NCBI GenBank assembly: GCA_017465155.1
Contig: JAFTWV010000014.1
Coordinates: 1 to 64,000, forward strand
Direction of reading: 5' to 3'
Length of the DNA stretch: 64,000 nucleotides
Source of the DNA: Clostridia bacterium
Lineage (GTDB): Bacteria; Bacillota; Clostridia; Christensenellales; Aristaeellaceae
Both the position numbers and the translations under genes were made by a program. Of the stretch, positions 1 to 64,000 are shown piece after piece; within the stretch, counting starts at the first letter, position 1, and the number at the start of each line of letters is the position of its first letter. The notes beneath the pieces were generated by a model. The model saw only the letters and a program-made list of their open reading frames with translations, was not told the DNA's origin and made no database searches.

Positions 1-40
1 ACTGTTGACATTTGATCTGTATTCCGATATCCTGTTCTTG

Positions 41-106
41 GAGCATAGTTCGACTTCCTTTTTGTTGTCTCAGCAACTTCAATTAGAAGTCCTCTATGCT
101 CTTTTT
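41..106 (+). terminator. large stem-loop followed by T-run
   Basis: Two arms pair over 14 bp: GAGCATAG (41-48) plus GACTTC (52-57) with GAAGTC (86-91) plus CTATGCTC (94-101). The loop holds a small GTTG/CAAC hairpin (64-67 with 74-77), and TTTTT follows at 102-106. This is terminator-like for whatever gene lies to the left of the window, but the 28-nt loop is long. Bases 107-234 hold no gene I can support. Confidence 0.5.
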
Positions 107-234
107 GCAACCCTTTTTCCCTAACTTTCCGTGAAGAATCCACAAAAAGGCCGCCGCAGCAATTGCCGCAGCGGACCGAGTGTATATTCGGCAATAATGC
201 CGCATACGCTTCTATGTCAGGAAGGAGTGAGCCC

Positions 235-477
235 ATGACCCTGTCAGAGCTGCGACAGAAGGATGTAATCAACACGCGGGACGGCCGGAGTCTCGGTCGG
301 GTGATGGATATCGAGTTCTGCGTATGCGACGGACGCGTTACGGCCCTTGTGGTACCAGGCGGCTTCAGCATGCTCGACATGCTGAGAGGGGAGCGGGCCG
401 GTATCGTCATTCCGTGGGAAAATATCTGTAAGATCGGCGACGATGTAATTCTTGTGGATGTGGGCGATGTGTGTTAA
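235..477 (+). CDS. YlmC/YmxH-family PRC-barrel protein
   Basis: Small protein of 80 residues with one PRC-barrel domain, the fold of the YlmC/YmxH proteins of spore-forming Firmicutes. The visible family traits are an early LSELRQKDVIN stretch, then GRSLGRVMDIEF, and a final IPWENICKIGDDVILV beta-rich segment. YmxH-type proteins are linked to sporulation but have no known enzymatic role. I start it at the ATG at 235 because GGAAGGAG lies just upstream; a longer reading from 163 has no such site. It is followed by a convergent anti-sigma gene whose stop overlaps this one by 4 bases. Confidence 0.85.
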   Translation: MTLSELRQKDVINTRDGRSLGRVMDIEFCVCDGRVTALVVPGGFSMLDMLRGERAGIVIPWENICKIGDDVILVDVGDVC

Positions 478-1367
478 TCGGCCTCAGGAACGGGCGTGGC
501 AAGGGGTGTTACGGCCTGTGTGCTGACAGCCTGTACGGAGGTGCTGGCAGGCATGGGGGTAGGAGCGACGTAAACCACGGTGTCGCTGGTTATCATGGGC
601 GGGAGCGTTGTGAACGGAAGAAATTGTACGGAGGATACCTGCTCATTCTGCCAGACGACGCGGCTCGGCGACTTGATGGACAGACCATGCATGGCAACCT
701 GTGCGATGCTGCCGCCTGCCACATAAATCACTGTTCCGCCCTCCGCTTCCGTACCATGGACGACCTGTCCGATCTGTACTGGCGAATGTCCGGGCCGGGA
801 CATGTACAGCATATTGTCCTCCACAGCGCCGATAATGAAGTAATAATTGCTGTATCCCTCCTGCCGCATTTGGGCGCGGGTAGCGGTAAAGTATGCGTAG
901 GCTTCATGATTGACAGTGCCGTCGCCGTCCCTGTCGTGCTGAATGATCTCCATGCACAGCTGTGCGCTGCGGGGGATGCTCCGTACGTTCATCATGCCAA
1001 CGCCGTCAGGGGACTGGCTGAAGGTGAAGCCCTCCGGCATGACCTGTACGGGCTGCTCAAAATACCAGTAATATGCTGCAAAACCAGCGAATACCAGCGC
1101 CAGTGTCAGTACAACACCCAGCAGCATCCATAGCCAGATGCGGCGCTTACGGCGGTTCTTCATGGTCTTGACTGCCCGGACAAATTCCGGGTTTTCGCGG
1201 TTTTCCGGTACGCTGATTTCAACAGCGGCCTTCATTTCGTTGTACATGGTTTCGCATGGCGCGCATCCTGCAAGATGCTTTTCCACGCGCTTCTTTGATT
1301 CCTCGCTGGCAGTTCCGTCGATGCACAGGGGCATCAGGTCGCGGATGATGCTGCACTTTTCAGCCAT
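474..1367 (-). CDS. zinc-finger anti-sigma factor, membrane-anchored
   Basis: 297-residue anti-sigma factor. The N-terminus carries the zinc-binding HC2 signature H-x3-C-x2-C (HLAGCAPC, about residues 31-38) preceded by Cys5. A basic stretch (KNRRKRR) leads into one membrane helix at about residues 80-100, and the rest (about 200 residues) is probably outside the cell with a Pro/Thr/Ala-rich tail. Such proteins hold an ECF sigma factor at the membrane until a signal arrives. It overlaps the sigma gene just upstream by 8 bases, so the two are coupled. The external domain is not one I recognise, so the signal is unknown. Confidence 0.85.
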   Translation of the reverse strand: MAEKCSIIRDLMPLCIDGTASEESKKRVEKHLAGCAPCETMYNEMKAAVEISVPENRENPEFVRAVKTMKNRRKRRIWLWMLLGVVLTLALVFAGFAAYYWYFEQPVQVMPEGFTFSQSPDGVGMMNVRSIPRSAQLCMEIIQHDRDGDGTVNHEAYAYFTATRAQMRQEGYSNYYFIIGAVEDNMLYMSRPGHSPVQIGQVVHGTEAEGGTVIYVAGGSIAQVAMHGLSIKSPSRVVWQNEQVSSVQFLPFTTLPPMITSDTVVYVAPTPMPASTSVQAVSTQAVTPLATPVPEAD

Positions 1368-1845
1368 GCTGATCTTCTCCCTTCATGCGGTGGGCCAGCA
1401 TCTGCCGCCCACGGTAATAAATTGTCCGGGTCCAGGAGGCCGGTTTTCCGAAAAGCGTGCCGATTTCCTCATGGCTCAGGTCGCCGAAGGTGCGCAGCGT
1501 CACGACCTCGCGGTAAGGCTCGGGCAGCTCATGCAGCAGCGCATAGGCCTTGAGACGGCGCTCCTTGTCTTCCAGCGCGTCGGTAAAATCGTGAGGCTCC
1601 TCCGGCAGTGCTTCAACGGGTGTTGGCGGTGGCTTTCGGCACCATGTGAAGTACAGGCGCTTGGCAATGCCGCACAGCCATGTTGATGGAGCGCATTGTC
1701 CGCGGAAGTCTTTCCAGTGCTTCATCGCCTGATAGAACGTTTCCTGTGTCAGCTCGTCAGAAAGGGATTCATCGCCTGTCAGCTTCAGCAGGAATGAATG
1801 CACCTTGCGGTATTCCGCATGGCAAGTCCGTTCAAAATCATTCAC
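1360..1845 (-). CDS. ECF (sigma-70 family) RNA polymerase sigma factor
   Basis: ECF sigma factor of about 161 residues. Region 2 is visible in ESLSDELTQETFYQAMKHW and region 4 in the segment LPEPYREVVTLRTFGDLSHE with the following helix-turn-helix (GTLFGKPASWTRTIYYRGR). I place the start at a GTG (1845-1843), seven bases after AAAGGAGG; the longer reading from 1893 runs through this ribosome site. It is followed with overlap by its anti-sigma factor. ECF sigmas usually activate their own operon, but I could not identify a promoter motif with confidence in 1846-1975. Confidence 0.88.
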   Translation of the reverse strand: MNDFERTCHAEYRKVHSFLLKLTGDESLSDELTQETFYQAMKHWKDFRGQCAPSTWLCGIAKRLYFTWCRKPPPTPVEALPEEPHDFTDALEDKERRLKAYALLHELPEPYREVVTLRTFGDLSHEEIGTLFGKPASWTRTIYYRGRQMLAHRMKGEDQHG

Positions 1846-1975
1846 CTGACCGCCTCCTTTCCTATGATTTGCAGGTCTGCAGTCCTTTTGCACCTGTTAG
1901 TCGCAGAAGTGGCAAAAGTGTGTCACATAAAATGAAAAATCCCGGAAATTTTCCGGGAAATGTTTTCAGTACCGC

Positions 1976-2392
1976 TCAAATCTCGGATGCATCTGCCAGT
2001 GGGACGCCCTTTTCAGCCAGCGCACGGGCAAGCAGACCCTGACCATCAATCTTTGTGCGGGTGAAGCTGCCGTCGTAGATCTGCCGTACGCCGCAGGTCG
2101 GACTCCGGGACTGCAGGATAGCCAGATCAATGTGCTCGTCTGCGATCAGGGCCATCGCCTTGCGTATGCCTTCATGGAATGCGGCGGTATAGTCGTCGCC
2201 GTCAGCGGTAACAACCAGGTCGCCGCGCAGCTCCACAGGTTTTCTCGGCGCGCCCAGTCCGGAAAGCATCTCTGGACAAACGGGAATCACACGGTGGCCC
2301 TCGATAAAGCGAAGGACGCGTTCATTGCGGTTGTTTCCGCCGTTATACTTGCAGTTTTCGCCCAGCAGACAGGCGCTGACAAGAATCGTCAT
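1976..2392 (-). CDS. DUF523 family protein
   Basis: 138-residue DUF523 protein. The family signature is clear: VSACLLGENCKYNGGNN at the start, VIPVCPEMLSGLGAPRKP in the middle and LQSRSPTCG near residue 100, giving four conserved cysteines that could bind a metal or cluster. The biochemical role of DUF523 alone is not established; in larger proteins it is joined to DUF1722. The gene sits between the ECF sigma pair and tyrA on the same strand. Length is normal for the family. Confidence 0.85.
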   Translation of the reverse strand: MTILVSACLLGENCKYNGGNNRNERVLRFIEGHRVIPVCPEMLSGLGAPRKPVELRGDLVVTADGDDYTAAFHEGIRKAMALIADEHIDLAILQSRSPTCGVRQIYDGSFTRTKIDGQGLLARALAEKGVPLADASEI

Positions 2393-2441
2393 GGCTTTCT
2401 CCTTTGCAGCGAAGCAGTCGGGGAGGGAAAAGGACGCAGGC

Positions 2442-3275
2442 TCACTTGCTGAGACGCTCCTTGATTTCGCGGCCCTCGCGGAGCAGACGCATCATACCGT
2501 CGTGATCGTTGTCGCGCAGTGCATCGCGGTATTCGGTCACGCGCTGGACGAGATCATCCATTACAGGCAGCAGCGCATCGCGGTTGTCGAAGAACAGCTC
2601 CGTCCACATGCCTTCGTTCAGCTTGGCCACACGGGTCATGTCGGCAAAGCTGCCCGCAGAGAACCCTTTGTGCTTGTCAGCCAGCGGACATTTGACATAT
2701 GCGCTGGATACGATATGTGCCAACTGGGAGGTATAGGCGATCATTTCGTCATGCGTTTTGGGCGTAGTGAACTGAACGCGGCGGAAGCCAAGGTCAATGA
2801 AGAAGTCCCGCGCTTCCTGCAGCAGCTCCGGATCGTCCAGGCCGTCTGTGCAGAGGATCATGCTCGCATTGTCGAAAAGATCGTCCTTGGCATAGCGAAA
2901 CCCCGAATGCTCGCGGCCCGCCATGGGATGTCCGCCGAGAAAATGCCACTGACCAGCACGGGCAAGAGGGACAAGCTGTTCGCAGATATGCTGCTTCACG
3001 CCGCCGCAATCGATGACAAGGCAGCCGGGCTTGAAATCAGCAGCATGTGCCTTGATCCATTCGACGATTGCACCGGGATACAGGCTGACCAGCACCATAT
3101 CACAGGTGCGCAGCGTATCGTCTGTCAGCTCTGCGTCGATGGCGTTCATCAGGTATGCCTGCTGAATGGTCTGCTGATTCAGGTCGCAGCCGAATACGGA
3201 GTGGGACGTATGCAGCTTGATGGTGCGGGCCAGCGAACCTCCGATCAGGCCCAGACCGATGATGGCGATGTTCAT
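2442..3275 (-). CDS. tyrA: prephenate dehydrogenase
   Basis: 277-residue prephenate dehydrogenase, which oxidatively decarboxylates prephenate to 4-hydroxyphenylpyruvate in tyrosine synthesis, using NAD(P). The N-terminal Rossmann motif GLGLIGGSLA is at residues 7-16, and the family motif GGHPMAGREHSGF lies near residue 115. The C-terminal helical domain follows. There is no fused chorismate mutase or ACT domain, so feedback control must come from elsewhere or be lacking. The start is preceded by GGAGG. A 16-bp palindrome sits in the putative promoter just upstream. Confidence 0.9.
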   Translation of the reverse strand: MNIAIIGLGLIGGSLARTIKLHTSHSVFGCDLNQQTIQQAYLMNAIDAELTDDTLRTCDMVLVSLYPGAIVEWIKAHAADFKPGCLVIDCGGVKQHICEQLVPLARAGQWHFLGGHPMAGREHSGFRYAKDDLFDNASMILCTDGLDDPELLQEARDFFIDLGFRRVQFTTPKTHDEMIAYTSQLAHIVSSAYVKCPLADKHKGFSAGSFADMTRVAKLNEGMWTELFFDNRDALLPVMDDLVQRVTEYRDALRDNDHDGMMRLLREGREIKERLSK

Positions 3276-3293
3276 AGGGAAAACCTCCGTTCT

Positions 3294-3321
3294 ACAATAC
3301 TACACGGGTGTAGTTCGACAA
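3294..3321 (-). promoter_or_regulatory. tyrA promoter with palindromic operator
   Basis: On the minus strand TTGTCG (3321-3316) and TATTGT (3299-3294) are 16 bases apart. The spacer is mostly filled by the perfect palindrome ACTACAC-cc-GTGTAGT (3314-3299), a likely repressor site. The promoter match is moderate; the palindrome is exact. Confidence 0.5.
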
Positions 3322-3430
3322 AGCGGAGGATTTTTCCTTTTTTGCGGAGGGTTAGTACAGCGGAAGGACAATCTGTTCCTGCCATTCGGGAACGGTATGT
3401 TGTTGCTCAAGAAGCCTGTCAAACCATTCC

Positions 3431-3562
3431 TCATGACGAAACTTCGCCAGCCTGATAGAGAGGGAACACAGCCGCGTTGATAGATTTAACTGCCCGCGAA
3501 ACTCCCCGGATCATCTGCTGGTATTCGCGATAGATTTGTTCAAAATCGGCAGCTATGGTGTT
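3431..3562 (-). pseudogene. possible remnant of a sigma-factor N-terminus
   Basis: The 438-base gap between tyrA and the acyltransferase gene holds an open frame whose last part reads FEQIYREYQQMIRGVSRA and stops at 3431. The first ten residues resemble the start of region 2 in ECF sigma factors, but no region 2 core, region 4 or clear start follows. It may be a decayed gene fragment or chance. Nothing else in 3322-3628 looks coding. Confidence 0.2.
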
Positions 3563-3628
3563 CCGCCTTTCGCATATTCCAAGCGCGCTTACATTCATTA
3601 GACACCGAAGGCTGGAAAGCGTTGCAAC

Positions 3629-3660
3629 AAAAATCGCCCGTGCAGAGCTTTGCACAGGCG
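3629..3660 (-). terminator. rho-independent terminator
   Basis: Stem CGCCTGTGCA (3660-3651) pairs with TGCACGGGCG (3644-3635) around a 6-base loop, with one G-U pair, and is followed on the minus strand by ATTTTT. It sits downstream of the acyltransferase gene that ends at 3715. Confidence 0.7.
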
Positions 3661-3661
3661 A

Positions 3662-3713
3662 ACCTCCCAGTCGCTTGCGGCGACAGCTCTCAGCGGGAGA
3701 GCTGTGGGGAGGT
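3662..3713. repeat. three-way-junction palindromic element
   Basis: An outer stem ACCTCCC/GGGAGGT (3662-3668 with 3707-3713) encloses two hairpins: GTCGC/GCGAC (3670-3674 with 3680-3684) and AGCTCTC/GAGAGCT (3685-3691 with 3697-3703). The compact nested form is typical of dispersed intergenic palindromes. It ends one base before the stop codon of the next gene. Confidence 0.55.
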
Positions 3714-3714
3714 G

Positions 3715-4632
3715 TTATGCAATTTTTTCCACCGCAGCGACGTCTTCCGCCTTTTTGACCTTCGGCACATGGTACTCGCACTTGGGGTCGAAGCGGATAT
3801 TCTCCGGGGGAACCTCCAGCTCCTCGGGATGGTTGAGCAGGTAACTCATCGTACCGAAAAACTCAGCGTAATGCGCGCCGGAGCATACGCGTTCATCCGC
3901 CGTGATGCCGATTGGCAGGAAGCGCTTCATGCGGGTAACGCCCTTCTCCACCACCGCGACACGCTCAAGGGTGCCCATGCCGAAGAACAGGCTGGTCGAG
4001 CCGAAGTTGTAGATGTGGTGATTGACGTGATGCAGCCCAATGGAGGCATTGTTGGTGATATACATGGAAGTGTGGAAGGGAAGCTCGTCCAGCAGAGCGC
4101 CGGGGCACAGACCATAGCGATCCAGCAGGCGAACCAGTCCAACGATGGCGGTAGGCAGGCCTGGCATGGCAAAGAGAAGACGGACCAGCTTGTCCACAAA
4201 GTTCTGATTTTCAACGCCGCGGCTTGCTTCGATGACCTTGTTCATGCGGTCGCGTACGTCAAAAATGGTGTCTGTCAGGTCGTACTTGATTTTGACGGCT
4301 GTTTCGCCTGCGTTGGGATCGGTGGGATCTTTGAGCATGGTGAAGGATACGGTGCAGTTGTTGCGGGAGAAGAACTGCTTGTTCAGGATGTAGCGGTTGA
4401 TCTCCGGATGCTGGCTGACAGTGCGCACAAAGGCGGCAATGATGATCTGCATGAAGGTGATCTTCTCGCCTTCTGCGCCCTTCTTGGCGATGTAGCGTGC
4501 CATGAGCTCGTAGTCCGCTTTATGCTGCAGGAAAACCTGCGCGTCGCAGCGCATGGGCATCAGGTATGGCGTAATACGCACGACGGGATCGATGTCTTTC
4601 ACGCGTCGTCCGTCAGGTCGGAATCCAAACAT
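3715..4632 (-). CDS. stand-alone 2-oxoacid dehydrogenase E2-type acyltransferase domain
   Basis: 305-residue protein with the chloramphenicol-acetyltransferase/E2 catalytic fold. The opening PDGRRVKDIDP and MPMRCDAQVFLQH are typical, and the C-terminal ITADERVCSGAHYAEFF is a variant of the E2 DHRxxDGA motif; an upstream HHVNHHIYNFG strand could supply other active-site residues. There is no lipoyl domain or E1-binding domain, and no E1 or E3 genes are near, so it is unlikely to be part of a classical dehydrogenase complex. Substrate is unknown. The canonical catalytic His is replaced by Glu (DERV instead of DHRV), so activity is uncertain. It is probably transcribed alone or after the membrane acyltransferase. 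Confidence 0.75.
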   Translation of the reverse strand: MFGFRPDGRRVKDIDPVVRITPYLMPMRCDAQVFLQHKADYELMARYIAKKGAEGEKITFMQIIIAAFVRTVSQHPEINRYILNKQFFSRNNCTVSFTMLKDPTDPNAGETAVKIKYDLTDTIFDVRDRMNKVIEASRGVENQNFVDKLVRLLFAMPGLPTAIVGLVRLLDRYGLCPGALLDELPFHTSMYITNNASIGLHHVNHHIYNFGSTSLFFGMGTLERVAVVEKGVTRMKRFLPIGITADERVCSGAHYAEFFGTMSYLLNHPEELEVPPENIRFDPKCEYHVPKVKKAEDVAAVEKIA

Positions 4633-4743
4633 ATGTATCTCCTCTTTCGCGGCTGTATGAATGATGAATCAAATATGAACGAATGCCGCTGATTCTATTG
4701 TAATGAATTTGCAGCGTTTGTCAAGGCAGAACGGTTTGGCGGA

Positions 4744-5817
4744 TCAGGCAGTGTGCTCTTTTTGCCTGCCAATCCTGACGAAGGGCTGCTCCACAAGCAT
4801 CCAGCTTACCTTGGCAAGGGGGATGATAAGGGAAAGCGTGATGGCAAAGTTCAGCATGGGATGAATTCCGGGATATACATGGGACAGCAGCTGCTGCAAG
4901 GGGTAGCTGTACACATACAGACCATAGGAAAGATCGCCGAGCCTGCGGAAGTCGTCAAAGCGTGGGCTTTGTGCAAAACAAAGCAGCAGATATGGCCAGA
5001 CCAGCAGCTCCACTGGGCGCATCATACCGGCAAAGCCGCTCGCCACAAGCAGGGCGGCTCCGAAGCCTGCATATTTCCAACGAAGCGGCAGCACATCGCG
5101 GTATACCCCAATCAGCGCTCCGGCAAAGAAAAACATGCCCGTGCGGGTTGTGTGGTCATAGTTCCATGTGTTCAGTACCCATGCTTCCACATGGCGGATA
5201 TCCCACAACTGTATGCGGAAATATGTGAATAACACATGCAGAGCAAGAAAAATCCCGTAACATACCCCATATACAGGGCGCTTCTTGTGAATGTGCAGCA
5301 CCATGAAGATGGCAATCAGCAGGTACAGACTGACTTCATGCTTGATTGTCCACAGGGATACGTTGACGCCATGGGCGAGGTTGCCGGTGAATACGCCTGT
5401 GATGTTCCATGGTTCAGCGGCAAGGTTGAGCGTCAGCCAATGAAAAATGTAGGATAGCGGACCACCATCCCGGATCCGAAGGTATTCGGCATAGGTGCCA
5501 TCGTAGGCTAAACCGCCGATGATCAGTGCCGTAAATACAAGCGCGCAGATCAGTCCAGGCCAGATGCGCAGCGCGCGTTTTTTCAGGAAAACCAAGGCGT
5601 TGCGGCTGCGATGAGCACTTTGGACGATCAGGTAGCCGCTGATGACCAGAAAGCCATCCACTGCGAGTGTACCTTCGTTTAACTGACCGCCCGTGAGCCG
5701 GTTCAGCGGCGTTGACGTCCCGTCGATGGTATAGCAGTGAGTGAGGATGACCATCACTGCCAGCAGAAACCGGATCAGATGAAAGCTGTTGCGCTCAGCA
5801 GCGCTTTCTTGATGCAT
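4744..5817 (-). CDS. acyltransferase 3 family membrane protein
   Basis: 357-residue integral membrane acyltransferase (Acyl_transf_3, OafA-like). The early FHLIRFLLAVMVILTHCY segment carries the family histidine inside the first helix, and GGQLNEGTLAVDGFLVISGYL follows with the conserved FFxISGYL-type motif. About ten membrane helices are visible. Members move acyl groups onto surface sugars or peptidoglycan. A sugar nucleotidyltransferase lies next to it on the same strand, which fits a role in decorating a surface glycan. The exact acceptor cannot be told. Confidence 0.85.
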   Translation of the reverse strand: MHQESAAERNSFHLIRFLLAVMVILTHCYTIDGTSTPLNRLTGGQLNEGTLAVDGFLVISGYLIVQSAHRSRNALVFLKKRALRIWPGLICALVFTALIIGGLAYDGTYAEYLRIRDGGPLSYIFHWLTLNLAAEPWNITGVFTGNLAHGVNVSLWTIKHEVSLYLLIAIFMVLHIHKKRPVYGVCYGIFLALHVLFTYFRIQLWDIRHVEAWVLNTWNYDHTTRTGMFFFAGALIGVYRDVLPLRWKYAGFGAALLVASGFAGMMRPVELLVWPYLLLCFAQSPRFDDFRRLGDLSYGLYVYSYPLQQLLSHVYPGIHPMLNFAITLSLIIPLAKVSWMLVEQPFVRIGRQKEHTA

Positions 5818-5896
5818 AGCGCACCTCCGTTCTCCTGAAATATACCCCCTGAACCGAAAAATCCTGCGCCCGATGGGAGCGCAGGACGATTGGCAC

Positions 5897-6814
5897 TTAC
5901 TGCCACAAGGGGGAGGGATAGAGCCCCTCTTCAGTCATGCGGCGCAGCGCGGCAGTCACCACAGGCTTATCCTCATGGTAGGTCACGCCATACCAACGGT
6001 CAGCGCTGGAAAGCACCTGCACAGTGGCTGCGTCACGGTCAAGCATGCCATTGACGACACCCGGCAGATAGTATTCGCCCTTGAGCGGATTCTCCAATGC
6101 CACACGATCCAGGAACTGCGGGAAGGTGCGGTGCATCTCGTCCAGCAGACTGGGTGTGAAACCGAACATATTCATGCTCACAAGGGTGTCAGCATTGAGC
6201 CGGTGATAGGTTTCGCCATCCTCGGTGAACATCGGGCCGTCGCAGGTGCCGATGATGTGCACGCGCTCAGTCACGGTGTTCAGGAATCCTTCGTCGTTCA
6301 CAGAACATACCCCGCGGGAAACATAGCCGTTCTCGGTGAGGGTATTTTTCAGGAAATAACCTATCATGAAATAACGTGCCTTCTCGTCATCCTGCAGTTC
6401 ACAGAGCGTCTTGTATGCGATACGATATGCATCCACGCCATAGTAGTCATCGGAATTGATGACCAGGAAGGGGGCGTCAATCAGATTGCCGCAGCACAGT
6501 ACGGCATGCCCGGTTCCCCAGGGCTTGACGCGTCCTTCGGGCACAGCATAGCCTTCAGGCAGCATGTCTACCTGCTGATATGCGTAGCGGACATCCATAT
6601 GACCTTCAATGTGATTGCCAAGAATCCTGCGGAAGTCGGCTTCAATCTCATGCTTGATCAGGAAAATCACGCGTTTGAAGCCAGCGCGGCGTGCATCGAA
6701 AAGGCTGTAATCCAGCAGCACCTCACCATTGGGGCCGACAGGGTCGATCTGCTTGAGACCGCCGTAGCGTGAGCCCATGCCGGCTGCAAGAACCACCAGA
6801 ATCGGTTCCTTCAT
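5897..6814 (-). CDS. NDP-sugar nucleotidyltransferase
   Basis: 305-residue nucleotidyltransferase of the RmlA/GalU fold. The nucleotide-binding loop LAAGMGSRYGGLKQIDP is at residues 9-25, and the VINSDDYYG segment near residue 120 holds the metal-binding aspartates. Enzymes of this group join a sugar-1-phosphate to an NTP to make an activated sugar. The sequence departs from classical GalU and RmlA, so I leave the sugar open. It sits next to the membrane acyltransferase, which suggests a surface polysaccharide role. It starts from an ATG 6 bases downstream of a weak GGAGGG site. Confidence 0.8.
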   Translation of the reverse strand: MKEPILVVLAAGMGSRYGGLKQIDPVGPNGEVLLDYSLFDARRAGFKRVIFLIKHEIEADFRRILGNHIEGHMDVRYAYQQVDMLPEGYAVPEGRVKPWGTGHAVLCCGNLIDAPFLVINSDDYYGVDAYRIAYKTLCELQDDEKARYFMIGYFLKNTLTENGYVSRGVCSVNDEGFLNTVTERVHIIGTCDGPMFTEDGETYHRLNADTLVSMNMFGFTPSLLDEMHRTFPQFLDRVALENPLKGEYYLPGVVNGMLDRDAATVQVLSSADRWYGVTYHEDKPVVTAALRRMTEEGLYPSPLWQ

Positions 6815-6985
6815 ATGTCAAATCCCTCCATTGCAGTTACGTCCTCATCATGATAAACTATTTTTATGTAAAAAGCAAGCGGAGAAGGCTCTGAATTCCG
6901 TATTCCACTTGTGTTTCCGGCGAAATTGTCGTATAATAGAATCTGATAGACCTTACTTGTCCCGATTTAAGGAGGCCGACGCCTT

Positions 6986-8017
6986 ATGGATTTTCTCAAA
7001 ACGCTGCTGCTCTATATGACGCTGATGACGACGCTGTCCGTGCAGGAAGGTCCGCTGCCGCAGGATGTGCCTACGCCCTCGCCGCTTCCGCCGTCTGTCA
7101 CGGCGACGCTTGCGCCCTTCCAGACGGAAGCGCCCACAGCGACGCCTACTGCAACGCCTGCGCCTGTCCCCACGATCACGCCCAACACCCGCTATACCAC
7201 CCTGCGCTATCAGGATCGGGGCAATGACGTGCGCAAGCTGCAGCGCAAGCTCATCGAGCTGGGCTACATGCCCGATGGCTCTGATGACGGCGCTTATGGT
7301 TATCAGACCTATAATGCTGTTCGTGACTTCCAGCTGGCCAACGGTTTGAGTGCCGATGGCGTGGCAGGTCCCACGACATTGACTAACCTGTACGAAAATC
7401 CGGACATCATCCCCTACATCGTGCCTACGGTGCCGCCCACGGCCACGCCTACTGCAACGCTGCCGCCGCTGCCTACCATGACGGCTCCGCCTGCGGGTGT
7501 GCAGACGGGCGATGCGGTGGAAACCATCGCTCCGCCCGTAGATGCTGCGGTGAATACGGCCGCCGCTGTTCCCGGATTGACGGAGGTCTCTGATGCGCTG
7601 ATTATCTCCGGCCTCACTGGCGAGCCTCTTGCCCTGACTGAGACCATCGATGGCGTGGCGGTTCGGATCCGTCCGCATCTGTGGGAGAATGAGATGGGCG
7701 AGGCTGTGATGTCCCTGCGCGAGCTGGTAGACTGCATGCCCGGATGGACGCTGATGGGTTCCAGTGCTGACGGTGTGTATCGTTTGAACGCTGCCGGATA
7801 CGCAGTGGAGATTCAGTGTGGCGCGGTACTTTCCGTCACCGTGGATGGCGCGCCTGTGCAGGTTGATATGGATGACGTCAAGCTCTCTGGCAGCACGGTG
7901 TATATCACTGCTGATTTCCTGGAGGCGGCTCTGTCAGCGACGACAATTTATGATGCAGAAGAACAGTCTCTGGTGCTGTTCATGATGGATAAGACGGTTA
8001 ATCAGGCCAACGACTGA
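6986..8017 (+). CDS. secreted peptidoglycan-binding protein with stalk-like domain
   Basis: 343-residue exported protein. A short hydrophobic N-terminus is followed by a Pro/Thr-rich linker (about 25-70), a PG_binding_1 domain (about 72-135; LRYQDRGNDVRKLQRKLIEL and VAGPTTLTNLY), a second Pro/Thr-rich linker and a C-terminal region of about 120 residues that resembles the copper-amine-oxidase N-terminal stalk domain found in Clostridia wall proteins. It probably binds the cell wall. AAGGAGG lies 11 bases before the ATG. It has its own terminator at 8037. No catalytic domain is visible. Confidence 0.75.
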   Translation: MDFLKTLLLYMTLMTTLSVQEGPLPQDVPTPSPLPPSVTATLAPFQTEAPTATPTATPAPVPTITPNTRYTTLRYQDRGNDVRKLQRKLIELGYMPDGSDDGAYGYQTYNAVRDFQLANGLSADGVAGPTTLTNLYENPDIIPYIVPTVPPTATPTATLPPLPTMTAPPAGVQTGDAVETIAPPVDAAVNTAAAVPGLTEVSDALIISGLTGEPLALTETIDGVAVRIRPHLWENEMGEAVMSLRELVDCMPGWTLMGSSADGVYRLNAAGYAVEIQCGAVLSVTVDGAPVQVDMDDVKLSGSTVYITADFLEAALSATTIYDAEEQSLVLFMMDKTVNQAND

Positions 8018-8036
8018 TGTTTAATTCGTACGTATT

Positions 8037-8079
8037 CGTCTCCCGTTTCAGCCGATGCTGACGCGGGAGACGTTTTTTT
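8037..8079 (+). terminator. rho-independent terminator
   Basis: Stem CGTCTCCCG (8037-8045) with CGGGAGACG (8064-8072), then seven T. It ends the peptidoglycan-binding protein gene. Confidence 0.85.
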
Positions 8080-8151
8080 CTTCCATTATGGTCATTATCA
8101 AACGGTGATTGTTGTCGACCGGAATGAGCAGCGCATACGTTGGCTGTGAAT

Positions 8152-8195
8152 AAAAAACCGGCTCTTTACAGACAAGTCCGCAGAGCCGGTTTTTT
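8152..8195. terminator. bidirectional rho-independent terminator
   Basis: Perfect stem AAAAAACCGGCTCT (8152-8165) with AGAGCCGGTTTTTT (8182-8195). It can stop both the rightward gene and the minus-strand ABC operon that ends at 8211. Confidence 0.85.
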
Positions 8196-8210
8196 GCTTT
8201 CAGGAATAGA

Positions 8211-9320
8211 TTACACAGTTACGCATCCAAGGCCGACGCTATTGCCGCTTTGTTTGTCAAAGAGGACAAGGCCGTCGCTGTTCATGGCCAGTCGGATGGG
8301 CATATCCACCGGATAGTCCACATTGCCGAAGACGACGCTGGTCAGCATGGTGTCGCCGCAGGTGATCTTGACGGTGGTCTCCATGCCGGTGGGGAGTGTG
8401 GAGTAAATCCGTCCTTCAATGGGTCCATCCTCCCGGAGGGGGAGAAACTCGGGACGTACGCCCAGCACGGCTTCAGCGCCCAAATTGGCTACCGGCGCTT
8501 TGGCGTGGAATACGGCATTCTTGTCCAGAACGCTCAGCATAACGTCGCTGCCGTTGATCTTATCGACCTTCGCGGGGATGAAGTTCATCGTGGGGTTGCC
8601 GACGAATTCAGCCACAAACAGATTGGCGGGGGAGCTGTAGATGGACAGCGGAGGCGCATACTGCTGCAGAAGACCGTTGTTCATCAGGCAAACCTGCGTG
8701 GAGAGCGTCATGGCTTCCAGCTGATCGTGGGTGACGTAAACGAAGGTGGAGTTGGTATCGGTGTGCAGACGTTTGAGCTCGGTGCGCATTTCCTGACGCA
8801 GCTTCGCGTCCAGATTGGACAGCGGCTCGTCCATGAAGAGCACCTTAGGGCTGGGCGCAAGTGTACGGGCGATGGCAACGCGCTGCTGCTGACCTCCGGA
8901 CAGCTCCGCCGGATAACGCTTGACAAACTGCTCGATCTTGAGCAGCGCCAGCATCTCATCCACGCGGGCGGCAATCTTCTTCTTGTCCCACTTGAGCATT
9001 TCAAGGCCAAAGGCGATGTTCTCATACACCGTCATGTGAGGCCAGAGCGCGTAATTCTGGAAGAGAAAGCCGATGTCGCGCTTATTCGGCGGCACATTGA
9101 CGCCTTTGGTGGAGTCAAAAACGGGCTTGCCGTCAATCAGGATGCGGCCGCTGGTGGGTGTTTCCAGACCGGCGATCATGCGCAATGTGGTGGTTTTGCC
9201 GCAGCCTGATGGGCCAAGAAGCGTCACGAAGCCACGGTCGGCGATGTGCAGATCGAGGTTATCCACCGCCACAAATTTGTCAAACCGTTTTGTTACTTTT
9301 TCAAGGATGATCTCTGGCAT
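8211..9320 (-). CDS. ABC transporter ATP-binding protein (iron(III)/spermidine type)
   Basis: 369-residue ATPase subunit. Walker A GPSGCGKTTT (about 36-45), Q-loop FLFQNYALWPHMT, signature LSGGQQQR, Walker B VLFMDEPLSNLDAK and the switch His in VTHDQLEAM are all intact. The last 120 residues form a TOBE-type domain, as in FbpC/PotA. It is the last gene of a three-gene operon read right to left: binding protein (11273-12442), fused permease (9326-11152) and this ATPase, only 5 bases after the permease. It energises uptake by the complex; see the binding protein for the likely substrate. Confidence 0.9.
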   Translation of the reverse strand: MPEIILEKVTKRFDKFVAVDNLDLHIADRGFVTLLGPSGCGKTTTLRMIAGLETPTSGRILIDGKPVFDSTKGVNVPPNKRDIGFLFQNYALWPHMTVYENIAFGLEMLKWDKKKIAARVDEMLALLKIEQFVKRYPAELSGGQQQRVAIARTLAPSPKVLFMDEPLSNLDAKLRQEMRTELKRLHTDTNSTFVYVTHDQLEAMTLSTQVCLMNNGLLQQYAPPLSIYSSPANLFVAEFVGNPTMNFIPAKVDKINGSDVMLSVLDKNAVFHAKAPVANLGAEAVLGVRPEFLPLREDGPIEGRIYSTLPTGMETTVKITCGDTMLTSVVFGNVDYPVDMPIRLAMNSDGLVLFDKQSGNSVGLGCVTV

Positions 9321-9325
9321 GGACG

Positions 9326-11152
9326 TTAACCTCCGATTCCTTTGTCAAACGATGCGCCGGTCAGCTTGTTGGTGAGGCTGTTGATCAACATGATGATCAG
9401 GATGATCAGCAGTGTGACCGCGCTGCCGTACTGGGCATAGCCTGTTTCGTTGAAGGAGAACAGCATGGTGGTGAGCATGTAGCGGGCATAGGGAACAAGC
9501 AGGGTGAAAAGTGCTACCTCACGCATGACAGAAATGACCGGCAGCAGATAGCCGGAGAGGATACTGCTCTTCTGGATGGGGAAGAGGATACGGAGCATAC
9601 GCTTGTGCCACGGTACGCCGAAGATGATGGCGGCTTCCTCAATCTCAGGAGCAATCTGCAGCATGGAATTCACGCCCGAACGCGATGCAAAGGGCAGGAA
9701 TTTGACCGCAGAAACGATGACCAGCAGTGCAAAGGTACCGTAGAGCCACTTGAAGTTTTCGCTGGTGGCCACGGCAAGGTAGATTGTACCAAAGGCCATG
9801 GCAGGCATCAGATAGGGGAAGAATGCCAGACTCTCCACGAAACGGGAAAGCCTTGTGCCGCGGCGGCGTACGCATGCGTAGCCGATCAGCATGCCGGATG
9901 TGCCGACGATCAGCGCAACGACCAGCGCCAGCAGCACCTGACGGCCTACAGCCTTCCACATCGTGGTGTTCAGCAGGATACCGGCGATCATGCCTGTCTC
10001 GTAGGCGGAGTCTTCCGTACCGATCCAGAAATGCAGCGTCATGTTGGACAGGCTGTAATTGCCCGGCTGACGGATGACGCTTTCCAGCGCGAAGGAGATC
10101 AGCGGCATGATGGCCACGAAGCAGATGAATACGATCAGCACGATGGTGATGGGCCAGTTTGCCTTGCGCAGCTTGACCAGCGAGACCTGTCCGGACTTAC
10201 CGGTCACGGTCGTGAAGGATTTACGTTTGCCTGTAAACCACTGGTTGATACCCAGAATGATGCAGCCCAGCAGGATGGAGACAAAGGCAATAATGTACCC
10301 CTGCCCCTGATAGCCAGCCTGGATCAGCGCGCGCATCTTGGTGGACAGCGTGTAGCATTTGACGGCTGAACCGAGGAACACCGGCACCGTATAGGAGGAG
10401 AAGCCGGAGGAGAAGATCAGCAGGAAGGTGGAAAGAATTGCGGGCATGACGATGGGGATCGTCACCCGGCGGATGATGGTCCAGCGGCTTGCCTTGAGGA
10501 TGGTGGCGCTCTCCTCGAGGGTAGCGTCCATGTTCTTCAGGATGCCGCCAATCAGCAGATAAGCAAAGGGGGAGTAGTGCAGGCCGATCACCACGATCAT
10601 CGGGAACAGGCCGTACACAAACCACTCCGGCATGCACACGCCGAAGATGGATTCGATCATACCGATGTTGCCGCCGCCGACCTGACTGTTCTGGAACATG
10701 TTTGTCCAGAACAGCGCCAGCGTCCAGGCGGGCATCATATAGGGGAACACGAACACGGAGGAGATGAACTTCTTGCACTTCAGATCAGAACGGGTGACAA
10801 ACCATGCGATGCTGCCGCCAATGGCAATGCCCAGAATGCCCGCGCCAAAGGCCACGATAAACGAGTGCTTCAGCGGTTCCCAGAAATTGACGCGGCTCCA
10901 GTCGCTGCCTTCAAACAGCTTCTGGAAATGCACCAGTGTCCAGGAGCCGGTTGGCATGCGGTAAAGGCGCTTCTCCGTGCCCAGATGGATGGTGAACATG
11001 TTGGTCAGCATGGTTACCATGGGCATCAGGGAAAGCACGGCCAGCACGCACAGGAAAAACACCAGCAGCAGGTTTGCGGGTTTGGTGACAAAAGCGCGCA
11101 GACGGTAGAGCAGCGGTTCGCGCATGGATGAATTGGGCTGAGGTTTTCTCAT
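9326..11152 (-). CDS. ABC transporter permease, two fused domains (FbpB type)
   Basis: 608-residue inner-membrane permease made of two homologous halves, each with about six membrane helices and one cytoplasmic ATPase-coupling loop (EESATILKASRWTIIRR in the first half, EEAAIIFGVPWHKRMLR in the second). The halves fill about residues 20-300 and 335-600. One-chain double permeases are normal for the iron(III)/FbpB group, so a homodimer is not needed. The gene follows the binding protein after a 120-base gap with a hairpin, and precedes the ATPase directly. Confidence 0.9.
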   Translation of the reverse strand: MRKPQPNSSMREPLLYRLRAFVTKPANLLLVFFLCVLAVLSLMPMVTMLTNMFTIHLGTEKRLYRMPTGSWTLVHFQKLFEGSDWSRVNFWEPLKHSFIVAFGAGILGIAIGGSIAWFVTRSDLKCKKFISSVFVFPYMMPAWTLALFWTNMFQNSQVGGGNIGMIESIFGVCMPEWFVYGLFPMIVVIGLHYSPFAYLLIGGILKNMDATLEESATILKASRWTIIRRVTIPIVMPAILSTFLLIFSSGFSSYTVPVFLGSAVKCYTLSTKMRALIQAGYQGQGYIIAFVSILLGCIILGINQWFTGKRKSFTTVTGKSGQVSLVKLRKANWPITIVLIVFICFVAIMPLISFALESVIRQPGNYSLSNMTLHFWIGTEDSAYETGMIAGILLNTTMWKAVGRQVLLALVVALIVGTSGMLIGYACVRRRGTRLSRFVESLAFFPYLMPAMAFGTIYLAVATSENFKWLYGTFALLVIVSAVKFLPFASRSGVNSMLQIAPEIEEAAIIFGVPWHKRMLRILFPIQKSSILSGYLLPVISVMREVALFTLLVPYARYMLTTMLFSFNETGYAQYGSAVTLLIILIIMLINSLTNKLTGASFDKGIGG

Positions 11153-11173
11153 AGCAACAGTTCCCGCCTTTTG

Positions 11174-11203
11174 GAAACAGGGTGGATCACTCCACCCTGT
11201 TTC
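11174..11203 (-). promoter_or_regulatory. intercistronic hairpin
   Basis: Perfect 13-bp stem GAAACAGGGTGGA/TCCACCCTGTTTC with a 4-base loop, between the binding-protein and permease genes. No T-run follows on the minus strand, so it more likely protects the upstream message or attenuates than terminates, keeping binding protein in excess. Confidence 0.65.
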
Positions 11204-11272
11204 AAGTCATGTAATTGTATCAAAGGGGAGTGCCGGGAGGAGGAAAGCCCTCCTGCCCGGTATGGCATGTTA

Positions 11273-12442
11273 TTAGCCGACGCGGGTCGCGATGAATTCG
11301 TAAACCTCGACGAAGTGATCGTTGATGTAGGTCAGATCTTCGAAGACCAGGCAGTCAGTCCAGTACTCATAGGGCTGATCGTCCAGACCCTCGGGCTTCT
11401 GAATGGTCTTGTTGGGGGAATAGTAGCCCTGGCTGGAGTTCCAGCTCTTCTCGCCCGCGAAGCCTTCCTCGCTCAGGAGGTAGTTGATGAACAGCGCACA
11501 GGTATAGGGGCAGTCGGTATCCTTGGCGACGGTGGCGTAGATGGGATACATGAAGCCGGAGAAGCCCTCGACAGCGTTCTCGAACTGAACGATGGTCAGG
11601 TTGCTGCGGTCAGCTTCGTCAACCTTGCGCAGCTTGGAGAAAACGAACAGGCCCATGTTGCCGGGCGCGCCGGAAGCGATGCCGGCAGCCATCTTGGACG
11701 CGGAGGTGTAGGTGTAGTTCACGTTTTTGAGGAAGCCATCAATGAACTCAAGCGCACAGGTCTCGAATTCGCCCTTCTCCCAGGCCTTGCCGTAGCGGGA
11801 CTGATAGGCAGCCTCCAGCTTGGCGTTCCATTCGGGGCTGGTCAGCATGATCAGGAAGTTAATGTTGACGGTCTCGTTGGTGGGATTCTTGAAGAACACC
11901 TTGTCCTTCCACTCTTCCTCGGTCAGCTGCCACACGTTGGTCAGGCCCACGGAGCCGTTGCCATTGTGGTAGATCAGCAGGGAGTTGATGTAAGTGACGA
12001 TGGCGGGATCCTGATTCTTCTCCTCGACGACGTCCTTCAGGGACTCGGGGAAGTAGGTGTAGGCCAGGCCTTCGTCCAGCAGGTAGGTCTTCAGGTCGGG
12101 GCCGTTCTGAGTCAGGGCCATGTCAGCACTGTCCTTGACGCCGGAGCCGATGGTGTTGGTCAGGATGGTGTAGGTCTCCACGTCGTCGATTTCGGCGTAG
12201 ACCAGCTTCAGCTCGGGATAAGCGGCCATGAAGTTGTTGGCGGCCTTCTCGGCGAAGGAGGTGGTGGAGTAGAAGTTCAGCTGAGCACCGGCGGCCATTT
12301 CGGCCTTGGCCTTCTCATACAGCTCTTCGTTGGTCATCGCAGCGGCAGCAGCAAGCGCGTCCTGCACAGAATCGGCGGATGCGGAGACGGTCATGCTCAG
12401 CGCCATGGCCAGCACCAGCAGCAGGGAAAGGAAACGTTTCAT
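11273..12442 (-). CDS. ABC substrate-binding protein (iron(III) family)
   Basis: 389-residue exported binding protein. A Sec signal peptide (MKRFLSLLLVLAMALSMTVSASA) is visible without a lipobox cysteine. The mature part begins with the QLNFYSTTSFAEKAANNFMAAYP motif typical of the FbpA/AfuA group (extracellular binding protein family 1), and partners with an FbpB-type double permease and an FbpC-type ATPase. Iron is therefore a reasonable but unproven substrate; related systems carry phosphonates, spermidine or sugar phosphates. It is the first gene of the operon, behind the consensus promoter at 12514-12542. Confidence 0.85.
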   Translation of the reverse strand: MKRFLSLLLVLAMALSMTVSASADSVQDALAAAAAMTNEELYEKAKAEMAAGAQLNFYSTTSFAEKAANNFMAAYPELKLVYAEIDDVETYTILTNTIGSGVKDSADMALTQNGPDLKTYLLDEGLAYTYFPESLKDVVEEKNQDPAIVTYINSLLIYHNGNGSVGLTNVWQLTEEEWKDKVFFKNPTNETVNINFLIMLTSPEWNAKLEAAYQSRYGKAWEKGEFETCALEFIDGFLKNVNYTYTSASKMAAGIASGAPGNMGLFVFSKLRKVDEADRSNLTIVQFENAVEGFSGFMYPIYATVAKDTDCPYTCALFINYLLSEEGFAGEKSWNSSQGYYSPNKTIQKPEGLDDQPYEYWTDCLVFEDLTYINDHFVEVYEFIATRVG

Positions 12443-12473
12443 GTGAAATCCCTCCGTTTTCTGTTGTGTCCTT

Positions 12474-12492
12474 CCGGAAGCAGCACTTCCGG
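12474..12492 (-). promoter_or_regulatory. 5-prime leader hairpin
   Basis: CCGGAAG/CTTCCGG stem with a 5-base loop in the untranslated leader of the iron-type binding protein, between its promoter and its ribosome site. It may stabilise the message. Confidence 0.45.
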
Positions 12493-12513
12493 TAACGATA
12501 AAAACCTACTGAT

Positions 12514-12542
12514 ATTATACCTGCTTGAAGAATCGATGTCAA
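12514..12542 (-). promoter_or_regulatory. sigma-A promoter of the iron-type ABC operon
   Basis: TTGACA (12542-12537) and TATAAT (12519-12514) on the minus strand with a 17-base spacer: a perfect vegetative promoter about 70 bases before the binding-protein start. I saw no clear Fur-type palindrome over it. Confidence 0.85.
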
Positions 12543-12572
12543 GTGAATTGTATACACTCGGAGATGCTGGAT

Positions 12573-15644
<3,072 letters not shown>

Positions 15645-15678
15645 TTACAAGCTGTAAATTCATGCGGAAGCGCCCGCG

Positions 15679-15707
15679 TTGACAGGAGAAGACGATGGAT
15701 ATATAAT
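15679..15707 (+). promoter_or_regulatory. sigma-A promoter of the GH43 gene
   Basis: Perfect TTGACA (15679-15684), 17-base spacer, TATAAT (15702-15707). The start codon follows 31 bases later, so the leader is about 25 bases. Confidence 0.9.
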
Positions 15708-15738
15708 GTATGCATTGATGTATATCAGGAGGCTGTCA

Positions 15739-16911
15739 ATGCAAACGCCCTTTCATGATCCGCTGATCATTCCGCTTGCCGACGGATATCTCGGATTATC
15801 CACTGATCTGCGCTTCACCAATGTGACGGCACGTATGTCCGATGATCTGCTGACGTGGTCGGAGCCCTTTTCGCTCCTGAAGGAGACGCCTCTTTCCGTA
15901 CTCCGGCATGTAAACACCGATCACTTCTGGGCGCCGGAGCTGGTCAAAAGGGGCGATACATGGCGCCTGTATTACTGCGCCAGCCGTCCCGGGCAAACGC
16001 AAAGCGTCATTGGACTTGCGCAGTCCGACAAGCCCAGGGGGCCTTATACCTATGTGGGCGATGTGGTCGTTTCCCAGCACAGCCAAACCTTTACGCAGGC
16101 GAACGCCATTGATCCCTGTGTAATTGCCGACAGGGAAGGAAAGGACTGGCTCATCTACGGCAGCTTCTTCGGCGGTATCCGCATCCTGCCGCTGGGAAAA
16201 GACGGCTTCAAAACCGCTTATCATGAGGGAAACTGCATCGCCGGCGGCAATCATCAGGCCATTGAAGGTGCGTATGCCTATTACCATGCCCCGTCTGACC
16301 GGTATATCCTGTTCACATCGTGGGGCGACCTTGGCTATGATTATCATATCCGCGTGGCATATAGTCAGCAGCTGACTGGTCCCTATACGGATTCCCGGGG
16401 CTGCGTCATGACAGATCTTGATCCCATTCATATCCCCGGCGATAAACTGTGCGGCGGCTACAATTTCGATCTGCCCGGATTTCACGGCGTGAAGGCAATG
16501 GGGCATAACAGCTTGATGTTCAATCCGGCAGACGGGCAGCTTTACATGGTGCACCATGCCCGTCCGGAAGGAGAGCGGGGCCGCCCCTTCCTGCAGATCC
16601 GTCGGCTGATGTTTCTGGAAGACGGACGTGTGCTGGCGTGGCCTCTGACCTATGACGGACATCCGCTTGTTCCGGCAGACACACTGCCCGAAAGGTGGCG
16701 CATGGTGTACCTGTCCCGGGCGAACCGTGGCGTGGTATACGGCCGTCCGGTGACGCTTGGGCAGGCGCAGGCAGTGCATCAGGGTGACCGCATAAGGATG
16801 CAGCTTTTCTTCAAGGAGTGGGAGGGTTATGCGTACCGGCAGGGGCCGCACGTTGCCTGTACGCTTATTTCCTCCGACGGTGAAGCGCTGTGGGGCGTTG
16901 CTGAGGAATAA
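15739..16911 (+). CDS. GH43 family glycoside hydrolase (arabinanase-like)
   Basis: 390-residue five-bladed beta-propeller glycosidase. The three acidic residues expected of GH43 are visible: Asp in FHDPLII near the start (base), Asp in NAIDPCVI (about 124) and Glu in QAIEGAYAYY (about 179, acid); WAPEL (about 55) is also typical. The pattern SFFGGIRILPL and GHNSLMF resembles endo-1,5-alpha-arabinanases. No signal peptide is present, so it acts on imported arabino-oligosaccharides. I start at 15739 because AGGAGG is six bases upstream. The C-terminal 100 residues form an extra beta domain. It is monocistronic. Confidence 0.85.
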   Translation: MQTPFHDPLIIPLADGYLGLSTDLRFTNVTARMSDDLLTWSEPFSLLKETPLSVLRHVNTDHFWAPELVKRGDTWRLYYCASRPGQTQSVIGLAQSDKPRGPYTYVGDVVVSQHSQTFTQANAIDPCVIADREGKDWLIYGSFFGGIRILPLGKDGFKTAYHEGNCIAGGNHQAIEGAYAYYHAPSDRYILFTSWGDLGYDYHIRVAYSQQLTGPYTDSRGCVMTDLDPIHIPGDKLCGGYNFDLPGFHGVKAMGHNSLMFNPADGQLYMVHHARPEGERGRPFLQIRRLMFLEDGRVLAWPLTYDGHPLVPADTLPERWRMVYLSRANRGVVYGRPVTLGQAQAVHQGDRIRMQLFFKEWEGYAYRQGPHVACTLISSDGEALWGVAEE

Positions 16912-16920
16912 ATGCATACG

Positions 16921-16965
16921 AAAACCCCGCCTGTTGGCTGTTGTGGGCCGACAGGCGGGGCGTTT
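16921..16965. terminator. bidirectional terminator
   Basis: Stem CCCCGCCTGT (16925-16934) with ACAGGCGGGG (16951-16960), flanked by AAAA on the left and a short T-run on the right, between the convergent GH43 and GH5 genes. Confidence 0.75.
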
Positions 16966-16986
16966 CATGTCTTTGTCAGAAGCAGA

Positions 16987-18783
16987 TTACTTCTGCGGGC
17001 CGTACTCAAAGGTGATGTAGATGGAGTGGATCTGCGCGATGGCTGCATCATTGCGGTTGATGGGCGTGGGGGTTGCGCCGGCGAGGTTGCCGTAGTGCAT
17101 GCGGGCGGTGCCGACCGGAACCGCCGTCACCCACTCGTTGTAAAGATTGACGCGGGTGGTCACACCATTGTCGGAGGTGGTGTAGGCGCGGCCCTTGAGG
17201 CGGTAGACTTCACCGTCGATCAGCACTTCCTTGATGTCGATGACATAGCCGGGGAAAAGGACCTCGCCATTGGCAATGGCCAGTGCGGAAAAAGCCACGG
17301 AATTGGAGACGCCCTGCTGGGTACCGGAGAAGTCGATGCCGACGGTGTAGGTGCCGGGGCCTGTGATCTCCACGTCGGTGACCTTCATGCCGGCGGAAAT
17401 GGAGTCGGGGTTGTAGTCGTCGCCCACGGAGTAGCTCAGTGCCCAGCCGCCGTCATTCCACATGAGCCATGCCACGGCAGTCTCGTCCGTCAGAACGATT
17501 GCATCCTTGACGAAGGTGGTGGGAGCGGCTTCAAGGCCAGCATCCAGAGACGCCTTTGCCGCAGCCTGGATATCGGCGTAGGACTTACCCTCCTCGGAAG
17601 CGGCGTTGCGGCCGCCGTACAGCGCGGACAGCTCATCATCGCAGAAGGCGAGGTCGCGGCGGACGAACATACCGCTGCAGTCCCACAGGCAGGAGGTCAG
17701 ATCGTAGTAGTCGCACAGGTCGAGGAAGCGCTGGTGATAGGCGACGGTGTTGGCCTTCAGGCCATCGCTGCCGGGCAGGGCCGCGTATTCGCCGATGACC
17801 ACGCCATAGCCCTGCTTTGTGAACTTGGTCAGCTTCTGCATCTGGCCGTCCATGTACTCATAGTCGCCCCTGGTGCCCCAGGCTGTCGCGCCCGCAGCGG
17901 TGGTCGCGCCCGCATAGGACCAGGGATCGTAGTAATGGACAGAGAGGAGGAGCTTGTTCTCCACGGTGTCTGTGGGCATCTTGAAGCGCTCGTCGCAGGT
18001 CTGGTCGATGTTGGTGTTGAAGCCCGCGATCAGCAGGAAGCGCTCGGCGTTGTTGCCGCCGGTCATGCGGACGGTGTCCACGAAAGCCTGGTTGATCTGG
18101 TTGGCCAGTGCGTAGTACTCGTCGTGGGTCATGTATGTGGTCACGGAGTCGGAGCAATAGACGGAGTTCTCGTCCAGACGGGTGCCCAGCTCCTCGTTGG
18201 CGGACTCGAAGATGACATAGTCGCTGTAATCGGCGAAGCGAATGGCGATCTGCGCCCACATGCCGACGTAAGCGTCCATGGCCAGCTGACGGGTCTCAGC
18301 GCTCTCGGAACCGAACATGCCCCACCAGCCGCCGTCCCAGTGATCGTTGATGATGACGTACATGCCGGCGTTGCGGGCGTAGTCGACGATCTCGGCGACA
18401 CGGTCAAGGTAGGCAGGATCGATGATGTAGCTGCCGTCGATGGCCAGCGTGGTAGCGTTGGTCATCCAGGCCACGGGGATACGCACGGTGTCAAAGCCCG
18501 CGGCCTTCAGGGCTGTGAGCATTTCCTGCGTAGTGACGGGCTGACCCCAGGAGACCTCGTAGGTCAGAGGAGAGTTGCCGGGGGCGATGGCATTGGTGTT
18601 GCAGGCCTCCATGGTGTTGCCAAGATTGGTGCCGTTGCCCATCAGGCGGCTGACCTCGAGTGCGGTCAGGTCGCTGCGAATGGAGCCGTCATCGCCGGTG
18701 ACTTCGTCAGCTGCGGCGCAGGTGCACATCAGCAGAGCCATCAGTGCCAGACACATGAGGCGCATCAGGAGCGTTTTCTTCAT
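16987..18783 (-). CDS. secreted GH5 cellulase/endoglucanase with C-terminal accessory domain
   Basis: 598-residue exported glycosidase. A signal peptide (MKKTLLMRLMCLALMALLMC onward, cleaved near AAA-DE) is followed by a GH5 barrel (about 40-400): GNGTNLGNTME, TVRIPVAW, IINDHWDGGWWG, the acid/base Glu in ESANEELG (about 197) and the nucleophile Glu in VVIGEYAALPG (about 332). This matches endo-glucanases/xyloglucanases of subfamily 4 type. The C-terminal 180 residues are a beta-sandwich-like region that may bind polysaccharide. No dockerin or sortase signal is seen. GGAAGG precedes the ATG at 18783. Two LacI-type operators lie in its promoter. Confidence 0.88.
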   Translation of the reverse strand: MKKTLLMRLMCLALMALLMCTCAAADEVTGDDGSIRSDLTALEVSRLMGNGTNLGNTMEACNTNAIAPGNSPLTYEVSWGQPVTTQEMLTALKAAGFDTVRIPVAWMTNATTLAIDGSYIIDPAYLDRVAEIVDYARNAGMYVIINDHWDGGWWGMFGSESAETRQLAMDAYVGMWAQIAIRFADYSDYVIFESANEELGTRLDENSVYCSDSVTTYMTHDEYYALANQINQAFVDTVRMTGGNNAERFLLIAGFNTNIDQTCDERFKMPTDTVENKLLLSVHYYDPWSYAGATTAAGATAWGTRGDYEYMDGQMQKLTKFTKQGYGVVIGEYAALPGSDGLKANTVAYHQRFLDLCDYYDLTSCLWDCSGMFVRRDLAFCDDELSALYGGRNAASEEGKSYADIQAAAKASLDAGLEAAPTTFVKDAIVLTDETAVAWLMWNDGGWALSYSVGDDYNPDSISAGMKVTDVEITGPGTYTVGIDFSGTQQGVSNSVAFSALAIANGEVLFPGYVIDIKEVLIDGEVYRLKGRAYTTSDNGVTTRVNLYNEWVTAVPVGTARMHYGNLAGATPTPINRNDAAIAQIHSIYITFEYGPQK

Positions 18784-18818
18784 GAGAATCCTTCCTTTCA
18801 ATCGGGATTTGGGTGCGT

Positions 18819-18826
18819 AAACGTTT
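18819..18826. promoter_or_regulatory. LacI-family operator, downstream site
   Basis: AAACGTTT palindrome just after the predicted transcription start of the GH5 gene. Its centre is 28 bp from the upstream copy. Confidence 0.55.
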
Positions 18827-18831
18827 GCTTA

Positions 18832-18861
18832 ATGATACCATTATGGAAACGTTTCTGTCAA
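18832..18861 (-). promoter_or_regulatory. GH5 promoter with operator in the spacer
   Basis: TTGACA (18861-18856) and TATCAT (18837-18832) on the minus strand, 18 bases apart. A second AAACGTTT (18847-18854) lies inside the spacer, where a bound LacI-type repressor would block polymerase. Confidence 0.75.
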
Positions 18862-18958
18862 TGGTTTGATTGTACTGCTGTTGTTTCATGCATTGCTCGA
18901 CACAGCGGTTCCTGACGTCAGTAATGGCTGTCCAATGCAAACTCATTTTCCTGTGCAC

Positions 18959-18997
18959 AAAAGCCTCCCCGGCCAGCGCTGAACCGGCAGGGGAGGC
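18959..18997 (-). terminator. rho-independent terminator
   Basis: GCCTCCCC (18963-18970) pairs with GGGGAGGC (18990-18997); an inner GGCC/CCGG-type stem extends it, and TTTT follows on the minus strand. It ends the Tat-signal protein gene. Confidence 0.7.
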
Positions 18998-19015
18998 CTG
19001 TGAGTGATCTGTGGA

Positions 19016-19954
19016 TTACTTCTTGATCTGAGCCAGCGCGTTGTTCACGGCTTCGATCAGAGCGTTGGAGGTCACGGTCGCGCCGGAGTGGACGTCAACA
19101 GTGGTGGAGTTGGCAGCGATGATCGCGTCAGTCACGGGCTTGATGGCCGCGTCGCCGATGCCGGCGGTCTCGCCGTGGGACAGCACTTCGATCTTGGCAA
19201 TCTTGTTGCCGTCCATGGTGACCTTGACCTTTACTTCGCCGCCGAAGCCCTTGCCCACGCCGATGTACTCGTTCGCAGCCAGCTCAGGCTCAGCCGCGGG
19301 CTCCTCAACCACGGGAGCAGCCTCATAGCCGAAGTGGATGTTCAGCAGGGTGATGGTCTTCTCGGCCACGTCGGCAGACAGGCAGGCGCAGCGGGTTGCG
19401 CGCTCAGGGGTGCCGAACTCATAGCCGCTTGCGGCCATCCAGTTGCCGACGGAATCCTTGCACAGCTCGGAGCCGGAAACGGAATGAACGGGATGCTCGG
19501 GCTTGTCAGCAGGCTGATAGAGCGGGAAAGCAGTGGTCTCGTACCAGCTGTACAGCTCATTGCGCAGCTTGCCGGAGTCAGAGCCGGTCAGGAAGCATCC
19601 CAGGATTGCGAAAGCGCCGCCCAGAGAGCCGCACAGGTTACGACGGCCGTAACCGCCGCCGCCGTTGGCGAACATGCGGCCGTTGATCTGGTTGTAGGGG
19701 TAGCCGTACTTCTCTGCCATCAGCTCCAGAATGCCGGAGGCAACAGCAGCGCAGCAGCCGCCGTGGGTGGAGAAGTTGGCGTACACGCGCGCCTTGACTT
19801 CTTCCTTGTCCAGGGGCTGGTAGGTCCAGGGCCACGCGGGCGCTTCGATCTCAGCGGCATGGGCGGTGGTGACAGCGGGAACGGTCGCGATGGCGGCTGC
19901 GCCAAGGATACCCTTGCCAGCCAGGCTCAGAAATTCGCGGCGGGTCTTGTTCAT
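19016..19954 (-). CDS. Tat-exported C_GCAxxG_C_C / FMN-binding protein
   Basis: 312-residue exported redox protein. It opens with a twin-arginine signal (RREFLSLAGKG then a hydrophobic stretch ending TAHA). Next, about residues 50-130, is a C_GCAxxG_C_C-type domain with GGCCAAVASG and a GGGGYGRRNLCGSLGGAF stretch; more cysteines follow (CKDS, CACLS). The last 85 residues are an FMN_bind domain with DVHSGATVTS, which fits the D-x2-[ST]-G-A-T flavinylation motif used by ApbE to attach FMN to Thr. No CxxCH heme motif is present. Start chosen at 19954 because AGGAGG precedes it. It is divergent from the Tat genes, its likely exporter. Electron partners are unknown. Confidence 0.85.
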   Translation of the reverse strand: MNKTRREFLSLAGKGILGAAAIATVPAVTTAHAAEIEAPAWPWTYQPLDKEEVKARVYANFSTHGGCCAAVASGILELMAEKYGYPYNQINGRMFANGGGGYGRRNLCGSLGGAFAILGCFLTGSDSGKLRNELYSWYETTAFPLYQPADKPEHPVHSVSGSELCKDSVGNWMAASGYEFGTPERATRCACLSADVAEKTITLLNIHFGYEAAPVVEEPAAEPELAANEYIGVGKGFGGEVKVKVTMDGNKIAKIEVLSHGETAGIGDAAIKPVTDAIIAANSTTVDVHSGATVTSNALIEAVNNALAQIKK

Positions 19955-20051
19955 GGTGGATCTCCTCCTGATGATATCATTGTGTCGTCGGTAGGCGAAA
20001 CACGTGCAGAAAGCTATTTCTGCATCGGTATTTCGCATGTATGGTATCTAT

Positions 20052-20081
20052 ATTATACAGCATCAATGGTGGGTTAGACAA
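20052..20081 (-). promoter_or_regulatory. promoter of the Tat-signal protein gene
   Basis: TTGTCT (20081-20076) and TATAAT (20057-20052) on the minus strand with an 18-base spacer. The leader to the start at 19954 is about 90 bases. Confidence 0.7.
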
Positions 20082-20114
20082 GACAAACTGCTCAATCAGG
20101 CAGAAAAGTGGTGA

Positions 20115-20143
20115 TTTACTTTTGGCTATGAATGATGTATAAT
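20115..20143 (+). promoter_or_regulatory. promoter of the tat operon
   Basis: TTTACT (20115-20120), 17-base spacer, TATAAT (20138-20143). It is back-to-back with the client promoter, only 33 bases apart. Confidence 0.8.
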
Positions 20144-20209
20144 ATATCCCACGAAAAAGTGTGAAGCCGGTCGATAGATGCATCGCCCGGTGCAGGGAGG
20201 CGAATGGGT

Positions 20210-20572
20210 ATGTTCAACATCGGCATGATGGAGCTGATCCTGGTGCTGCTGGTGGCGTTTCTGGTCGTTGGCCCGAAGGATCTGCCGAAGGTTGCCCGGT
20301 GGGTGGCCCGGCAGATCAAGAGCATCCGCAGGCTGGTCCGCGAGGTGAAAAAGGAGACTGGCTGGGACGAGTTTACTGCTGAATTCCGCGATACGAAGGA
20401 GGACTTGAAAAGGACCTTTGAGGAAGCGGATGTGTCCGGTGACGTCAGGGATGCAGCGGATGAGATCAGCAAGGCAGCCTGCGAGGTGAAGCAGAGCGTT
20501 GACAGCGTCCGAAAGGACGTGGACGGCGCAGCAAAGGAGCTTCGCGGGGAGATCGGCAATACATCAATTTGA
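20210..20572 (+). CDS. tatB: TatA/TatB-family translocase protein, long form
   Basis: 120-residue Tat component. One N-terminal membrane helix (IGMMELILVLLVAFLVVGP) contains the early Glu typical of TatB, then the hinge GPKDLPKVAR and an amphipathic helix, followed by a long charged coiled-coil-like tail. The length and the GPxxLP hinge favour a TatB-like role (substrate receptor with TatC), with the short TatA next to it; the symbol is by resemblance. Two ATGs are possible (20204, 20210); the second has better spacing from GGGAGG. First gene of the operon. Confidence 0.8.
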   Translation: MFNIGMMELILVLLVAFLVVGPKDLPKVARWVARQIKSIRRLVREVKKETGWDEFTAEFRDTKEDLKRTFEEADVSGDVRDAADEISKAACEVKQSVDSVRKDVDGAAKELRGEIGNTSI

Positions 20573-20587
20573 AGGAGGACTTGAACA

Positions 20588-20764
20588 ATGGGCAGACTGG
20601 GCATAACGGAGATTATTCTGATTCTGGTGCTTGCGCTGGTACTCTTTGGCGGCGGCAAGCTGGCAGGCGTGGGCAAGGCGCTTGGCCAGAGTATCCGTGA
20701 TTTCAAGAAAGAACTCAAATCGGACGAACCCGCTGAGAAAAAGGAAGAGGGCAAGGCCGAGTAA
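20588..20764 (+). CDS. tatA: TatA, short form
   Basis: 58-residue TatA, the pore or membrane-thinning subunit of the twin-arginine translocase. It reads MGRLGITEIILILVLALVLF followed by GGGKLAGVGKALGQSIRDFK, which is the family pattern of a short helix, FG-type hinge and amphipathic helix with a charged tail. GGAGG lies 10 bases before the ATG. It starts 15 bases after the TatB-like gene and is followed 30 bases later by tatC. Length is normal for TatA of Gram-positive bacteria. Confidence 0.92.
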   Translation: MGRLGITEIILILVLALVLFGGGKLAGVGKALGQSIRDFKKELKSDEPAEKKEEGKAE

Positions 20765-20794
20765 TCCATCGGCCCCGCGATAAGGGGGAATAGT

Positions 20795-21520
20795 ATGGAT
20801 CAGCCGAATGAAAAGCAGTCGATCCTGGAGCATCTGGCAGCGCTGCGGAAGATACTGCTGGTCAGTGCGGGCGCAGTTCTTGCCGCGTTCGTGGTCATCT
20901 TCTATGCGTTCATCGACCCGCTGATGGGGCTGATCACCCAGCCCATCGTGGAGCGGGGGATTGAGATCATTTACACAGCCATGTCCGAGGCGCTCATGAC
21001 CAAGCTGAAGGTTGCGCTGGTAGCGGCGGTGGTGGTTGCGAGTCCGGTGATCTTCTGGCAGCTGTGGGGATTTATCAAGCCGGCGTTGTATCCTAATGAG
21101 AAGCGGGCTGTGCGGCTCATTTTCTTTGTGGCAGTATTCCTGTTTCTACTGGGCGTGATGTTCTGCTACTTTGCGGTGTACATGCTGGCGGTGGATTTCT
21201 TCCTGATTTCAGGCGAAAACCTTGCCGTACCGATGCTGTCCATCGATAAATATGTGGGCTTCCTCTTTGGCTTCGTGCTGCCCTTTGGACTGGCCTTTGA
21301 GCTGCCCGTAGCGCTGTATATCACCACCAGGCTGGGGATGACGAATTATGAGATGCTGGCAGGCAAGCGTAAATTTGTCATTCTGGCAGTGGCGGTGATC
21401 GCTGCGGTGCTGACGCCGCCGGACGTGGTTTCGCAGGTGATGCTGGGTATCCCGATTCTCCTGCTGTTTGAGGTCGGTCTGCTGGTTGTGAAGCACGTTA
21501 GGCCGAAGCAGGCGGAATAA
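20795..21520 (+). CDS. tatC: Sec-independent protein translocase TatC
   Basis: 241-residue TatC, the receptor for twin-arginine signals. The N-terminal SILEHLAALRKILL carries the conserved Glu-His-Leu and Leu-Arg motif, six membrane helices follow, and the segment FWQLWGFIKPALYPNEKRAV in the first cytoplasmic loop and FGLAFELPVAL are family marks. Last gene of the three-gene tat operon; a terminator lies at 21665. All parts needed for a working Tat system are therefore present together. Confidence 0.93.
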   Translation: MDQPNEKQSILEHLAALRKILLVSAGAVLAAFVVIFYAFIDPLMGLITQPIVERGIEIIYTAMSEALMTKLKVALVAAVVVASPVIFWQLWGFIKPALYPNEKRAVRLIFFVAVFLFLLGVMFCYFAVYMLAVDFFLISGENLAVPMLSIDKYVGFLFGFVLPFGLAFELPVALYITTRLGMTNYEMLAGKRKFVILAVAVIAAVLTPPDVVSQVMLGIPILLLFEVGLLVVKHVRPKQAE

Positions 21521-21664
21521 CGCAGAGTACCTTTGTAATAAGGGAATCAGAAGGCGCTTTGGCAGCAACACATTCAACAGCGCATTATCCGGACAAAGCT
21601 TTGCGTCAGCTGCAAGAATAACCTTGATGATGGTCAGGGCTTGCTCGAACGCTGACAAGATTAA

Positions 21665-21696
21665 CCTGCATGGCCGTGTGCAATGCAGGCTTTTTT
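21665..21696 (+). terminator. rho-independent terminator
   Basis: CCTGCAT (21665-21671) with ATGCAGG (21683-21689), then CTTTTTT. It ends the tat operon. The gap 21521-21951 otherwise holds the next promoter and leader. Confidence 0.75.
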
Positions 21697-21815
21697 GATG
21701 ATTAATTACCAATATCATCCTAAACGGAAGCGGAATAATCATGTAAAATAGACGAAAATACGCAATATATGAGCAATTGAAAGCAAATAATGATTAGAAT
21801 GCGCCTGTGTTTACT

Positions 21816-21824
21816 GGTATAATG
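21816..21824 (+). promoter_or_regulatory. extended -10 promoter of CUT1 importer
   Basis: TGG-TATAAT forms an extended -10 element about 130 bases before the first permease gene. The -35 region is weak. A 16-codon reading frame from ATG at 21849 to TGA at 21897, preceded by GGGAAGGA, lies in the leader and could be a leader peptide. Confidence 0.55.
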
Positions 21825-21951
21825 AAAACCATAATCAACAGGGAAGGAATGCGCCGCGATATCGAACAGGCAGATGCAAAGCAGCTGCTGTTTTGGTGAT
21901 CCATGGATATTCAGTGCATGTCGTTCCGCGTTACGTAAGGAGGGGTATCGG

Positions 21952-22917
21952 GTGAAAGTCCAGCGGGCATCCCTGACTCGCCGGGAAAAGAAATCACTGG
22001 GCCGCATGTCCTGGAAACAGTACATGCGCCGCTACGGCACGCTGTACATCATGCTGCTGCTGCCGGTGATTTTCTTCATCGTGTTCCGCTATGCGCCCAT
22101 GGCCTACATTCTGAGCGCATTCAAAAAGAACAACATCATCAAGCCGCCGTGGGAAGTGGCATGGGCTGGAAACAACGGCTTCGAGTGGTTTATCAAGGCC
22201 TTCAAGAACCGTGACTTTATTTACGCCCTGCGCAACACTGTCACGCTGAATTTCCTGGATCTGATCATCGGCTTCCCTGCGCCCATTATTCTGGCGCTGC
22301 TGCTCAATGAGCTGACGTTCAAGCGCTTCAAGCGCATCACGCAGACCATCGTGTATCTGCCGCACTTCCTGAGCTGGATCATCATTTCCGGTCTGGCGCT
22401 GCGTCTGCTGGCGCCCAATGACGGTTTGGTGAACATCGTCCTCAAGAATGCGGGCATGGAGCCGATTCACTTCCTGGATGATTCAAATAACTGGGTCTGG
22501 ACGTATATCATGCTTGGCATCTGGAAGGAAGCCGGCTGGAATACGATCATCTATCTGGCTGCGCTGACCGGCATCAGCCCTGAGCTGTACGAGGCCGCTT
22601 CTGTGGACGGCGCAGGCCGTTTCCGCAAGATCTGGCATGTGACACTGCCGGGTCTGCGCTCGACCATCATCACCCTGCTGATCATGAACCTGGGCCGCAT
22701 TCTGGGCTCCGAGTTCGACCGTCCCTACGCGCTGAGCAACAAGCTGGTGACCGACGTGTCCAACGTGATCTCCATCTTTGTGTATCAGAACGGTATCAAG
22801 GGCAGCCAGTTCTCGCTGACGACGGCTGTGGGCTTGTTCCAGTCGGTCATCGGCGTGTTCTTCCTGCTGGGTGCGAATAAGATCGCCAACAAGTTTGGCG
22901 AGCGCGGCGTTTGGTAA
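21952..22917 (+). CDS. CUT1 sugar ABC permease (LplB type)
   Basis: 321-residue permease of the oligosaccharide (CUT1) importers. Six membrane helices and the ATPase-coupling loop YEAASVDGAGRFRKIWHVTLPGL (about 215-237) are visible, with the LplB-type opening GTLYIMLLLPVIFFIVFRYAPM. I start at a GTG (21952) since AAGGAGGGG lies six bases before it; the ORF extends further upstream without such a site. It is the first gene of a permease-permease-binding protein operon with no ATPase gene, as expected when one shared MsmX-like ATPase serves several importers. Confidence 0.88.
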   Translation: MKVQRASLTRREKKSLGRMSWKQYMRRYGTLYIMLLLPVIFFIVFRYAPMAYILSAFKKNNIIKPPWEVAWAGNNGFEWFIKAFKNRDFIYALRNTVTLNFLDLIIGFPAPIILALLLNELTFKRFKRITQTIVYLPHFLSWIIISGLALRLLAPNDGLVNIVLKNAGMEPIHFLDDSNNWVWTYIMLGIWKEAGWNTIIYLAALTGISPELYEAASVDGAGRFRKIWHVTLPGLRSTIITLLIMNLGRILGSEFDRPYALSNKLVTDVSNVISIFVYQNGIKGSQFSLTTAVGLFQSVIGVFFLLGANKIANKFGERGVW

Positions 22918-22932
22918 GGAGGGGATGAAGCA

Positions 22933-23802
22933 ATGATTAAATCGTGGAAAACGAAAGTCGGCGACTGGATTGTCGTCGCGATCTGCTGCGTGCTGATCTT
23001 CATCTGCCTCGTTCCGCTTTTGAACGTGCTGGCGCGCTCCCTGTCCTCGACCTATTACCTCAACCGCAATGAGGTGCTGCTCTGGCCCAAGGGTCTGAAC
23101 TTCGACGCCTATACCAATGTGCTGCGCGACGCAAAGTACACCTACTCTCTGGGCTACACGGCGGTATTGACGGTGGTCTGCACAATCATCTCCATGACGA
23201 TGACCATCCTGTGCGCTTTCCCGCTGATCTTTGACAAGCTTCGCGGCCGCAAGGTCATCAATGCCATCATCGTCCTGACGATGTATTTCAGCGCAGGTAC
23301 CATCCCGCACTACCTGATGATGAAGAATCTGAACATGCTCAATACCGTTTGGGTGCTGATCATCCCGAATTGCCTGAGCGTGTTCAACATGATCATCATG
23401 CGTTCGTTCTTCTTCGGCATTCCGGACAGTCTCCGCGAGGCGGCGGAGATCGACGGCGCGGGCCCGTTCCGTATGCTGATTCAGATCTACCTGCCGCTGT
23501 CCACCTCTGTGATGGCCACGCTGGCGCTGTTCTATGCCGTAGGCCGCTGGAACGGCTTCTCTGACGCGCTGATGTACGTCAAGAAGGAAGAACTGTACCC
23601 CATCCAGCTGCTGCTGTACAACATCCTGCAGAATACCACGGCCATTGAGATTGGTACGCAGGAAGGTTTCTTCGACCCCGGTGTGGGCGAGACGATGAAG
23701 ATGGCGACGGTCATGTTTGCCACCGTTCCGATTCTGCTGATCTATCCCTGGCTGCAGCGCTACTTTGTTACCGGCGTGACCATCGGCGCTGTGAAGGGCT
23801 GA
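22933..23802 (+). CDS. CUT1 sugar ABC permease (YtcP/LplC type)
   Basis: 289-residue second permease subunit. It has six helices and the coupling loop REAAEIDGAGPFRMLIQIYL (about 166-185), and ends with YFVTGVTIGAVKG, the usual C-terminus of this group. It begins 15 bases after the first permease gene behind GGAGGGG. The LplB/YtcP type usually carries complex oligosaccharides such as rhamnogalacturonan or aldouronate fragments, but the substrate here cannot be read from sequence. Confidence 0.88.
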   Translation: MIKSWKTKVGDWIVVAICCVLIFICLVPLLNVLARSLSSTYYLNRNEVLLWPKGLNFDAYTNVLRDAKYTYSLGYTAVLTVVCTIISMTMTILCAFPLIFDKLRGRKVINAIIVLTMYFSAGTIPHYLMMKNLNMLNTVWVLIIPNCLSVFNMIIMRSFFFGIPDSLREAAEIDGAGPFRMLIQIYLPLSTSVMATLALFYAVGRWNGFSDALMYVKKEELYPIQLLLYNILQNTTAIEIGTQEGFFDPGVGETMKMATVMFATVPILLIYPWLQRYFVTGVTIGAVKG

Positions 23803-23874
23803 TGCCGCAGCCAATCACCATCCTGTTCCTTGCGGGCAGCGTAGCCCGTAAAATAAATTCAAGGAGGATTCCCT

Positions 23875-25473
23875 ATGAAGCGCATTCTGTCTCTGCTGCT
23901 GGTGCTTTCCATGCTGCTGAGCCTCGGCCTCGTCAATGCGAGCGCTGAAGCGCAGTTTGTGGACGGCAAGTTCACCGAGCCCGTCACCATCACGGTTGAA
24001 ATCTACAACCGTTCCAACGACGGCGGCACCGACCCGACCAACAACAAGTTCACCGATTACATCAAGAAGGGTATGCTGGACAAGTACAACGTCGTCGTCG
24101 AGTACGTGAGCGTTCCCCGCTGGACCGAGGTTGACGAGATCAACAACCTGCTGGCCTCCGGTGACGCCCCCGACGTGTGCGTGACCTACTCCTACCCCAC
24201 TATCCAGACCTATGCTTCCATGGGCGGCGTGCTGGATCTGGCTCCCTATCTGACCGAGCACAAGGACAAGCTGACCAACCTGTTCAACCTGCTGGGCGAT
24301 TACAACATCTACTACGATCAGGATCCCACCACCGGCGAGCTGTGGGCCATCGAGGCTCTGCTGGCTGAGCGTGCCCGCATCAACCTGTTCGTTCGTGAGG
24401 ACTGGCTGGCTAAGCTGAATCTGGCGGTGCCCACCACCCTGCAGGAGTTTGAAGACATGCTGGTGGCCTTCCAGAACAACGCCGAGCTGCTGCTGGGCGA
24501 GGATGCTGACCGCATGATCCCCTACACCACCTCCTACGACATCGGCTGGCGCAATGACCACCTGCTGACCTCCTTCGTTCCTGACGCAGCGACCGACGAC
24601 GAGCTGTACGTCAACGGCTTCGACGATCGTCACCTGCTCTACCCTGGCTACAAGGAGGGCGTGCGCGTCCTGAATAAGTGGTACAACATGGGCCTGATCT
24701 GGAAGGATTTCGCTCTGTACGGCTCTGGCGACACCACTGAAGACAGCTACATCAAGGCTGGCTTCGTCGGCGCCTTCATGCACAACTGGGATTACCCCTA
24801 CCGCAATGGCGAAGAGTCCATCATTGCTAACCTGAAGCGCAATGTTTCTGAGGATGCCAACTACATCGCCATCGAGTGCTTCCAGAACGACGCGGGCGTG
24901 TACCGTAAGTTCCTGGCGGACTCCGTTGACCGCAAGGTGTTCTTCCCCTACACCAACGATCAGCCTCTGGCCTCCCTGCTGTATCTGGACTTCATCTCTT
25001 CTCCCGAGACTGTTGTCTACCTGCAGACTGGTGACGAGGGTGTCAACCACGTCGTGACCGAGAATGGCGCGATCCAGACCGTTGCTGCCACCGCTCCCGA
25101 CATCATGAACTCCGGCATGAACATCGACTACACCATCACCATCAACGGCCTGCAGCTGTTCGACGCTGAGCTGACCGGCAAGTCCAAGGCTCTGAACTAC
25201 GCGGGCATCGATGCTGACGATGTCGTGCAGGCTCTGGCGGCTTCCACCAACGGCGGCCGTACCGTGGCGCACTACAACGTGGGCGCGATTACTGCTGAGG
25301 AAGGCATCGGCACTTCTCTGTCCGAGAAGCGTGACGCGTTCCTGTGCCGCGCGATCGTGGCTTCCGTCGCGGACTTCGACAAGATCTACGACGAGGGCAT
25401 GGCTGACTATCTGGCTTCCGGCGGTCAGGACATCATCGACGAGCGCGCTGAGAAGATCGGCTACACCAAGTAA
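23875..25473 (+). CDS. oligosaccharide ABC binding protein, large family 1
   Basis: 532-residue binding protein that works with the two permeases before it. The signal peptide (MKRILSLLLVLSMLLSLGLV, cut near ASA-EA) has no lipobox cysteine, which is unusual for a Gram-positive binding protein. The body has the LplA-type pattern: DKYNVVVEYVSV, NNLLASGDAPDVCVTYSYP and VREDWLAKLNLAVPTTLQEF. Codon use is strongly biased toward C- and G-ending codons, as expected for an abundant protein. AAGGAGG precedes the ATG; a terminator follows at 25491. Confidence 0.88.
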   Translation: MKRILSLLLVLSMLLSLGLVNASAEAQFVDGKFTEPVTITVEIYNRSNDGGTDPTNNKFTDYIKKGMLDKYNVVVEYVSVPRWTEVDEINNLLASGDAPDVCVTYSYPTIQTYASMGGVLDLAPYLTEHKDKLTNLFNLLGDYNIYYDQDPTTGELWAIEALLAERARINLFVREDWLAKLNLAVPTTLQEFEDMLVAFQNNAELLLGEDADRMIPYTTSYDIGWRNDHLLTSFVPDAATDDELYVNGFDDRHLLYPGYKEGVRVLNKWYNMGLIWKDFALYGSGDTTEDSYIKAGFVGAFMHNWDYPYRNGEESIIANLKRNVSEDANYIAIECFQNDAGVYRKFLADSVDRKVFFPYTNDQPLASLLYLDFISSPETVVYLQTGDEGVNHVVTENGAIQTVAATAPDIMNSGMNIDYTITINGLQLFDAELTGKSKALNYAGIDADDVVQALAASTNGGRTVAHYNVGAITAEEGIGTSLSEKRDAFLCRAIVASVADFDKIYDEGMADYLASGGQDIIDERAEKIGYTK

Positions 25474-25490
25474 TTCGAAAATACCATCAT

Positions 25491-25519
25491 GGGGCAGTGC
25501 TTCGGCACTGCTCCTTTTT
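25491..25519 (+). terminator. rho-independent terminator
   Basis: Ten-base-pair stem (25491-25500 with 25505-25514, one G-U pair) closed by the stable TTCG loop, then five T. It ends the CUT1 operon. Confidence 0.85.
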
Positions 25520-25587
25520 GCTGCCTTTAGCGGATTGACTTGCAGTGAAAGCAATACACGAAATGTACAACATGCAGTTGATTTGTG

Positions 25588-25596
25588 TGTTATAAT
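25588..25596 (+). promoter_or_regulatory. extended -10 promoter of trpB
   Basis: TGT-TATAAT extended -10 element 36 bases before the trpB start; no convincing -35. The leader is too short for a T-box or trp attenuator. Confidence 0.55.
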
Positions 25597-25632
25597 AAAT
25601 TAAAACTATGATCCAACAGGAGGCTGCGTAAT

Positions 25633-26850
25633 ATGGATTACCGCACCTATTTGCGTTATCATCCCGATGACAATGGGTATTTCGGTGAATATGGCGGCGC
25701 ATTGCTGACAGATGAGCTGAAAGCTGCCATGGCGGAGATCACCGAGGCATACCATACCATCGCCCAGAGCGCCCAGTTCGTCAACGAGCTGCGCCGAATC
25801 CGCAAGGATTTTCAGGGCCGTCCTACCCCTGTGTACCATTGTGAGAGATTGAGCCGAAAGGTTGGCGGTGCACAGATTTATCTCAAGCGAGAGGATCTGA
25901 ATCATACAGGTGCGCATAAGCTGAATCACTGCATGGGCGAGGGCCTTCTTGCCAAGTATATGGGCAAGAAGAAGATTATCGCTGAGACCGGTGCTGGTCA
26001 GCATGGCGTGGCGCTTGCGACGGCGGCAGCCTTTTTCGGTCTGGAGTGCGACATTTACATGGGCGAGGTGGACATTGCCAAGCAGGCGCCCAATGTTACC
26101 CGCATGAAGATCCTTGGTGCAAATGTTGTACCTGTTACGCATGGACTCAAGACATTGAAGGAAGCGGTTGACGCGGCCTTTGAAGCTTATGCCCGCGAAT
26201 ACAAGGATGCGATATACTGCATTGGCTCCACCCTTGGTCCGCATCCCTTCCCGCTGATGGTTCGTGACTTCCAGATGGTTGTAGGGCAGGAGATGCGCGA
26301 GCAGTTCAAGGACATGATGGGTCATGAGCCCGACGTGGTTTGTGCTTGCGTGGGCGGCGGCAGCAATAGTCTGGGAACCTTCGTGCCTTTCCTGGACAGC
26401 GCGGTTGAGCTGTATGGTGTGGAGCCGCTGGGCAAGGGCGATAAGCTGGGTGATCATGCTGCGTCCATGAAGCACGGCACTCCCGGCACCATGCATGGAT
26501 TCCATTCCATCATGCTGAAGGATGAGAACGGCGAGCCAGCGCCGGTATATTCCATTGCATCTGGTCTGGACTATCCCTCTGTTGGCCCTGAGCATGCATA
26601 CCTGCGGGATCTTGGCCGTGTGACCTATGATTCCGTGACGGATGAGGAAGCGGTGAAGGCGTTCTTTGCCCTGAGCAAATACGAGGGTATCATTCCTGCA
26701 CTGGAATCCAGCCACGCGGTGGCCTTTGCGATGAAGAAGGCAAAGGAAATGAAGAAAGGCTCCATCCTTGTCACCCTCTCCGGCCGCGGCGACAAGGACG
26801 TGGACTATGTTGTGGAACACTATGGCTACGGCGAGGATATGCAGCTGTAA
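25633..26850 (+). CDS. trpB: tryptophan synthase beta chain, stand-alone
   Basis: 405-residue PLP enzyme that joins indole and serine to form tryptophan. The PLP lysine is in HTGAHKLNH (about residue 94), the catalytic Glu in [10 protein letters not shown] (about 117) and the phosphate-binding loop in [12 protein letters not shown] (about 235). Other family marks include GYFGEYGG at the start and [14 protein letters not shown]. No trpA or other trp gene is nearby, so it may act as an indole-salvage enzyme or have a trpA elsewhere. HKLNH and GSNSLG differ slightly from the common HKINN and GSNAIG. Confidence 0.9.
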
Positions 26851-26872
26851 TCGAAAACGCGTTATGAATGAA

Positions 26873-26908
26873 AACCCTGTCTGCACCAGCTGCGGGCAGG
26901 GTATTTTG
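26873..26908 (+). terminator. putative terminator after trpB
   Basis: Hairpin of about ten pairs (CCCTGTCTGC with GCGGGCAGGG, two G-U pairs), followed by a weak TATTTTG tail. Confidence 0.5.
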
Positions 26909-26911
26909 TGC

Positions 26912-26940
26912 TTGCTATAAGATATATAATCGGTTATAAT
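26912..26940 (+). promoter_or_regulatory. promoter of alcohol dehydrogenase operon
   Basis: TTGCTA (26912-26917), 17-base spacer, TATAAT (26935-26940), 45 bases before the start codon. It probably drives three genes. Confidence 0.75.
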
Positions 26941-26985
26941 GGTTGCATCAGCAACGTTCTGAAAAGATAAGATAGGAGTGTATGT

Positions 26986-28167
26986 ATGAATAATTTCCAT
27001 TTTTACAGCCCCACGGAATTTGTCTTTGGCCGCGGAAGCGAAAACGAAGCTGGAGAACTGGTCAAGAAGTATGGCGGGAGCAAGGTGCTGGTTCACTTTG
27101 GTGGCGGAAGTGCGGTGAGGAGCGGCTTGCTGGGACGTGTGACTGCATCGCTGACAGCGGCAGGCGTGCCTTATATTGAGCTTGGCGGCGTGAAACCCAA
27201 TCCCCGTGATACACTGGTTTATGAGGGCATTGAACTGTGCAGGCGGGAAGGCATCGACTTTATCCTGTGCGTAGGCGGCGGCTCTGTGATCGATTCTGCG
27301 AAAGCGATTGCAGCAGGCGTACTCTATGACGGAGACTTCTGGGACTTTTACAGCGGAAAGGCTGCCGTGCGTAAGGCGCTGCCTGTCGGCACGGTGCTTA
27401 CCATCGCAGCGGCTGGCAGCGAGGGAAGCGGCGATACTGTCGTGACGCAGGAAGCAACTGGACTCAAGCGTGGCGCCGGTGGTGATGCGCTGAGACCCCG
27501 TTTTTCCATCATGAACCCCGAGCTGACCTGCACGCTTCCGCCCTTCCATACGGCATGTGGTGCTGCTGATATCATGGCACATGTGTTCGAGCGTTATTTC
27601 ACCAATACAACCGAGGTGGAGATCACGGATCGTCTGTGTGAGGCTGTGCTGTGCACGATGGTTAAGGAAGCGCCGCGGGTCATCGCAGATCCGAACAACT
27701 ATGATGCCCGCGCAAACATCATGTGGGCTGGCACCGTGGCGCATACCAACATCGTCGGTGTGGGCCGCGATCAGGATTGGAACAGCCACAACATAGAGCA
27801 TGAATTGTCCGGTCTGTATGACGTGGCTCATGGTGCGGGTCTGGCGGTGATCATGCCTGCGTGGATGGAATTTGTCATGCCGCACAATCCGATGCGTTTT
27901 GCACAGGTCGCGACGCGCGTATGGGGCTGCGCAATGGATTTTGAGCATCCGGAGAATACGGCGCTTGCAGGAATTCGCTGTTTCCGCCGCTTCCTGCGGG
28001 AGATTGGACTTCCGATCAATTTTGCCGAGCTTGGCGCACGGGAAGAGGACATTCCTGTACTGGTGCAGAAGCTGGGATTGGGCGAAGGCCGCACGGGCGG
28101 GTTCGTGCATCTGAACAGCGAGGATGTGGCACAGATTTACCGTATTGCGGCGCATGCAGATGTGTAA
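26986..28167 (+). CDS. iron-containing alcohol dehydrogenase (butanol dehydrogenase type)
   Basis: 393-residue family III alcohol dehydrogenase, reducing aldehydes to alcohols with NAD(P)H, usual in fermentation. The nucleotide-binding motif GGGSVIDSAKAIA (about 96-108) and the metal ligands in the ACGAADIMAHVFE and EHELSGLYDVAHGAGLAVI stretches are present. It resembles the YqhD/BdhA branch. It is the first gene of an apparent operon with two SDR oxidoreductases. The real substrate is not evident; the neighbours suggest a sugar or polyol rather than butanal. Confidence 0.88.
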   Translation: MNNFHFYSPTEFVFGRGSENEAGELVKKYGGSKVLVHFGGGSAVRSGLLGRVTASLTAAGVPYIELGGVKPNPRDTLVYEGIELCRREGIDFILCVGGGSVIDSAKAIAAGVLYDGDFWDFYSGKAAVRKALPVGTVLTIAAAGSEGSGDTVVTQEATGLKRGAGGDALRPRFSIMNPELTCTLPPFHTACGAADIMAHVFERYFTNTTEVEITDRLCEAVLCTMVKEAPRVIADPNNYDARANIMWAGTVAHTNIVGVGRDQDWNSHNIEHELSGLYDVAHGAGLAVIMPAWMEFVMPHNPMRFAQVATRVWGCAMDFEHPENTALAGIRCFRRFLREIGLPINFAELGAREEDIPVLVQKLGLGEGRTGGFVHLNSEDVAQIYRIAAHADV

Positions 28168-28182
28168 AGGAGGACCGTATTC

Positions 28183-29205
28183 ATGAAAGCATTGTTTATC
28201 GGCGGAACCGGAACCATCAGCATGGCCATTACCCGTCAGCTGGCACAGAATCCGGAATGGGAGCTGTATCTGCTTAACCGCGGTACCCGCTCAGCGGAGC
28301 TGCCGGAAGGCGTGAAGGTGATCAATGCAGACATCAACCAGGAGGCACAGGCTGCAGAAGCACTTAATGGCTTGAATTTCGACTGTGTGTGCGATTTCAT
28401 CGGCTTTGTTCCTGCGCAGCTGGAGAGAGATTATCGCCTGTTTACGGGAAAAACAAAGCAGTTTATGTACATTTCATCTGCATCGGCATATCAGAAGCCG
28501 CTGTCTGATTACCGCATTACGGAGAGCACACCGCTGGCGAATCCGCACTGGGAATACTCACGCAACAAGATTGCCTGTGAAGAGTATCTGATGAAACAAT
28601 ACCGGGAGCACGGCTTCCCTGTGACGATCATCCGTCCCAGTCATACATATGACGAGCGCAATGTCCCGGTGGGTGCACACGGCGATAAGGGCAGCTGGCA
28701 GATTCTCAAACGCATGCTGGAAGGTAAGCCGGTTCTTGTGCATGGTGATGGCACGTCTCTGTGGACGATCACCTACAACACGGATTTTGCCAAGGCGTTC
28801 ATTGGATTGATGGGCAATATTCATGCCATCGGCGAGGCATATCATATCACCTCGGATGAATCTGTTACATGGAACCAGATCTACGCCGTGATTGCCGATG
28901 AGCTTGGCGTTGCTTATAAGCCCTGCTATGTGCCGTCGGATTTTCTGAATGCAGTGGGTAAGTATGATTTTGAAGGCGGACTCCTGGGCGACAAGGCCAA
29001 CACGGTTGTGTTTGACAACAGCAAGATCAAGCGTGCTGTGCCGGGCTTCTGCTGTACTGTGCGTGCGGATCAGGGATTGCGCCGTGCGGTGAGGAATATG
29101 GTCAATACGCCGAAGCTGCAGGTGGAGGATCCTGAATTCGACGCATGGTGTGATAAGGTTGTTGCTGCGCTGGAAGCTGCGAAGGAGGCCATTGCCAATG
29201 CTTGA
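28183..29205 (+). CDS. NAD-dependent epimerase/dehydratase (extended SDR)
   Basis: 340-residue extended short-chain dehydrogenase. The Rossmann loop FIGGTGTISMAI is at residues 5-16, and the middle has YISSASAYQKP followed by EYSRNKIACEEYL with the active-site Tyr-x3-Lys (YSRNK). Proteins of this branch are often annotated as nucleotide-sugar epimerases, but some act on simple sugars or lack known substrates. It starts 15 bases after the alcohol dehydrogenase behind AAAGGAGG and overlaps the next SDR gene by 8 bases, so the three are co-expressed. Confidence 0.85.
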   Translation: MKALFIGGTGTISMAITRQLAQNPEWELYLLNRGTRSAELPEGVKVINADINQEAQAAEALNGLNFDCVCDFIGFVPAQLERDYRLFTGKTKQFMYISSASAYQKPLSDYRITESTPLANPHWEYSRNKIACEEYLMKQYREHGFPVTIIRPSHTYDERNVPVGAHGDKGSWQILKRMLEGKPVLVHGDGTSLWTITYNTDFAKAFIGLMGNIHAIGEAYHITSDESVTWNQIYAVIADELGVAYKPCYVPSDFLNAVGKYDFEGGLLGDKANTVVFDNSKIKRAVPGFCCTVRADQGLRRAVRNMVNTPKLQVEDPEFDAWCDKVVAALEAAKEAIANA

Positions 29206-29944
29206 TATGAAGGGCCGTTGGTGTCTGATCACCGGCGCTGCACGAGGGATAGGCTATCTGACGGCAAAGCTGATGGCGCAGCATGGCGCAAACCTCATCC
29301 TGCACAGCAGAAAGCTCGCGCATACGGAAAGGCTGCTGGCAGAGGTGTCGGCGATGGGTGTGGAGGCCTATGCGGTGGAAGCCGAACTGAGCGATCTTGA
29401 CGCGGTGCAGAAGATGCTTGCGCAGATCGATGCGCGTGGTACTCAGGTGGATATTGTGCTGAACAATGCAGGCATGCAGATTGCTTACCGGGCGGATTAC
29501 TGTTCCACGCCTGTGAGCGATTATACGGAGTCCTTCAAGATCAACACAATTGCACCGGCGATGATCTGCTATCATTTTTTGCCGAAGATGATGGAGCGAG
29601 GCTTTGGTCGCATTGTGAATACTACCAGCGGAATCAGGCTTGAACCTGAACAGGCAGGATATTCAGCCAGCAAGGCTGCGCTGGACAAGATCACCATCGA
29701 TCTGGGCAGCAAGGTGCAGGGGACGAATGTGATGATCAATCTGACTGATCCTGGCTGGTGTCGGACAGATCTGGGCGGCCCCCATGCGCCTAATGCGCCT
29801 GAGAGTGCCATTCCTGGTATTGCCGTAGGTGCATTTGTTGATGATGGGAAATCCGGGCGTTATCTGAACGCCCCTTTCTTCACCGGCATGACGCTGGAGG
29901 ATGCGGTTGCAAAGGCGGAAGCCGAGTTTGACAGCCCTTATTGA
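29198..29944 (+). CDS. short-chain dehydrogenase/reductase (classical SDR)
   Basis: 248-residue classical SDR oxidoreductase. It has the coenzyme loop TGAARGIG, the NNAG motif (about 93) and the catalytic Ser-Tyr-Lys in TTSGIRLEPEQAGYSASKAA. The start at 29198 is fixed by GAAGGAGG ten bases before and by the ATGCTTGA overlap with the previous stop, which indicates translational coupling. The Asp/Arg context after the first strand (HSRK) suggests NADP preference. Substrate unknown; probably works on the same pathway as its two upstream partners. Confidence 0.87.
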   Translation: MLDMKGRWCLITGAARGIGYLTAKLMAQHGANLILHSRKLAHTERLLAEVSAMGVEAYAVEAELSDLDAVQKMLAQIDARGTQVDIVLNNAGMQIAYRADYCSTPVSDYTESFKINTIAPAMICYHFLPKMMERGFGRIVNTTSGIRLEPEQAGYSASKAALDKITIDLGSKVQGTNVMINLTDPGWCRTDLGGPHAPNAPESAIPGIAVGAFVDDGKSGRYLNAPFFTGMTLEDAVAKAEAEFDSPY

Positions 29945-29952
29945 TACATGAG

Positions 29953-29995
29953 AAAGCGCCTCTGTTGCCCTTTATATAGGGAACAGAGGCGCTTT
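29953..29995. terminator. bidirectional terminator
   Basis: Perfect stem AAAGCGCCTCTGTT (29953-29966) with AACAGAGGCGCTTT (29982-29995) between the convergent SDR and DUF4956 genes. Confidence 0.8.
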
Positions 29996-30026
29996 GACTA
30001 TGCCATTATTGAATACGACACCTTAT

Positions 30027-30698
30027 TTACAGCTCTTCATTTCCTTCCATGACCTCGGACAGCGCGATTTCAAGATTGCCGTTGCGGCAGCGCAGCTCAT
30101 CAATAAAGGCCTGGGACTGTGCGGCATCCTTCATCTCCACCCGGTAGAGCAGTTTGTACAGGCTGCCCATGTTGGTGGTCTTGGCACGCATGAGGCGGTG
30201 TGAACGTGTGTACTTGGCAAACAGCTCGTCAAATTCATTGGCATAGCGCAGGGATTCGGGAATGGTGATGTGCAGATCCATGCTGCGTTCATTGCCCATG
30301 GGGATGAAGCTGAGCACCAGCATGATTGCGCACACGACCAGCGTGAACACCAGTGCAATGCCTACATACCCGGCTGCACAGGCAAGACCTGCTGTCATAC
30401 TCAGGAATATGACCACAATATCGCGGGCTTTGCCAGGGACGGAACGGAAGCGGATGAGCGAAAAAGCACCCATGACCGCCATGCCTGTACCAATATTGCC
30501 ATTGACCATCATGATGACCGTCGCGACGATCATCGGCAGCAGCACCAGCGACATAAGAAAGCTCTTGGACGCCTGACTGCGGAAGGCGGAAGTCAGCGCT
30601 GTCAGAATGCCGCAGCCCAACGCAGCCAGCAGACATAGAAGATAAGTCCCGATGGAAATGGAGTTTCCGACAATGATGGAATCAAACAGCTCAGACAT
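30027..30698 (-). CDS. DUF4956 family membrane protein
   Basis: 223-residue protein with about four N-terminal membrane helices (about 10-135) and a soluble C-terminal domain (about 140-220). The stretch GNIGTGMAVMGAFSLIRFRS is the recognisable DUF4956 core. The family has no settled biochemical role; it is often found next to VTC-domain polyphosphate-polymerase-like proteins, as here, where the start overlaps the end of the VTC gene by 8 bases. The two probably act together at the membrane. No CotH kinase gene, another common partner, is adjacent. Confidence 0.85.
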   Translation of the reverse strand: MSELFDSIIVGNSISIGTYLLCLLAALGCGILTALTSAFRSQASKSFLMSLVLLPMIVATVIMMVNGNIGTGMAVMGAFSLIRFRSVPGKARDIVVIFLSMTAGLACAAGYVGIALVFTLVVCAIMLVLSFIPMGNERSMDLHITIPESLRYANEFDELFAKYTRSHRLMRAKTTNMGSLYKLLYRVEMKDAAQSQAFIDELRCRNGNLEIALSEVMEGNEEL

Positions 30699-31452
30699 GG
30701 GGGATTGTTTCTCCTCTCATTTCATTGGAAGCAATGCATGCAGCAGGCAGCACGGCTCTGTTGCCGGACGACAAAGTGGACAGATAGGCCGTTCCGTACT
30801 TGGAGAAGGACACAGGCAGGAGGCTGCAGCGGCCAAGGGCATCAGAAAGCCATACGGGCATGGCGCCGTCTGTTTTGATCTCCATGAGGATTACATCATC
30901 GGGAAGAAGCTGTGTGCCGTGGGTGCCAAGCTCCAGCGCCAGCTCGTGCTCCCGGAAACGTACGCCCGTATCAAAGGTGATGCGAAGGTTTGGCAGCTCC
31001 GGGACGAAGTAAGCCTCTCGTTCGTAGGCGATGAACATGGCAGGACGAGGCTGGCGGTAAAAGCGTATCGCATAGTCGATTTCAGACATGATCTGTGATT
31101 CTTCAGGACGCTTGCCGCCGGAAAGATAATCCATTGCCTGACGAAGGGTCAGGGATACGCGGCGCTTGTAGACCACGCCTTTGTATTTCTTCTTTATTTC
31201 CAGAAACACATGGTCATCCGGTGCTGGTATGCCATAGGAGCGAAGACGAAGCTTTTCTTTGTAGATGGTTGCATCAATGGAATTGCGGATCAGCAGATGA
31301 TCCGGCGTATCGAGATATAAGCTGCAAATGGTATTGCGGCCATGCTCATCCGGGACGAGATGGACGCCGATCTCCTGCAGAAGCATGTCCTTCTGTGCGG
31401 CGGTCAGCCGATACTTCTTCTCGATCCGTTTGAAGATGAGAATATCTTGCAT
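30691..31452 (-). CDS. VTC-domain (polyphosphate polymerase-like) protein
   Basis: 253-residue VTC-domain protein, related to the catalytic subunit that makes polyphosphate from ATP. The tunnel-fold residues are visible: Glu-x-Lys-Tyr-Arg near the start (IEKKYRLT), SLYLDTPD, KEKLRLRSYG, FLEIKKKYKGVVYKRR and, near the end, LMEIKTDGAMPVWL and FSKYGTAYL. I start at 31452 because AAGGAG is upstream; the reading frame extends 81 codons further but through an apparent promoter. It is coupled to the DUF4956 gene. Whether it makes polyphosphate needs assay. Confidence 0.85.
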   Translation of the reverse strand: MQDILIFKRIEKKYRLTAAQKDMLLQEIGVHLVPDEHGRNTICSLYLDTPDHLLIRNSIDATIYKEKLRLRSYGIPAPDDHVFLEIKKKYKGVVYKRRVSLTLRQAMDYLSGGKRPEESQIMSEIDYAIRFYRQPRPAMFIAYEREAYFVPELPNLRITFDTGVRFREHELALELGTHGTQLLPDDVILMEIKTDGAMPVWLSDALGRCSLLPVSFSKYGTAYLSTLSSGNRAVLPAACIASNEMRGETIPHV

Positions 31453-31503
31453 AGGAGTCTCCTTGGAATGTTCTCCAAAGAGCGCGGGCTCTTTGACATC
31501 ATT

Positions 31504-31509
31504 ATCATA
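31504..31509 (-). promoter_or_regulatory. possible extended -10 of the VTC gene
   Basis: TGG-TATGAT on the minus strand about 50 bases before the start, followed in the leader by a hairpin formed by CAAAGAG/CTCTTTG arms (about 31475-31495). No strong -35. Confidence 0.35.
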
Positions 31510-31575
31510 CCACAGAATGATAGATAAAGGGTGAATAAAATGTGTATTTCCTGCATGGAAACGGTAAAAAGCAGA

Positions 31576-31607
31576 AAGAAAATGCCGCCGTACGTTTCCG
31601 GGCGGCG
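31576..31607 (-). terminator. rho-independent terminator
   Basis: GC-rich stem (GCCGCCCG with the GCCGCCG-complementary arm) followed by ATTTTCTTTC on the minus strand, downstream of the M32 peptidase gene. Confidence 0.65.
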
Positions 31608-31615
31608 GCGTGTCA

Positions 31616-33115
31616 TCAAAGCTTGTACAGATCAGCAAACTTTTTCGTGAGATAGGCGGTATAGCAGGAAGGATCAAAGTCCTGGCCGATGGCACTGCGG
31701 AGCAGCTGAGGCGGCGTCAGCATACGGCCATGACGATGGATCTTATCCCCGAGCCAGGCCGTGATGCGGCTCAGATCACCCTTTTCCACATCACACCACG
31801 GATCGAAATCCTTCTCAAGCGCATGCAGCATCTGTACGCCGTAGGCGCTGCCCAGCGCGTATGACGGGAAGTAGCCGATCATACCGCCGGCCCAGTGCAC
31901 ATCCTGCAGGATGCCCTCGCGATTGTTGGGGACAGTCACGCCGAGGTAATCCAGATACATCTGGTTCCAGAGGGCGGGAAGCTCGCCGACCTTCACGTCG
32001 CCGGCGATCATCCGTTTTTCCATCTCATAGCGGATGGCAATGTGCAGAGGGTAGGTCAGCTCGTCTGCCTGTGTGCGGATCAGGCTGGGCTGTGAACGGT
32101 TGACAGCGGCATAGAGTCCCTCAGCGGTCACGCCCTTCATCTGATCCGGGAAGCATTCCTGCATCACCGGCAGCAGCGCGCGGCAGAAGGGGAGGCTGCG
32201 TCCGATCAGGTTTTCATAGAAACGGCTTTGACTCTCGTGAAGTCCCATCGAAGCGCCGCTGGCAAGGCAGGTAAATTGAATTTCGTCTGCCGTACCCAGT
32301 TCATAGAGAGCATGTCCGCCTTCGTGTATGACGGAGTACATGCTGTCCGCTACATCTGTTTCGGCGTAGTTGGTTGTGATGCGCACATCCCACTTGTTGA
32401 AATTGGTGGTGAAGGGATGCTCTGTTTCTGCGATGGCGCAGCGGTCGCGGGGGATGCCCATCATCTGCATGAGGCGGTCGGAGAAAATCCGCTGATCGTG
32501 AATGGGAAACCGCTGCTCAAGGAAGGAACAGTCAGGCGCGGGCTTCTGTGCGACTTCCAGGATGATGGGAGTCAGCTTTTCGCGCATGAGTGCAAAGAAG
32601 GGATCAAGTGTTGCTGTGGATGCACCCTTCTCGTAGCCGTCCAGCAGAACGTCATAGGCAGGCTTGTGCTGATCCTTATAGGATGCAAACCGGCGGTTGT
32701 AATCGATAATCTGCTCAAGATAGGGCGCGAAGGAGGCATAATCATCCTTCTGCTTGGCTTCGTGCCAAACTGCGTTGGCGTTGGTGATGAGGGTTGAATA
32801 GGCGACGTATTCATCCATGGGGATGCGGGTGGTGTCGTCATAGTCTTCCTTGAGCAGTTCTGCCTGACGGGCCTGCAGGGGCGTTGCAGCGTCCTTGTTC
32901 TGCAGGATGGTTTCCAGAGCTTCCTTAACCTCGTCGTTGACCAGCAGCTTGTAGGTCACGCCGGAAAGGTAGCCCATTGTTTCACCGCGGCCGCGGGCAG
33001 AGGCAGAGGGGGCGGCGGTATCTCCGTCAAGGGAAAGAACGCCCATAGCGTGGTTATAGGCTTGCTGGGCAGCTTGAAGCTCATTCATTTTGGCAATTGC
33101 CTGTTCGAGTGTCAT
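31616..33115 (-). CDS. M32 family metallocarboxypeptidase
   Basis: 499-residue carboxypeptidase of the Taq/Pfu family, a cytoplasmic zinc or cobalt enzyme that trims residues from the C-terminus of peptides. The metal site HEGGHALYELG (about residue 260) is intact, followed by the family motifs LHESQSRFYENLIGRS and, later, GYFPSYALGSAYGVQ. Length is normal (about 500). Start at 33115 because AAGGAGG precedes it. A strong terminator hairpin lies directly before its ribosome site, so it may be expressed through readthrough. Confidence 0.92.
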   Translation of the reverse strand: MTLEQAIAKMNELQAAQQAYNHAMGVLSLDGDTAAPSASARGRGETMGYLSGVTYKLLVNDEVKEALETILQNKDAATPLQARQAELLKEDYDDTTRIPMDEYVAYSTLITNANAVWHEAKQKDDYASFAPYLEQIIDYNRRFASYKDQHKPAYDVLLDGYEKGASTATLDPFFALMREKLTPIILEVAQKPAPDCSFLEQRFPIHDQRIFSDRLMQMMGIPRDRCAIAETEHPFTTNFNKWDVRITTNYAETDVADSMYSVIHEGGHALYELGTADEIQFTCLASGASMGLHESQSRFYENLIGRSLPFCRALLPVMQECFPDQMKGVTAEGLYAAVNRSQPSLIRTQADELTYPLHIAIRYEMEKRMIAGDVKVGELPALWNQMYLDYLGVTVPNNREGILQDVHWAGGMIGYFPSYALGSAYGVQMLHALEKDFDPWCDVEKGDLSRITAWLGDKIHRHGRMLTPPQLLRSAIGQDFDPSCYTAYLTKKFADLYKL

Positions 33116-33134
33116 GATGGAACCTCCTTCTTTG

Positions 33135-33167
33135 AAAAGCGCGTGCTGCATGATGGGCAGCACGCGC
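33135..33167 (-). terminator. terminator abutting the M32 ribosome site
   Basis: Perfect 11-bp stem GCGCGTGCTGC/GCAGCACGCGC, then TTTT on the minus strand, between the MATE and M32 genes. The T-run is only about 5 bases before the M32 Shine-Dalgarno. Confidence 0.75.
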
Positions 33168-33178
33168 AGGGAAAGTGA

Positions 33179-34588
33179 TTACAGGGCGCTGCCCAGATCA
33201 GCGGGGAGCTTCTTGCGCCACCACTTCATGCGATAGGCAGCGATGGACAGGAGCATTGCTACGACCCACGAGGTAAGAAGGGAAACGTACAGTGCGGCGG
33301 GCTGACCGTTGGGCCATTCAGGCGTACGGGTCAGGAATGCCAGCAGATACGCCAGAGGCATGCGCAGGATGACCGTTGTAAAGATGGAGATATACATGGG
33401 CACCGTGGTTTCACCGGCGCCGCGCATGGAGCCCTGCAGCACCTGCGACACAGAGAAGCAGATGTAGCCAACGGCCAGTGTACGCAGACCTTGCAGACCC
33501 AACTGGATGGTCAGCTCCGTATCGGTGAACATACCCACCAGATTGTGTCCCAGCAGCAGGATGCCAGCGACCATGATGCTGGAAGAGATGAGTCCCAGCT
33601 TCAGCATGGCCTTGATACCGGGCTTCAGGCGTTCACCCTTGCCGGCGCCTACGTTCTGGCCAATGTAGGTGGTGGCTGCTGTGCCAAAGGTGAAGTTAGG
33701 CATCATGGCGAAGCCGTCCACGCGCATGATAGCTGTATTTGCAGCAACCATCGCATCGCCCAGCGTGTTGGTCAGCGTTTGCACGACGATGGCGGACATG
33801 GAGAAAATCGCCTGCGTGATACCGGAGGGCAGCCCCAGCTTGCCAATCTTGAGCATCAGTGCCTTATCGGGATGCAGGACATGCTTCATTTTCACGTCGC
33901 AAACATTTCGCATATGGCAAAGCCGCCACAGGCACAGCACAGCGGATACACCCTGTGCGATGATCGTCGCCAGCGCCACGCCGGCAACGCCCATCTGCTC
34001 CACGAAGGCAAGGTCAAGGAAGATATTCAGCACACAGGCGATCACGAGGAAAATCAGCGGATAAATGCTGTCACCCATACCGCGCAGGATGCCGGAAATG
34101 ATGTTGTACATGCCGCTGCCGATAATGCCAAGGAAGAAAATCTGGAGATAATCTGTTGCGCCCTGACCAACCTCAGGGGAGGGTGGTGTCGTCATATTGA
34201 TCAGCACGGGGGAGAGGAAATAACCTGCGACCATCATGATCAGGCCGGAAACGACGATCAGAAACAGTGATGCGCCGACCGTGCGGTTCAGCGTCGGACG
34301 ATCCTTGGCGCCGAAATACTGCGCAGACAGGATGGACGCGCCGGTAGAAATACCCATGAACAGCACCAGCAGCAGGTTCACGATGGGGCCGGCCAAACCC
34401 ACGGCGGCCAGACCGGCGTCGCCCCAGTGGCTCTGACCGATGACCATTGCGTCAACCGTGTTGTACATCTGCTGGGCGATATTTCCGATCAGCAGGGGGA
34501 TGGAGAACTTCAGCAGGCATGACATCGGGGAACCAACGGTCATGTCCTGTGCGCCAAAAAGGCTCCGGAGTCGGGTGATAAACGTCAT
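33179..34588 (-). CDS. MATE family efflux transporter
   Basis: 469-residue multidrug/sodium antiporter of the MATE family with about 12 membrane helices in two six-helix halves. The opening MTVGSPMSCLLKFSIPLLIGN and the loop GDSIYPLIFLV are typical, and the second half repeats with VGAGKGERLKPG. These proteins export cationic drugs or metabolites using Na+ or H+. GGAG eight bases before the ATG at 34588 sets the start. The gene stands alone with terminators on both sides. Substrate unknown. Confidence 0.9.
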   Translation of the reverse strand: MTFITRLRSLFGAQDMTVGSPMSCLLKFSIPLLIGNIAQQMYNTVDAMVIGQSHWGDAGLAAVGLAGPIVNLLLVLFMGISTGASILSAQYFGAKDRPTLNRTVGASLFLIVVSGLIMMVAGYFLSPVLINMTTPPSPEVGQGATDYLQIFFLGIIGSGMYNIISGILRGMGDSIYPLIFLVIACVLNIFLDLAFVEQMGVAGVALATIIAQGVSAVLCLWRLCHMRNVCDVKMKHVLHPDKALMLKIGKLGLPSGITQAIFSMSAIVVQTLTNTLGDAMVAANTAIMRVDGFAMMPNFTFGTAATTYIGQNVGAGKGERLKPGIKAMLKLGLISSSIMVAGILLLGHNLVGMFTDTELTIQLGLQGLRTLAVGYICFSVSQVLQGSMRGAGETTVPMYISIFTTVILRMPLAYLLAFLTRTPEWPNGQPAALYVSLLTSWVVAMLLSIAAYRMKWWRKKLPADLGSAL

Positions 34589-34706
34589 ACATCGCACTCC
34601 TTATGTAATTGCATTCAATATTATTGTAACAGCTTTCATCAAGGAATGCAAGTCTGTTCTGGGAAGAACAAGGATATAATTTGCATATTCCGCAAGCCTG
34701 ATGCTC

Positions 34707-34744
34707 AAAAGGGCGCTTCCTGCAGCAATGTGCAGCAAGCGCCC
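34707..34744 (-). terminator. rho-independent terminator
   Basis: AGGGCGCTT/AAGCGCCCT stem with TTTT on the minus strand, ending the secreted protein gene at 34753. Confidence 0.75.
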
Positions 34745-34752
34745 TGAGAAGA

Positions 34753-35445
34753 TCAGAAGCGGAGGGAATCAGCGTCAGTCGGGGTCAGATCGACGTCATA
34801 GTAGGTATAGATCAGCAGATGATGGAACTGCTGGTTATTATGAGAGTACTTACCGGTAAGGGCATTGTTGAAGGTTGTGAGCGTCTGGTAGATCACGTTC
34901 TCAATAACGACCGTACCGCCCGCGTAGGGCACGGCACGGATGGAGTAATTCAGCGGGATGTCCTGCGCGGTCATGGCATAGACGATCGTGCTGCCGGAGT
35001 AAAGATCATCAAGATACGCAGGAATAGGGGAGGTGCAGGTGTAAGATTCCGGACCATAGGTATTTGTCAGAATCGTTTCGAGCTTGTTGAAATCGTCAGC
35101 CTTGTATTCGTTGGCCAGTACGCCGCCGATGGTATACTGGACGCGGAAAAGCTTGTTGGCCGAGTCAAATTGAGCGCCTGCGTGGAAGGTCAGGCCGCTG
35201 ATTTCATAATCGTCGATGGAGCCGATGTATTTCTGGTTCTGGATTCCCATGAGCTCCTTGCGGTTCCAGTGGATGCTGCCCTTTGACTCTTCGTATGCAT
35301 TGAAGCCGGAAACCAGCAGGGCTTCGTCGTACGACATACCGAAGCGGAGATTCCCCGCAAACGTGAATTCGACGGTTTCGGCAAGGGCGACGCTTGAGAT
35401 CATCAAGGAAACCAGAAGAAGGATGCTCAGAATGCGCTTTGTCAT
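34753..35445 (-). CDS. secreted protein of unknown function
   Basis: 230-residue exported protein. The signal peptide is clear (MTKRILSILLLVSLMISSVA, cut near ALA-ET). The mature part has no cysteine until the TCTSP segment near the middle and no motif that I recognise; it contains RFGMSYDEALLVSGF, which recalls the short helices of SmpA/OmlA-like or DUF-type beta proteins, but this is only resemblance. It is transcribed alone, AGGAGG upstream. Two aromatic-rich C-terminal stretches suggest a small beta-rich domain. Confidence 0.6.
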   Translation of the reverse strand: MTKRILSILLLVSLMISSVALAETVEFTFAGNLRFGMSYDEALLVSGFNAYEESKGSIHWNRKELMGIQNQKYIGSIDDYEISGLTFHAGAQFDSANKLFRVQYTIGGVLANEYKADDFNKLETILTNTYGPESYTCTSPIPAYLDDLYSGSTIVYAMTAQDIPLNYSIRAVPYAGGTVVIENVIYQTLTTFNNALTGKYSHNNQQFHHLLIYTYYDVDLTPTDADSLRF

Positions 35446-35514
35446 GGAAATACCTCCTATGTATCGTGATATGTTGATTATAGCATATGGCAGCAGATGG
35501 TGCAAGACGGATAA

Positions 35515-35539
35515 ATGGAGTCTCCGCAGGAGAGACTCC
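35515..35539 (-). terminator. rho-independent terminator
   Basis: GGAGTCTC/GAGACTCC stem with ATTTAT following on the minus strand, downstream of the ArsR-type gene. Confidence 0.65.
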
Positions 35540-35544
35540 TGGCG

Positions 35545-36111
35545 TCATGGCAGATCGTCAGATGCTGTGCGCCAATACACCTGCTGTTCGCGCTGCATGA
35601 GCTTCTCACCGATCATATCGCGGCGTAGCGTGCAGAAATCGTCGTGATAATCGGCAAGGATAATGTTGACCTCCCGTTCGGTGTAGCGCCGACCAGGTTC
35701 AAAGGCACGAACGATCTCCTCCAGCACGATTCGTTCCTTCTTTTTCTGCGTGGGTATGGAACGGAGCTTTCCGTATTCAAAGAAGGTTTTGAGTACCTTT
35801 TGCCGGTAGGCTTCGTCACGCTGGGCCTGCAGGTCAGCCTCGTCAGAGCGTTCCATCAGCAGTTCAAGAATGGTTGTGCGGAAAACCTCATCCTGCAGGG
35901 CATACATGGTGTAGTACTGTGTTTTGTAGGAGCGGACGGCGCCGACTTCTGACAGCTTTTTCAGGTGAAAGGAGATGGTGGGGGGAGTCAGCCCCAGACG
36001 CTCCGCAAGGCGCTCGACATACATATCTTCCTGTGCAAGGGATTTTAGGATTTGAAGCCGCGATTTGTCGGCAAGGCACTTGAAGAGTGTCAGAGCTTCT
36101 GTTTCAGTCAT
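35545..36111 (-). CDS. ArsR-type regulator with DUF2087 domain
   Basis: 188-residue transcription regulator. The N-terminal winged helix (about 1-75) shows FKCLADKSRLQILKSL and LGLTPPTISFHLKKLSEVGAV. The C-terminal domain (about 115-188) is DUF2087, with GKLRSIPTQKKKERIVLEEI, then FEPGRRYTEREVNIILADYH and the DDFCTLRRDMI stretch. The metal-binding cysteines of classical ArsR are absent, so it likely senses something else. It overlaps the upstream small gene by 8 bases and shares its promoter at 36469. Confidence 0.87.
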   Translation of the reverse strand: MTETEALTLFKCLADKSRLQILKSLAQEDMYVERLAERLGLTPPTISFHLKKLSEVGAVRSYKTQYYTMYALQDEVFRTTILELLMERSDEADLQAQRDEAYRQKVLKTFFEYGKLRSIPTQKKKERIVLEEIVRAFEPGRRYTEREVNIILADYHDDFCTLRRDMIGEKLMQREQQVYWRTASDDLP

Positions 36112-36442
36112 GATTCTTTGCCTCCAGATTGGTTGCATAGTGTTGGATGGCGTCGGCTGTTTCGAGCTTGATGCACTCAATGTGGGCCTTTTCAGCTTCA
36201 CCGTGGGATTCGGCCTGTGCGAGGCTATGCTCCCATGCGGCGGGAATGCTTGCCAGGCGGTCAAGGACCTGCGACATGTCCCCGTCAAGGGCGGTATATA
36301 CCGAACGGAATATGCCGTATACATTGCTGCGGATCTGCATGAATCTGGCTTCGTCTCCGCGGCAGTCTTCGGACAGGATACGCTGCCTGGCGCTGCAATC
36401 GGCGATGCGCGCATCACACCATTTCAAAAATTCGTCATGCAT
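36104..36442 (-). CDS. uncharacterised small helical protein
   Basis: 112-residue protein, mostly helical and charged, with no signal peptide or membrane segment. It has two Cys-containing patches near the start (KWCDARIADCSARQR) and one Cys further on, but no recognised motif. It is the first gene of the operon with the ArsR-DUF2087 regulator; the two overlap by 8 bases, so it may modulate or be controlled by that regulator. AAAGGAGGG lies eight bases before the ATG at 36442. I cannot assign a function. Confidence 0.65.
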   Translation of the reverse strand: MHDEFLKWCDARIADCSARQRILSEDCRGDEARFMQIRSNVYGIFRSVYTALDGDMSQVLDRLASIPAAWEHSLAQAESHGEAEKAHIECIKLETADAIQHYATNLEAKNHD

Positions 36443-36468
36443 GTTTATTTCCCTCCTTTGCAATTGTA

Positions 36469-36497
36469 ATTATACACTAATTGATTAAATTGGTCAA
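36469..36497 (-). promoter_or_regulatory. promoter with AT-rich operator, ArsR operon
   Basis: TTGACC (36497-36492) and TATAAT (36474-36469) on the minus strand with a 17-base spacer. CTAATT motifs occur in the spacer (36477) and just upstream (around 36501), the likely binding site for the ArsR-type protein it transcribes. Confidence 0.75.
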
Positions 36498-36535
36498 CAA
36501 CTAATTAGACAATAATCGAATAAGAAGAGTAAAGA

Positions 36536-36562
36536 AAAACCTGCCGTATGCCGGCAGGCTTT
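36536..36562 (-). terminator. rho-independent terminator
   Basis: CCTGCCG/CGGCAGG stem; on the minus strand it is followed by TTTTTC. It ends the phosphatase gene. Confidence 0.75.
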
Positions 36563-36566
36563 TGCA

Positions 36567-37133
36567 TCAGGGCTTCAGGTTGAAGCGCTCCATACTGAGA
36601 AAGGTATCTCCGTCAAAATCCAATCGGATGATCCAGGGCATCAACCGCCGGATCGCCTCAAATTCTGCATGGCCGAAGCTGGGGTCATAGTGGTTGAGTA
36701 TCGTGCTGATGGCAGTTCCGTGTCCGCCGATCACCACGCGCTGTCCTGCATGCGTCTGCAAAACCCTCTGCAGAGCGGTGACATTGCGCGTCTGTACTTC
36801 ACGCAGGGATTCGCCGTCAGCAAGGTGGTAATCAAAGTCTGCCCATTGCTTGCGGCAGAAGTCATCGAAATCATCAATCCAGACGCTGTCTACCCGGCGC
36901 TCCCGGAAATCTGCAATGTGTTCAATGGGCTTACGGACTGTATCGGCAAAATGACGTACTGTATCCACGGCTCGCCGGTAAGGGCTTGAAAGCACAGCAT
37001 CGATGTCCTTGTCCAGCAGGAATGCCGTTACCAGCTTGCGATCCTCCAGGCCGCGGGCAGACAGCTCACGGCTTTGATCATCATGGTTGCGGTAGTTCGG
37101 TTCTGCGTGGCGGACAAAATAGATCTGCGTCAT
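36567..37133 (-). CDS. histidine phosphatase (phosphoglycerate mutase-like) family
   Basis: 188-residue histidine phosphatase. The phospho-accepting His is in FVRHAEPNY (residue 9, RHA instead of the usual RHG), with the conserved Arg of SSPYRRAVDT and the second catalytic His in VIGGHGTAIS (about 138). Such enzymes remove phosphate from metabolites, sugars or RNA-cap-like compounds. The start overlaps the stop of the small gene before it (ATGA), showing coupling. The substrate cannot be told. Confidence 0.87.
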   Translation of the reverse strand: MTQIYFVRHAEPNYRNHDDQSRELSARGLEDRKLVTAFLLDKDIDAVLSSPYRRAVDTVRHFADTVRKPIEHIADFRERRVDSVWIDDFDDFCRKQWADFDYHLADGESLREVQTRNVTALQRVLQTHAGQRVVIGGHGTAISTILNHYDPSFGHAEFEAIRRLMPWIIRLDFDGDTFLSMERFNLKP

Positions 37134-37312
37134 GGGTACATCACCTCAAATCGCTCGCATACTGCATCAACATCCTCGGAGAAGGGGAGGACGGCTTGTG
37201 TCATATCAGCCAGCGCGTTCTGCGCTGTGCCGTAAGAACGGACTACATATGCTGCGCCAACGGCCTCCGGGTGCTGCGCAGGAAAGGCTGTCCACATCTT
37301 CCTGTACGTCAC
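37130..37312 (-). CDS. small protein translationally coupled to phosphatase
   Basis: 60-residue reading frame starting at a GTG (37312), eight bases after AGAGGAGG, and stopping in a 4-base ATGA overlap with the phosphatase start. The protein has MWTAFPAQHPEAVGAAYVVR near its start and no membrane segment. It has no family I recognise. The ribosome site and the overlap support it as real, though a longer frame from 37399 overlaps the neighbouring gene and is unlikely. Confidence 0.5.
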   Translation of the reverse strand: MTYRKMWTAFPAQHPEAVGAAYVVRSYGTAQNALADMTQAVLPFSEDVDAVCERFEVMYP

Positions 37313-37349
37313 GCAGCATACCTCCTCTGTGGATGATGGTGAAAGAATG

Positions 37350-38945
37350 TCAGTTCCTGAAGAACTCAATGCCCTTGAGCAGCTCACCCTCACGTACATC
37401 GCGGGTTACGGTGTACATCCGGCGGGTCAGGACGGTGCCGGAACGGTAGAACATACAGATGAAGGGACAATCCTTGGCAAACTGTTCCTGAATCTGATAC
37501 AGCACGCGCTGGTAATCCGCTTGCTCAACCTGCTTGCGCAGACTGGTGCAAAGGTCTGTCATGGTCTGTGAACGATAGCGGCTGTAATTGCCTGTGTTGT
37601 AGTTCATGAGCATGAAGCCTGCGTCAGGACATATATCCATGGCAAAGGAGGCAAGGCACATATCAAAGTTTCCCTTGGAGAGCTCCTCCTGTACCTGCGC
37701 AAAGGACATCGTCTTGACCGTAACGCTGAAGCCATAGGAGTTCAGCGTGTCAGCGATGAGGTTGGCAGTTTCTACTCGCACATCGTTGTCTGGTTCCTCG
37801 TATACGTACAGATCCATGGCCAGCATGACCGACTTGCCTTCATCGTTGGGGCGGTCGAGGATGCCGTCGTCATTTGTATCCGACCAGCCCTCTGCATCCA
37901 GCAGCTCCAGCGCCCGGGCCGGATCGGTGCGGAAATAGGAGGTCAGCCCCTCATTATACATCCAGGTGCCGTTGACGAAGGGGGTGTCCGTACGTTCTAC
38001 CATGCCGTTGTAGATCTGGGAGGCAATTTTGTCCACGTCGATCAGGTAGCGGATGGCTTCACGGACGCTCTGGTTGTTGGTCGGGAAGGCGGAATGGTTC
38101 ATGAGCAGGCATTCGAGCTGATTGGTACGGTAGTCCAGCGCAAGGTTGGAGGTGCCGCCCTTATACTGCGCTGAGGCAATGGAACGGGTGAAAATCGCGT
38201 CCACACGTGCATATTCATAGGCTTCGATAACTTCGGAAGCCTTTGAATACATTTCAAAGAAGATGCTCTTGACCTGCGGCTGACCCTGCCACCAGTAGGG
38301 GTTTGGCACCAGCTCCAGAGAGGAACCGGGCTCGAAGGATTGCACCATATAGGGTCCTGAACCCAGAGGGTTGTCCGCATTGACCTGACTGGCGGGCAGG
38401 ACCGGGAAGGTCAGCGCATACCACACGCCGTAGTACGCGCGTTCGGCACGGAGTTCAATGGTCAGCTCGTTCTTGGCACTGATCTTATCAACGAAGTACT
38501 TCAGGTTGTAGTAGTAGCCCTGATCGGCGGTGTTTTCGCTGCCGGCCTTTGCGATGATGGCTTCTGCCGTGGCTACCACGTCATAGGCCGTCAAGGGGCT
38601 GCCGTCGGAAAACTGGAGGTTCTCCTTGAGGCGGATGGTCCAGGTCTTGCCATTGTTGTTGGTAATGCTGTCTGCCAGTGAGAGCTCCGGCATGTAATCA
38701 TCATTGATCACAACGAGGCTGTCGTACACCAGATCAAAAACGCTGAGCATGTCGCGCTCTACGGGAGCCAGCGGCCGCAGGCTGATTGTCTTGGAACTCT
38801 GAATGCCCACGACCAGTGCATCCTCAACATTGGATGCGTCAGCGGACAGCGGCAGCGATACGATGATCAGCGCCATCAGCAGGCAAAGCAGCCGATGGAG
38901 CGCTAAAGGCGTTTTCTGGATAGAGCAGAGTCTGATAAATGCCAT
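37350..38945 (-). CDS. ABC peptide/nickel-type binding protein (family 5)
   Basis: 531-residue extracellular binding protein of the DppA/OppA family. The signal region holds LHRLLCLLMALIIVSLPLSA; no lipobox is evident. The body shows NNNGKTWTIRLKENLQFSDG, FPVLPASQ, GSGPYMV and SVREAIRYLIDVDKIASQIY, typical of family 5. No permease or ATPase genes are near, so it is orphan or supplies a distant transporter. Its first 107 bases overlap the 3-prime end of the transglycosylase gene in another frame, which is unusual. Confidence 0.85.
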   Translation of the reverse strand: MAFIRLCSIQKTPLALHRLLCLLMALIIVSLPLSADASNVEDALVVGIQSSKTISLRPLAPVERDMLSVFDLVYDSLVVINDDYMPELSLADSITNNNGKTWTIRLKENLQFSDGSPLTAYDVVATAEAIIAKAGSENTADQGYYYNLKYFVDKISAKNELTIELRAERAYYGVWYALTFPVLPASQVNADNPLGSGPYMVQSFEPGSSLELVPNPYWWQGQPQVKSIFFEMYSKASEVIEAYEYARVDAIFTRSIASAQYKGGTSNLALDYRTNQLECLLMNHSAFPTNNQSVREAIRYLIDVDKIASQIYNGMVERTDTPFVNGTWMYNEGLTSYFRTDPARALELLDAEGWSDTNDDGILDRPNDEGKSVMLAMDLYVYEEPDNDVRVETANLIADTLNSYGFSVTVKTMSFAQVQEELSKGNFDMCLASFAMDICPDAGFMLMNYNTGNYSRYRSQTMTDLCTSLRKQVEQADYQRVLYQIQEQFAKDCPFICMFYRSGTVLTRRMYTVTRDVREGELLKGIEFFRN

Positions 38946-40110
38946 AAGCCTGTGTCACTCTCCCTGCATATTGTCGGGTTTCTGCAATAGGTACCTTGTC
39001 AAGGGGGACGGTTAGTCCATCAGCAGAGATGCTTCGGTCGCCCAGCCATCCGCGGACGTCGCCCTGCCCGGCATGGTAGGCCGCGCTGACGAGGATTGGA
39101 TCGCCGCGGAAGAGCTCCGACAGATATCCCAGATACCAGCAGCCGTAGCGGATATTTGTTTCTGCGTCGTACATGCGGTCGAAGCTGTAGCTGCTGTCAT
39201 CCAGCTTGCCGGCAATCCATTCAGCGGTATCGGGCATCAGCTGCATCAGGCCGCGTGCGCCTACATTGGATTCTGCATTGGTACGGAAGGAACTCTCGTT
39301 ACGGATGATCGCAGCCACAAAGGCAGGCTGCAGATTGTATTCGGAGGCATAACGCTCGATGACCGACTGCCAGGTGATGCTGCGACCGCCTGCTGCGTTT
39401 TCGACCACATGATAATTGCTCAGCACAGCTTCGTAAGCTGCCTGACGCTCGTTGGCCTTGGTGGTCAGGTAGGCCTGCATCAGGTTCAGGGTGGCAAATA
39501 GCGCCATGGAAGCGATAAGCATCACGGCGAGCGATGCCACAAGCCACGAAGGAAGCTTGTTGGCAGGAGTCTTCTCAGGAGTGCGCTCGTCCATCATGAC
39601 AGGCTCGTTCTGCCGTGTACGCCGGAGGGCTGGAGGAACGTCGCTGTGCGTGCGCTGTACCGCATTCTGTCGGGGCATGTCGGGCATTTGCCAGCCAGAT
39701 TGTGCAGGTCGCTGCTGCCGCTGAAGCGCCCGGGGTACAGCATTGGCGGCATGAGGCTGCTGGGCTGCCGGATTGCTGCTGCGAGACACAGGCCGTGCTG
39801 CAGGCTGCGGCTGTGTCTGCTGAACGTGCTGCTGCGGAAACTGCGGCGGCATCTGCCGGACGTGCTGCTGCGGAAACTGCGGCGGCATCTGCCGGACGTG
39901 CTGCTGCGGAAACTGCGGCTGCGTCTGCTGAACGTGCTGCTGCGGAAACTGCGGCGGCATCTGCCGGATGTGCTGCTGCGGAAAGTGCGGCTGCGCCTGC
40001 TGGATTTGCTGCTGTACATATTGCGGCTGCATGGGCTGCGGCGAGGCAGGCATATCGCTGCGCTCGGTTCGTCGGTTGCGTTGACGCGGGGTCATCGGAT
40101 TGGTCTCCAT
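38839..40110 (-). CDS. membrane-anchored lytic transglycosylase with Gln-rich repeats
   Basis: 423-residue cell-wall enzyme. The cytoplasmic N-terminus (about 1-185) is very rich in Gln and Pro and holds five 12-residue repeats (about 42-101). A membrane helix follows (LPSWLVASLAVMLIASMALF, about 190-215), and the outer part is an SLT lytic transglycosylase domain (about 245-400): the catalytic Glu is in FVAAIIRNESSF, followed by GARGLMQLMP and AAYHAGQGDV. It cleaves peptidoglycan without water. Start at 40110 behind AGGAGG, 17 bases after coaE. The last 26 residues lie beyond the usual domain end and overlap the next gene. Confidence 0.85.
   Translation of the reverse strand: METNPMTPRQRNRRTERSDMPASPQPMQPQYVQQQIQQAQPHFPQQHIRQMPPQFPQQHVQQTQPQFPQQHVRQMPPQFPQQHVRQMPPQFPQQHVQQTQPQPAARPVSRSSNPAAQQPHAANAVPRALQRQQRPAQSGWQMPDMPRQNAVQRTHSDVPPALRRTRQNEPVMMDERTPEKTPANKLPSWLVASLAVMLIASMALFATLNLMQAYLTTKANERQAAYEAVLSNYHVVENAAGGRSITWQSVIERYASEYNLQPAFVAAIIRNESSFRTNAESNVGARGLMQLMPDTAEWIAGKLDDSSYSFDRMYDAETNIRYGCWYLGYLSELFRGDPILVSAAYHAGQGDVRGWLGDRSISADGLTVPLDKVPIAETRQYAGRVTQAYGIYQTLLYPENAFSAPSAALPADGADHRIAAAVR
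39808..39987 (-). repeat. five 36-bp in-frame tandem repeats
   Basis: Five copies of a 12-codon unit, consensus QFPQQHVRQMPP or QFPQQHVQQTQP, inside the transglycosylase gene. Two unit types alternate (first copy starts HFPQQHIRQ). There are no spacers, so this is not CRISPR. Confidence 0.9.
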
Positions 40111-40127
40111 CAATGCCTCCTGAGGGA

Positions 40128-40730
40128 TCAGCGCGACGCGCCGACCTCCTGCGCATAAATTCGTAGGATACAATCTTTAGTGTACTGTATCGAGCCGCTT
40201 GTGTCAATGACAACATCAGCTTTCGCCGCTTTTTCGTCTGCGGGCAGCTGGCTTGCAAGGCGGTTTTCAGCCTCCTGCAGGGTGAAGCCGTCTCGGGCCA
40301 TCAGACGCTGTAATTGTGTTTCCCGCGGGATCCATGCACACCAGACGCGGTCACACAGCATGTCGAGTTCTTTTTCATACAGCAGCGGCATATCAAGGAT
40401 GCACACATCTGCGCCGCTTTGGCGTGCTTCATCAATTCTCCGGAGGATCAGCTCCCGCAGAAGCGGCTGCATGATTCCATCAAGCGCCGCTCGGGCAACT
40501 GCATCAGAAAAGATGACGCTGCCAAGGGCACGGCGGTTCAGTGTTCCGTCCGTATGAAAGACTTCATTTCCAAAGTGGGCGCGGATGGCAGGAAGGGCTG
40601 CGCCGTCGGTCTGCGTCAGCTCGCGGGAGAGAACATCGCCATCAATGATAACAGCGCCCAGCTCCCGCAGCGTCAGGCTGATGGTGGACTTCCCACAGGC
40701 AATACCGCCTGTCAGACCGATGATTTTCAT
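40128..40730 (-). CDS. coaE: dephospho-CoA kinase
   Basis: 200-residue kinase for the last step of coenzyme A synthesis, phosphorylating the 3-prime hydroxyl of dephospho-CoA. The P-loop GLTGGIACGKST is at residues 5-16 (ACGK in place of the usual GSGK), DGDVLSREL and VFHTDGTLNRRALGSVIF follow, and the LID stretch RLMARDGFTLQEAENRLASQ is intact. GGGG precedes the ATG at 40730. The gene is followed within 17 bases by the transglycosylase gene, as in other Firmicutes where coaE sits next to a soluble lytic transglycosylase gene. Confidence 0.92.
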   Translation of the reverse strand: MKIIGLTGGIACGKSTISLTLRELGAVIIDGDVLSRELTQTDGAALPAIRAHFGNEVFHTDGTLNRRALGSVIFSDAVARAALDGIMQPLLRELILRRIDEARQSGADVCILDMPLLYEKELDMLCDRVWCAWIPRETQLQRLMARDGFTLQEAENRLASQLPADEKAAKADVVIDTSGSIQYTKDCILRIYAQEVGASR

Positions 40731-40779
40731 ACCATGCCCCCCTATAATTAACGGTTTACAGAAAGAAAACCCTGCACGA

Positions 40780-40811
40780 AAACAGCCCGGCAAGGCGAAC
40801 GCCTCACCGGG
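40780..40811 (-). terminator. putative rho-independent terminator
   Basis: CCCGG...CCGGG arms enclosing GGCG/CGCC, then CTGTTTTC on the minus strand, downstream of the membrane protein gene that ends at 40822. Confidence 0.55.
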
Positions 40812-40821
40812 ATCGTGGGGA

Positions 40822-41334
40822 TCAGCGGCGCTTCCACAGCCGGAAAAGGCCGAAGCCCGCCAGCAGTTTGCCAAAGGTGAAGCCCTTCTTCCGGCCGCGA
40901 TTGCCGAAAATGACCATCAGGAAAATGATCGTCAGAACTACCTTGCCAAGAGAAAGCGACGTGTCAATGTGATCGTCCAGCAGAGCGCCGATCATTGACT
41001 GCAGAGCTGGCAGCTCTTCTTCCGGCACGTTTTTGTGAAGGAGCTGCTCATGCAGACTTTCGACGCTGTTGCCAATAGGCTCGACGCCGAATTTCCCGGC
41101 AATACGGCCTGTCAGCTCTGTGGAGAGACGATGGTCATAGTCTTGCATGCATTCGCGGCATTCCTCTACGCTGCGGCGGATACTCCCGACGCTGACATTG
41201 TGACGCTCCACGCAGGACAAAAGCAGCTTCTCGCGCTCATCCGACCAGCCGCGTACCGCGCCGATGCATACAGCGCCCATCACGAGCACAATGCAAAGCA
41301 AGATGGTCAGAATGGTGGAAAACTTGATTTTCAT
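40822..41334 (-). CDS. membrane protein of unknown function
   Basis: 170-residue protein with one N-terminal membrane helix (about 5-25) and one near the C-terminus (about 130-148), ending in a basic tail. The loop between them holds a VEECRECMQDYDHR stretch with two cysteines, and a charged, helical middle. I know no family. It follows telA on the minus strand and may belong with the xpaC-telA pair; the telA terminator between them argues for its own promoter. Start at 41334 since the upstream GGAGG lies 12 bases away, which is wide. Confidence 0.6.
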   Translation of the reverse strand: MKIKFSTILTILLCIVLVMGAVCIGAVRGWSDEREKLLLSCVERHNVSVGSIRRSVEECRECMQDYDHRLSTELTGRIAGKFGVEPIGNSVESLHEQLLHKNVPEEELPALQSMIGALLDDHIDTSLSLGKVVLTIIFLMVIFGNRGRKKGFTFGKLLAGFGLFRLWKRR

Positions 41335-41375
41335 GTGTACGTCATGCCTCCATAGCAAAGGTGGATCATCATGAT

Positions 41376-41419
41376 AAACGGAGGGCGGCGCCTGTCAGGA
41401 ACAAGCGCGCTGCCCTCCG
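41376..41419 (-). terminator. rho-independent terminator
   Basis: CGGAGGGC/GCCCTCCG stem extended by GCGC/GCGC, followed on the minus strand by GTTTAT, at the end of telA. Confidence 0.65.
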
Positions 41420-41434
41420 GCGGAATGGCGGGGA

Positions 41435-42631
41435 TTACTTGCCCATGTTGGTTTCCAGGAGCTTCTTCTTCAGATCGGCTTCCATTGCCTGCAGGGTGCG
41501 CTCCGCCTCAATGCGCTGCTGACGGCCCTGCTTCTGGATCGCCATGACTTCGTTGATGGTGTCGATGAGATCCTGATTTGTTTTGATGAGGGTCTCAATG
41601 TCGATGATGCCGCGCTCGGCTTCGCGGGCAGTTTCGATGGTGCCCATTTTGAGAGTCTCGGCGTTCTTGCGGAGCAGCTCATTGGTCATGTCAGTCACGG
41701 CACGCTGGGCCTTGAGGGCCTGCTCTGCGTTGTGCATGCCAAGGGCCAGCACCATCTGGTTCTTCCACAGGGGCAGGGTGTTGGCAATGGTGGACTGGAT
41801 ACGTTCCACCAGCAGCTGGTCATTATTCTGCAGCAGACGGATCTGCGGTGCGGTCTGGATGGCAACCTGACGGGTCAGGAGCAGATCGTGCAGCTTCTTT
41901 TCAAAGCGATCGCACATGGCGGCCATATCGTTGGCCTTCTGCGCGTCCATAGCGTCACCGGTCTGGGCTGCGATATCGTAGAGCTCCTTAAGCTCCGTGG
42001 CACGCACCTGTGCCAGTTTTTCCTGACCGGCAATGATGTACAGCGTCAGCTGACGGAAGTAAGCGGAGTTCTGGTCATACATGCGGTCGAACATCGCTAC
42101 ATCCTTGAGCAGCTGCACCTGATGGTTTTCCAGGCTGGTCTGGATCGCGTCAACATTCACGCTGACTTTGTTGTAGCGGGTCTTCATGCGCTCGATGCGG
42201 TCCTCAGCCTTGGAAAAGAGCTTCATGATGCCCTTGGGTTCCTCGGTGTCCTCCTCAAAGCCCTTCAGCTCCATGACCAGATCCTCCAGCATGGTGCCAA
42301 CGGCGCCCGTGTCCTGTGTGCGGACGGCTTCCAAGGCCTGATTGGAGAATTCACCCAGCTGCTTTTGCGCATCCGCACCAAAGAGCAGCACATGGTCAGG
42401 GTTGGTGATATCGACCTTGACGATGAAGTCATCGATGGCCTTGCGTTCGGCGGGAGTCAGCTGATTGGTCTGCAGACGCGGAGCTTCCTGCGGGACGGGC
42501 TCTTCCACGGGGGCAGGAGCGGCCTCGACAGGCGCAGCGGGAGCCTGAATGCTCTGCTCGGGAGCGGCAGCAGGTGCGGCGGGATCCGGGATGTCGAGGG
42601 ACAGGGAGAGCTGGGGAGTCTGTTCAGTCAT
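41435..42631 (-). CDS. telA: TelA family toxic anion resistance protein
   Basis: 398-residue cytoplasmic coiled-coil protein of the TelA family, linked to tellurite and other anion or envelope stress. The first 65 residues are Pro/Ala/Glu-rich and disordered. The family core runs from about 80: VDITNPDHVLLFGADAQKQL, KLFSKAEDRIERMKTRYNKV, then LWKNQMVLALGMHNAEQALK. AAGGAGG lies five bases before the ATG. It follows the XpaC gene, the usual two-gene arrangement in Firmicutes. The precise mechanism is unknown. Confidence 0.9.
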   Translation of the reverse strand: MTEQTPQLSLSLDIPDPAAPAAAPEQSIQAPAAPVEAAPAPVEEPVPQEAPRLQTNQLTPAERKAIDDFIVKVDITNPDHVLLFGADAQKQLGEFSNQALEAVRTQDTGAVGTMLEDLVMELKGFEEDTEEPKGIMKLFSKAEDRIERMKTRYNKVSVNVDAIQTSLENHQVQLLKDVAMFDRMYDQNSAYFRQLTLYIIAGQEKLAQVRATELKELYDIAAQTGDAMDAQKANDMAAMCDRFEKKLHDLLLTRQVAIQTAPQIRLLQNNDQLLVERIQSTIANTLPLWKNQMVLALGMHNAEQALKAQRAVTDMTNELLRKNAETLKMGTIETAREAERGIIDIETLIKTNQDLIDTINEVMAIQKQGRQQRIEAERTLQAMEADLKKKLLETNMGK

Positions 42632-42677
42632 GGGGAATCCTCCTTTTGTTGATGGCTATGGTAAACATGAAATGGGA

Positions 42678-43547
42678 TTACTGCTTTGCGGAGCGGCTGC
42701 TGCTGTAAAATGAATCGAAGGTTTCCGATTCGGGGATCTCCAGCACAGGGGCGCCGTGCTGAAGCTGCTGTGCAGTGGCGGTGGCTGTTTCGACCGGTGC
42801 GGATTGCGTGGGAGCAGACTGCTCCTGACGGGCGGCGGCAGCAGCGCTGGTCTTGAGATCCTCGGTGAGGGGATTGACAATCATGCCGTCATTCCGGAGC
42901 ATCTGTTCAAACACGTCGATCTCAATGTCCATGTCGGTCAGGTTGTCCTGAATCATATCGTCATAAAGAGCCTGCGTTGCCTCCAGCAGGCGGTCAAGCA
43001 TGTTCAGGATATCCTCACGGGTTGCGGAGATCTGCTGATAGGTCGTTCCCTGCGCCTTGGCCTCACGGTAAGCATTGAGGAGCTTGACGCAGGTAGGCAT
43101 ATAATAAGTATTGAGCTTACGCAGGCGGGAAGCTTTGTCAGGATCTGCCTGTACCTGTTCCAGCAGCTTGCGGAAATTGACGGAAAGCTGGTTGATGCGG
43201 CGGGTGAAGACGTACTCGTTTACCGCGTCCCGCGCAAGGCGCAGCTGATTCATGTTTTCGATGCCCTTTTCAACGATGGTGCGGGCGTATTCATCCTGAA
43301 TGTTATCTGTGTCGATCGCCTTGGCAGCGGAGCTGTTCTTGGCTTTGTCCAGCCCCTTCATGGGAGACGCCATGATCTTGACGAGCGTACCCACTGCCAG
43401 AGAGAGGCCAATGCCGATCACCCAGTGACTCAGACGGTGGAAGGGAAAGATCGACGCATAGCCCAGAAGAGTCGCGCCGTAGGCGATAATGCCAGCCTTA
43501 AAGCTGTTGTCCTTTTTATTTTTCTGGTTCCCGGTCTTCCTGGCCAT
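42678..43547 (-). CDS. XpaC family (5-bromo-4-chloroindolyl phosphate hydrolysis) protein
   Basis: 289-residue protein. Two membrane helices near the start (about 18-55) are followed by a long helical cytoplasmic domain (IENMNQLRLARDAVNEYVF, INQLSVNFRKLLEQVQADP, and LNTYYMPTCVKLLNAYREA) and a Gln/Thr-rich tail. This matches the XpaC/YceG-type family that is nearly always paired with telA, as here, 46 bases apart. Despite the family name, no phosphatase motif is visible. I start at 43547 (MARKTG) because AAAAAGGAG is upstream. Confidence 0.82.
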   Translation of the reverse strand: MARKTGNQKNKKDNSFKAGIIAYGATLLGYASIFPFHRLSHWVIGIGLSLAVGTLVKIMASPMKGLDKAKNSSAAKAIDTDNIQDEYARTIVEKGIENMNQLRLARDAVNEYVFTRRINQLSVNFRKLLEQVQADPDKASRLRKLNTYYMPTCVKLLNAYREAKAQGTTYQQISATREDILNMLDRLLEATQALYDDMIQDNLTDMDIEIDVFEQMLRNDGMIVNPLTEDLKTSAAAAARQEQSAPTQSAPVETATATAQQLQHGAPVLEIPESETFDSFYSSSRSAKQ

Positions 43548-43671
43548 TGCTGAAGCGACTCCTTTTTTTATATCAATCATCACGACGTCTGCATCATACA
43601 TCATTGCTCCGGAGCCTGCAAGGGAAGATGCATCAAAAATACATTTTGACGTTCCAAAGCATCAGCAACGC

Positions 43672-43681
43672 GTGTATACAC
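43672..43681. promoter_or_regulatory. short palindrome in xpaC leader
   Basis: Perfect GTGTATACAC palindrome about 15 bases downstream of the xpaC -10 element; a candidate operator. Confidence 0.3.
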
Positions 43682-43694
43682 AGCCGTACAGCCT

Positions 43695-43723
43695 ATTATA
43701 GCATAAAACACCATTCCCTGAAA
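43695..43723 (-). promoter_or_regulatory. promoter of xpaC-telA
   Basis: TTTCAG (43723-43718), 17-base spacer, TGC-TATAAT with the -10 at 43700-43695, on the minus strand. Confidence 0.65.
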
Positions 43724-43832
43724 AGCACCCAAGGATGAGAATTTGATGAAACTTGCATGCCTGCCGATGGTCTATCGTGTGTTTGCGCTGCATACCTTGT
43801 CCCAGAAAACGTGCTTCAGGAGGGATCAATCG

Positions 43833-44798
43833 ATGGAAATGCAGCTGATGACAGAGAGTATTCAGCTCGAGCAGCCGCTGGGCATGTGTCAGTCGCAGGC
43901 CGTGGTAGAGGGGGAAATCACATTACCGGGGGGCCTGCGGGAGGAGACGCGCGTGCTTCAGGCAGGCGGCATGGCAGTGGTGGAGAACGCTGAGGCGCTG
44001 CAGGATCGTGTGACCGTCAGCGGCCGGGTGATCTTCCATGTCCTGTATACGCAGGGCGATCCGGGACGTGTCAACAGCATCGAGGCTGCTGCGGATTTCA
44101 CCCATCTGTGTGAATTGCCGGGTGCACAGGCACGCTCGAAGGTGTTTGCACAGGCGCATGTGGAGCATACGGAAGCGACGGTCGCGGGCAGTCGGCTGTC
44201 CATGCGGGCTGTGCTGCGCATCGACGCCCGGGCGGTATCGCAGACGCCGGTAGAGGCGCTGACCGGTGTGCTTGGTCTGGAGGGTGTGGAAATCAAAACG
44301 CAGCAGGCGAGTCTCCGGAGGACGGTAGCCTCCGGAAGCACAGATGTGCTTCTGAGAGAGGAATTTGCGCTGCCGGAGGGGCTTCAAATCCGTGATACGC
44401 TCTATGCCACAGCCTGCCCGCAGCTGACGGATATAACCGGCGGTTTGGGGCGAATCGGCTTGACGGGACAGGTGCTGCTGGAAGCTGTACATGCCTCAAC
44501 CATGCCGGGAAAAGCGCTGGTGGTCACGCGTCACAGCCTGCCGCTCATCCAGTCTGTGGAGGTGGCTGGAGAGAATGGAGAAATGCTGGATGGCCGTGTG
44601 ACAGTCAAGGATGTGGCAGTTGCCAGTCAAGATGCGGGTGATGGAGAACGCACGCTTCGGGTGGAGGTACTGCTGGGGCTTGAAGCCTGGGCGGACCGCG
44701 AGGAATGCATGACACTCCTGTCGGATGCATACACCACCACCGGCGATGATTTGCGGCTGACAACCCGTACTGTCAGCATCCGGACGGGGGATAACTGA
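43833..44798 (+). CDS. SPOCS (DUF3794) protein, first part, ends at in-frame TGA
   Basis: 321 residues with two SPOCS (DUF3794) domains, about 20-125 and 180-290, the repeats seen in spore-coat/cortex-associated proteins of Clostridia. Marks include SQAVVEGEITLPGG and RVIFHVLYTQG. The gene starts after AGGAGGG. A TGA at 44796-44798 ends it, but the reading frame continues in the same frame for 192 more codons with a third SPOCS and a LysM domain, so the normal gene is about 513 codons, as usual for the family. Either a nonsense mutation, a sequencing error or programmed decoding explains it. Confidence 0.75.
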   Translation: MEMQLMTESIQLEQPLGMCQSQAVVEGEITLPGGLREETRVLQAGGMAVVENAEALQDRVTVSGRVIFHVLYTQGDPGRVNSIEAAADFTHLCELPGAQARSKVFAQAHVEHTEATVAGSRLSMRAVLRIDARAVSQTPVEALTGVLGLEGVEIKTQQASLRRTVASGSTDVLLREEFALPEGLQIRDTLYATACPQLTDITGGLGRIGLTGQVLLEAVHASTMPGKALVVTRHSLPLIQSVEVAGENGEMLDGRVTVKDVAVASQDAGDGERTLRVEVLLGLEAWADREECMTLLSDAYTTTGDDLRLTTRTVSIRTGDN

Positions 44799-44804
44799 CT
44801 GCAC

Positions 44805-44838
44805 GCAGCAGAATCAGGCAAGGTGATGCTTCTGCTGC
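44805..44838 (+). other. SECIS-like hairpin six bases after in-frame TGA
   Basis: GCAGCAGAA (44805-44813) pairs perfectly with TTCTGCTGC (44830-44838). Inside, a 4-base bulge TCAG precedes GCA/TGC closing a 6-base loop AGGTGA. The bulge, the GCA/TGC pair and a GGU in the loop are placed roughly as in the E. coli fdhF selenocysteine signal. It also encodes LLLPE, a conserved SPOCS stretch, so the structure may be coincidence. Confidence 0.35.
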
Positions 44839-45374
44839 CGGAAGGGACGCCGCCCGTACGGAGCGTTTTGTCAGCCTTCGCGATCCCTGTAATGACCAGC
44901 CGTGAACAGGTCGGCGGCCGCATGACGGCAGAAGGAATGCTGGAAATCACGCTGCTCTACATGACCGATGAGAGCGACGCGCCGGTCACTGTGCAGCAGG
45001 AAGAACCCTTCCGGGTGACTTTTGCGGCACAGGCAGGTGATGATGATTTCCTGAGCCTGATGATCAATGAGATTGACGCTGCCCCCATCACCTCCGACCG
45101 GGTGGAGCTGCGGTACATCATGCATCTGAATGCCGAGGGTGTGGAAACGTCTGATGTGCGTCTTGTGACGGACGTACAGCCGGTTGCAGCTGGAATGCCC
45201 ACGGAGGATATTGTGCTCTATTTCACACAGCCCGGTGAAACGCTATGGGATATTGCCCGGCGCTACCGTGTTCCGGTGACCAGCATGAAGGAGCTGAATC
45301 CGGAAATGTCGGGAGAGCCGCATACAGGACAGGGCGTGGTGGTATGGCGGCGTCAGGCGACGCAGTGTGGATAA
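44826..45374 (+). CDS. SPOCS (DUF3794) plus LysM, second part
   Basis: About 182 residues holding the third SPOCS domain (LLLPEGTPPVRSVLSAFAIP to TDVQPVAAG) and a C-terminal LysM domain (VLYFTQPGETLWDIARRYRV, then LNPEMSGEP), which binds peptidoglycan. It is in the same frame as the first part, separated only by TGA and nine codons. A GTG at 44823 or ATG at 44826 could start it, but no good ribosome site is present, so it is more likely the tail of one broken or recoded gene than a separate gene. Confidence 0.6.
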   Translation: MLLLPEGTPPVRSVLSAFAIPVMTSREQVGGRMTAEGMLEITLLYMTDESDAPVTVQQEEPFRVTFAAQAGDDDFLSLMINEIDAAPITSDRVELRYIMHLNAEGVETSDVRLVTDVQPVAAGMPTEDIVLYFTQPGETLWDIARRYRVPVTSMKELNPEMSGEPHTGQGVVVWRRQATQCG

Positions 45375-45397
45375 AGGGAATTGCTTGCTGATAAATC

Positions 45398-45428
45398 ATG
45401 CGCCGGGGAGGATGCAGCCCCGGCGCAT
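45398..45428. terminator. hairpin between convergent genes
   Basis: Perfect 11-bp stem ATGCGCCGGGG/CCCCGGCGCAT with a 9-base loop. The T-run is weak on both sides, but the position between SPOCS-LysM and GNAT genes fits a shared terminator. Confidence 0.55.
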
Positions 45429-45430
45429 TG

Positions 45431-45934
45431 TCATGCTCTGAAGATCATCTTGACCACAGGACGCATCTGGCCCTGATACATGCTTTCTCCCTCGAATATC
45501 CGATGGAAGCCGCACTTTTCCAGCACACGGACAGAAGCCGTATTTTCAGCCGCGCATACCCCTGCAACCTCATGGAGACCGTGCATCGTCATGATGACGG
45601 GCAGGAACGCGCGGACTGCTTCCGTTGCATAGCCGCGGCTGGTATGGGCTGCGGCAGTATGATAGCCGATCTCCCAGCCTTCATCCATGGGGACAAGCTG
45701 TACATAGCCCGCATAGGTGCCGTCATGCAGAAGCATCGGATGAACAAAGGGACCGTCGCTTCCGCCGTAGCAGTCCATCAGGTCAGCGATGACCTCTGCA
45801 GCAATCTCTACCGTCGGGAATACTTCGTCCGGCAGAAAACGGCGGGTATCCTCATCCAGGGAGCCGAGGTGCACGGCTTGTGCCATATCGGGTGTAAAAT
45901 CGGTGATGATAAGCCGTTCTGTTTCAATCCTCAT
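45431..45934 (-). CDS. GNAT family N-acetyltransferase (RimJ type)
   Basis: 167-residue acetyltransferase using acetyl-CoA. The opening IETERLIITDFTPDMAQAV and the binding stretch EIGYHTAAAHTSRGYATEAV (about 92-111) are typical of the RimJ/RimL branch, followed by AENTASVRVLEKCGF. The acceptor may be a ribosomal or other protein N-terminus, or an antibiotic. The ATG at 45934 lies inside the end of ispE (11 bases overlap), so it is translated with ispE. It ends near a hairpin shared with the convergent gene. Confidence 0.87.
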   Translation of the reverse strand: MRIETERLIITDFTPDMAQAVHLGSLDEDTRRFLPDEVFPTVEIAAEVIADLMDCYGGSDGPFVHPMLLHDGTYAGYVQLVPMDEGWEIGYHTAAAHTSRGYATEAVRAFLPVIMTMHGLHEVAGVCAAENTASVRVLEKCGFHRIFEGESMYQGQMRPVVKMIFRA

Positions 45935-46796
45935 TTTCAAACACCATACTTTCCTTGCAGGTCTCGCACCGGAAGGTTCGTTCCCAGTGCTGCTTCATTT
46001 GAGCATAGGCGGTATCGGCCGACGTCTCGTCATCAAATACGCCGAATACCGCCGAACCGCTGCCGGTCATCAGGGCGGTGAGCGCCCCTGTCTTCTTCAG
46101 TGCGGCAATTGCCTGACGGATTCCTTCCCGGCGGGCTTCACTGACGGGCTGCATCACATTGACCAGCGCTGCGGGCAGCATGACGCCGTTCCCTGCAGCA
46201 AGAGCAGCCATGGCGGCGTGGGTGTCAGGGCGCAAGCAGTCCTGCTGTTCATGATAGGCTGTGAAGACCTCTCGGGTGGACAGGCCTTCGCAGGGCTGAA
46301 TGACTACCAGCGGCCAATTGCGCCCGCAGGGAAGGTCTTCCATCTTTTCGCCAATACCGGTGGTGCGGGTCAGTCCGCCGCGCAGGCAGAAAGGAACGTC
46401 GGCACCGAGGGTCAGGCCGAGCGCTTCCAGCTCGCTTTGGCTCAAGCCAGTATGCCACAGGCGGTTCAGACCGGCCAGCACTGCTGCTGCATCCGCGCTT
46501 CCGCCGCCCATGCCCGCGCCCACGGGAATGGTTTTGTGAACGTGAATTGCCGCGCCGCCTGCATAACCGGTATGGCGCTGCAGCGCACGTGCAGCCTTCA
46601 GGGCAAGATGTCCTTCATCTGCCGGGAGAAGCGGCAATCCTCCTGTTGTCAGCGTGATCTCATCTGCTTGAGCAAGGGTTATTTCATCTGAAAGCGTCAC
46701 AGGCTGCATGAGCATGTCCATCAGATGATAGCCATCGGCACGCCGGCCGGTAATATCCAGCGTCCAGTTGATTTTGGCACGGGCTTTGATGCGCAT
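45924..46796 (-). CDS. ispE: 4-diphosphocytidyl-2-C-methyl-D-erythritol kinase
   Basis: 290-residue GHMP kinase of the MEP isoprenoid pathway, phosphorylating CDP-methylerythritol. It opens with the ARAKINWTLDITGRRADGYH motif, has the ATP loop PVGAGMGGGSADAAAVL (about 92-108) and a late ALMTGSGSAVFGVF motif (about 255). It is the first gene before GNAT. GGGAGG lies nine bases before the ATG at 46796. The presence of ispE shows that this organism makes isoprenoids by the MEP route. Confidence 0.93.
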   Translation of the reverse strand: MRIKARAKINWTLDITGRRADGYHLMDMLMQPVTLSDEITLAQADEITLTTGGLPLLPADEGHLALKAARALQRHTGYAGGAAIHVHKTIPVGAGMGGGSADAAAVLAGLNRLWHTGLSQSELEALGLTLGADVPFCLRGGLTRTTGIGEKMEDLPCGRNWPLVVIQPCEGLSTREVFTAYHEQQDCLRPDTHAAMAALAAGNGVMLPAALVNVMQPVSEARREGIRQAIAALKKTGALTALMTGSGSAVFGVFDDETSADTAYAQMKQHWERTFRCETCKESMVFENED

Positions 46797-46851
46797 GGCT
46801 GCGTCCTCCCTCAAAATGTTCGCTGCAATCATCATACGCCAAATCCAATGA

Positions 46852-46880
46852 TTGTGCAAGCAGGAATTGTGTGCTATAAT
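46852..46880 (+). promoter_or_regulatory. promoter of the DUF1934 operon
   Basis: TTGTGC (46852-46857), 17-base spacer, TGC-TATAAT (-10 at 46875-46880), 26 bases before the start. Confidence 0.75.
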
Positions 46881-46906
46881 GGTTTCATTACGAAGGAGGA
46901 GTATCC

Positions 46907-47368
46907 ATGGAGCAGAAAACGACGCCTGTCCTTGTGACATTGACAAGCTGCGCCAAGCCCGAACACGGGGAGCCCGAAGCTCCCATCCGCATGATGTGCC
47001 ATGGGCAGCTCAAGTCCACGTCCACCGGATATATGCTGCGCTATCAGGAAGTGCAGACAGACGACGAGACCCATCAAACCGCTGTTCAGGACGTGATTCT
47101 GAACATGCAGCCCGGACGGGTCACAATGGCCCGCCTTGGTCCTTATGGGACGACAATGGTATTCGTCAAGGACCGACGCTTTGAGGGCGCTTATCATACC
47201 CCGTTTGGCGATCTTGCGCTGGCGCTGTTCGCAACACAGGTCAACTGCCGCCTGGAGCCCGATCACGGCAGCGTGCATCTGGAATACCAGCTGGATATGC
47301 AGGGCAGCTATGCCGCTGTACAGGTGATTGACATCGCCTATCAGGCAGATGAGGCGGCTCCGTGCTGA
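46907..47368 (+). CDS. DUF1934 family protein
   Basis: 153-residue protein of the DUF1934 (YwiB-like) family, a small lipocalin-like beta-barrel. The pattern KSTSTGYMLRYQEV, MARLGPYGTTMVF, and YHTPFGDLALALFATQVN is clear. Function is not known. In many Firmicutes it precedes arginyl-tRNA synthetase; here it starts an operon with the two following genes. AAGGAGG precedes the ATG. Its stop overlaps the next start by 7 bases. Confidence 0.85.
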   Translation: MEQKTTPVLVTLTSCAKPEHGEPEAPIRMMCHGQLKSTSTGYMLRYQEVQTDDETHQTAVQDVILNMQPGRVTMARLGPYGTTMVFVKDRRFEGAYHTPFGDLALALFATQVNCRLEPDHGSVHLEYQLDMQGSYAAVQVIDIAYQADEAAPC

Positions 47369-47850
47369 GCTCTCTGCGGCAGCAGGTACAGGCCGCACTG
47401 ATGGAAGTGCCTGCAAGACGCAGGCCTGCGCTTCGCAGGAGTGACGCGCCGGATGCGCTGCTTGCCACTGATCTTCCGCTTGCCGCGTCCGAGGAGGAGG
47501 CAGCGGCGTTTATCTGCGGGATGACTGCACAGGGCTGGCGGGTGACGCGTCAGGGCAGCTGGCTGCTGCTGGATGCGGAGGTACCTGTTCCGGAGCTTCG
47601 GCTTCCTGCGGTGCTTCGGGGCGAGTGCGGCTGCTGTATATCGCTGCTTATGAGGCATCAGGAGGCAGGAGAGGCAGCGGCGTACATCCGCGCGGTAGTC
47701 AAGGCCTCCGAGGCGGGAAGGCAGCCATTTGAAAGGCTTTGTTTGCAGCTTCATGCGGAGCTGGCAGCCATGCTGCGCAGGCAGCAGCCGCTTCCGGGAG
47801 CGCTCGTGCCATATCTGTGTCAGGCTTACCACGATCTTTACCATACATGA
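47362..47850 (+). CDS. uncharacterised protein in DUF1934 operon
   Basis: 162-residue, Ala/Leu/Arg-rich helical protein with four or five cysteines, one patch being RGECGCCISLL. It starts at a GTG that overlaps the DUF1934 stop (7 bases), so it is coupled. No membrane segment or recognisable domain is visible. The N-terminal ARRRPALRRS and the many Glu/Ala suggest an acidic-basic helical protein. I know no function. Confidence 0.6.
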   Translation: MLSSLRQQVQAALMEVPARRRPALRRSDAPDALLATDLPLAASEEEAAAFICGMTAQGWRVTRQGSWLLLDAEVPVPELRLPAVLRGECGCCISLLMRHQEAGEAAAYIRAVVKASEAGRQPFERLCLQLHAELAAMLRRQQPLPGALVPYLCQAYHDLYHT

Positions 47851-47862
47851 GGAGGAATGTCC

Positions 47863-48513
47863 ATGATCATCAGCTGCATCGGCCATGCCAAATTCCTGAT
47901 TGAGCTGGAGAACGGCCAGCGCATCGTAACGGATCCCTACGACGCGACCTGCGGATATCCCGTGACGGAGACGCCTGCGGATGTGGTGCTGGTATCACAT
48001 GGACACCATGATCACAATGCCGTGGATACCATGCCGGAATCTGCCCGTGTGATTGATCAGGCTGGTGTCTATGACCTTGGAGATGGCGTGACACTTACGG
48101 CAATTACTGCTGATCATGACGATGCGGGCGGAAGCAAGCGCGGCAAAACGCTGCTGTTTAATTTGTTCGCGGAAGGACTGCATGTGGGGCATATGGGTGA
48201 TCTGGGGCATATTCCCACTCCTGAACAGCGCATGCAGCTTGGAAGGACGGATGTGCTGATGATTCCCGTTGGGGGACACTTTACCATTGATGCGGTTACT
48301 GCGAAGGAGGTTGCGGCGCTGCTGGAGGCTCGTGTGGTGCTGCCCATGCATTACAGAACCCGCGCCAATGCAGGATGGCCCATTCAGCCGGTGGAGTCCT
48401 TCACGCAGCTGTACCAGACGCCTGTGGAACAGCTTGACCTGCTGCGTATCGCTGCAGGCGACCTTGAATGTCAGCCCGAGGTGGCAGTGCTGCTGCCGCA
48501 AAGCCTCAGGTAA
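47863..48513 (+). CDS. metallo-beta-lactamase fold hydrolase (UlaG-like)
   Basis: 216-residue metal-dependent hydrolase of the UlaG/YtkL-like group. The family opening ISCIGHAKFLIELENGQRIV is followed by TDPYD and the metal motif VSHGHHDHNAV (about 45-55), then GHMGDLGH (Asp/His ligands) and, near the end, LPMHYRTR. The substrate is unknown. Of two close ATGs I choose 47863, seven bases after GGAGG; the ATG at 47857 is only one base from it. It follows the uncharacterised gene by 12 bases. Confidence 0.87.
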   Translation: MIISCIGHAKFLIELENGQRIVTDPYDATCGYPVTETPADVVLVSHGHHDHNAVDTMPESARVIDQAGVYDLGDGVTLTAITADHDDAGGSKRGKTLLFNLFAEGLHVGHMGDLGHIPTPEQRMQLGRTDVLMIPVGGHFTIDAVTAKEVAALLEARVVLPMHYRTRANAGWPIQPVESFTQLYQTPVEQLDLLRIAAGDLECQPEVAVLLPQSLR

Positions 48514-48546
48514 CAGGAATACGACAAATGCAAAGGAGGGTTTACC

Positions 48547-49026
48547 ATGGGCAAGAAAGTCGGCAAACTCATCAAAGCAGCCCGTACTGGCGCAGATCTG
48601 ACGCAGGAGCAGCTGGCCCGGAAGATCAGCGGGTTGTCTGCCAATGATATCAGCCTTGCGGAACGCGGCGAAAAGGATCTGACGCAGGCGCAGCTGAAAA
48701 AGATTGCCACCATTACTGGCGTGACGCAGGCTTCGCTTATCAACGCGGCGAAGGAAGAGAAATCCTCGGGGACGAAAAAGACCACAACAACCACGAAAAA
48801 GGCCAAAACGCCCAGCAATGCCAACACCACCATGAAGGTCACCAGCACCGAGAAGAAGCTCGTCGAGGCATACCGCCTTGCTTCTTCGGATGATAAGAAA
48901 AGAGCCATGAACATCCTTAAGGGGCAGGAAACGGGTCTGGACGCGCTGCTGGACGGCGCTGATGTAGCGGATAAGTTCGAGGACGTGCTGGAGGATGTCA
49001 TCGGCGGCATTCTGGGTGGAAGGTAA
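48547..49026 (+). CDS. XRE-type helix-turn-helix protein
   Basis: 159-residue protein. The N-terminal HTH (about 5-60) is of the XRE/Cro type (LTQEQLARKISGLSANDISLAERG). A Thr/Lys-rich linker (about 72-95) joins a helical C-terminal part (EKKLVEAYRLASSDDKKRAM, then a Gly/Asp-rich end). The linker and end could mediate oligomerisation. Targets are unknown. It follows the hydrolase by 33 bases with AAAGGAGG. Confidence 0.8.
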   Translation: MGKKVGKLIKAARTGADLTQEQLARKISGLSANDISLAERGEKDLTQAQLKKIATITGVTQASLINAAKEEKSSGTKKTTTTTKKAKTPSNANTTMKVTSTEKKLVEAYRLASSDDKKRAMNILKGQETGLDALLDGADVADKFEDVLEDVIGGILGGR

Positions 49027-49032
49027 GGACAC

Positions 49033-49863
49033 ATGATCAATCTTGCATTGGCAATTCTCAGCAGCATGGCAATTTCCGTGCTCATGCGCCTGAGCAGCCG
49101 TCACACGTCCAACAGCCTGACGGTGCTTGCGGCCAACTATATGATGTGTACCGCTGCGGCAGCTTTCCTGACTGGCTGGCCGCTGTTCCCGTCAGGAGAT
49201 GGTACTGTACTGACGCTCTCCATAGGCACAGCGACAGGCGTACTGTATCTGCTGGGCTTTGTGTTGCTCCGGTGGAACATCAGCAGGAATGGACTTGTGC
49301 TTCCGGCAACGTTCCAGAAGCTGGGGGTGATTGTCCCGACGCTGGCGGCGGTGCTGCTCTTTGGCGAAACGCCGCGCGTACTGCAGCTGATCGGCGTAGT
49401 TGTGGCGATTGCAGCCATCCTGATCATGCAGGAACGCGGGGAAAGCAATGCTGGGAGCATGGGTGGACTGGTGCTGCTTCTGCTGGCTGGCGGGTGCTCG
49501 GACGTCATGTCCAAGGTGTTTGAGCAGTATGGCAATGCAGCGCAGGAAAATCACTTCCTGTTGAGCATTTTTGTGGTGGCATTGGTGCTGTGTATCATCC
49601 TGTGTATCGTGAAAAAGCAGGGCGTGACGCTGCCTGACGTGCTCTATGGTTTTGCCATCGGCATTCCGAACTATATGTCAGCCCGTTTCCTGCTGCGCGC
49701 GCTGATGCAGGTGCCGGCCGTGGTGGTCTATCCGACATTCAGTGTGGGCACCATCGTGCTGGTAACGCTGGTGGGCGTGGTGTTCTTTCACGAGCGCCTG
49801 GATCGTCGGAAGCTGCTGGCGCTGGGGATGATTCTTGTTTCGCTTGTGCTGTTGAACGTGTAA
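49033..49863 (+). CDS. DMT superfamily (EamA) transporter
   Basis: 276-residue integral membrane protein with about ten helices. Two EamA-type halves are suggested by the repeated pattern: RNGLVLPATFQKLGVIVPTL with LFGETPRVLQLIGVVVAI in the first, and VPAVVVYPTFSVGTIVLVTL with VFFHERLDRRKLLALGMI in the second. EamA transporters export amino acids or small metabolites. It starts 7 bases after the XRE gene. The weak ribosome site suggests coupling to it. Confidence 0.82.
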   Translation: MINLALAILSSMAISVLMRLSSRHTSNSLTVLAANYMMCTAAAAFLTGWPLFPSGDGTVLTLSIGTATGVLYLLGFVLLRWNISRNGLVLPATFQKLGVIVPTLAAVLLFGETPRVLQLIGVVVAIAAILIMQERGESNAGSMGGLVLLLLAGGCSDVMSKVFEQYGNAAQENHFLLSIFVVALVLCIILCIVKKQGVTLPDVLYGFAIGIPNYMSARFLLRALMQVPAVVVYPTFSVGTIVLVTLVGVVFFHERLDRRKLLALGMILVSLVLLNV

Positions 49864-49868
49864 AGCAT

Positions 49869-49899
49869 GCCGATTCTCTGGGTCAGAGAATCGGCTCTT
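49869..49899 (+). terminator. rho-independent terminator
   Basis: Perfect 12-bp stem GCCGATTCTCTG/CAGAGAATCGGC with a 3-base loop and TCTTTCTG tail. Confidence 0.8.
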
Positions 49900-49940
49900 T
49901 CTGTTTATCAAGAATTTTTGAAAAAAGTTCATTTTTCCTC

Positions 49941-49969
49941 TTGACACATTTCAAAACCTGTGTTATTAT
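49941..49969 (+). promoter_or_regulatory. tRNA promoter
   Basis: TTGACA (49941-49946), 17-base spacer, TATTAT (49964-49969), 43 bases before tRNA-Val. Confidence 0.85.
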
Positions 49970-50011
49970 ATATAACGTTGACGGCACACAAGCCAGAAAC
50001 AAAAAGAATAT

Positions 50012-50085
50012 GGGATTATAGCTCAGTTGGTTAGAGCGCCACGTTGACATCGTGGAGGTCATAGGTTCGAGCCCTACTAATCCCA
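50012..50085 (+). tRNA. tRNA-Val (GAC anticodon)
   Basis: A 74-nt cloverleaf. Acceptor arm GGGATTA/TAATCCC, D arm GCTC/GAGC, anticodon stem CCACG/CGTGG with loop TTGACAT (anticodon GAC), T arm ATAGG/CCTAC with loop TTCGAGC. The outermost T-stem pair is A-C. CCA is not encoded. Its own promoter and terminator make it a single-gene unit. Confidence 0.95.
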
Positions 50086-50090
50086 CTGAA

Positions 50091-50128
50091 ACCGCAAGCC
50101 TTGAATTAACAGGGTTTGCGGTTTTTTT
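50091..50128 (+). terminator. rho-independent terminator after tRNA
   Basis: Ten-base-pair stem (50091-50100 with 50113-50122, one G-U) followed by a long T-run. Confidence 0.85.
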
Positions 50129-50204
50129 GTGTTATTCAGTCCTTCTGTAAAGAGTATCATCACGAGGAGCGTTTATACGATAGAAGAAACAAATACTCTC
50201 CATG

Positions 50205-50233
50205 TTGTAAGATGGTTGAAAATATGCTATAAT
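50205..50233 (+). promoter_or_regulatory. promoter of the PPC-domain gene
   Basis: TTGTAA (50205-50210), 17-base spacer, TGC-TATAAT (-10 at 50228-50233). The untranslated leader is about 120 bases; I recognise no riboswitch in it. Confidence 0.65.
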
Positions 50234-50359
50234 TCGTGTATCGGTGGAAGTGAATCCGTGCGTTTCAAAAATAAATGGATGGATGACATAGGTACACTCT
50301 GGCTTTGGATCGGCATGTCTGCTGAAGTAAGAATGTTCACCACAAAAAGGAGGAATACG

Positions 50360-50782
50360 ATGGAATACCGACGCTTTGGCAATACCGTCCTGATGCGCGT
50401 TGACCGCGGCGAAGAGGTGCTCGCGCAGCTCAAGGCCATGGCGATTCAGGAAAACGTACGCCTTGCCAGTGTGCGGGCGCTTGGCGCCGTGAATGACTTC
50501 ACAGTAGGTGTGTTCAAAACCAGGGAGAAGAAGTATTATGCCAATCGCTTCACCGGTGATCATGAGATTGTGTCGCTGACCGGCACTATATCGACCATGA
50601 GCGGCGAATACTACGCACATCTTCACATGAGCGCAGGCGATGAACAGGGCCGTGTGTTTGGTGGACATCTCAATGAGGCCGTTGTGAGCGCGACCTGTGA
50701 GATGGTTGTTCAGATCATCGACGGTGAGGTGGATCGTGCGTTCGATGAGGACGTAGGATTGAATCTGTTCCGCTTCATCTAA
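50360..50782 (+). CDS. PPC/DUF296 domain protein
   Basis: 140-residue protein with a PPC (DUF296) domain, a small alpha/beta fold that forms trimers. The family features are RRFGNTVLMRVDRGEEVLAQL, ALGAVNDFTVGVF, YYAHLHMSAGDEQGRVFGGH with the metal-like histidines, and the C-terminal DEDVGLNLFRF. In plants PPC is joined to an AT-hook for DNA binding; bacterial single-domain members have no set function. AAGGAGG precedes the ATG at 50360. It is monocistronic between terminators. Confidence 0.85.
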   Translation: MEYRRFGNTVLMRVDRGEEVLAQLKAMAIQENVRLASVRALGAVNDFTVGVFKTREKKYYANRFTGDHEIVSLTGTISTMSGEYYAHLHMSAGDEQGRVFGGHLNEAVVSATCEMVVQIIDGEVDRAFDEDVGLNLFRFI

Positions 50783-50784
50783 GA

Positions 50785-50823
50785 AAAAGGCAGTCAGGGA
50801 ATTACATCCGCTGACTGCCTTTT
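50785..50823. terminator. bidirectional terminator
   Basis: Perfect stem AAAAGGCAGTCAG (50785-50797) with CTGACTGCCTTTT (50811-50823) between convergent PPC and DUF4091 genes. Confidence 0.8.
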
Positions 50824-50830
50824 GATGTGC

Positions 50831-52474
50831 TTATAATCTCGTAAGGATCTCCTGATTCACCCGCTGCCGCAGCTGCAGGATGTCGTGACTTGCGGCCATG
50901 GTCGAGAATGTCAGCCTTCCTCCGAAGGCTGTATCAAGCAGATGGACGACGTACTCACGGCTGGTCAGACTGGACAGAAATTCCAGCGCACGCATGTCCT
51001 GCAGGGCATGCGTGGTGACCATCAGACGGAGAGACTCCTCCGGGAAACCGTCTGGGCCTGGATAAACCTGAAAAGGATCACCTGCTGGTACGCCGCAGTC
51101 TGCATCCGTAACAGCGTGGGGATCAACAGCATAGTGGGAATACATGCAATTGTAGAAATTGTAGCCCCAGTGCAGGAAGCCCTCGGCATTCCAGCGGAAC
51201 AGCTGCGCGCCGAGGATGCGGTTTCTGCTGGAGGGAAGGGCAATGAATGTGTTGGACATCTGTTGATACTGGGCGCAGCAGTAGTACACCCAAAGCCCTG
51301 GGGTCTGTGCGGAAAGGAATGGTTCGACGCGGTTTGTCGCCACAACGGGATGGTTGACAATGCCCTGCTGGTAGTAGCTGAAATTGCTCAGTGCATCCAT
51401 GATGACGCAGCCCTGCAGGAGATCGTCCACCTGATTGCGGGCGGCAAGATAGCTGGACAAATGCCTGTCGGATGGCTCGTCAGAGATGTGCCAGCGGACA
51501 TGATCGGAAACGCCCTCATCGGCAAATACCTGCCGCAGTGCGGGAATGTAGGCGGCTAAAAATGTCCGGTATGCACTGCATACGGCTGGTGTATCCCAGC
51601 CAAAGAGCTGGCCGTATTCGCCGTTGACAGTCGCCATGATCTTAGGCGCATGCTGTGCGCCCCACTGCGTGTACAGGTGCGCAGGCTCAAAGTGCGTCAC
51701 GCCGCAGTCCTTGCACATCTTGATCCAGCGCCGCAGCTTATCCATGTTGAAATGGTAGGTGCTTCCATCAAGAAAGACGTCTACCAGCTGTGTGGTCAGA
51801 CGTTCACCACCGACAGCTGTGTCCAGCGGAGGCGTATGAATGGGCGTGAGTACCAAGTTCATGCCGTGCCGGACGGCTGTGCGAAGGAAGCGCTCGATCA
51901 GCGTCCAGTGTGCTTCACTGAAGGCTTCCACACCGTAATGCTGTGCGATGCAGTCGCAATGGAACCAGCGGGTCAGCAGGAGACGCTGCGGCGGCAGGGA
52001 AGCGGGGAGCAGTTCGATATGCACCACGCGCTCTGCCAGCAGCATACCTTGCTCGTCCAGCAGCTGAAGCGTCAATGGAAATACACCGGACAAAGACTCG
52101 TCCTCTGCGAAAACATCCACCCAAATGCAGCTCCACTGCCGGCTGCTTTTCAGTGCATGGGGTTTGAGCTCCGTCAGCAGATCAGGATACAAACCGGGGT
52201 GTCCATCCTGAAGAAGCGGATCAGTGCAGTCATCGTACATCGCCATCTGCACGGGTACCTGCTGCACCCTGCGCAGCTGCACAAATCGTGACAGCGGAGA
52301 ATCAAGCTGCAGCTGCACTTCATGCTGTCCGGGTATATCCTGACGGAAGGCCAGCTGAAAGGAAATGATTTCATTCCGGAAACCTTGGAGTGTCAGAGGG
52401 CGCTCAGCGGGAGCGTTGTCCAGGAATACCTTTTCCAGAGAGGACAGGATTCTTGTATCGATTGTAGGGTTCAT
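50831..52474 (-). CDS. DUF4091 glycosidase-like protein
   Basis: 547-residue protein with an N-terminal beta domain (about 1-150) and a TIM-barrel-like part with DUF4091 near the C-terminus, similar in layout to GH123 N-acetylgalactosaminidases. The VRWHISDEPSDRHLSSYLAA stretch could supply acidic residues (Asp-Glu), and FRWNAEGFLHWGYNFYN is the typical DUF4091 mark. No signal peptide is seen. It may process imported sugars. The start at 52474 follows AGGAAC; a longer frame adds residues without support. Substrate unknown. Confidence 0.8.
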   Translation of the reverse strand: MNPTIDTRILSSLEKVFLDNAPAERPLTLQGFRNEIISFQLAFRQDIPGQHEVQLQLDSPLSRFVQLRRVQQVPVQMAMYDDCTDPLLQDGHPGLYPDLLTELKPHALKSSRQWSCIWVDVFAEDESLSGVFPLTLQLLDEQGMLLAERVVHIELLPASLPPQRLLLTRWFHCDCIAQHYGVEAFSEAHWTLIERFLRTAVRHGMNLVLTPIHTPPLDTAVGGERLTTQLVDVFLDGSTYHFNMDKLRRWIKMCKDCGVTHFEPAHLYTQWGAQHAPKIMATVNGEYGQLFGWDTPAVCSAYRTFLAAYIPALRQVFADEGVSDHVRWHISDEPSDRHLSSYLAARNQVDDLLQGCVIMDALSNFSYYQQGIVNHPVVATNRVEPFLSAQTPGLWVYYCCAQYQQMSNTFIALPSSRNRILGAQLFRWNAEGFLHWGYNFYNCMYSHYAVDPHAVTDADCGVPAGDPFQVYPGPDGFPEESLRLMVTTHALQDMRALEFLSSLTSREYVVHLLDTAFGGRLTFSTMAASHDILQLRQRVNQEILTRL

Positions 52475-52553
52475 ATGTGTTCCTGCTTTCCTGTGAGGTT
52501 GTCTGTATGATACCATGGCTGCCGGAGGATGTCCAGTCCCATTACGCAATCAA

Positions 52554-52578
52554 CCGCCGGAGCTGCGTGCCCCGGCGG
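52554..52578 (-). terminator. hairpin at end of ABC binding protein gene
   Basis: CCGCCGG/CCGGCGG stem with an 11-base loop just downstream of the binding-protein stop, with a weak TTGATT tail on the minus strand. Confidence 0.45.
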
Positions 52579-52587
52579 CTTCGTAGT

Positions 52588-53628
52588 TTATTTGCTGCAG
52601 ATTTCACAGCCCTCGCAGGAGGAATGCTCATTGTTGATCTTTTCCACAAACTGCATGTCAACCATACTATCGTAGTCGTATTCGCCGTCAAACAGACCGG
52701 AAGTAATGGTAACCTCCATGCAGGTAGTCACAGCCTGTTCGCTGATGAAGCCGTCGAGGCTCCACAGGTTATCCTCGTAGGCGCGGTCAAGGGCAGCCTT
52801 GCGGCCCTCGTCCGTCAGGGTGGGAAACTCGATCTCCAGCACGCGGGCGGCCATTTCGCGATCCGCCTGAACGGCGCCGAGTGCGCGGATGATGGCACGA
52901 ACAAAGGCCTCGCAGGTGTCTGGGTCATCGTCAATGACGGACTGCTTTACGCCAATCACGGAGTAAGCGTAATCGCCCAGATCAGGGAACTTCACGAAGG
53001 GCTCCTCAAAGATACCTGCTGTCACGCCTTCGGAGATTTGTGGCTCACCGCCGTTGCCGATGTCGCCCTGACCGTACTGAAGCATTGCGGTCACGGTGGA
53101 GGCGTCGGCATTTTCGGAAAGCGTTACGTCTGTATCGGGATCAAGGCCCACGGATTTGATCAGGTAGCGTGTCAGCACATTGGGGGAACCACCGTAGCGA
53201 CCGGCAATGATGACCTTGCCCTTCAGGAAAGCGGCCATGTCCTCCGGGCTGTTGCTGGCAGGGGTAAGGCCCTTGCGAGCGAAGAGATACACATTGGCTC
53301 GGTTGACGCAGTTAACGATGGCACGGATTGGATCGTCATTGCCCTGATTGGCAAAGTTGTAGCTGTCCACGCCGCCGATGGCAGCAAAGGCGTCACCGGA
53401 TACGACAGCTGTTACATGCGCGCCGCCGGTTGCCTGAACGACGCTGACGTCAAGGCCTTCCTCGGCGAAGTAACCCTCATGGATGGCTACATACAGCGGC
53501 AGATAGCCGATCAGGTGAACAGGTTCTGACACCACGATGGATCGGAGCGCAGTGTCTTCTGCCATGGCGCAGGGCGCGAACGCCAGCAGCGAGGCAGCCA
53601 GCAGCAAGGGGAGAATACGTCTGTTCAT
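52588..53628 (-). CDS. ABC binding protein (nitrate/sulfonate/thiamine-precursor type)
   Basis: 346-residue binding protein of the SsuA/ThiY-type (NMT1-like) family. The signal peptide MNRRILPLLLAASLLAFAP is cut near AMA; the Cys in FAPCAMA is not in a good lipobox. The body shows IGYLPLYVAIHEGYFAEEGL, AAIGGVDSYNFANQ, GVKQSVIDDDPDTCEAFVRA. The C-terminus carries a tight Cys cluster (SCEGCEICS) not usual for the family. Starts at 53628, eight bases after GGAGG. It is the last gene of a three-gene ABC operon. Substrate cannot be fixed from sequence. Confidence 0.85.
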   Translation of the reverse strand: MNRRILPLLLAASLLAFAPCAMAEDTALRSIVVSEPVHLIGYLPLYVAIHEGYFAEEGLDVSVVQATGGAHVTAVVSGDAFAAIGGVDSYNFANQGNDDPIRAIVNCVNRANVYLFARKGLTPASNSPEDMAAFLKGKVIIAGRYGGSPNVLTRYLIKSVGLDPDTDVTLSENADASTVTAMLQYGQGDIGNGGEPQISEGVTAGIFEEPFVKFPDLGDYAYSVIGVKQSVIDDDPDTCEAFVRAIIRALGAVQADREMAARVLEIEFPTLTDEGRKAALDRAYEDNLWSLDGFISEQAVTTCMEVTITSGLFDGEYDYDSMVDMQFVEKINNEHSSCEGCEICSK

Positions 53629-53650
53629 GGGAAGCACCTCCGTGACAGAT

Positions 53651-54445
53651 TTATTCCGGCTTTCGGGCTGACCACCGGTGCATGAGCAGTCGCTCCAGCA
53701 GCACTACACCTGCGTACATCAGCACGCTCACGATGGACAGCACCACGACTCCGACCCAAACCAGCTTCAGGTCGAATGTCGTACCAGCGTACACAATCAT
53801 ACGCCCAAGTCCTCGGTCTGATGCAATGAATTCGCCGACGATCGAACCGGCCATGGCCAGTGCGATGTTAACCCGCAGCCCGGTGATGATCGAGGGCATG
53901 GCGGAAGGAACAACCAGGCGTGTAAAAATCTGTCGCCTTTTGGCACCCAGAGAGATCATCAGCGTTGACAGGGCCGGATCAACGGTCTGTACGCCGCTGT
54001 AGGCAGACATAATGGAAACGATCACCGTCATCAGGAATGCCAGAACAACCTTCGAAGAGAAGCCGATGCCGAACCAGATCACCAGAACTGGCGCGAGGGC
54101 CAGCTTCGGAAGTGCATTCAGGACGATCATCCATGGTTCTGCAACCAGTGCCGTTCTGCGGGAAAACCAGAGCAGCAGCCCCAGTATGCTGCCAATGGAG
54201 GTGCCCAGCAGAAAGCCGAGGATGGTCGAGGAGGCTGTGTAGGCGATATCACGCCATAGCTGACCGGATTGCCACTTGATCACGGCAGTATCCCATATCT
54301 GACGAGGGCTGGAGAAAAAGAAGGGATCGATCAGCCCCATCCGGCTTCCTGCCTCCCACAGGAGGATCAGTGCCAGCAATATTCCCCAGCGCCATGCATT
54401 GATCATGAGCATTGAAAGCGGTCGGGCTTTATGCATGCGGGTCAT
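53651..54445 (-). CDS. ABC permease (nitrate/sulfonate/taurine type)
   Basis: 264-residue inner-membrane permease with about six helices. The coupling loop is at ISLGAKRRQIFTRLVVPSAMPSI (about 165-187), and the opening WEAGSRMGLIDPFFFSSPRQ is typical of the SsuC/TauC branch. It overlaps the upstream ATPase gene by 17 bases and is followed by the binding protein 22 bases later. As one half it works as a homodimer with two copies of the ATPase. Confidence 0.88.
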   Translation of the reverse strand: MTRMHKARPLSMLMINAWRWGILLALILLWEAGSRMGLIDPFFFSSPRQIWDTAVIKWQSGQLWRDIAYTASSTILGFLLGTSIGSILGLLLWFSRRTALVAEPWMIVLNALPKLALAPVLVIWFGIGFSSKVVLAFLMTVIVSIMSAYSGVQTVDPALSTLMISLGAKRRQIFTRLVVPSAMPSIITGLRVNIALAMAGSIVGEFIASDRGLGRMIVYAGTTFDLKLVWVGVVVLSIVSVLMYAGVVLLERLLMHRWSARKPE

Positions 54446-55217
54446 GACGCTTCACCTCCTGATCCAGCAGCTGCATGATTTCGCCCTTGATTTCAATCAG
54501 CCGGGGGAGGGCGAGTGTCTTGAGCGTACGAGGTTTCTCCTGCGGCAGATGATAATGTGCGATGATCCGTCCTGGTTGGCTGCCCATGATCAGTACTTCG
54601 TCTGACAGGAGCAGGGCTTCATCAACGTCATGGGTGATGAAAAGGACGGTTTTGTCTTTTTTCATACAGACATCGGTGAGCAGCTCCTGCAGGTGGAGAC
54701 GGGTGATCGCATCCAGAGCGCCGAAGGGCTCATCCAAAAGGAGAAGCGGCTTACCGGTTTGCAGTGTACGCACAAGCGCTGCACGCTGCCGCTGTCCTCC
54801 CGAAAGCTCATCGGGACGACGACGCAGCATGGTTTCCAGGCCGCATGCCCGGGCGTCGGGAAGCGCTGCATCAAGCGCCTTGCTGCGGCGAACGCCATGA
54901 AGCGTCTGGCTGAGAATGATGTTGTCTGCAACCGTTCGCCACGGCAAAAGCAGATCCTTTTGCAGCATGTAGCCCGTCATTCCCGGCCGCAGAAGCATCG
55001 ATTCACCATTCAGGGTTACATCGCCGCTGTCAGGCGCCATGAGGCCGGCAATGATGTTGAACAGTGTCGATTTACCGCAGCCGCTGGGACCCAGAATCGA
55101 GAGGAAACGGCCTTCGTCAAGGGTAAAGGAGAGGTTCTCGATGGCGGCGACCGCATTTTCTCCGCTGCCGAACCGCTTTGACAGCCCCGCGACCCGGAGG
55201 TAAGCCTGGTTTGGCAT
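54429..55217 (-). CDS. ABC ATP-binding protein (nitrate/sulfonate/taurine type)
   Basis: 262-residue ATPase that energises the permease. Walker A GPSGCGKSTL (about 42-51), Q-loop GYMLQKDLLLPWRTV, signature LSGGQRQR, Walker B LLLLDEPFGALDA and the switch His in FITHDVDEAL are intact. First gene of the operon; the region upstream (55218-55389) must hold its promoter. I searched that region for a thiamine-pyrophosphate riboswitch, as for thiamine-precursor importers, and saw no THI-box core. Confidence 0.9.
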   Translation of the reverse strand: MPNQAYLRVAGLSKRFGSGENAVAAIENLSFTLDEGRFLSILGPSGCGKSTLFNIIAGLMAPDSGDVTLNGESMLLRPGMTGYMLQKDLLLPWRTVADNIILSQTLHGVRRSKALDAALPDARACGLETMLRRRPDELSGGQRQRAALVRTLQTGKPLLLLDEPFGALDAITRLHLQELLTDVCMKKDKTVLFITHDVDEALLLSDEVLIMGSQPGRIIAHYHLPQEKPRTLKTLALPRLIEIKGEIMQLLDQEVKRHDPHA

Positions 55218-55389
55218 GGTTCACATCCTTTCGGGACAGGGCGGAGTCGGATGTGCCCTGCCGTCAACATCAGGGTATGCAGAAAAGGAAGTTTTGGCAC
55301 AACGTAAAAGACGCTGCACCTGTGGTTCGATTGATCCTGGCTGCAATGGCGACGGGTTTATCCTCAGGGAAGACGGAAGTGCTGAAAGA

Positions 55390-55424
55390 GAAAAAGCATC
55401 GTCCGGAGGTCTTCCGGACGATGC
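55390..55424 (-). terminator. rho-independent terminator
   Basis: Perfect stem AGCATCGTCCGG/CCGGACGATGCT with 6-base loop; on the minus strand TTTTTCTC follows. It ends the maltodextrin operon after glgP. Confidence 0.85.
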
Positions 55425-55461
55425 TGACGTTATGAGGCTCCAGCAGGCTGAAAATAGCCTG

Positions 55462-57807
55462 TTATACGTGCCAGATTTCCTCCGCGTACTGCCTGATGGT
55501 ACGGTCAGAAGAGAATTTACCCGCGCTGGCAACATTGATCAGGCACTTCCTGGCAAAGGCCATGCGGTCGCGGTATTCGCGGTTGCAGCGGAGTTTCGCG
55601 GCCATGTAAGAGGCAAAGTCGTGCAGGACGAAATAGTGGTCAGGCTGATGCCAGCTTGCGCCTACCAACAGCGAGGAAACCAGCTCCTTGAGCGCGCCGT
55701 CCTCATCCTGGAAGGTGCCGTTGACCAGCGCATCCAGCACGCGGGCGATGTCCGTGTCAGTCTTGTAGATGGCACGGGGATCGTAATGGGGCTTGAGCGC
55801 ATTGAGCTCGTCAACGGTTGCGCCGAAGATATAGTTGTTCTCGCGGCCTGCCTGCTCCACGATCTCGACGTTCGCACCGTCGAAGGTGCCGAGCGTTACT
55901 GCTCCGTTGAGCATCAGCTTCATGTTGCCAGTGCCGCTGGCTTCGGTGCCGGCAGGGGAGATCTGCTCGGAGACGTCCGCTGCGGGGATGATCTTCTCTG
56001 CCCAGGAGCAGTTGTAATTCTGCACAAACACAACCTTGAGCAGCTTATTGGTTTCCGGATCGTTGTTAACCATGTCTGCAATCTGATTGATCAGGCGGAT
56101 GACGGCCTTTGCGCGGGCATAGCCTGCGGCGGCCTTCGCGCCGAAGATATAAGCAGTGGGTGTGAAGTCAGTCAGGCTGCCATCCTTGAGCTTGTAGTAG
56201 ATGTTGAGGATGGACAGGGCGTTCATGAACTGGCGCTTGTACTCATGCAGACGCTTGACCTGAATGTCAAACACCATATCAGGATCGAGCGCGACGCCTT
56301 CCTTTTTCAGGATTTCAGCAGCAAGCTGCTCCTTCTTCTGGCGCTTGATGGTCATGAAGGCGCGGCAGAGGTCATCGTTGATATAGAGCTTGAGATTCTC
56401 CAGCTGGTACAGATCGGTCATGAAGCTGCTGCCAATCTTATCCTCGATCAGCTTCGTCAGCTCGGGATTGCACAGGCCAAGCCAACGACGCTGGGTGATG
56501 CCGTTGGTCTTGTTCTGGAAACGGTCGGGATACACGGCATACCAGTCGGCAAACACATCGTCCTTGAGGATCTCAGAGTGGATGGCAGCAACGCCGTTTG
56601 TGGCGTAGGAGGCGTATACGGCCAGCTGTGCCATGTGAATCTGGTTATCCCAGAGGATGCAGCGGGTCTTCTTGACATCAAAACCCCTGGAAGCCATCTC
56701 TGCCTTGAAGCGATCGTTGATCATGTGGATGATCTCGACGATCTCCGGGCACACGGAAGCCATCAGGTCGGCGTCCCACTTTTCAAGAGCCTCCTGCATG
56801 ACGGTGTGGTTGGTATAGGCGAAGGTTTTGCCTGCCATCTGGAACGCGTCCTCGAAGGAGAAACCATCGTTCATCAGCAGGCGGATCAGTTCAGGGATCG
56901 CCATAACGGGATGGGTATCGTTGAGCTGGACGGCATGTTCTTCCACGAAGTGTGCGTAGTCGCTGCCGTGGCGCTCTTTGTAGGCACGCAGCATATCCTG
57001 AAGACTTGCGCTCACCAGCACGTACTGCTGCTTGATACGCATCTGCTTGCCCTCGCGGCGGCTGTCATTGGGGTAGAGGAACTTTACGATATCCTCGGCG
57101 CGATTGCGATCTGCAGCAGCCTGCTCATAGCGCTGCTCATTGAACTGGAAGAAGTCGACGGCCTTGATCGGCTCAGTCTGCCACAGGCGCAGGGTGCCAA
57201 TGTTCTTGGCGCCGTAGCCGACGATGGGCATGTCATAAGGGACAGCCTGCACATCGCCGGTCTTCATCCTGACGATGACAGCCTTGTCCAGACGGCGGAT
57301 GGACCACGGATCGCCGAACTTGGCCCAGTCGTCGGGTGCTTCAACCTGACGGCCATCCACGAAGGACTGCTTGAACAGGCCGTACTTGTAGCGCAGGCCG
57401 TAACCGGTCAGCGGTACGTCGATGGTGACAGCGCTGTCAAGGAAACAGGCAGCCAGTCGACCCAGACCGCCGTTGCCAAAGGCGTCGTCCTCGATGTCCT
57501 CCATCACAGCGATATCCACGCCGCGCTCGGACAGCAGCTCCTTCACCTCATCCAGATACCCAAGGCAGTACAGATTGTTGTATACCATGCGGCCCATCAG
57601 GTACTCGGAAGACATGTAATACGCCTGACGCTTACCGTCACGGGCTTCCTCGCACTTGACCCATGTGGGGGCGAGCGCCTGCATCGCTGCGCCGGAAATG
57701 GCGTTGTGCAGCTGCGTTGCGCTGGCCTTTTCAAGAGTTACATGATCGTTCGTCAGCAGCAGCGCTTCCGCCTGCTGGAGCAGTTCCTTGGCAGACATCA
57801 TATTCAT
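55462..57807 (-). CDS. glgP: glycogen/maltodextrin phosphorylase
   Basis: 781-residue alpha-glucan phosphorylase, splitting the non-reducing end of dextrins with phosphate to give glucose-1-phosphate. The PLP-binding lysine is in the EASGTGNMKLMLNG motif (about 640), and GNGGLGRLAACFLDS (about 112) and HEYKRQFMNALSI (about 530) are family marks. Length is near the usual 800. It follows malQ by 48 bases and is the last gene of the locus. GGAGG lies ten bases before the first ATG. Its placement beside malQ suggests maltodextrin breakdown rather than stored glycogen only. Confidence 0.93.
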   Translation of the reverse strand: MNMMSAKELLQQAEALLLTNDHVTLEKASATQLHNAISGAAMQALAPTWVKCEEARDGKRQAYYMSSEYLMGRMVYNNLYCLGYLDEVKELLSERGVDIAVMEDIEDDAFGNGGLGRLAACFLDSAVTIDVPLTGYGLRYKYGLFKQSFVDGRQVEAPDDWAKFGDPWSIRRLDKAVIVRMKTGDVQAVPYDMPIVGYGAKNIGTLRLWQTEPIKAVDFFQFNEQRYEQAAADRNRAEDIVKFLYPNDSRREGKQMRIKQQYVLVSASLQDMLRAYKERHGSDYAHFVEEHAVQLNDTHPVMAIPELIRLLMNDGFSFEDAFQMAGKTFAYTNHTVMQEALEKWDADLMASVCPEIVEIIHMINDRFKAEMASRGFDVKKTRCILWDNQIHMAQLAVYASYATNGVAAIHSEILKDDVFADWYAVYPDRFQNKTNGITQRRWLGLCNPELTKLIEDKIGSSFMTDLYQLENLKLYINDDLCRAFMTIKRQKKEQLAAEILKKEGVALDPDMVFDIQVKRLHEYKRQFMNALSILNIYYKLKDGSLTDFTPTAYIFGAKAAAGYARAKAVIRLINQIADMVNNDPETNKLLKVVFVQNYNCSWAEKIIPAADVSEQISPAGTEASGTGNMKLMLNGAVTLGTFDGANVEIVEQAGRENNYIFGATVDELNALKPHYDPRAIYKTDTDIARVLDALVNGTFQDEDGALKELVSSLLVGASWHQPDHYFVLHDFASYMAAKLRCNREYRDRMAFARKCLINVASAGKFSSDRTIRQYAEEIWHV

Positions 57808-57855
57808 CGGGGATCAACCTCCGGTTATTTTGTGATTCGGTATGGAACAGCCGGC

Positions 57856-59334
57856 TCAGCAGCGGTTTGCAGCCTTGTTCAGGGCGAGAAGGTGAGCGGC
57901 GACCTCCTTGCTGGCGGCGCCGGGCTGCATGCGCCAGGCCCAGTTTCCGCCGGAGGAGCCGGGCAGGTTCATTCGGCTCTCGCCACCCAGATGCAGCACA
58001 TCCTGCATGGGAATCATGGCAGTTTCGCAAGGGCTGTTCAGCACGCATTGCATGAAGAGCTCCACGCCTTCCTCAGCGTCTTCGAAGTCACCGAGGTAAT
58101 TCTTCGCGGAGGTCAGCGCAGTCTCGTCAGCAGCCTCGATCCAGCCGACAGTGGTGTCGTTGTCGTGCGTGCCGGTGTAAGCGACGTAGTTCTCCGTCCA
58201 GTTGCCGGGGAAGTGCTGATTGCCGTCGTCGTCATCGCCAAAGCCGAAGGTTGCAACCTTCATACCCGGATAGCCGACAAAGCGCAGCAGGTCACGCACG
58301 CGCTGGTTCTGTACGCCCAGATCCTCGGCGATGATGTTCAGTCCGGGAAGCTCCTTCCAGAAGGTCTTGAACAGCTTCTTGCCCGGGCCGACGATCCATT
58401 CGCCGGTCTTGGCTGTCGGAGCGCCGTAGGGAATGGAATAGTAGTTCGCGAAGCCGATGAAGTGGTCAACGCGGACAAGATCGTACATCTGACTCATGGC
58501 GCGCATACGATCCACCCACCAGTCGTAGCCATGGAAGTACAGGCGGTTCCAGTCATAGAGGGGATTGCCCCAGAGCTGGCCATCCTCGGAGAAGCAGTCC
58601 GGAGGCACGCCTGCCACGCGGGTCGAAATGCGGTTCTTGTCCAGCTGGAACACCTCGGGCTTGCACCATGTGTCGGCGCTGTCCTCGGCGCAGTAGATGG
58701 GCATATCGCCAAAGAGACTGATTCCCATGCCGTTGCAGTAGTTCTTCAGTGCGAACCACTGTTTGAAGAAGATATACTGGCAGAAGATATGGTAGCGAAC
58801 GTCCTCATCCAGCATGCTGCGGTATTTTGCGACCGCTTCGGGATCGCGCAGACGGATTGCCGCATCGGGCCAACGGGTCCACATTTCGTTGCCGTAGGAG
58901 CGCTTCACGGCTGTGAACAGGGCGAAGTCTTCCACCCAGTCATGTGCGGCCACGAATTCGGCAATTTCGGCGGCAAGCTTGCCCTCGCTCTGATGGAAGG
59001 CGCGGCGGAGGAGTCCTTCCTTGTTGGCGCGTACTGCGTCAAACTCCACCTTCGCATCCTGCGAGGGGACGAATACATCGCCATCCTGGAGGGTCAGGAG
59101 ACCTTCCTCAGCCAGCGTTTCGATGGAGATGAGCATCGGATTGCCGGCAAAAACGCTGGAAGACTGGTAGGGACTCTCGCCGTAGCCTGTGGGGCCCATG
59201 GGAAGCACCTGCCAGATGGACATGCCTGCCTCCTTCAGGAAATCCGCGAAGGCATAGGCTTCCTTACCCAGCGAGCCAATGCCGCCGGGGCCGGACAGGG
59301 AGGAAATGTGCAGCAGGATGCCGCTCTTACGCAT
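57856..59334 (-). CDS. malQ: 4-alpha-glucanotransferase
   Basis: 492-residue GH77 amylomaltase, moving glucan segments between maltodextrins and releasing glucose. The opening RKSGILLHISSLSGPGGIGS and FLKEAGMSIWQVLPMGPTG are typical, the nucleophile Asp is in DLVRVDHFIGF (about 285), the acid/base Glu in LNIIAEDLGV (about 335) and the third acidic residue in YTGTHDNDTTVGW (about 385). It starts a two-gene unit with glgP. LacI-type operator sites lie just before it at 59366-59400, while malEFG ends only 174 bases upstream. Confidence 0.93.
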   Translation of the reverse strand: MRKSGILLHISSLSGPGGIGSLGKEAYAFADFLKEAGMSIWQVLPMGPTGYGESPYQSSSVFAGNPMLISIETLAEEGLLTLQDGDVFVPSQDAKVEFDAVRANKEGLLRRAFHQSEGKLAAEIAEFVAAHDWVEDFALFTAVKRSYGNEMWTRWPDAAIRLRDPEAVAKYRSMLDEDVRYHIFCQYIFFKQWFALKNYCNGMGISLFGDMPIYCAEDSADTWCKPEVFQLDKNRISTRVAGVPPDCFSEDGQLWGNPLYDWNRLYFHGYDWWVDRMRAMSQMYDLVRVDHFIGFANYYSIPYGAPTAKTGEWIVGPGKKLFKTFWKELPGLNIIAEDLGVQNQRVRDLLRFVGYPGMKVATFGFGDDDDGNQHFPGNWTENYVAYTGTHDNDTTVGWIEAADETALTSAKNYLGDFEDAEEGVELFMQCVLNSPCETAMIPMQDVLHLGGESRMNLPGSSGGNWAWRMQPGAASKEVAAHLLALNKAANRC

Positions 59335-59365
59335 TTGTATCCGTCCTTTCGGGTCTGAATTTGAC

Positions 59366-59403
59366 CGGAACGTTGTATGGAAACGTTACCGGAAACGTTT
59401 CAA
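59366..59403. promoter_or_regulatory. cluster of LacI-type operator half/full sites before malQ
   Basis: GGAAACGTTT (59391-59400), GGAAACGTTA (59379-59388) and a weaker GGAACGTT (59368-59375) are spaced 11-12 bp. The first is the same AAACGTTT palindrome found at the GH5 promoter. TTGAAA on the minus strand (59403-59398) may be a -35; no good -10 is visible. Confidence 0.6.
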
Positions 59404-59508
59404 AGGAAAGCGGGGATGCATTACCCGCCATTCAGACATATTCTGCATCCCAACGGAAATTCCTGCTGGCTGGAAGAAAAAATCTGCGTCTGACAGCAAA
59501 TTTCGGAA

Positions 59509-60351
59509 TTACCCTTTGACAGAGCCGCCTGTAATGCCCTCCACGTAGAATTTCTGCATGATGATGAACAGTACGGAGATGGGGATGGATACCAGAACGC
59601 CCCCTGCGCAGAATTGTGCAAAGTAGCGGTTACGGTTTACCTTGTCGACCATTGAGAACAGGCCGAGTGCGACGGTCTTCTCCGAGGCCACGCCGGAGTT
59701 CATCATGATGGATGCAAATACAAAATCCATCCATGGCATGAGGAACGTATTGATGACCGTGTACACCACGATGGGCTTGGACAAAGGCAGGATGATGCGC
59801 CAGAAAACGGTGAACTCGTTTGCACCCTCCAGATATGCAGCCTCCCGCAGCGAGCGGCTGATTGTATCGAAGAACCCCTTGGCGATGAGATACCCCATGC
59901 CGGAACCAGCGCTGTATATTATCGTCAGTCCCGTCAGCGAGTTGGTCAGTCCGACCTCCTTGAGGATGAAGTACACGGCAATCATCGAAAGAAAACCGGG
60001 AAACAGGTTCAGGATGATGGCAATGTTCATCATGGGCTTTCGTGCCGGAAAGCGCATGCAGGACATGGCGTAGGCGACCATGAGCACAAAGGCGGTCGAG
60101 ATCAGACAGGTAAAAACGGCCACGATCAATGTGTTCAGAAACCATTGTGGAAACTGGCTGACGCTGTCTGTGCCGAAAAGAAGCGCTTCGTAGTGGGCCA
60201 GCGTGTAGTCTGCGGGAAAAAAGCTGCGGATGTTGGGGCCGCTGTCTGTACCAAAGGATGTGACCACCAGCCAGAAAATCGGCGTGAGCCATATTGCGGC
60301 AAGCAGCATCAGCAGTACATGGCGCAGCAGGATGCGAAACGGTCTGTTCAC
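59509..60351 (-). CDS. malG: maltodextrin ABC permease (MalG type)
   Basis: 280-residue permease subunit of a CUT1 importer. Six helices, the coupling loop REAAYLEGANEFTVFWRIILPLS (about 166-188) and the C-terminal YVEGITGGSVKG are typical of MalG/AmyC. It overlaps the MalF-type gene by 4 bases (ATGA). The gene order malE-malF-malG with malQ and glgP next supports maltose/maltodextrin as substrate, though the sequence itself does not prove it. No ATPase gene is in the locus. Confidence 0.87.
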   Translation of the reverse strand: MNRPFRILLRHVLLMLLAAIWLTPIFWLVVTSFGTDSGPNIRSFFPADYTLAHYEALLFGTDSVSQFPQWFLNTLIVAVFTCLISTAFVLMVAYAMSCMRFPARKPMMNIAIILNLFPGFLSMIAVYFILKEVGLTNSLTGLTIIYSAGSGMGYLIAKGFFDTISRSLREAAYLEGANEFTVFWRIILPLSKPIVVYTVINTFLMPWMDFVFASIMMNSGVASEKTVALGLFSMVDKVNRNRYFAQFCAGGVLVSIPISVLFIIMQKFYVEGITGGSVKG

Positions 60352-61817
60352 TGGAAGGCCCCCTCTCGGTCACCGCGCGTCAGTCGGCTAAAGGCAGTAA
60401 GCGTCAGTGCTGCGCAAACGATGAAAACCAGAATGCCGATAACAGATGCCATCTTGTAGTTGCTCTGATCCTGCGTCAGCCGGTACAGCCATGTGACCAG
60501 CAGATCGACCTCCGTTGCGCCCGCAGCTGCCATCAGCTGATCAGATGTGGTGTATACATCGCGGCTGAGAAGCCAGATGACATTGAAATTGTTGATGTTG
60601 CTGACAATACTGTTGACCAACGAGGGGCCGGTGATGAAAAGAATGTAGGGCATGGTGATGTTCCGAAAGGACTGCCACGCATTTGCACCGTCGATGCGTG
60701 CAGCCTCCAGCAGTTCGCCGGGAATGTTCATCAGAATTCCTGTTGCTATGAGCATCTGATACGGAACGCCCACCCAGATGTTGATCAGAAGGATCATCGG
60801 TTTTGCCCAGGCAGGGTGGGTCAGGAAGGGAATCACATTGGCAGTCGGAATGGCGCCGATGTTGTGCAGCCAATCGGTGATCCCACAGCTCTTGCACAGC
60901 GTATTGACGATTCCGACGTCAGCAAACAGATTCCTTACCAGCAGCAGAGAAACGAACTGCGGTACTGCCATGGCCACCGTGAAGCATGTACGCCAGAAAC
61001 GCTTGCCGCGCGTATCACGATGGCTGATGAGCATAGCCATGAGAATGCCGATGATGTAGCAGCTCAGCGATGCAAGCACCGCCCATATGAGCGTCCATGC
61101 CAGCACATTTCGGAATGCGTAGGCGAAGGAGCTGCTGGAGGTCATGCTGACAAGACTGCGGAAGTTCGTCAGTCCCACCCATGTAAACAGATTGGTCGGG
61201 ACAAGATGATTGCGATCATAATTGGTAAAGGCGATGGCGATCATCACCAGCAGGGGAATGATGGTGAAGCATACGACGCCAAGTGTGGGAAGCGTAAGCA
61301 GCGTGCGGTGAAATTTGCGGCCGAAGTAGTTGGCAGCATCTTCAGCGAAGGTCGGGATGTGACGGCCCTTACGTGCCATAAGCTCTGTCTGCCGGGCATG
61401 GCGGAGATTTCGCAGCCATTGAATGATCATCAGCGCCAGCAGAAACAGGCAGATCACGCCAAAGAGCAGAATGAGAAATGAATTGTCATAATCATTCCAT
61501 ACGTTGCGGCGCGTTACAGGATCATAGACACGTTGGGCCTGTACTTCGCCAAGGGAGCCAAGCTTTATCAGATCGGGGGAAAGGATGACGATTAACGCGA
61601 TGAATACAAGCTGCTCCAGACATAACAGTACACCCTTAAAGAACTGTCGGCGGCGGAAGCAGGAAGCGCCCCATATCAGCGCTGACAGCTTTACGCTTGC
61701 ATCGCCGTCGCGGAAAGCATGCCATGCGCCAGCAAGAAAACGGCTTAAGGCTGCAAAAAACCGGAGGAGCACAGGCTGCTGCCGTGTCCTCCGTTGGGGA
61801 GAGGTGTTTTTGCCCAT
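60348..61817 (-). CDS. malF: maltodextrin ABC permease (MalF type)
   Basis: 489-residue permease with a long N-terminal part. The first 160 residues contain two extra membrane helices and a VYDPVTRRNVWND loop that faces outside; the permease core (about 165-485) holds six helices and the coupling loop LEAARIDGANAWQSFRNITMPYI. A long N-terminus like this is seen in MalF proteins of Firmicutes and of E. coli (514 residues). It starts 21 bases after malE. It pairs with MalG as a heterodimer. Confidence 0.88.
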   Translation of the reverse strand: MGKNTSPQRRTRQQPVLLRFFAALSRFLAGAWHAFRDGDASVKLSALIWGASCFRRRQFFKGVLLCLEQLVFIALIVILSPDLIKLGSLGEVQAQRVYDPVTRRNVWNDYDNSFLILLFGVICLFLLALMIIQWLRNLRHARQTELMARKGRHIPTFAEDAANYFGRKFHRTLLTLPTLGVVCFTIIPLLVMIAIAFTNYDRNHLVPTNLFTWVGLTNFRSLVSMTSSSSFAYAFRNVLAWTLIWAVLASLSCYIIGILMAMLISHRDTRGKRFWRTCFTVAMAVPQFVSLLLVRNLFADVGIVNTLCKSCGITDWLHNIGAIPTANVIPFLTHPAWAKPMILLINIWVGVPYQMLIATGILMNIPGELLEAARIDGANAWQSFRNITMPYILFITGPSLVNSIVSNINNFNVIWLLSRDVYTTSDQLMAAAGATEVDLLVTWLYRLTQDQSNYKMASVIGILVFIVCAALTLTAFSRLTRGDREGAFQ

Positions 61818-61838
61818 GCATGTGCGCTCCTTCCGGCG

Positions 61839-63074
61839 TTATTGATCTGCTGGGGCGGTGATGCCTGCCACGCAGTTATCCAGCAGGGTCTGCAGGTCGA
61901 TGCTGTCAGGATTTCCGTTGACGATGATTTTGCCCAGCGCTGCGGATGCATCCCAGTATTTGCTGCCGACGCGCTGAACGGTAGCATAAGGGGCCTGCGC
62001 GATGATAGCGGCAATGGCAGGCTCAGCCTGCACGGCAGGATCGCTCAGGGCCTCCACATTGGACGGCCCCTGTCTGCGAAGGCGGAAGCGCTGGAGCTGT
62101 GCGTCTTTGGCCGTCATGAAGGCAGCCAGATCCATAGCGTCTCCCACGTAGCTGGAGTATGCATTCACGCCAACCAGCTTGAAGCCGGAGAACGATGCCA
62201 TCTGCACTTCCTGTCCGTCAACGGTGTAGGTCGGGAGCTTAGCCGCGGCATAGCTGTCGCCCCAGCTCTCAGCGGCCACGGCGGCATTCCATGTACCTGA
62301 TACGCCTGCAATGATGCTTCCGTCCTTCAGGCCTGCCACAAAAGGATCGCTGTCCGCTTCAATAAAGCCGGGGTGCGCCGAGATATCCAGCAGAGCCTGG
62401 ACGACCTCAGCGCCGGTAATGGGAGTATCGGCGGCATTCCAGTTGCACACATTGGTTACACCGTCATCAGAAAGATGCATATCAAGTCCCGCTCCCTTGA
62501 ACCAGGAATAGAAGTACCAGCCGTTTGCCATGGGAAATGCGACCTTCTTTCCAGCATCAGACGCTTTGTCCAGCAGACCGGAGAAGGTCTGTACGTCGCT
62601 TTCGGACAGATAATCAGTGTTGTAGAAAAGAAAATAGCCGTTATCAGCTGTGGCAGGGTACGCGTAAAGCTGACCGTCGACGCCGGTAGCGGCCTCGACG
62701 GATTCCGGCGTATTTGCATTGCGGATGCTTTGCGCATTCTCCTGGAGGGGCATCAGCGCACCAGCGTTGAGCAGGCTGGTCATCTGATCGTCTGCGAAAG
62801 TGAATACATCGGCAGCTGCTTCAACGTCGCTCAGAATCACCTTTGCGCAGTCGCCTTCATTCTGCACGCCGATTTCGATGCGGTAGGTACGCTCCGGGTG
62901 AGCGGCCTTGAAATCAGCAATGACCTGCTCCATCCACGGGATATCGGCGTTATCGCCGACCCACACGCGCAGGGGTATTTCCGGGCTGGCTGCGTCGGGT
63001 GCAGGCTCAGCGCCTGTACAGCCGGTCAGTCCTGTCAGGAGCAGCGCCAGCATTATCGCCATCAGCTTCCTCAT
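61839..63074 (-). CDS. malE: maltodextrin-binding lipoprotein (MalE type)
   Basis: 411-residue binding lipoprotein. The signal peptide ends in a clear lipobox (LTGLTGC, lipid on Cys19). The mature part has AAHPERTYRIEIGVQNEGDC, VFTFADDQMTSLLNAGALMP, YAYPATADNGYFLFYN and GVSGTWNAA, all typical of maltose/maltodextrin-binding proteins. Its gene starts the malEFG unit. GGAGG precedes the ATG. It is the only binding protein of five in the window with a convincing lipobox. Confidence 0.9.
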   Translation of the reverse strand: MRKLMAIMLALLLTGLTGCTGAEPAPDAASPEIPLRVWVGDNADIPWMEQVIADFKAAHPERTYRIEIGVQNEGDCAKVILSDVEAAADVFTFADDQMTSLLNAGALMPLQENAQSIRNANTPESVEAATGVDGQLYAYPATADNGYFLFYNTDYLSESDVQTFSGLLDKASDAGKKVAFPMANGWYFYSWFKGAGLDMHLSDDGVTNVCNWNAADTPITGAEVVQALLDISAHPGFIEADSDPFVAGLKDGSIIAGVSGTWNAAVAAESWGDSYAAAKLPTYTVDGQEVQMASFSGFKLVGVNAYSSYVGDAMDLAAFMTAKDAQLQRFRLRRQGPSNVEALSDPAVQAEPAIAAIIAQAPYATVQRVGSKYWDASAALGKIIVNGNPDSIDLQTLLDNCVAGITAPADQ

Positions 63075-63145
63075 GTGGGTGCCTCCTTGTTCACAAGCGG
63101 TTTGTCTGCTGGTAATATGAGCGCTTTGCGGAAAAGGTATGCATC

Positions 63146-63176
63146 AAAAAAGGCCCGCTTCCTGATCAGAAGCGGG
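63146..63176 (-). terminator. rho-independent terminator
   Basis: CCCGCTTC (63154-63161) with GAAGCGGG (63169-63176), followed on the minus strand by CCTTTTTT. It separates the LacI gene from malE. Confidence 0.8.
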
Positions 63177-63191
63177 GAAGAGACGATCGGG

Positions 63192-64000
63192 TTACTGTAC
63201 GGATTCGCGGATCTGCAGCTTGGCGTCCACGATGATGTGCCGGGGCTCCTCGCCGCGTTCAAGCATGTCCATAAGCACCTGTACGCTTTCACGGGCGATA
63301 TCGTCCACGGGCTGCTCGACGGTGGTCAGGCGAGGAATGAAAAACTTACTCATTTCGATGCCGTCAAAGCCGACGACGCTCACGTCAGCCGGGACACTCT
63401 TGCCCATGTCCTGCAGCGCGCGGATCACGCCGAAGGCAATGGTGTCCGACATGGCGAAAACGGCTGTGGTGTCCGGCTTTGATTCAAAGAAGCTGCGTGC
63501 CGTATCATATGCACCGCGAAGGGAGAATCGCGTCTGTACAAAACGCTCGTCATCAAAGGGAATGCACGCTTCTGCAAGAGCGTCCATGGCGCCTGTGTAG
63601 CGTTTGGCAAAGCCGTCGTCGCCCTGCCGGATACCGCCGAAAATCGCAATGCGGGTATGTCCAGCATCAATGAGGGTTTTCATGGCCTGATAGCCCATGG
63701 CGCGGTCGTCGATAAAGACGCTGGCAGCATGGGAAAAGGAAGTGTTTTCAGCGCTGATGGTTGTGAAAACCATCGGGCTGTCCATACCGTCCAGCACCTT
63801 TGCGCGTTCGTCAATGCGGCCGCCGACAAAAATGAAGCCCTTGACGCGCTTTTCGTGGGAGAGCCGCAGGGCGGTCTGAAACTCGTCGGCCTGTTCGTCA
63901 ACAAACTCCATCAGGAACGATGCATCGAGCCCCTGCGTATGCTGGAGCATTGCCTCAGCCAGCGCGTTGAGGAAGGGATTATCCCGGCCACGCAGAATGA
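63192..64000 (-). CDS. LacI-family transcription regulator, partial
   Basis: C-terminal 269 residues of a LacI/GalR regulator, cut by the window end. The effector-binding part (periplasmic-binding-protein-like) is intact: LRGRDNPFLNALAEAML at the cut, HEKRVKGFIFVGGR, AVFAMSDTIAFGVIRAL and ADVSVVGFDGIEMSKFFIPR. The DNA-binding helix-turn-helix lies beyond base 64000. It probably represses the maltodextrin genes and, judging from matching operators, the GH5 gene. The reading continues openly to the last base. Confidence 0.9.
   Translation of the reverse strand, partial: ILRGRDNPFLNALAEAMLQHTQGLDASFLMEFVDEQADEFQTALRLSHEKRVKGFIFVGGRIDERAKVLDGMDSPMVFTTISAENTSFSHAASVFIDDRAMGYQAMKTLIDAGHTRIAIFGGIRQGDDGFAKRYTGAMDALAEACIPFDDERFVQTRFSLRGAYDTARSFFESKPDTTAVFAMSDTIAFGVIRALQDMGKSVPADVSVVGFDGIEMSKFFIPRLTTVEQPVDDIARESVQVLMDMLERGEEPRHIIVDAKLQIRESVQ

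Follow-up and report, generated by a model that had tools for sequence, protein, structure and literature searches.

Closest described systems

PhoD of Bacillus subtilis is a phosphatase. Its gene is located at a tat locus (TatAdCd), as the client gene is here (phoD, ywbN; passages of PMC3827258); the same passages describe tat operons of Bacilli as lacking tatB and those of Clostridia as mostly AC, with 7 tatB genes in 29 species (Table 1 of that paper). A tat operon beside its own client is already known from Listeria, in which, according to passages of PMC4481299, tatAC is located near the operon of its client (tatAC-fepCAB), both being under Fur; FepB of Staphylococcus is named as a Tat-signal client in a passage of PMC7139808. 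In these two genera the client is a Dyp-type or iron-dependent peroxidase and the translocase is represented by TatA and TatC only, whereas the system described here contains TatB, and its client is related to split-Soret cytochrome c but haem-free.

Compared with the split-Soret cytochrome c of Desulfovibrio desulfuricans (PDB 1h21; NF047622), the client lacks CxxCH, carries an FMN_bind domain where the haem tail would be and remains below the family cut-off. Unlike the FMN_bind proteins flavinylated by ApbE (PMC8238504; CbFMN4 domain 1, PDB 8p2b), it is fused to a split-Soret-like core and routed to Tat. The terms GCAxxG, PF09719, split-Soret, twin-arginine and Tat had no occurrences in term counts over the main texts of PMC8238504 and PMC11334425. 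No description of the fusion or of the pairing was found in the titles, abstract openings and passages, mostly from outside the subscription journals, of the literature on split-Soret, GCAxxG and Christensenellales twin-arginine proteins.

Organization of the locus and Tat components

The window, that is, the whole analysed stretch of 64,000 nucleotides, is a part of contig C98 of a 2.80 Mb assembly (136 contigs, 68.5% complete). The gene for the Tat-signal client is divergent from tatB-tatA-tatC, which together occupy positions 20210–21520 (Table 1). The gap between the client gene and tatB is 255 bases with TatB starting from the second ATG (20210), located about 10 bases 3' of GGGAGG, and 249 bases from the first ATG (20204). 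The nearest neighbours are a GH5 cellulase-type gene and a gene for an ABC transporter permease, one on each side.

Table 1. Features of the tat locus and the divergent client gene in the window
Feature	Position	Strand	Basis
Client, 312 aa: Tat signal, haem-free split-Soret-like core and FMN_bind in one protein	19016..19954	-	
Tat signal peptide with RREFL (RR = residues 5-6)	19856..19954	-	TIGR01409, family-built signal model
Split-Soret-like core, Cys67/Cys108/Cys165/Cys189 invariant, no CxxCH, predicted Fe-S site	19310..19852	-	
FMN_bind domain; flavinylation motif DVHSGAT, residues 287-293, Thr293 predicted FMN site	19019..19258	-	
Promoter-like site of the client gene, TTGTCT-18-TATAAT	20052..20081	-	Promoter scan and comparison of divergent loci
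Promoter-like site of tatBAC, TTTACTTTTGG...TATAAT, kept in linked relatives	20115..20143	+	
tatB	20210..20572	+	TIGR01410; first in-frame ATG 20204, better RBS spacing at 20210
tatA, 58 aa	20588..20764	+	TIGR01411
tatC, 241 aa	20795..21520	+	TIGR00945

An earlier note on this DNA had described TatB-like, TatA and TatC genes 255 bases from a divergent twin-arginine gene, and all three components exceed curated cut-offs: TatB has 57.4 bits against TIGR01410 (cut-off 56.5, a margin of 0.9 bit, scored from 20204), TatA has 55.4 bits against TIGR01411 (53.9), and TatC has 190.1 bits against TIGR00945 (132.7).

Of the conserved Glu pair with which TatC binds the twin arginines (Glu15 and Glu103 of E. 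coli), the window TatC has kept the equivalent of Glu103 and contains Ala in place of the first, the Glu of HLxELR. Ala was found at this position in 24 of the 26 genomes with full TatC, the window included, and Glu in G032 and G085; Glu15 is also kept in six TatAC-type TatCs of Oscillospiraceae loci. According to passages of PMC3827258, Glu15 of E. coli TatC cross-links the leader peptide, and Ala at this position is impairing. The substitution lowers the sameness with the textbook TatABC type, not the membership based on profiles.

Client protein

Translated from the ATG at 19954, the client begins with MNKTRREFLSLAGKGILGAAA. It matches the Pfam families C_GCAxxG_C_C (PF09719; 41.1 bits, gathering cut-off 27) and FMN_bind (PF04205; 69 bits, cut-off 22). 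The signal TRREFL, resembling S/T-R-R-x-F-L-K and followed by a hydrophobic stretch, has 15.7 bits against TIGR01409, one bit below the cut-off of 16.7, and 46.6 bits against model A2, built from 26 Tat signals of the lineage, the client signal itself being one of the rows.

The client core agrees with split-Soret cytochrome c in core sequence and fold; the equivalog model NF047622 gives 118.5 bits, below its cut-off of 400 bits. In the fold-comparison lists the rows past the first were taken up by the FMN domain, so the absence of other families there is uninformative. The c-type haem motif CxxCH was found in none of the 120 listed client homologues, and seven haem relatives carry two each; accordingly, the client is a split-Soret relative and not a cytochrome. 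The protein had been called Cys-rich, and this description fits: it contains seven Cys residues, of which Cys 67, 108, 165 and 189 are invariant in 119/119 aligned close homologues and in all 60 rows of a wider alignment. By homology, an iron-sulfur centre is predicted for the client; the 1h21 crystal is said to be without one.

The flavinylation motif of ApbE is given in passages of PMC12052999 as D-x-x-[S/T]-G-A-[S/T], and the client motif DVHSGAT fits it exactly, Thr293 being invariant in 119/119 close homologues. The strict motif was found in 43/120 listed homologues and 14/35 named FMN-fused clients, and a relaxed form, D-x-x-x-G-A-[S/T], with any residue before G-A, in 106/120 and 26/35, respectively. 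The remaining nine named FMN-fused clients are off even the relaxed motif, and all nine have the RR signal; since their motifs depart from the rule, their flavinylation is doubtful. Motifs such as ANAT, GST, SSAT and ANVT, with the core and Tat signal kept, were observed in L167, L168, L175, L179, L181, L184, L186, L188 and L205.

In a tree of 60 cores, one 'core-only' row of which (L189) is cut by the contig end, the seven haem forms make up one group (99/92). Support for the branch uniting the 51 Clostridia rows is low (80/57), rooting was by midpoint only and long branches meet; for these reasons no direction of cofactor change is claimed.

Tat signals and co-occurrence of TatC and the client

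The earlier note had seen no other clear Tat signal in the window, and this extends to the whole assembly. In the genome-wide count for which it had called, TIGR01409 at E<=10 gave one match, the client; model A2 gave the client and one further match (E 1.57), starting at model position 14, past RR; and TatC was found once. The assembly being 68.5% complete, it may lack other clients.

The comparison set included 100 genomes, namely, the source genome and 99 relatives. TatC matches were found in 28 genomes and were full in 26, the other two being a fragment of 77 positions in G013 and a partial match with an internal stop in G030. Among the order-mates from other families (G060–G099) TatC is present in 1 of 40 genomes; Tat had been called rare in Clostridia, and in this set it is indeed sparse.

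Strong matches to the client core (E below 1e-40) were found in 19 of the 100 genomes, the source genome included; weak matches (E 1e-4 to 6e-4) in the distant genomes G091 and G092 are omitted from this count. Full TatC is present in all 19 client genomes, and none of the 74 genomes without full TatC has a strong client match. Seven genomes contain full TatC and no client (G014, G023, G026, G027, G028, G049 and G085), while within the genus both are absent from G004, G005, G011, G013 (TatC fragment only) and G015. Fisher tests, which count genomes as independent although they are related, gave 5e-15 overall, 7e-4 within the genus and 3e-5 for the rest of the family. Among the 15 client genomes covered, out of 19, Cytochrom_C_asm was found in one (G008).

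At E<=0.01, model A2 detected a signal in 26/26 genomes with full TatC and in two of the 74 others (G056 and G084); this agreement is partly built in, since the 26 rows were all supplied by 16 of these TatC genomes, while the other ten TatC genomes and G056 contributed no row and match it nevertheless. The match in G084 (E 0.006, a 23-aa frame) is probably due to chance. The number of A2 signals in the 26 TatC genomes is one in 15, two in eight, four in each of G002 and G019 and eight in G041; in 11 of the 15 one-signal genomes the client family bears the signal. G003 (contig end), G025 and G049 each have one more match, missed by A2, above the TIGR01409 cut-off; by both models combined, 14/26 genomes thus have one signal and 12/26 have at least two. 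TIGR01409 also exceeded its cut-off, mostly in short frames, in four TatC-poor genomes besides G056 (G011, G013, G018 and G024), and therefore has a background. Among genomes at least 90% complete, one A2 signal was found in G006, G012, G014, G032, G036 and G051; it belongs to an FMN_bind fragment cut by the contig end in G014 and to the client family in the other five.

The other Tat-signal proteins of the relatives (20 scanned) are mostly redox proteins, namely, 4Fe-4S ferredoxin-like, FAD_binding_2 with or without FMN_bind, and ODP-flavodoxin-rubredoxin proteins; CarboxypepD_reg, MR_MLE, lactamase-fold and SH3 proteins were also found. The flavodiiron-like ODP-flavodoxin-rubredoxin protein with a Tat signal occurs in G002 and G027 (L124:3683-5212, L127:3095-4609); this enzyme type is usually cytosolic. 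Genome G056 contains 14 A2 signals, mostly in frames of about 600–700 aa, and TatC was not found in this 90%-complete draft, which may reflect either an assembly gap or foreign contigs.

Linkage and gene layouts

The client gene and tatC are located within 3 kb on one contig in 9 of the 18 client-bearing relatives (G001, G006, G009, G010, G016, G017, G025, G032 and G036). Linkage was not seen in the other nine (G002, G003, G007, G008, G012, G019, G041, G045 and G051), so that the pairing was observed in half of these relatives; in G041 the separation is real, as the two genes lie about 514 kb apart on the same contig.

A total of 57 loci were named, several from the same genomes, and the 21 with TatC on the fetched stretch fall into six layouts: divergent (L157–L160, L163, L164, L166, L186 and L188); convergent (L170 and L171); client followed by tatBAC (L172); client or clients followed by tatA-tatC (L173, L175, L177, L181, L184 and L205); tatBAC followed by a core-only client (L194 and L195); and same strand, 4.4 kb apart (L168). 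In the tatA-tatC layout the identity to the window is 29–36% for TatC vs 41–54% for the client core, which suggests, without proving it, separate pairings. The Oscillospiraceae clients (L173, L174, L175, L177, L181, L184 and L205) have a tatA-tatC pair without tatB downstream, where the contig allows, and an RR signal followed by a lipobox-like Cys (e.g., ...LGTSMIGC); they are possibly Tat lipoproteins.

In G003, G008 and G012 the gene following the unlinked client on the same strand, 49–135 bases further on, encodes a GGDEF protein of about 770–800 aa (L114:4835-7156, L112:2658-4976 and L113:2875-5280, respectively), and one of these diguanylate cyclase neighbours weakly matches dCache_1 (21.4 bits, cut-off 45). 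A membrane electron partner had been considered at this place, and the neighbour is not such a donor.

Proposed role of the translocase

The Tat system is probably kept chiefly for one client (a probability of about 0.64), a haem-free split-Soret relative which would acquire a predicted Fe-S centre in the cytosol and covalent FMN outside. The core would bind the iron-sulfur centre via Cys67, Cys108, Cys165 and Cys189 prior to export; the TatBC receptor would accept the folded precursor, and TatA would carry it across the membrane. An exported lipoprotein ApbE would then put FMN on Thr293, and the product would be a two-cofactor envelope carrier, with an FMN domain where haem-type split-Soret proteins hold two haem motifs, passing electrons between a membrane donor and an outside acceptor.

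The claim of the earlier note that the system exists for this client is supported in part, as there is one locus and one recognisable signal in the source genome and co-occurrence in 19/19 genomes; the incomplete linkage and the genomes with at least two signals make it a tendency and not a rule, and the system is narrow, not always private. A translocase serving any cofactor proteins of the lineage, with the split-Soret client as the commonest cargo, is an unlikely though substantial alternative. It agrees with the multi-signal genomes, with the 7 of 26 TatC genomes that lack the client and use other, mostly redox, Tat proteins, and with the Tat-signal proteins of about 505 aa (ODP-flavodoxin-rubredoxin) and 515 aa (CarboxypepD_reg) in relatives. 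Other cargo may even occupy the tat locus: a 4Fe-4S ferredoxin-like Tat-signal protein of about 210 aa is divergent from tatB in G002 and G049, and an FAD_binding_2+FMN_bind protein of about 680 aa with a Tat signal is encoded 1.1 kb 3' of tatC in G023. The predominance of one-signal genomes, mostly bearing the client family, and the restriction of strong client matches to genomes with full TatC among the 100 argue instead for retention chiefly for the client.

The earlier note had further described the client as flavinylated. That export is required because the client is a flavoprotein accords with the exact motif and the invariant Thr293, but is very improbable, since ApbE acts on secreted targets outside the cytosol and adds FMN there (passages of PMC12052999). 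The source genome, in which ApbE was looked up as proposed, contains it with a lipoprotein-type N-terminal signal (G000:C4), and 17 FMN_bind matches, counted as 12 genes. The N-termini are readable in 8 of the 11 other FMN_bind genes, the remaining three (C30, C33 and C121) running off the stretch, and by eye all eight are of the Sec, lipoprotein or membrane type, including a 636-aa protein resembling FAD/FMN reductases. Moreover, of 14 loci with core-only clients of Clostridia, 12 (L190–L201) encode the RR signal, the exceptions being L202, without a signal in the called frame, and L207, cut by the contig end, and RR persists in the nine FMN-fused clients with departing motifs. By itself the flavin domain thus creates no need for Tat; the need probably comes from the core with its four cysteines, although RK, RT or RN replaces RR in four of the seven haem-type relatives (L203, L208, L210 and L211) with the core kept, so that the core may not always need Tat. 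An envelope sensor, whose cofactors would report the redox state to a membrane partner in place of carrying electrons, is improbable: the GGDEF gene directly 3' of the client, which would suit this role, is present in three genomes only and absent beside the window client.

The reading of Tat as kept chiefly for one client can be extended, tentatively and at odds below even. The haem-free 'flavo-split-Soret' family might be a private Tat cargo of gut Clostridia. One Fe-S core would, depending on the lineage, end in a haem tail, have no tail or bear a domain with covalent flavin; this core might have come together anew with Tat operons on several occasions (six layouts, of the TatBAC and TatAC types), client and translocase being kept or lost together, and the signal pocket of TatC might have changed (Glu15->Ala) while the system narrowed to few signals.

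With a single natural client, a Tat system allows the requirement for export in the folded state to be examined in a simple way, as the two cofactors can be told apart by replacing either the flavin site or the four cysteines. The natural set of proteins with one core and haem motifs, a flavin domain or neither is useful for studying how electrons are transferred outside the membrane in bacteria lacking cytochrome c maturation.

The core-only protein of a Christensenellaceae relative without an export signal in the called frame (L202:7953-8579) is possibly a cytosolic member. In the ApbE locus of the source genome (L264, G000:C4:1-4358), the gene for ApbE with its lipoprotein-type signal is accompanied by those for a rubrerythrin, a NusG_II-domain protein and a membrane protein that matches FMN_bind four times.

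Promoters

The promoter scan placed the two back-to-back sites with 10/12 matches each; by itself it is weak, since the same stretch gave five promoter-like sites vs 2.3 +/- 1.6 in shuffles. Conservation provides stronger support, and by comparison of sequences both promoters are conserved. The element TTTACTTTT followed by TATAAT was found 5' of tatB in the window, in 9/9 named divergent loci and in G041; among the loci scanned this relaxed pattern also occurs at two non-tat places (L086:2661 and L132:145). The stricter TTTACTTTTGG...TATAAT has six exact matches in 19 genomes, five of them upstream of tatB, and one occurrence in the window, where none is expected; this element is nearly tat-specific. 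An opposing promoter-like site (at least 9/12) is present in 8/8 divergent regions long enough for testing.

The positions of the back-to-back promoters proposed in the earlier note were thus retained, together with their conservation, but not the joint control. No shared operator was found on comparison of the intergenic regions of divergent loci and the upstream regions of unlinked genomes, and in five unlinked genomes the client promoters that were read do not contain TTTACTTTTGG...TATAAT; control of the two units by a common operator is thus conjectural. In four unlinked genomes (L112, L113, L114 and L115) the client leaders contain, by eye, an apparent short hairpin before the ribosome site, varying in sequence (e.g., GGGAC...GTCCC and GGGAG...CTCCC).
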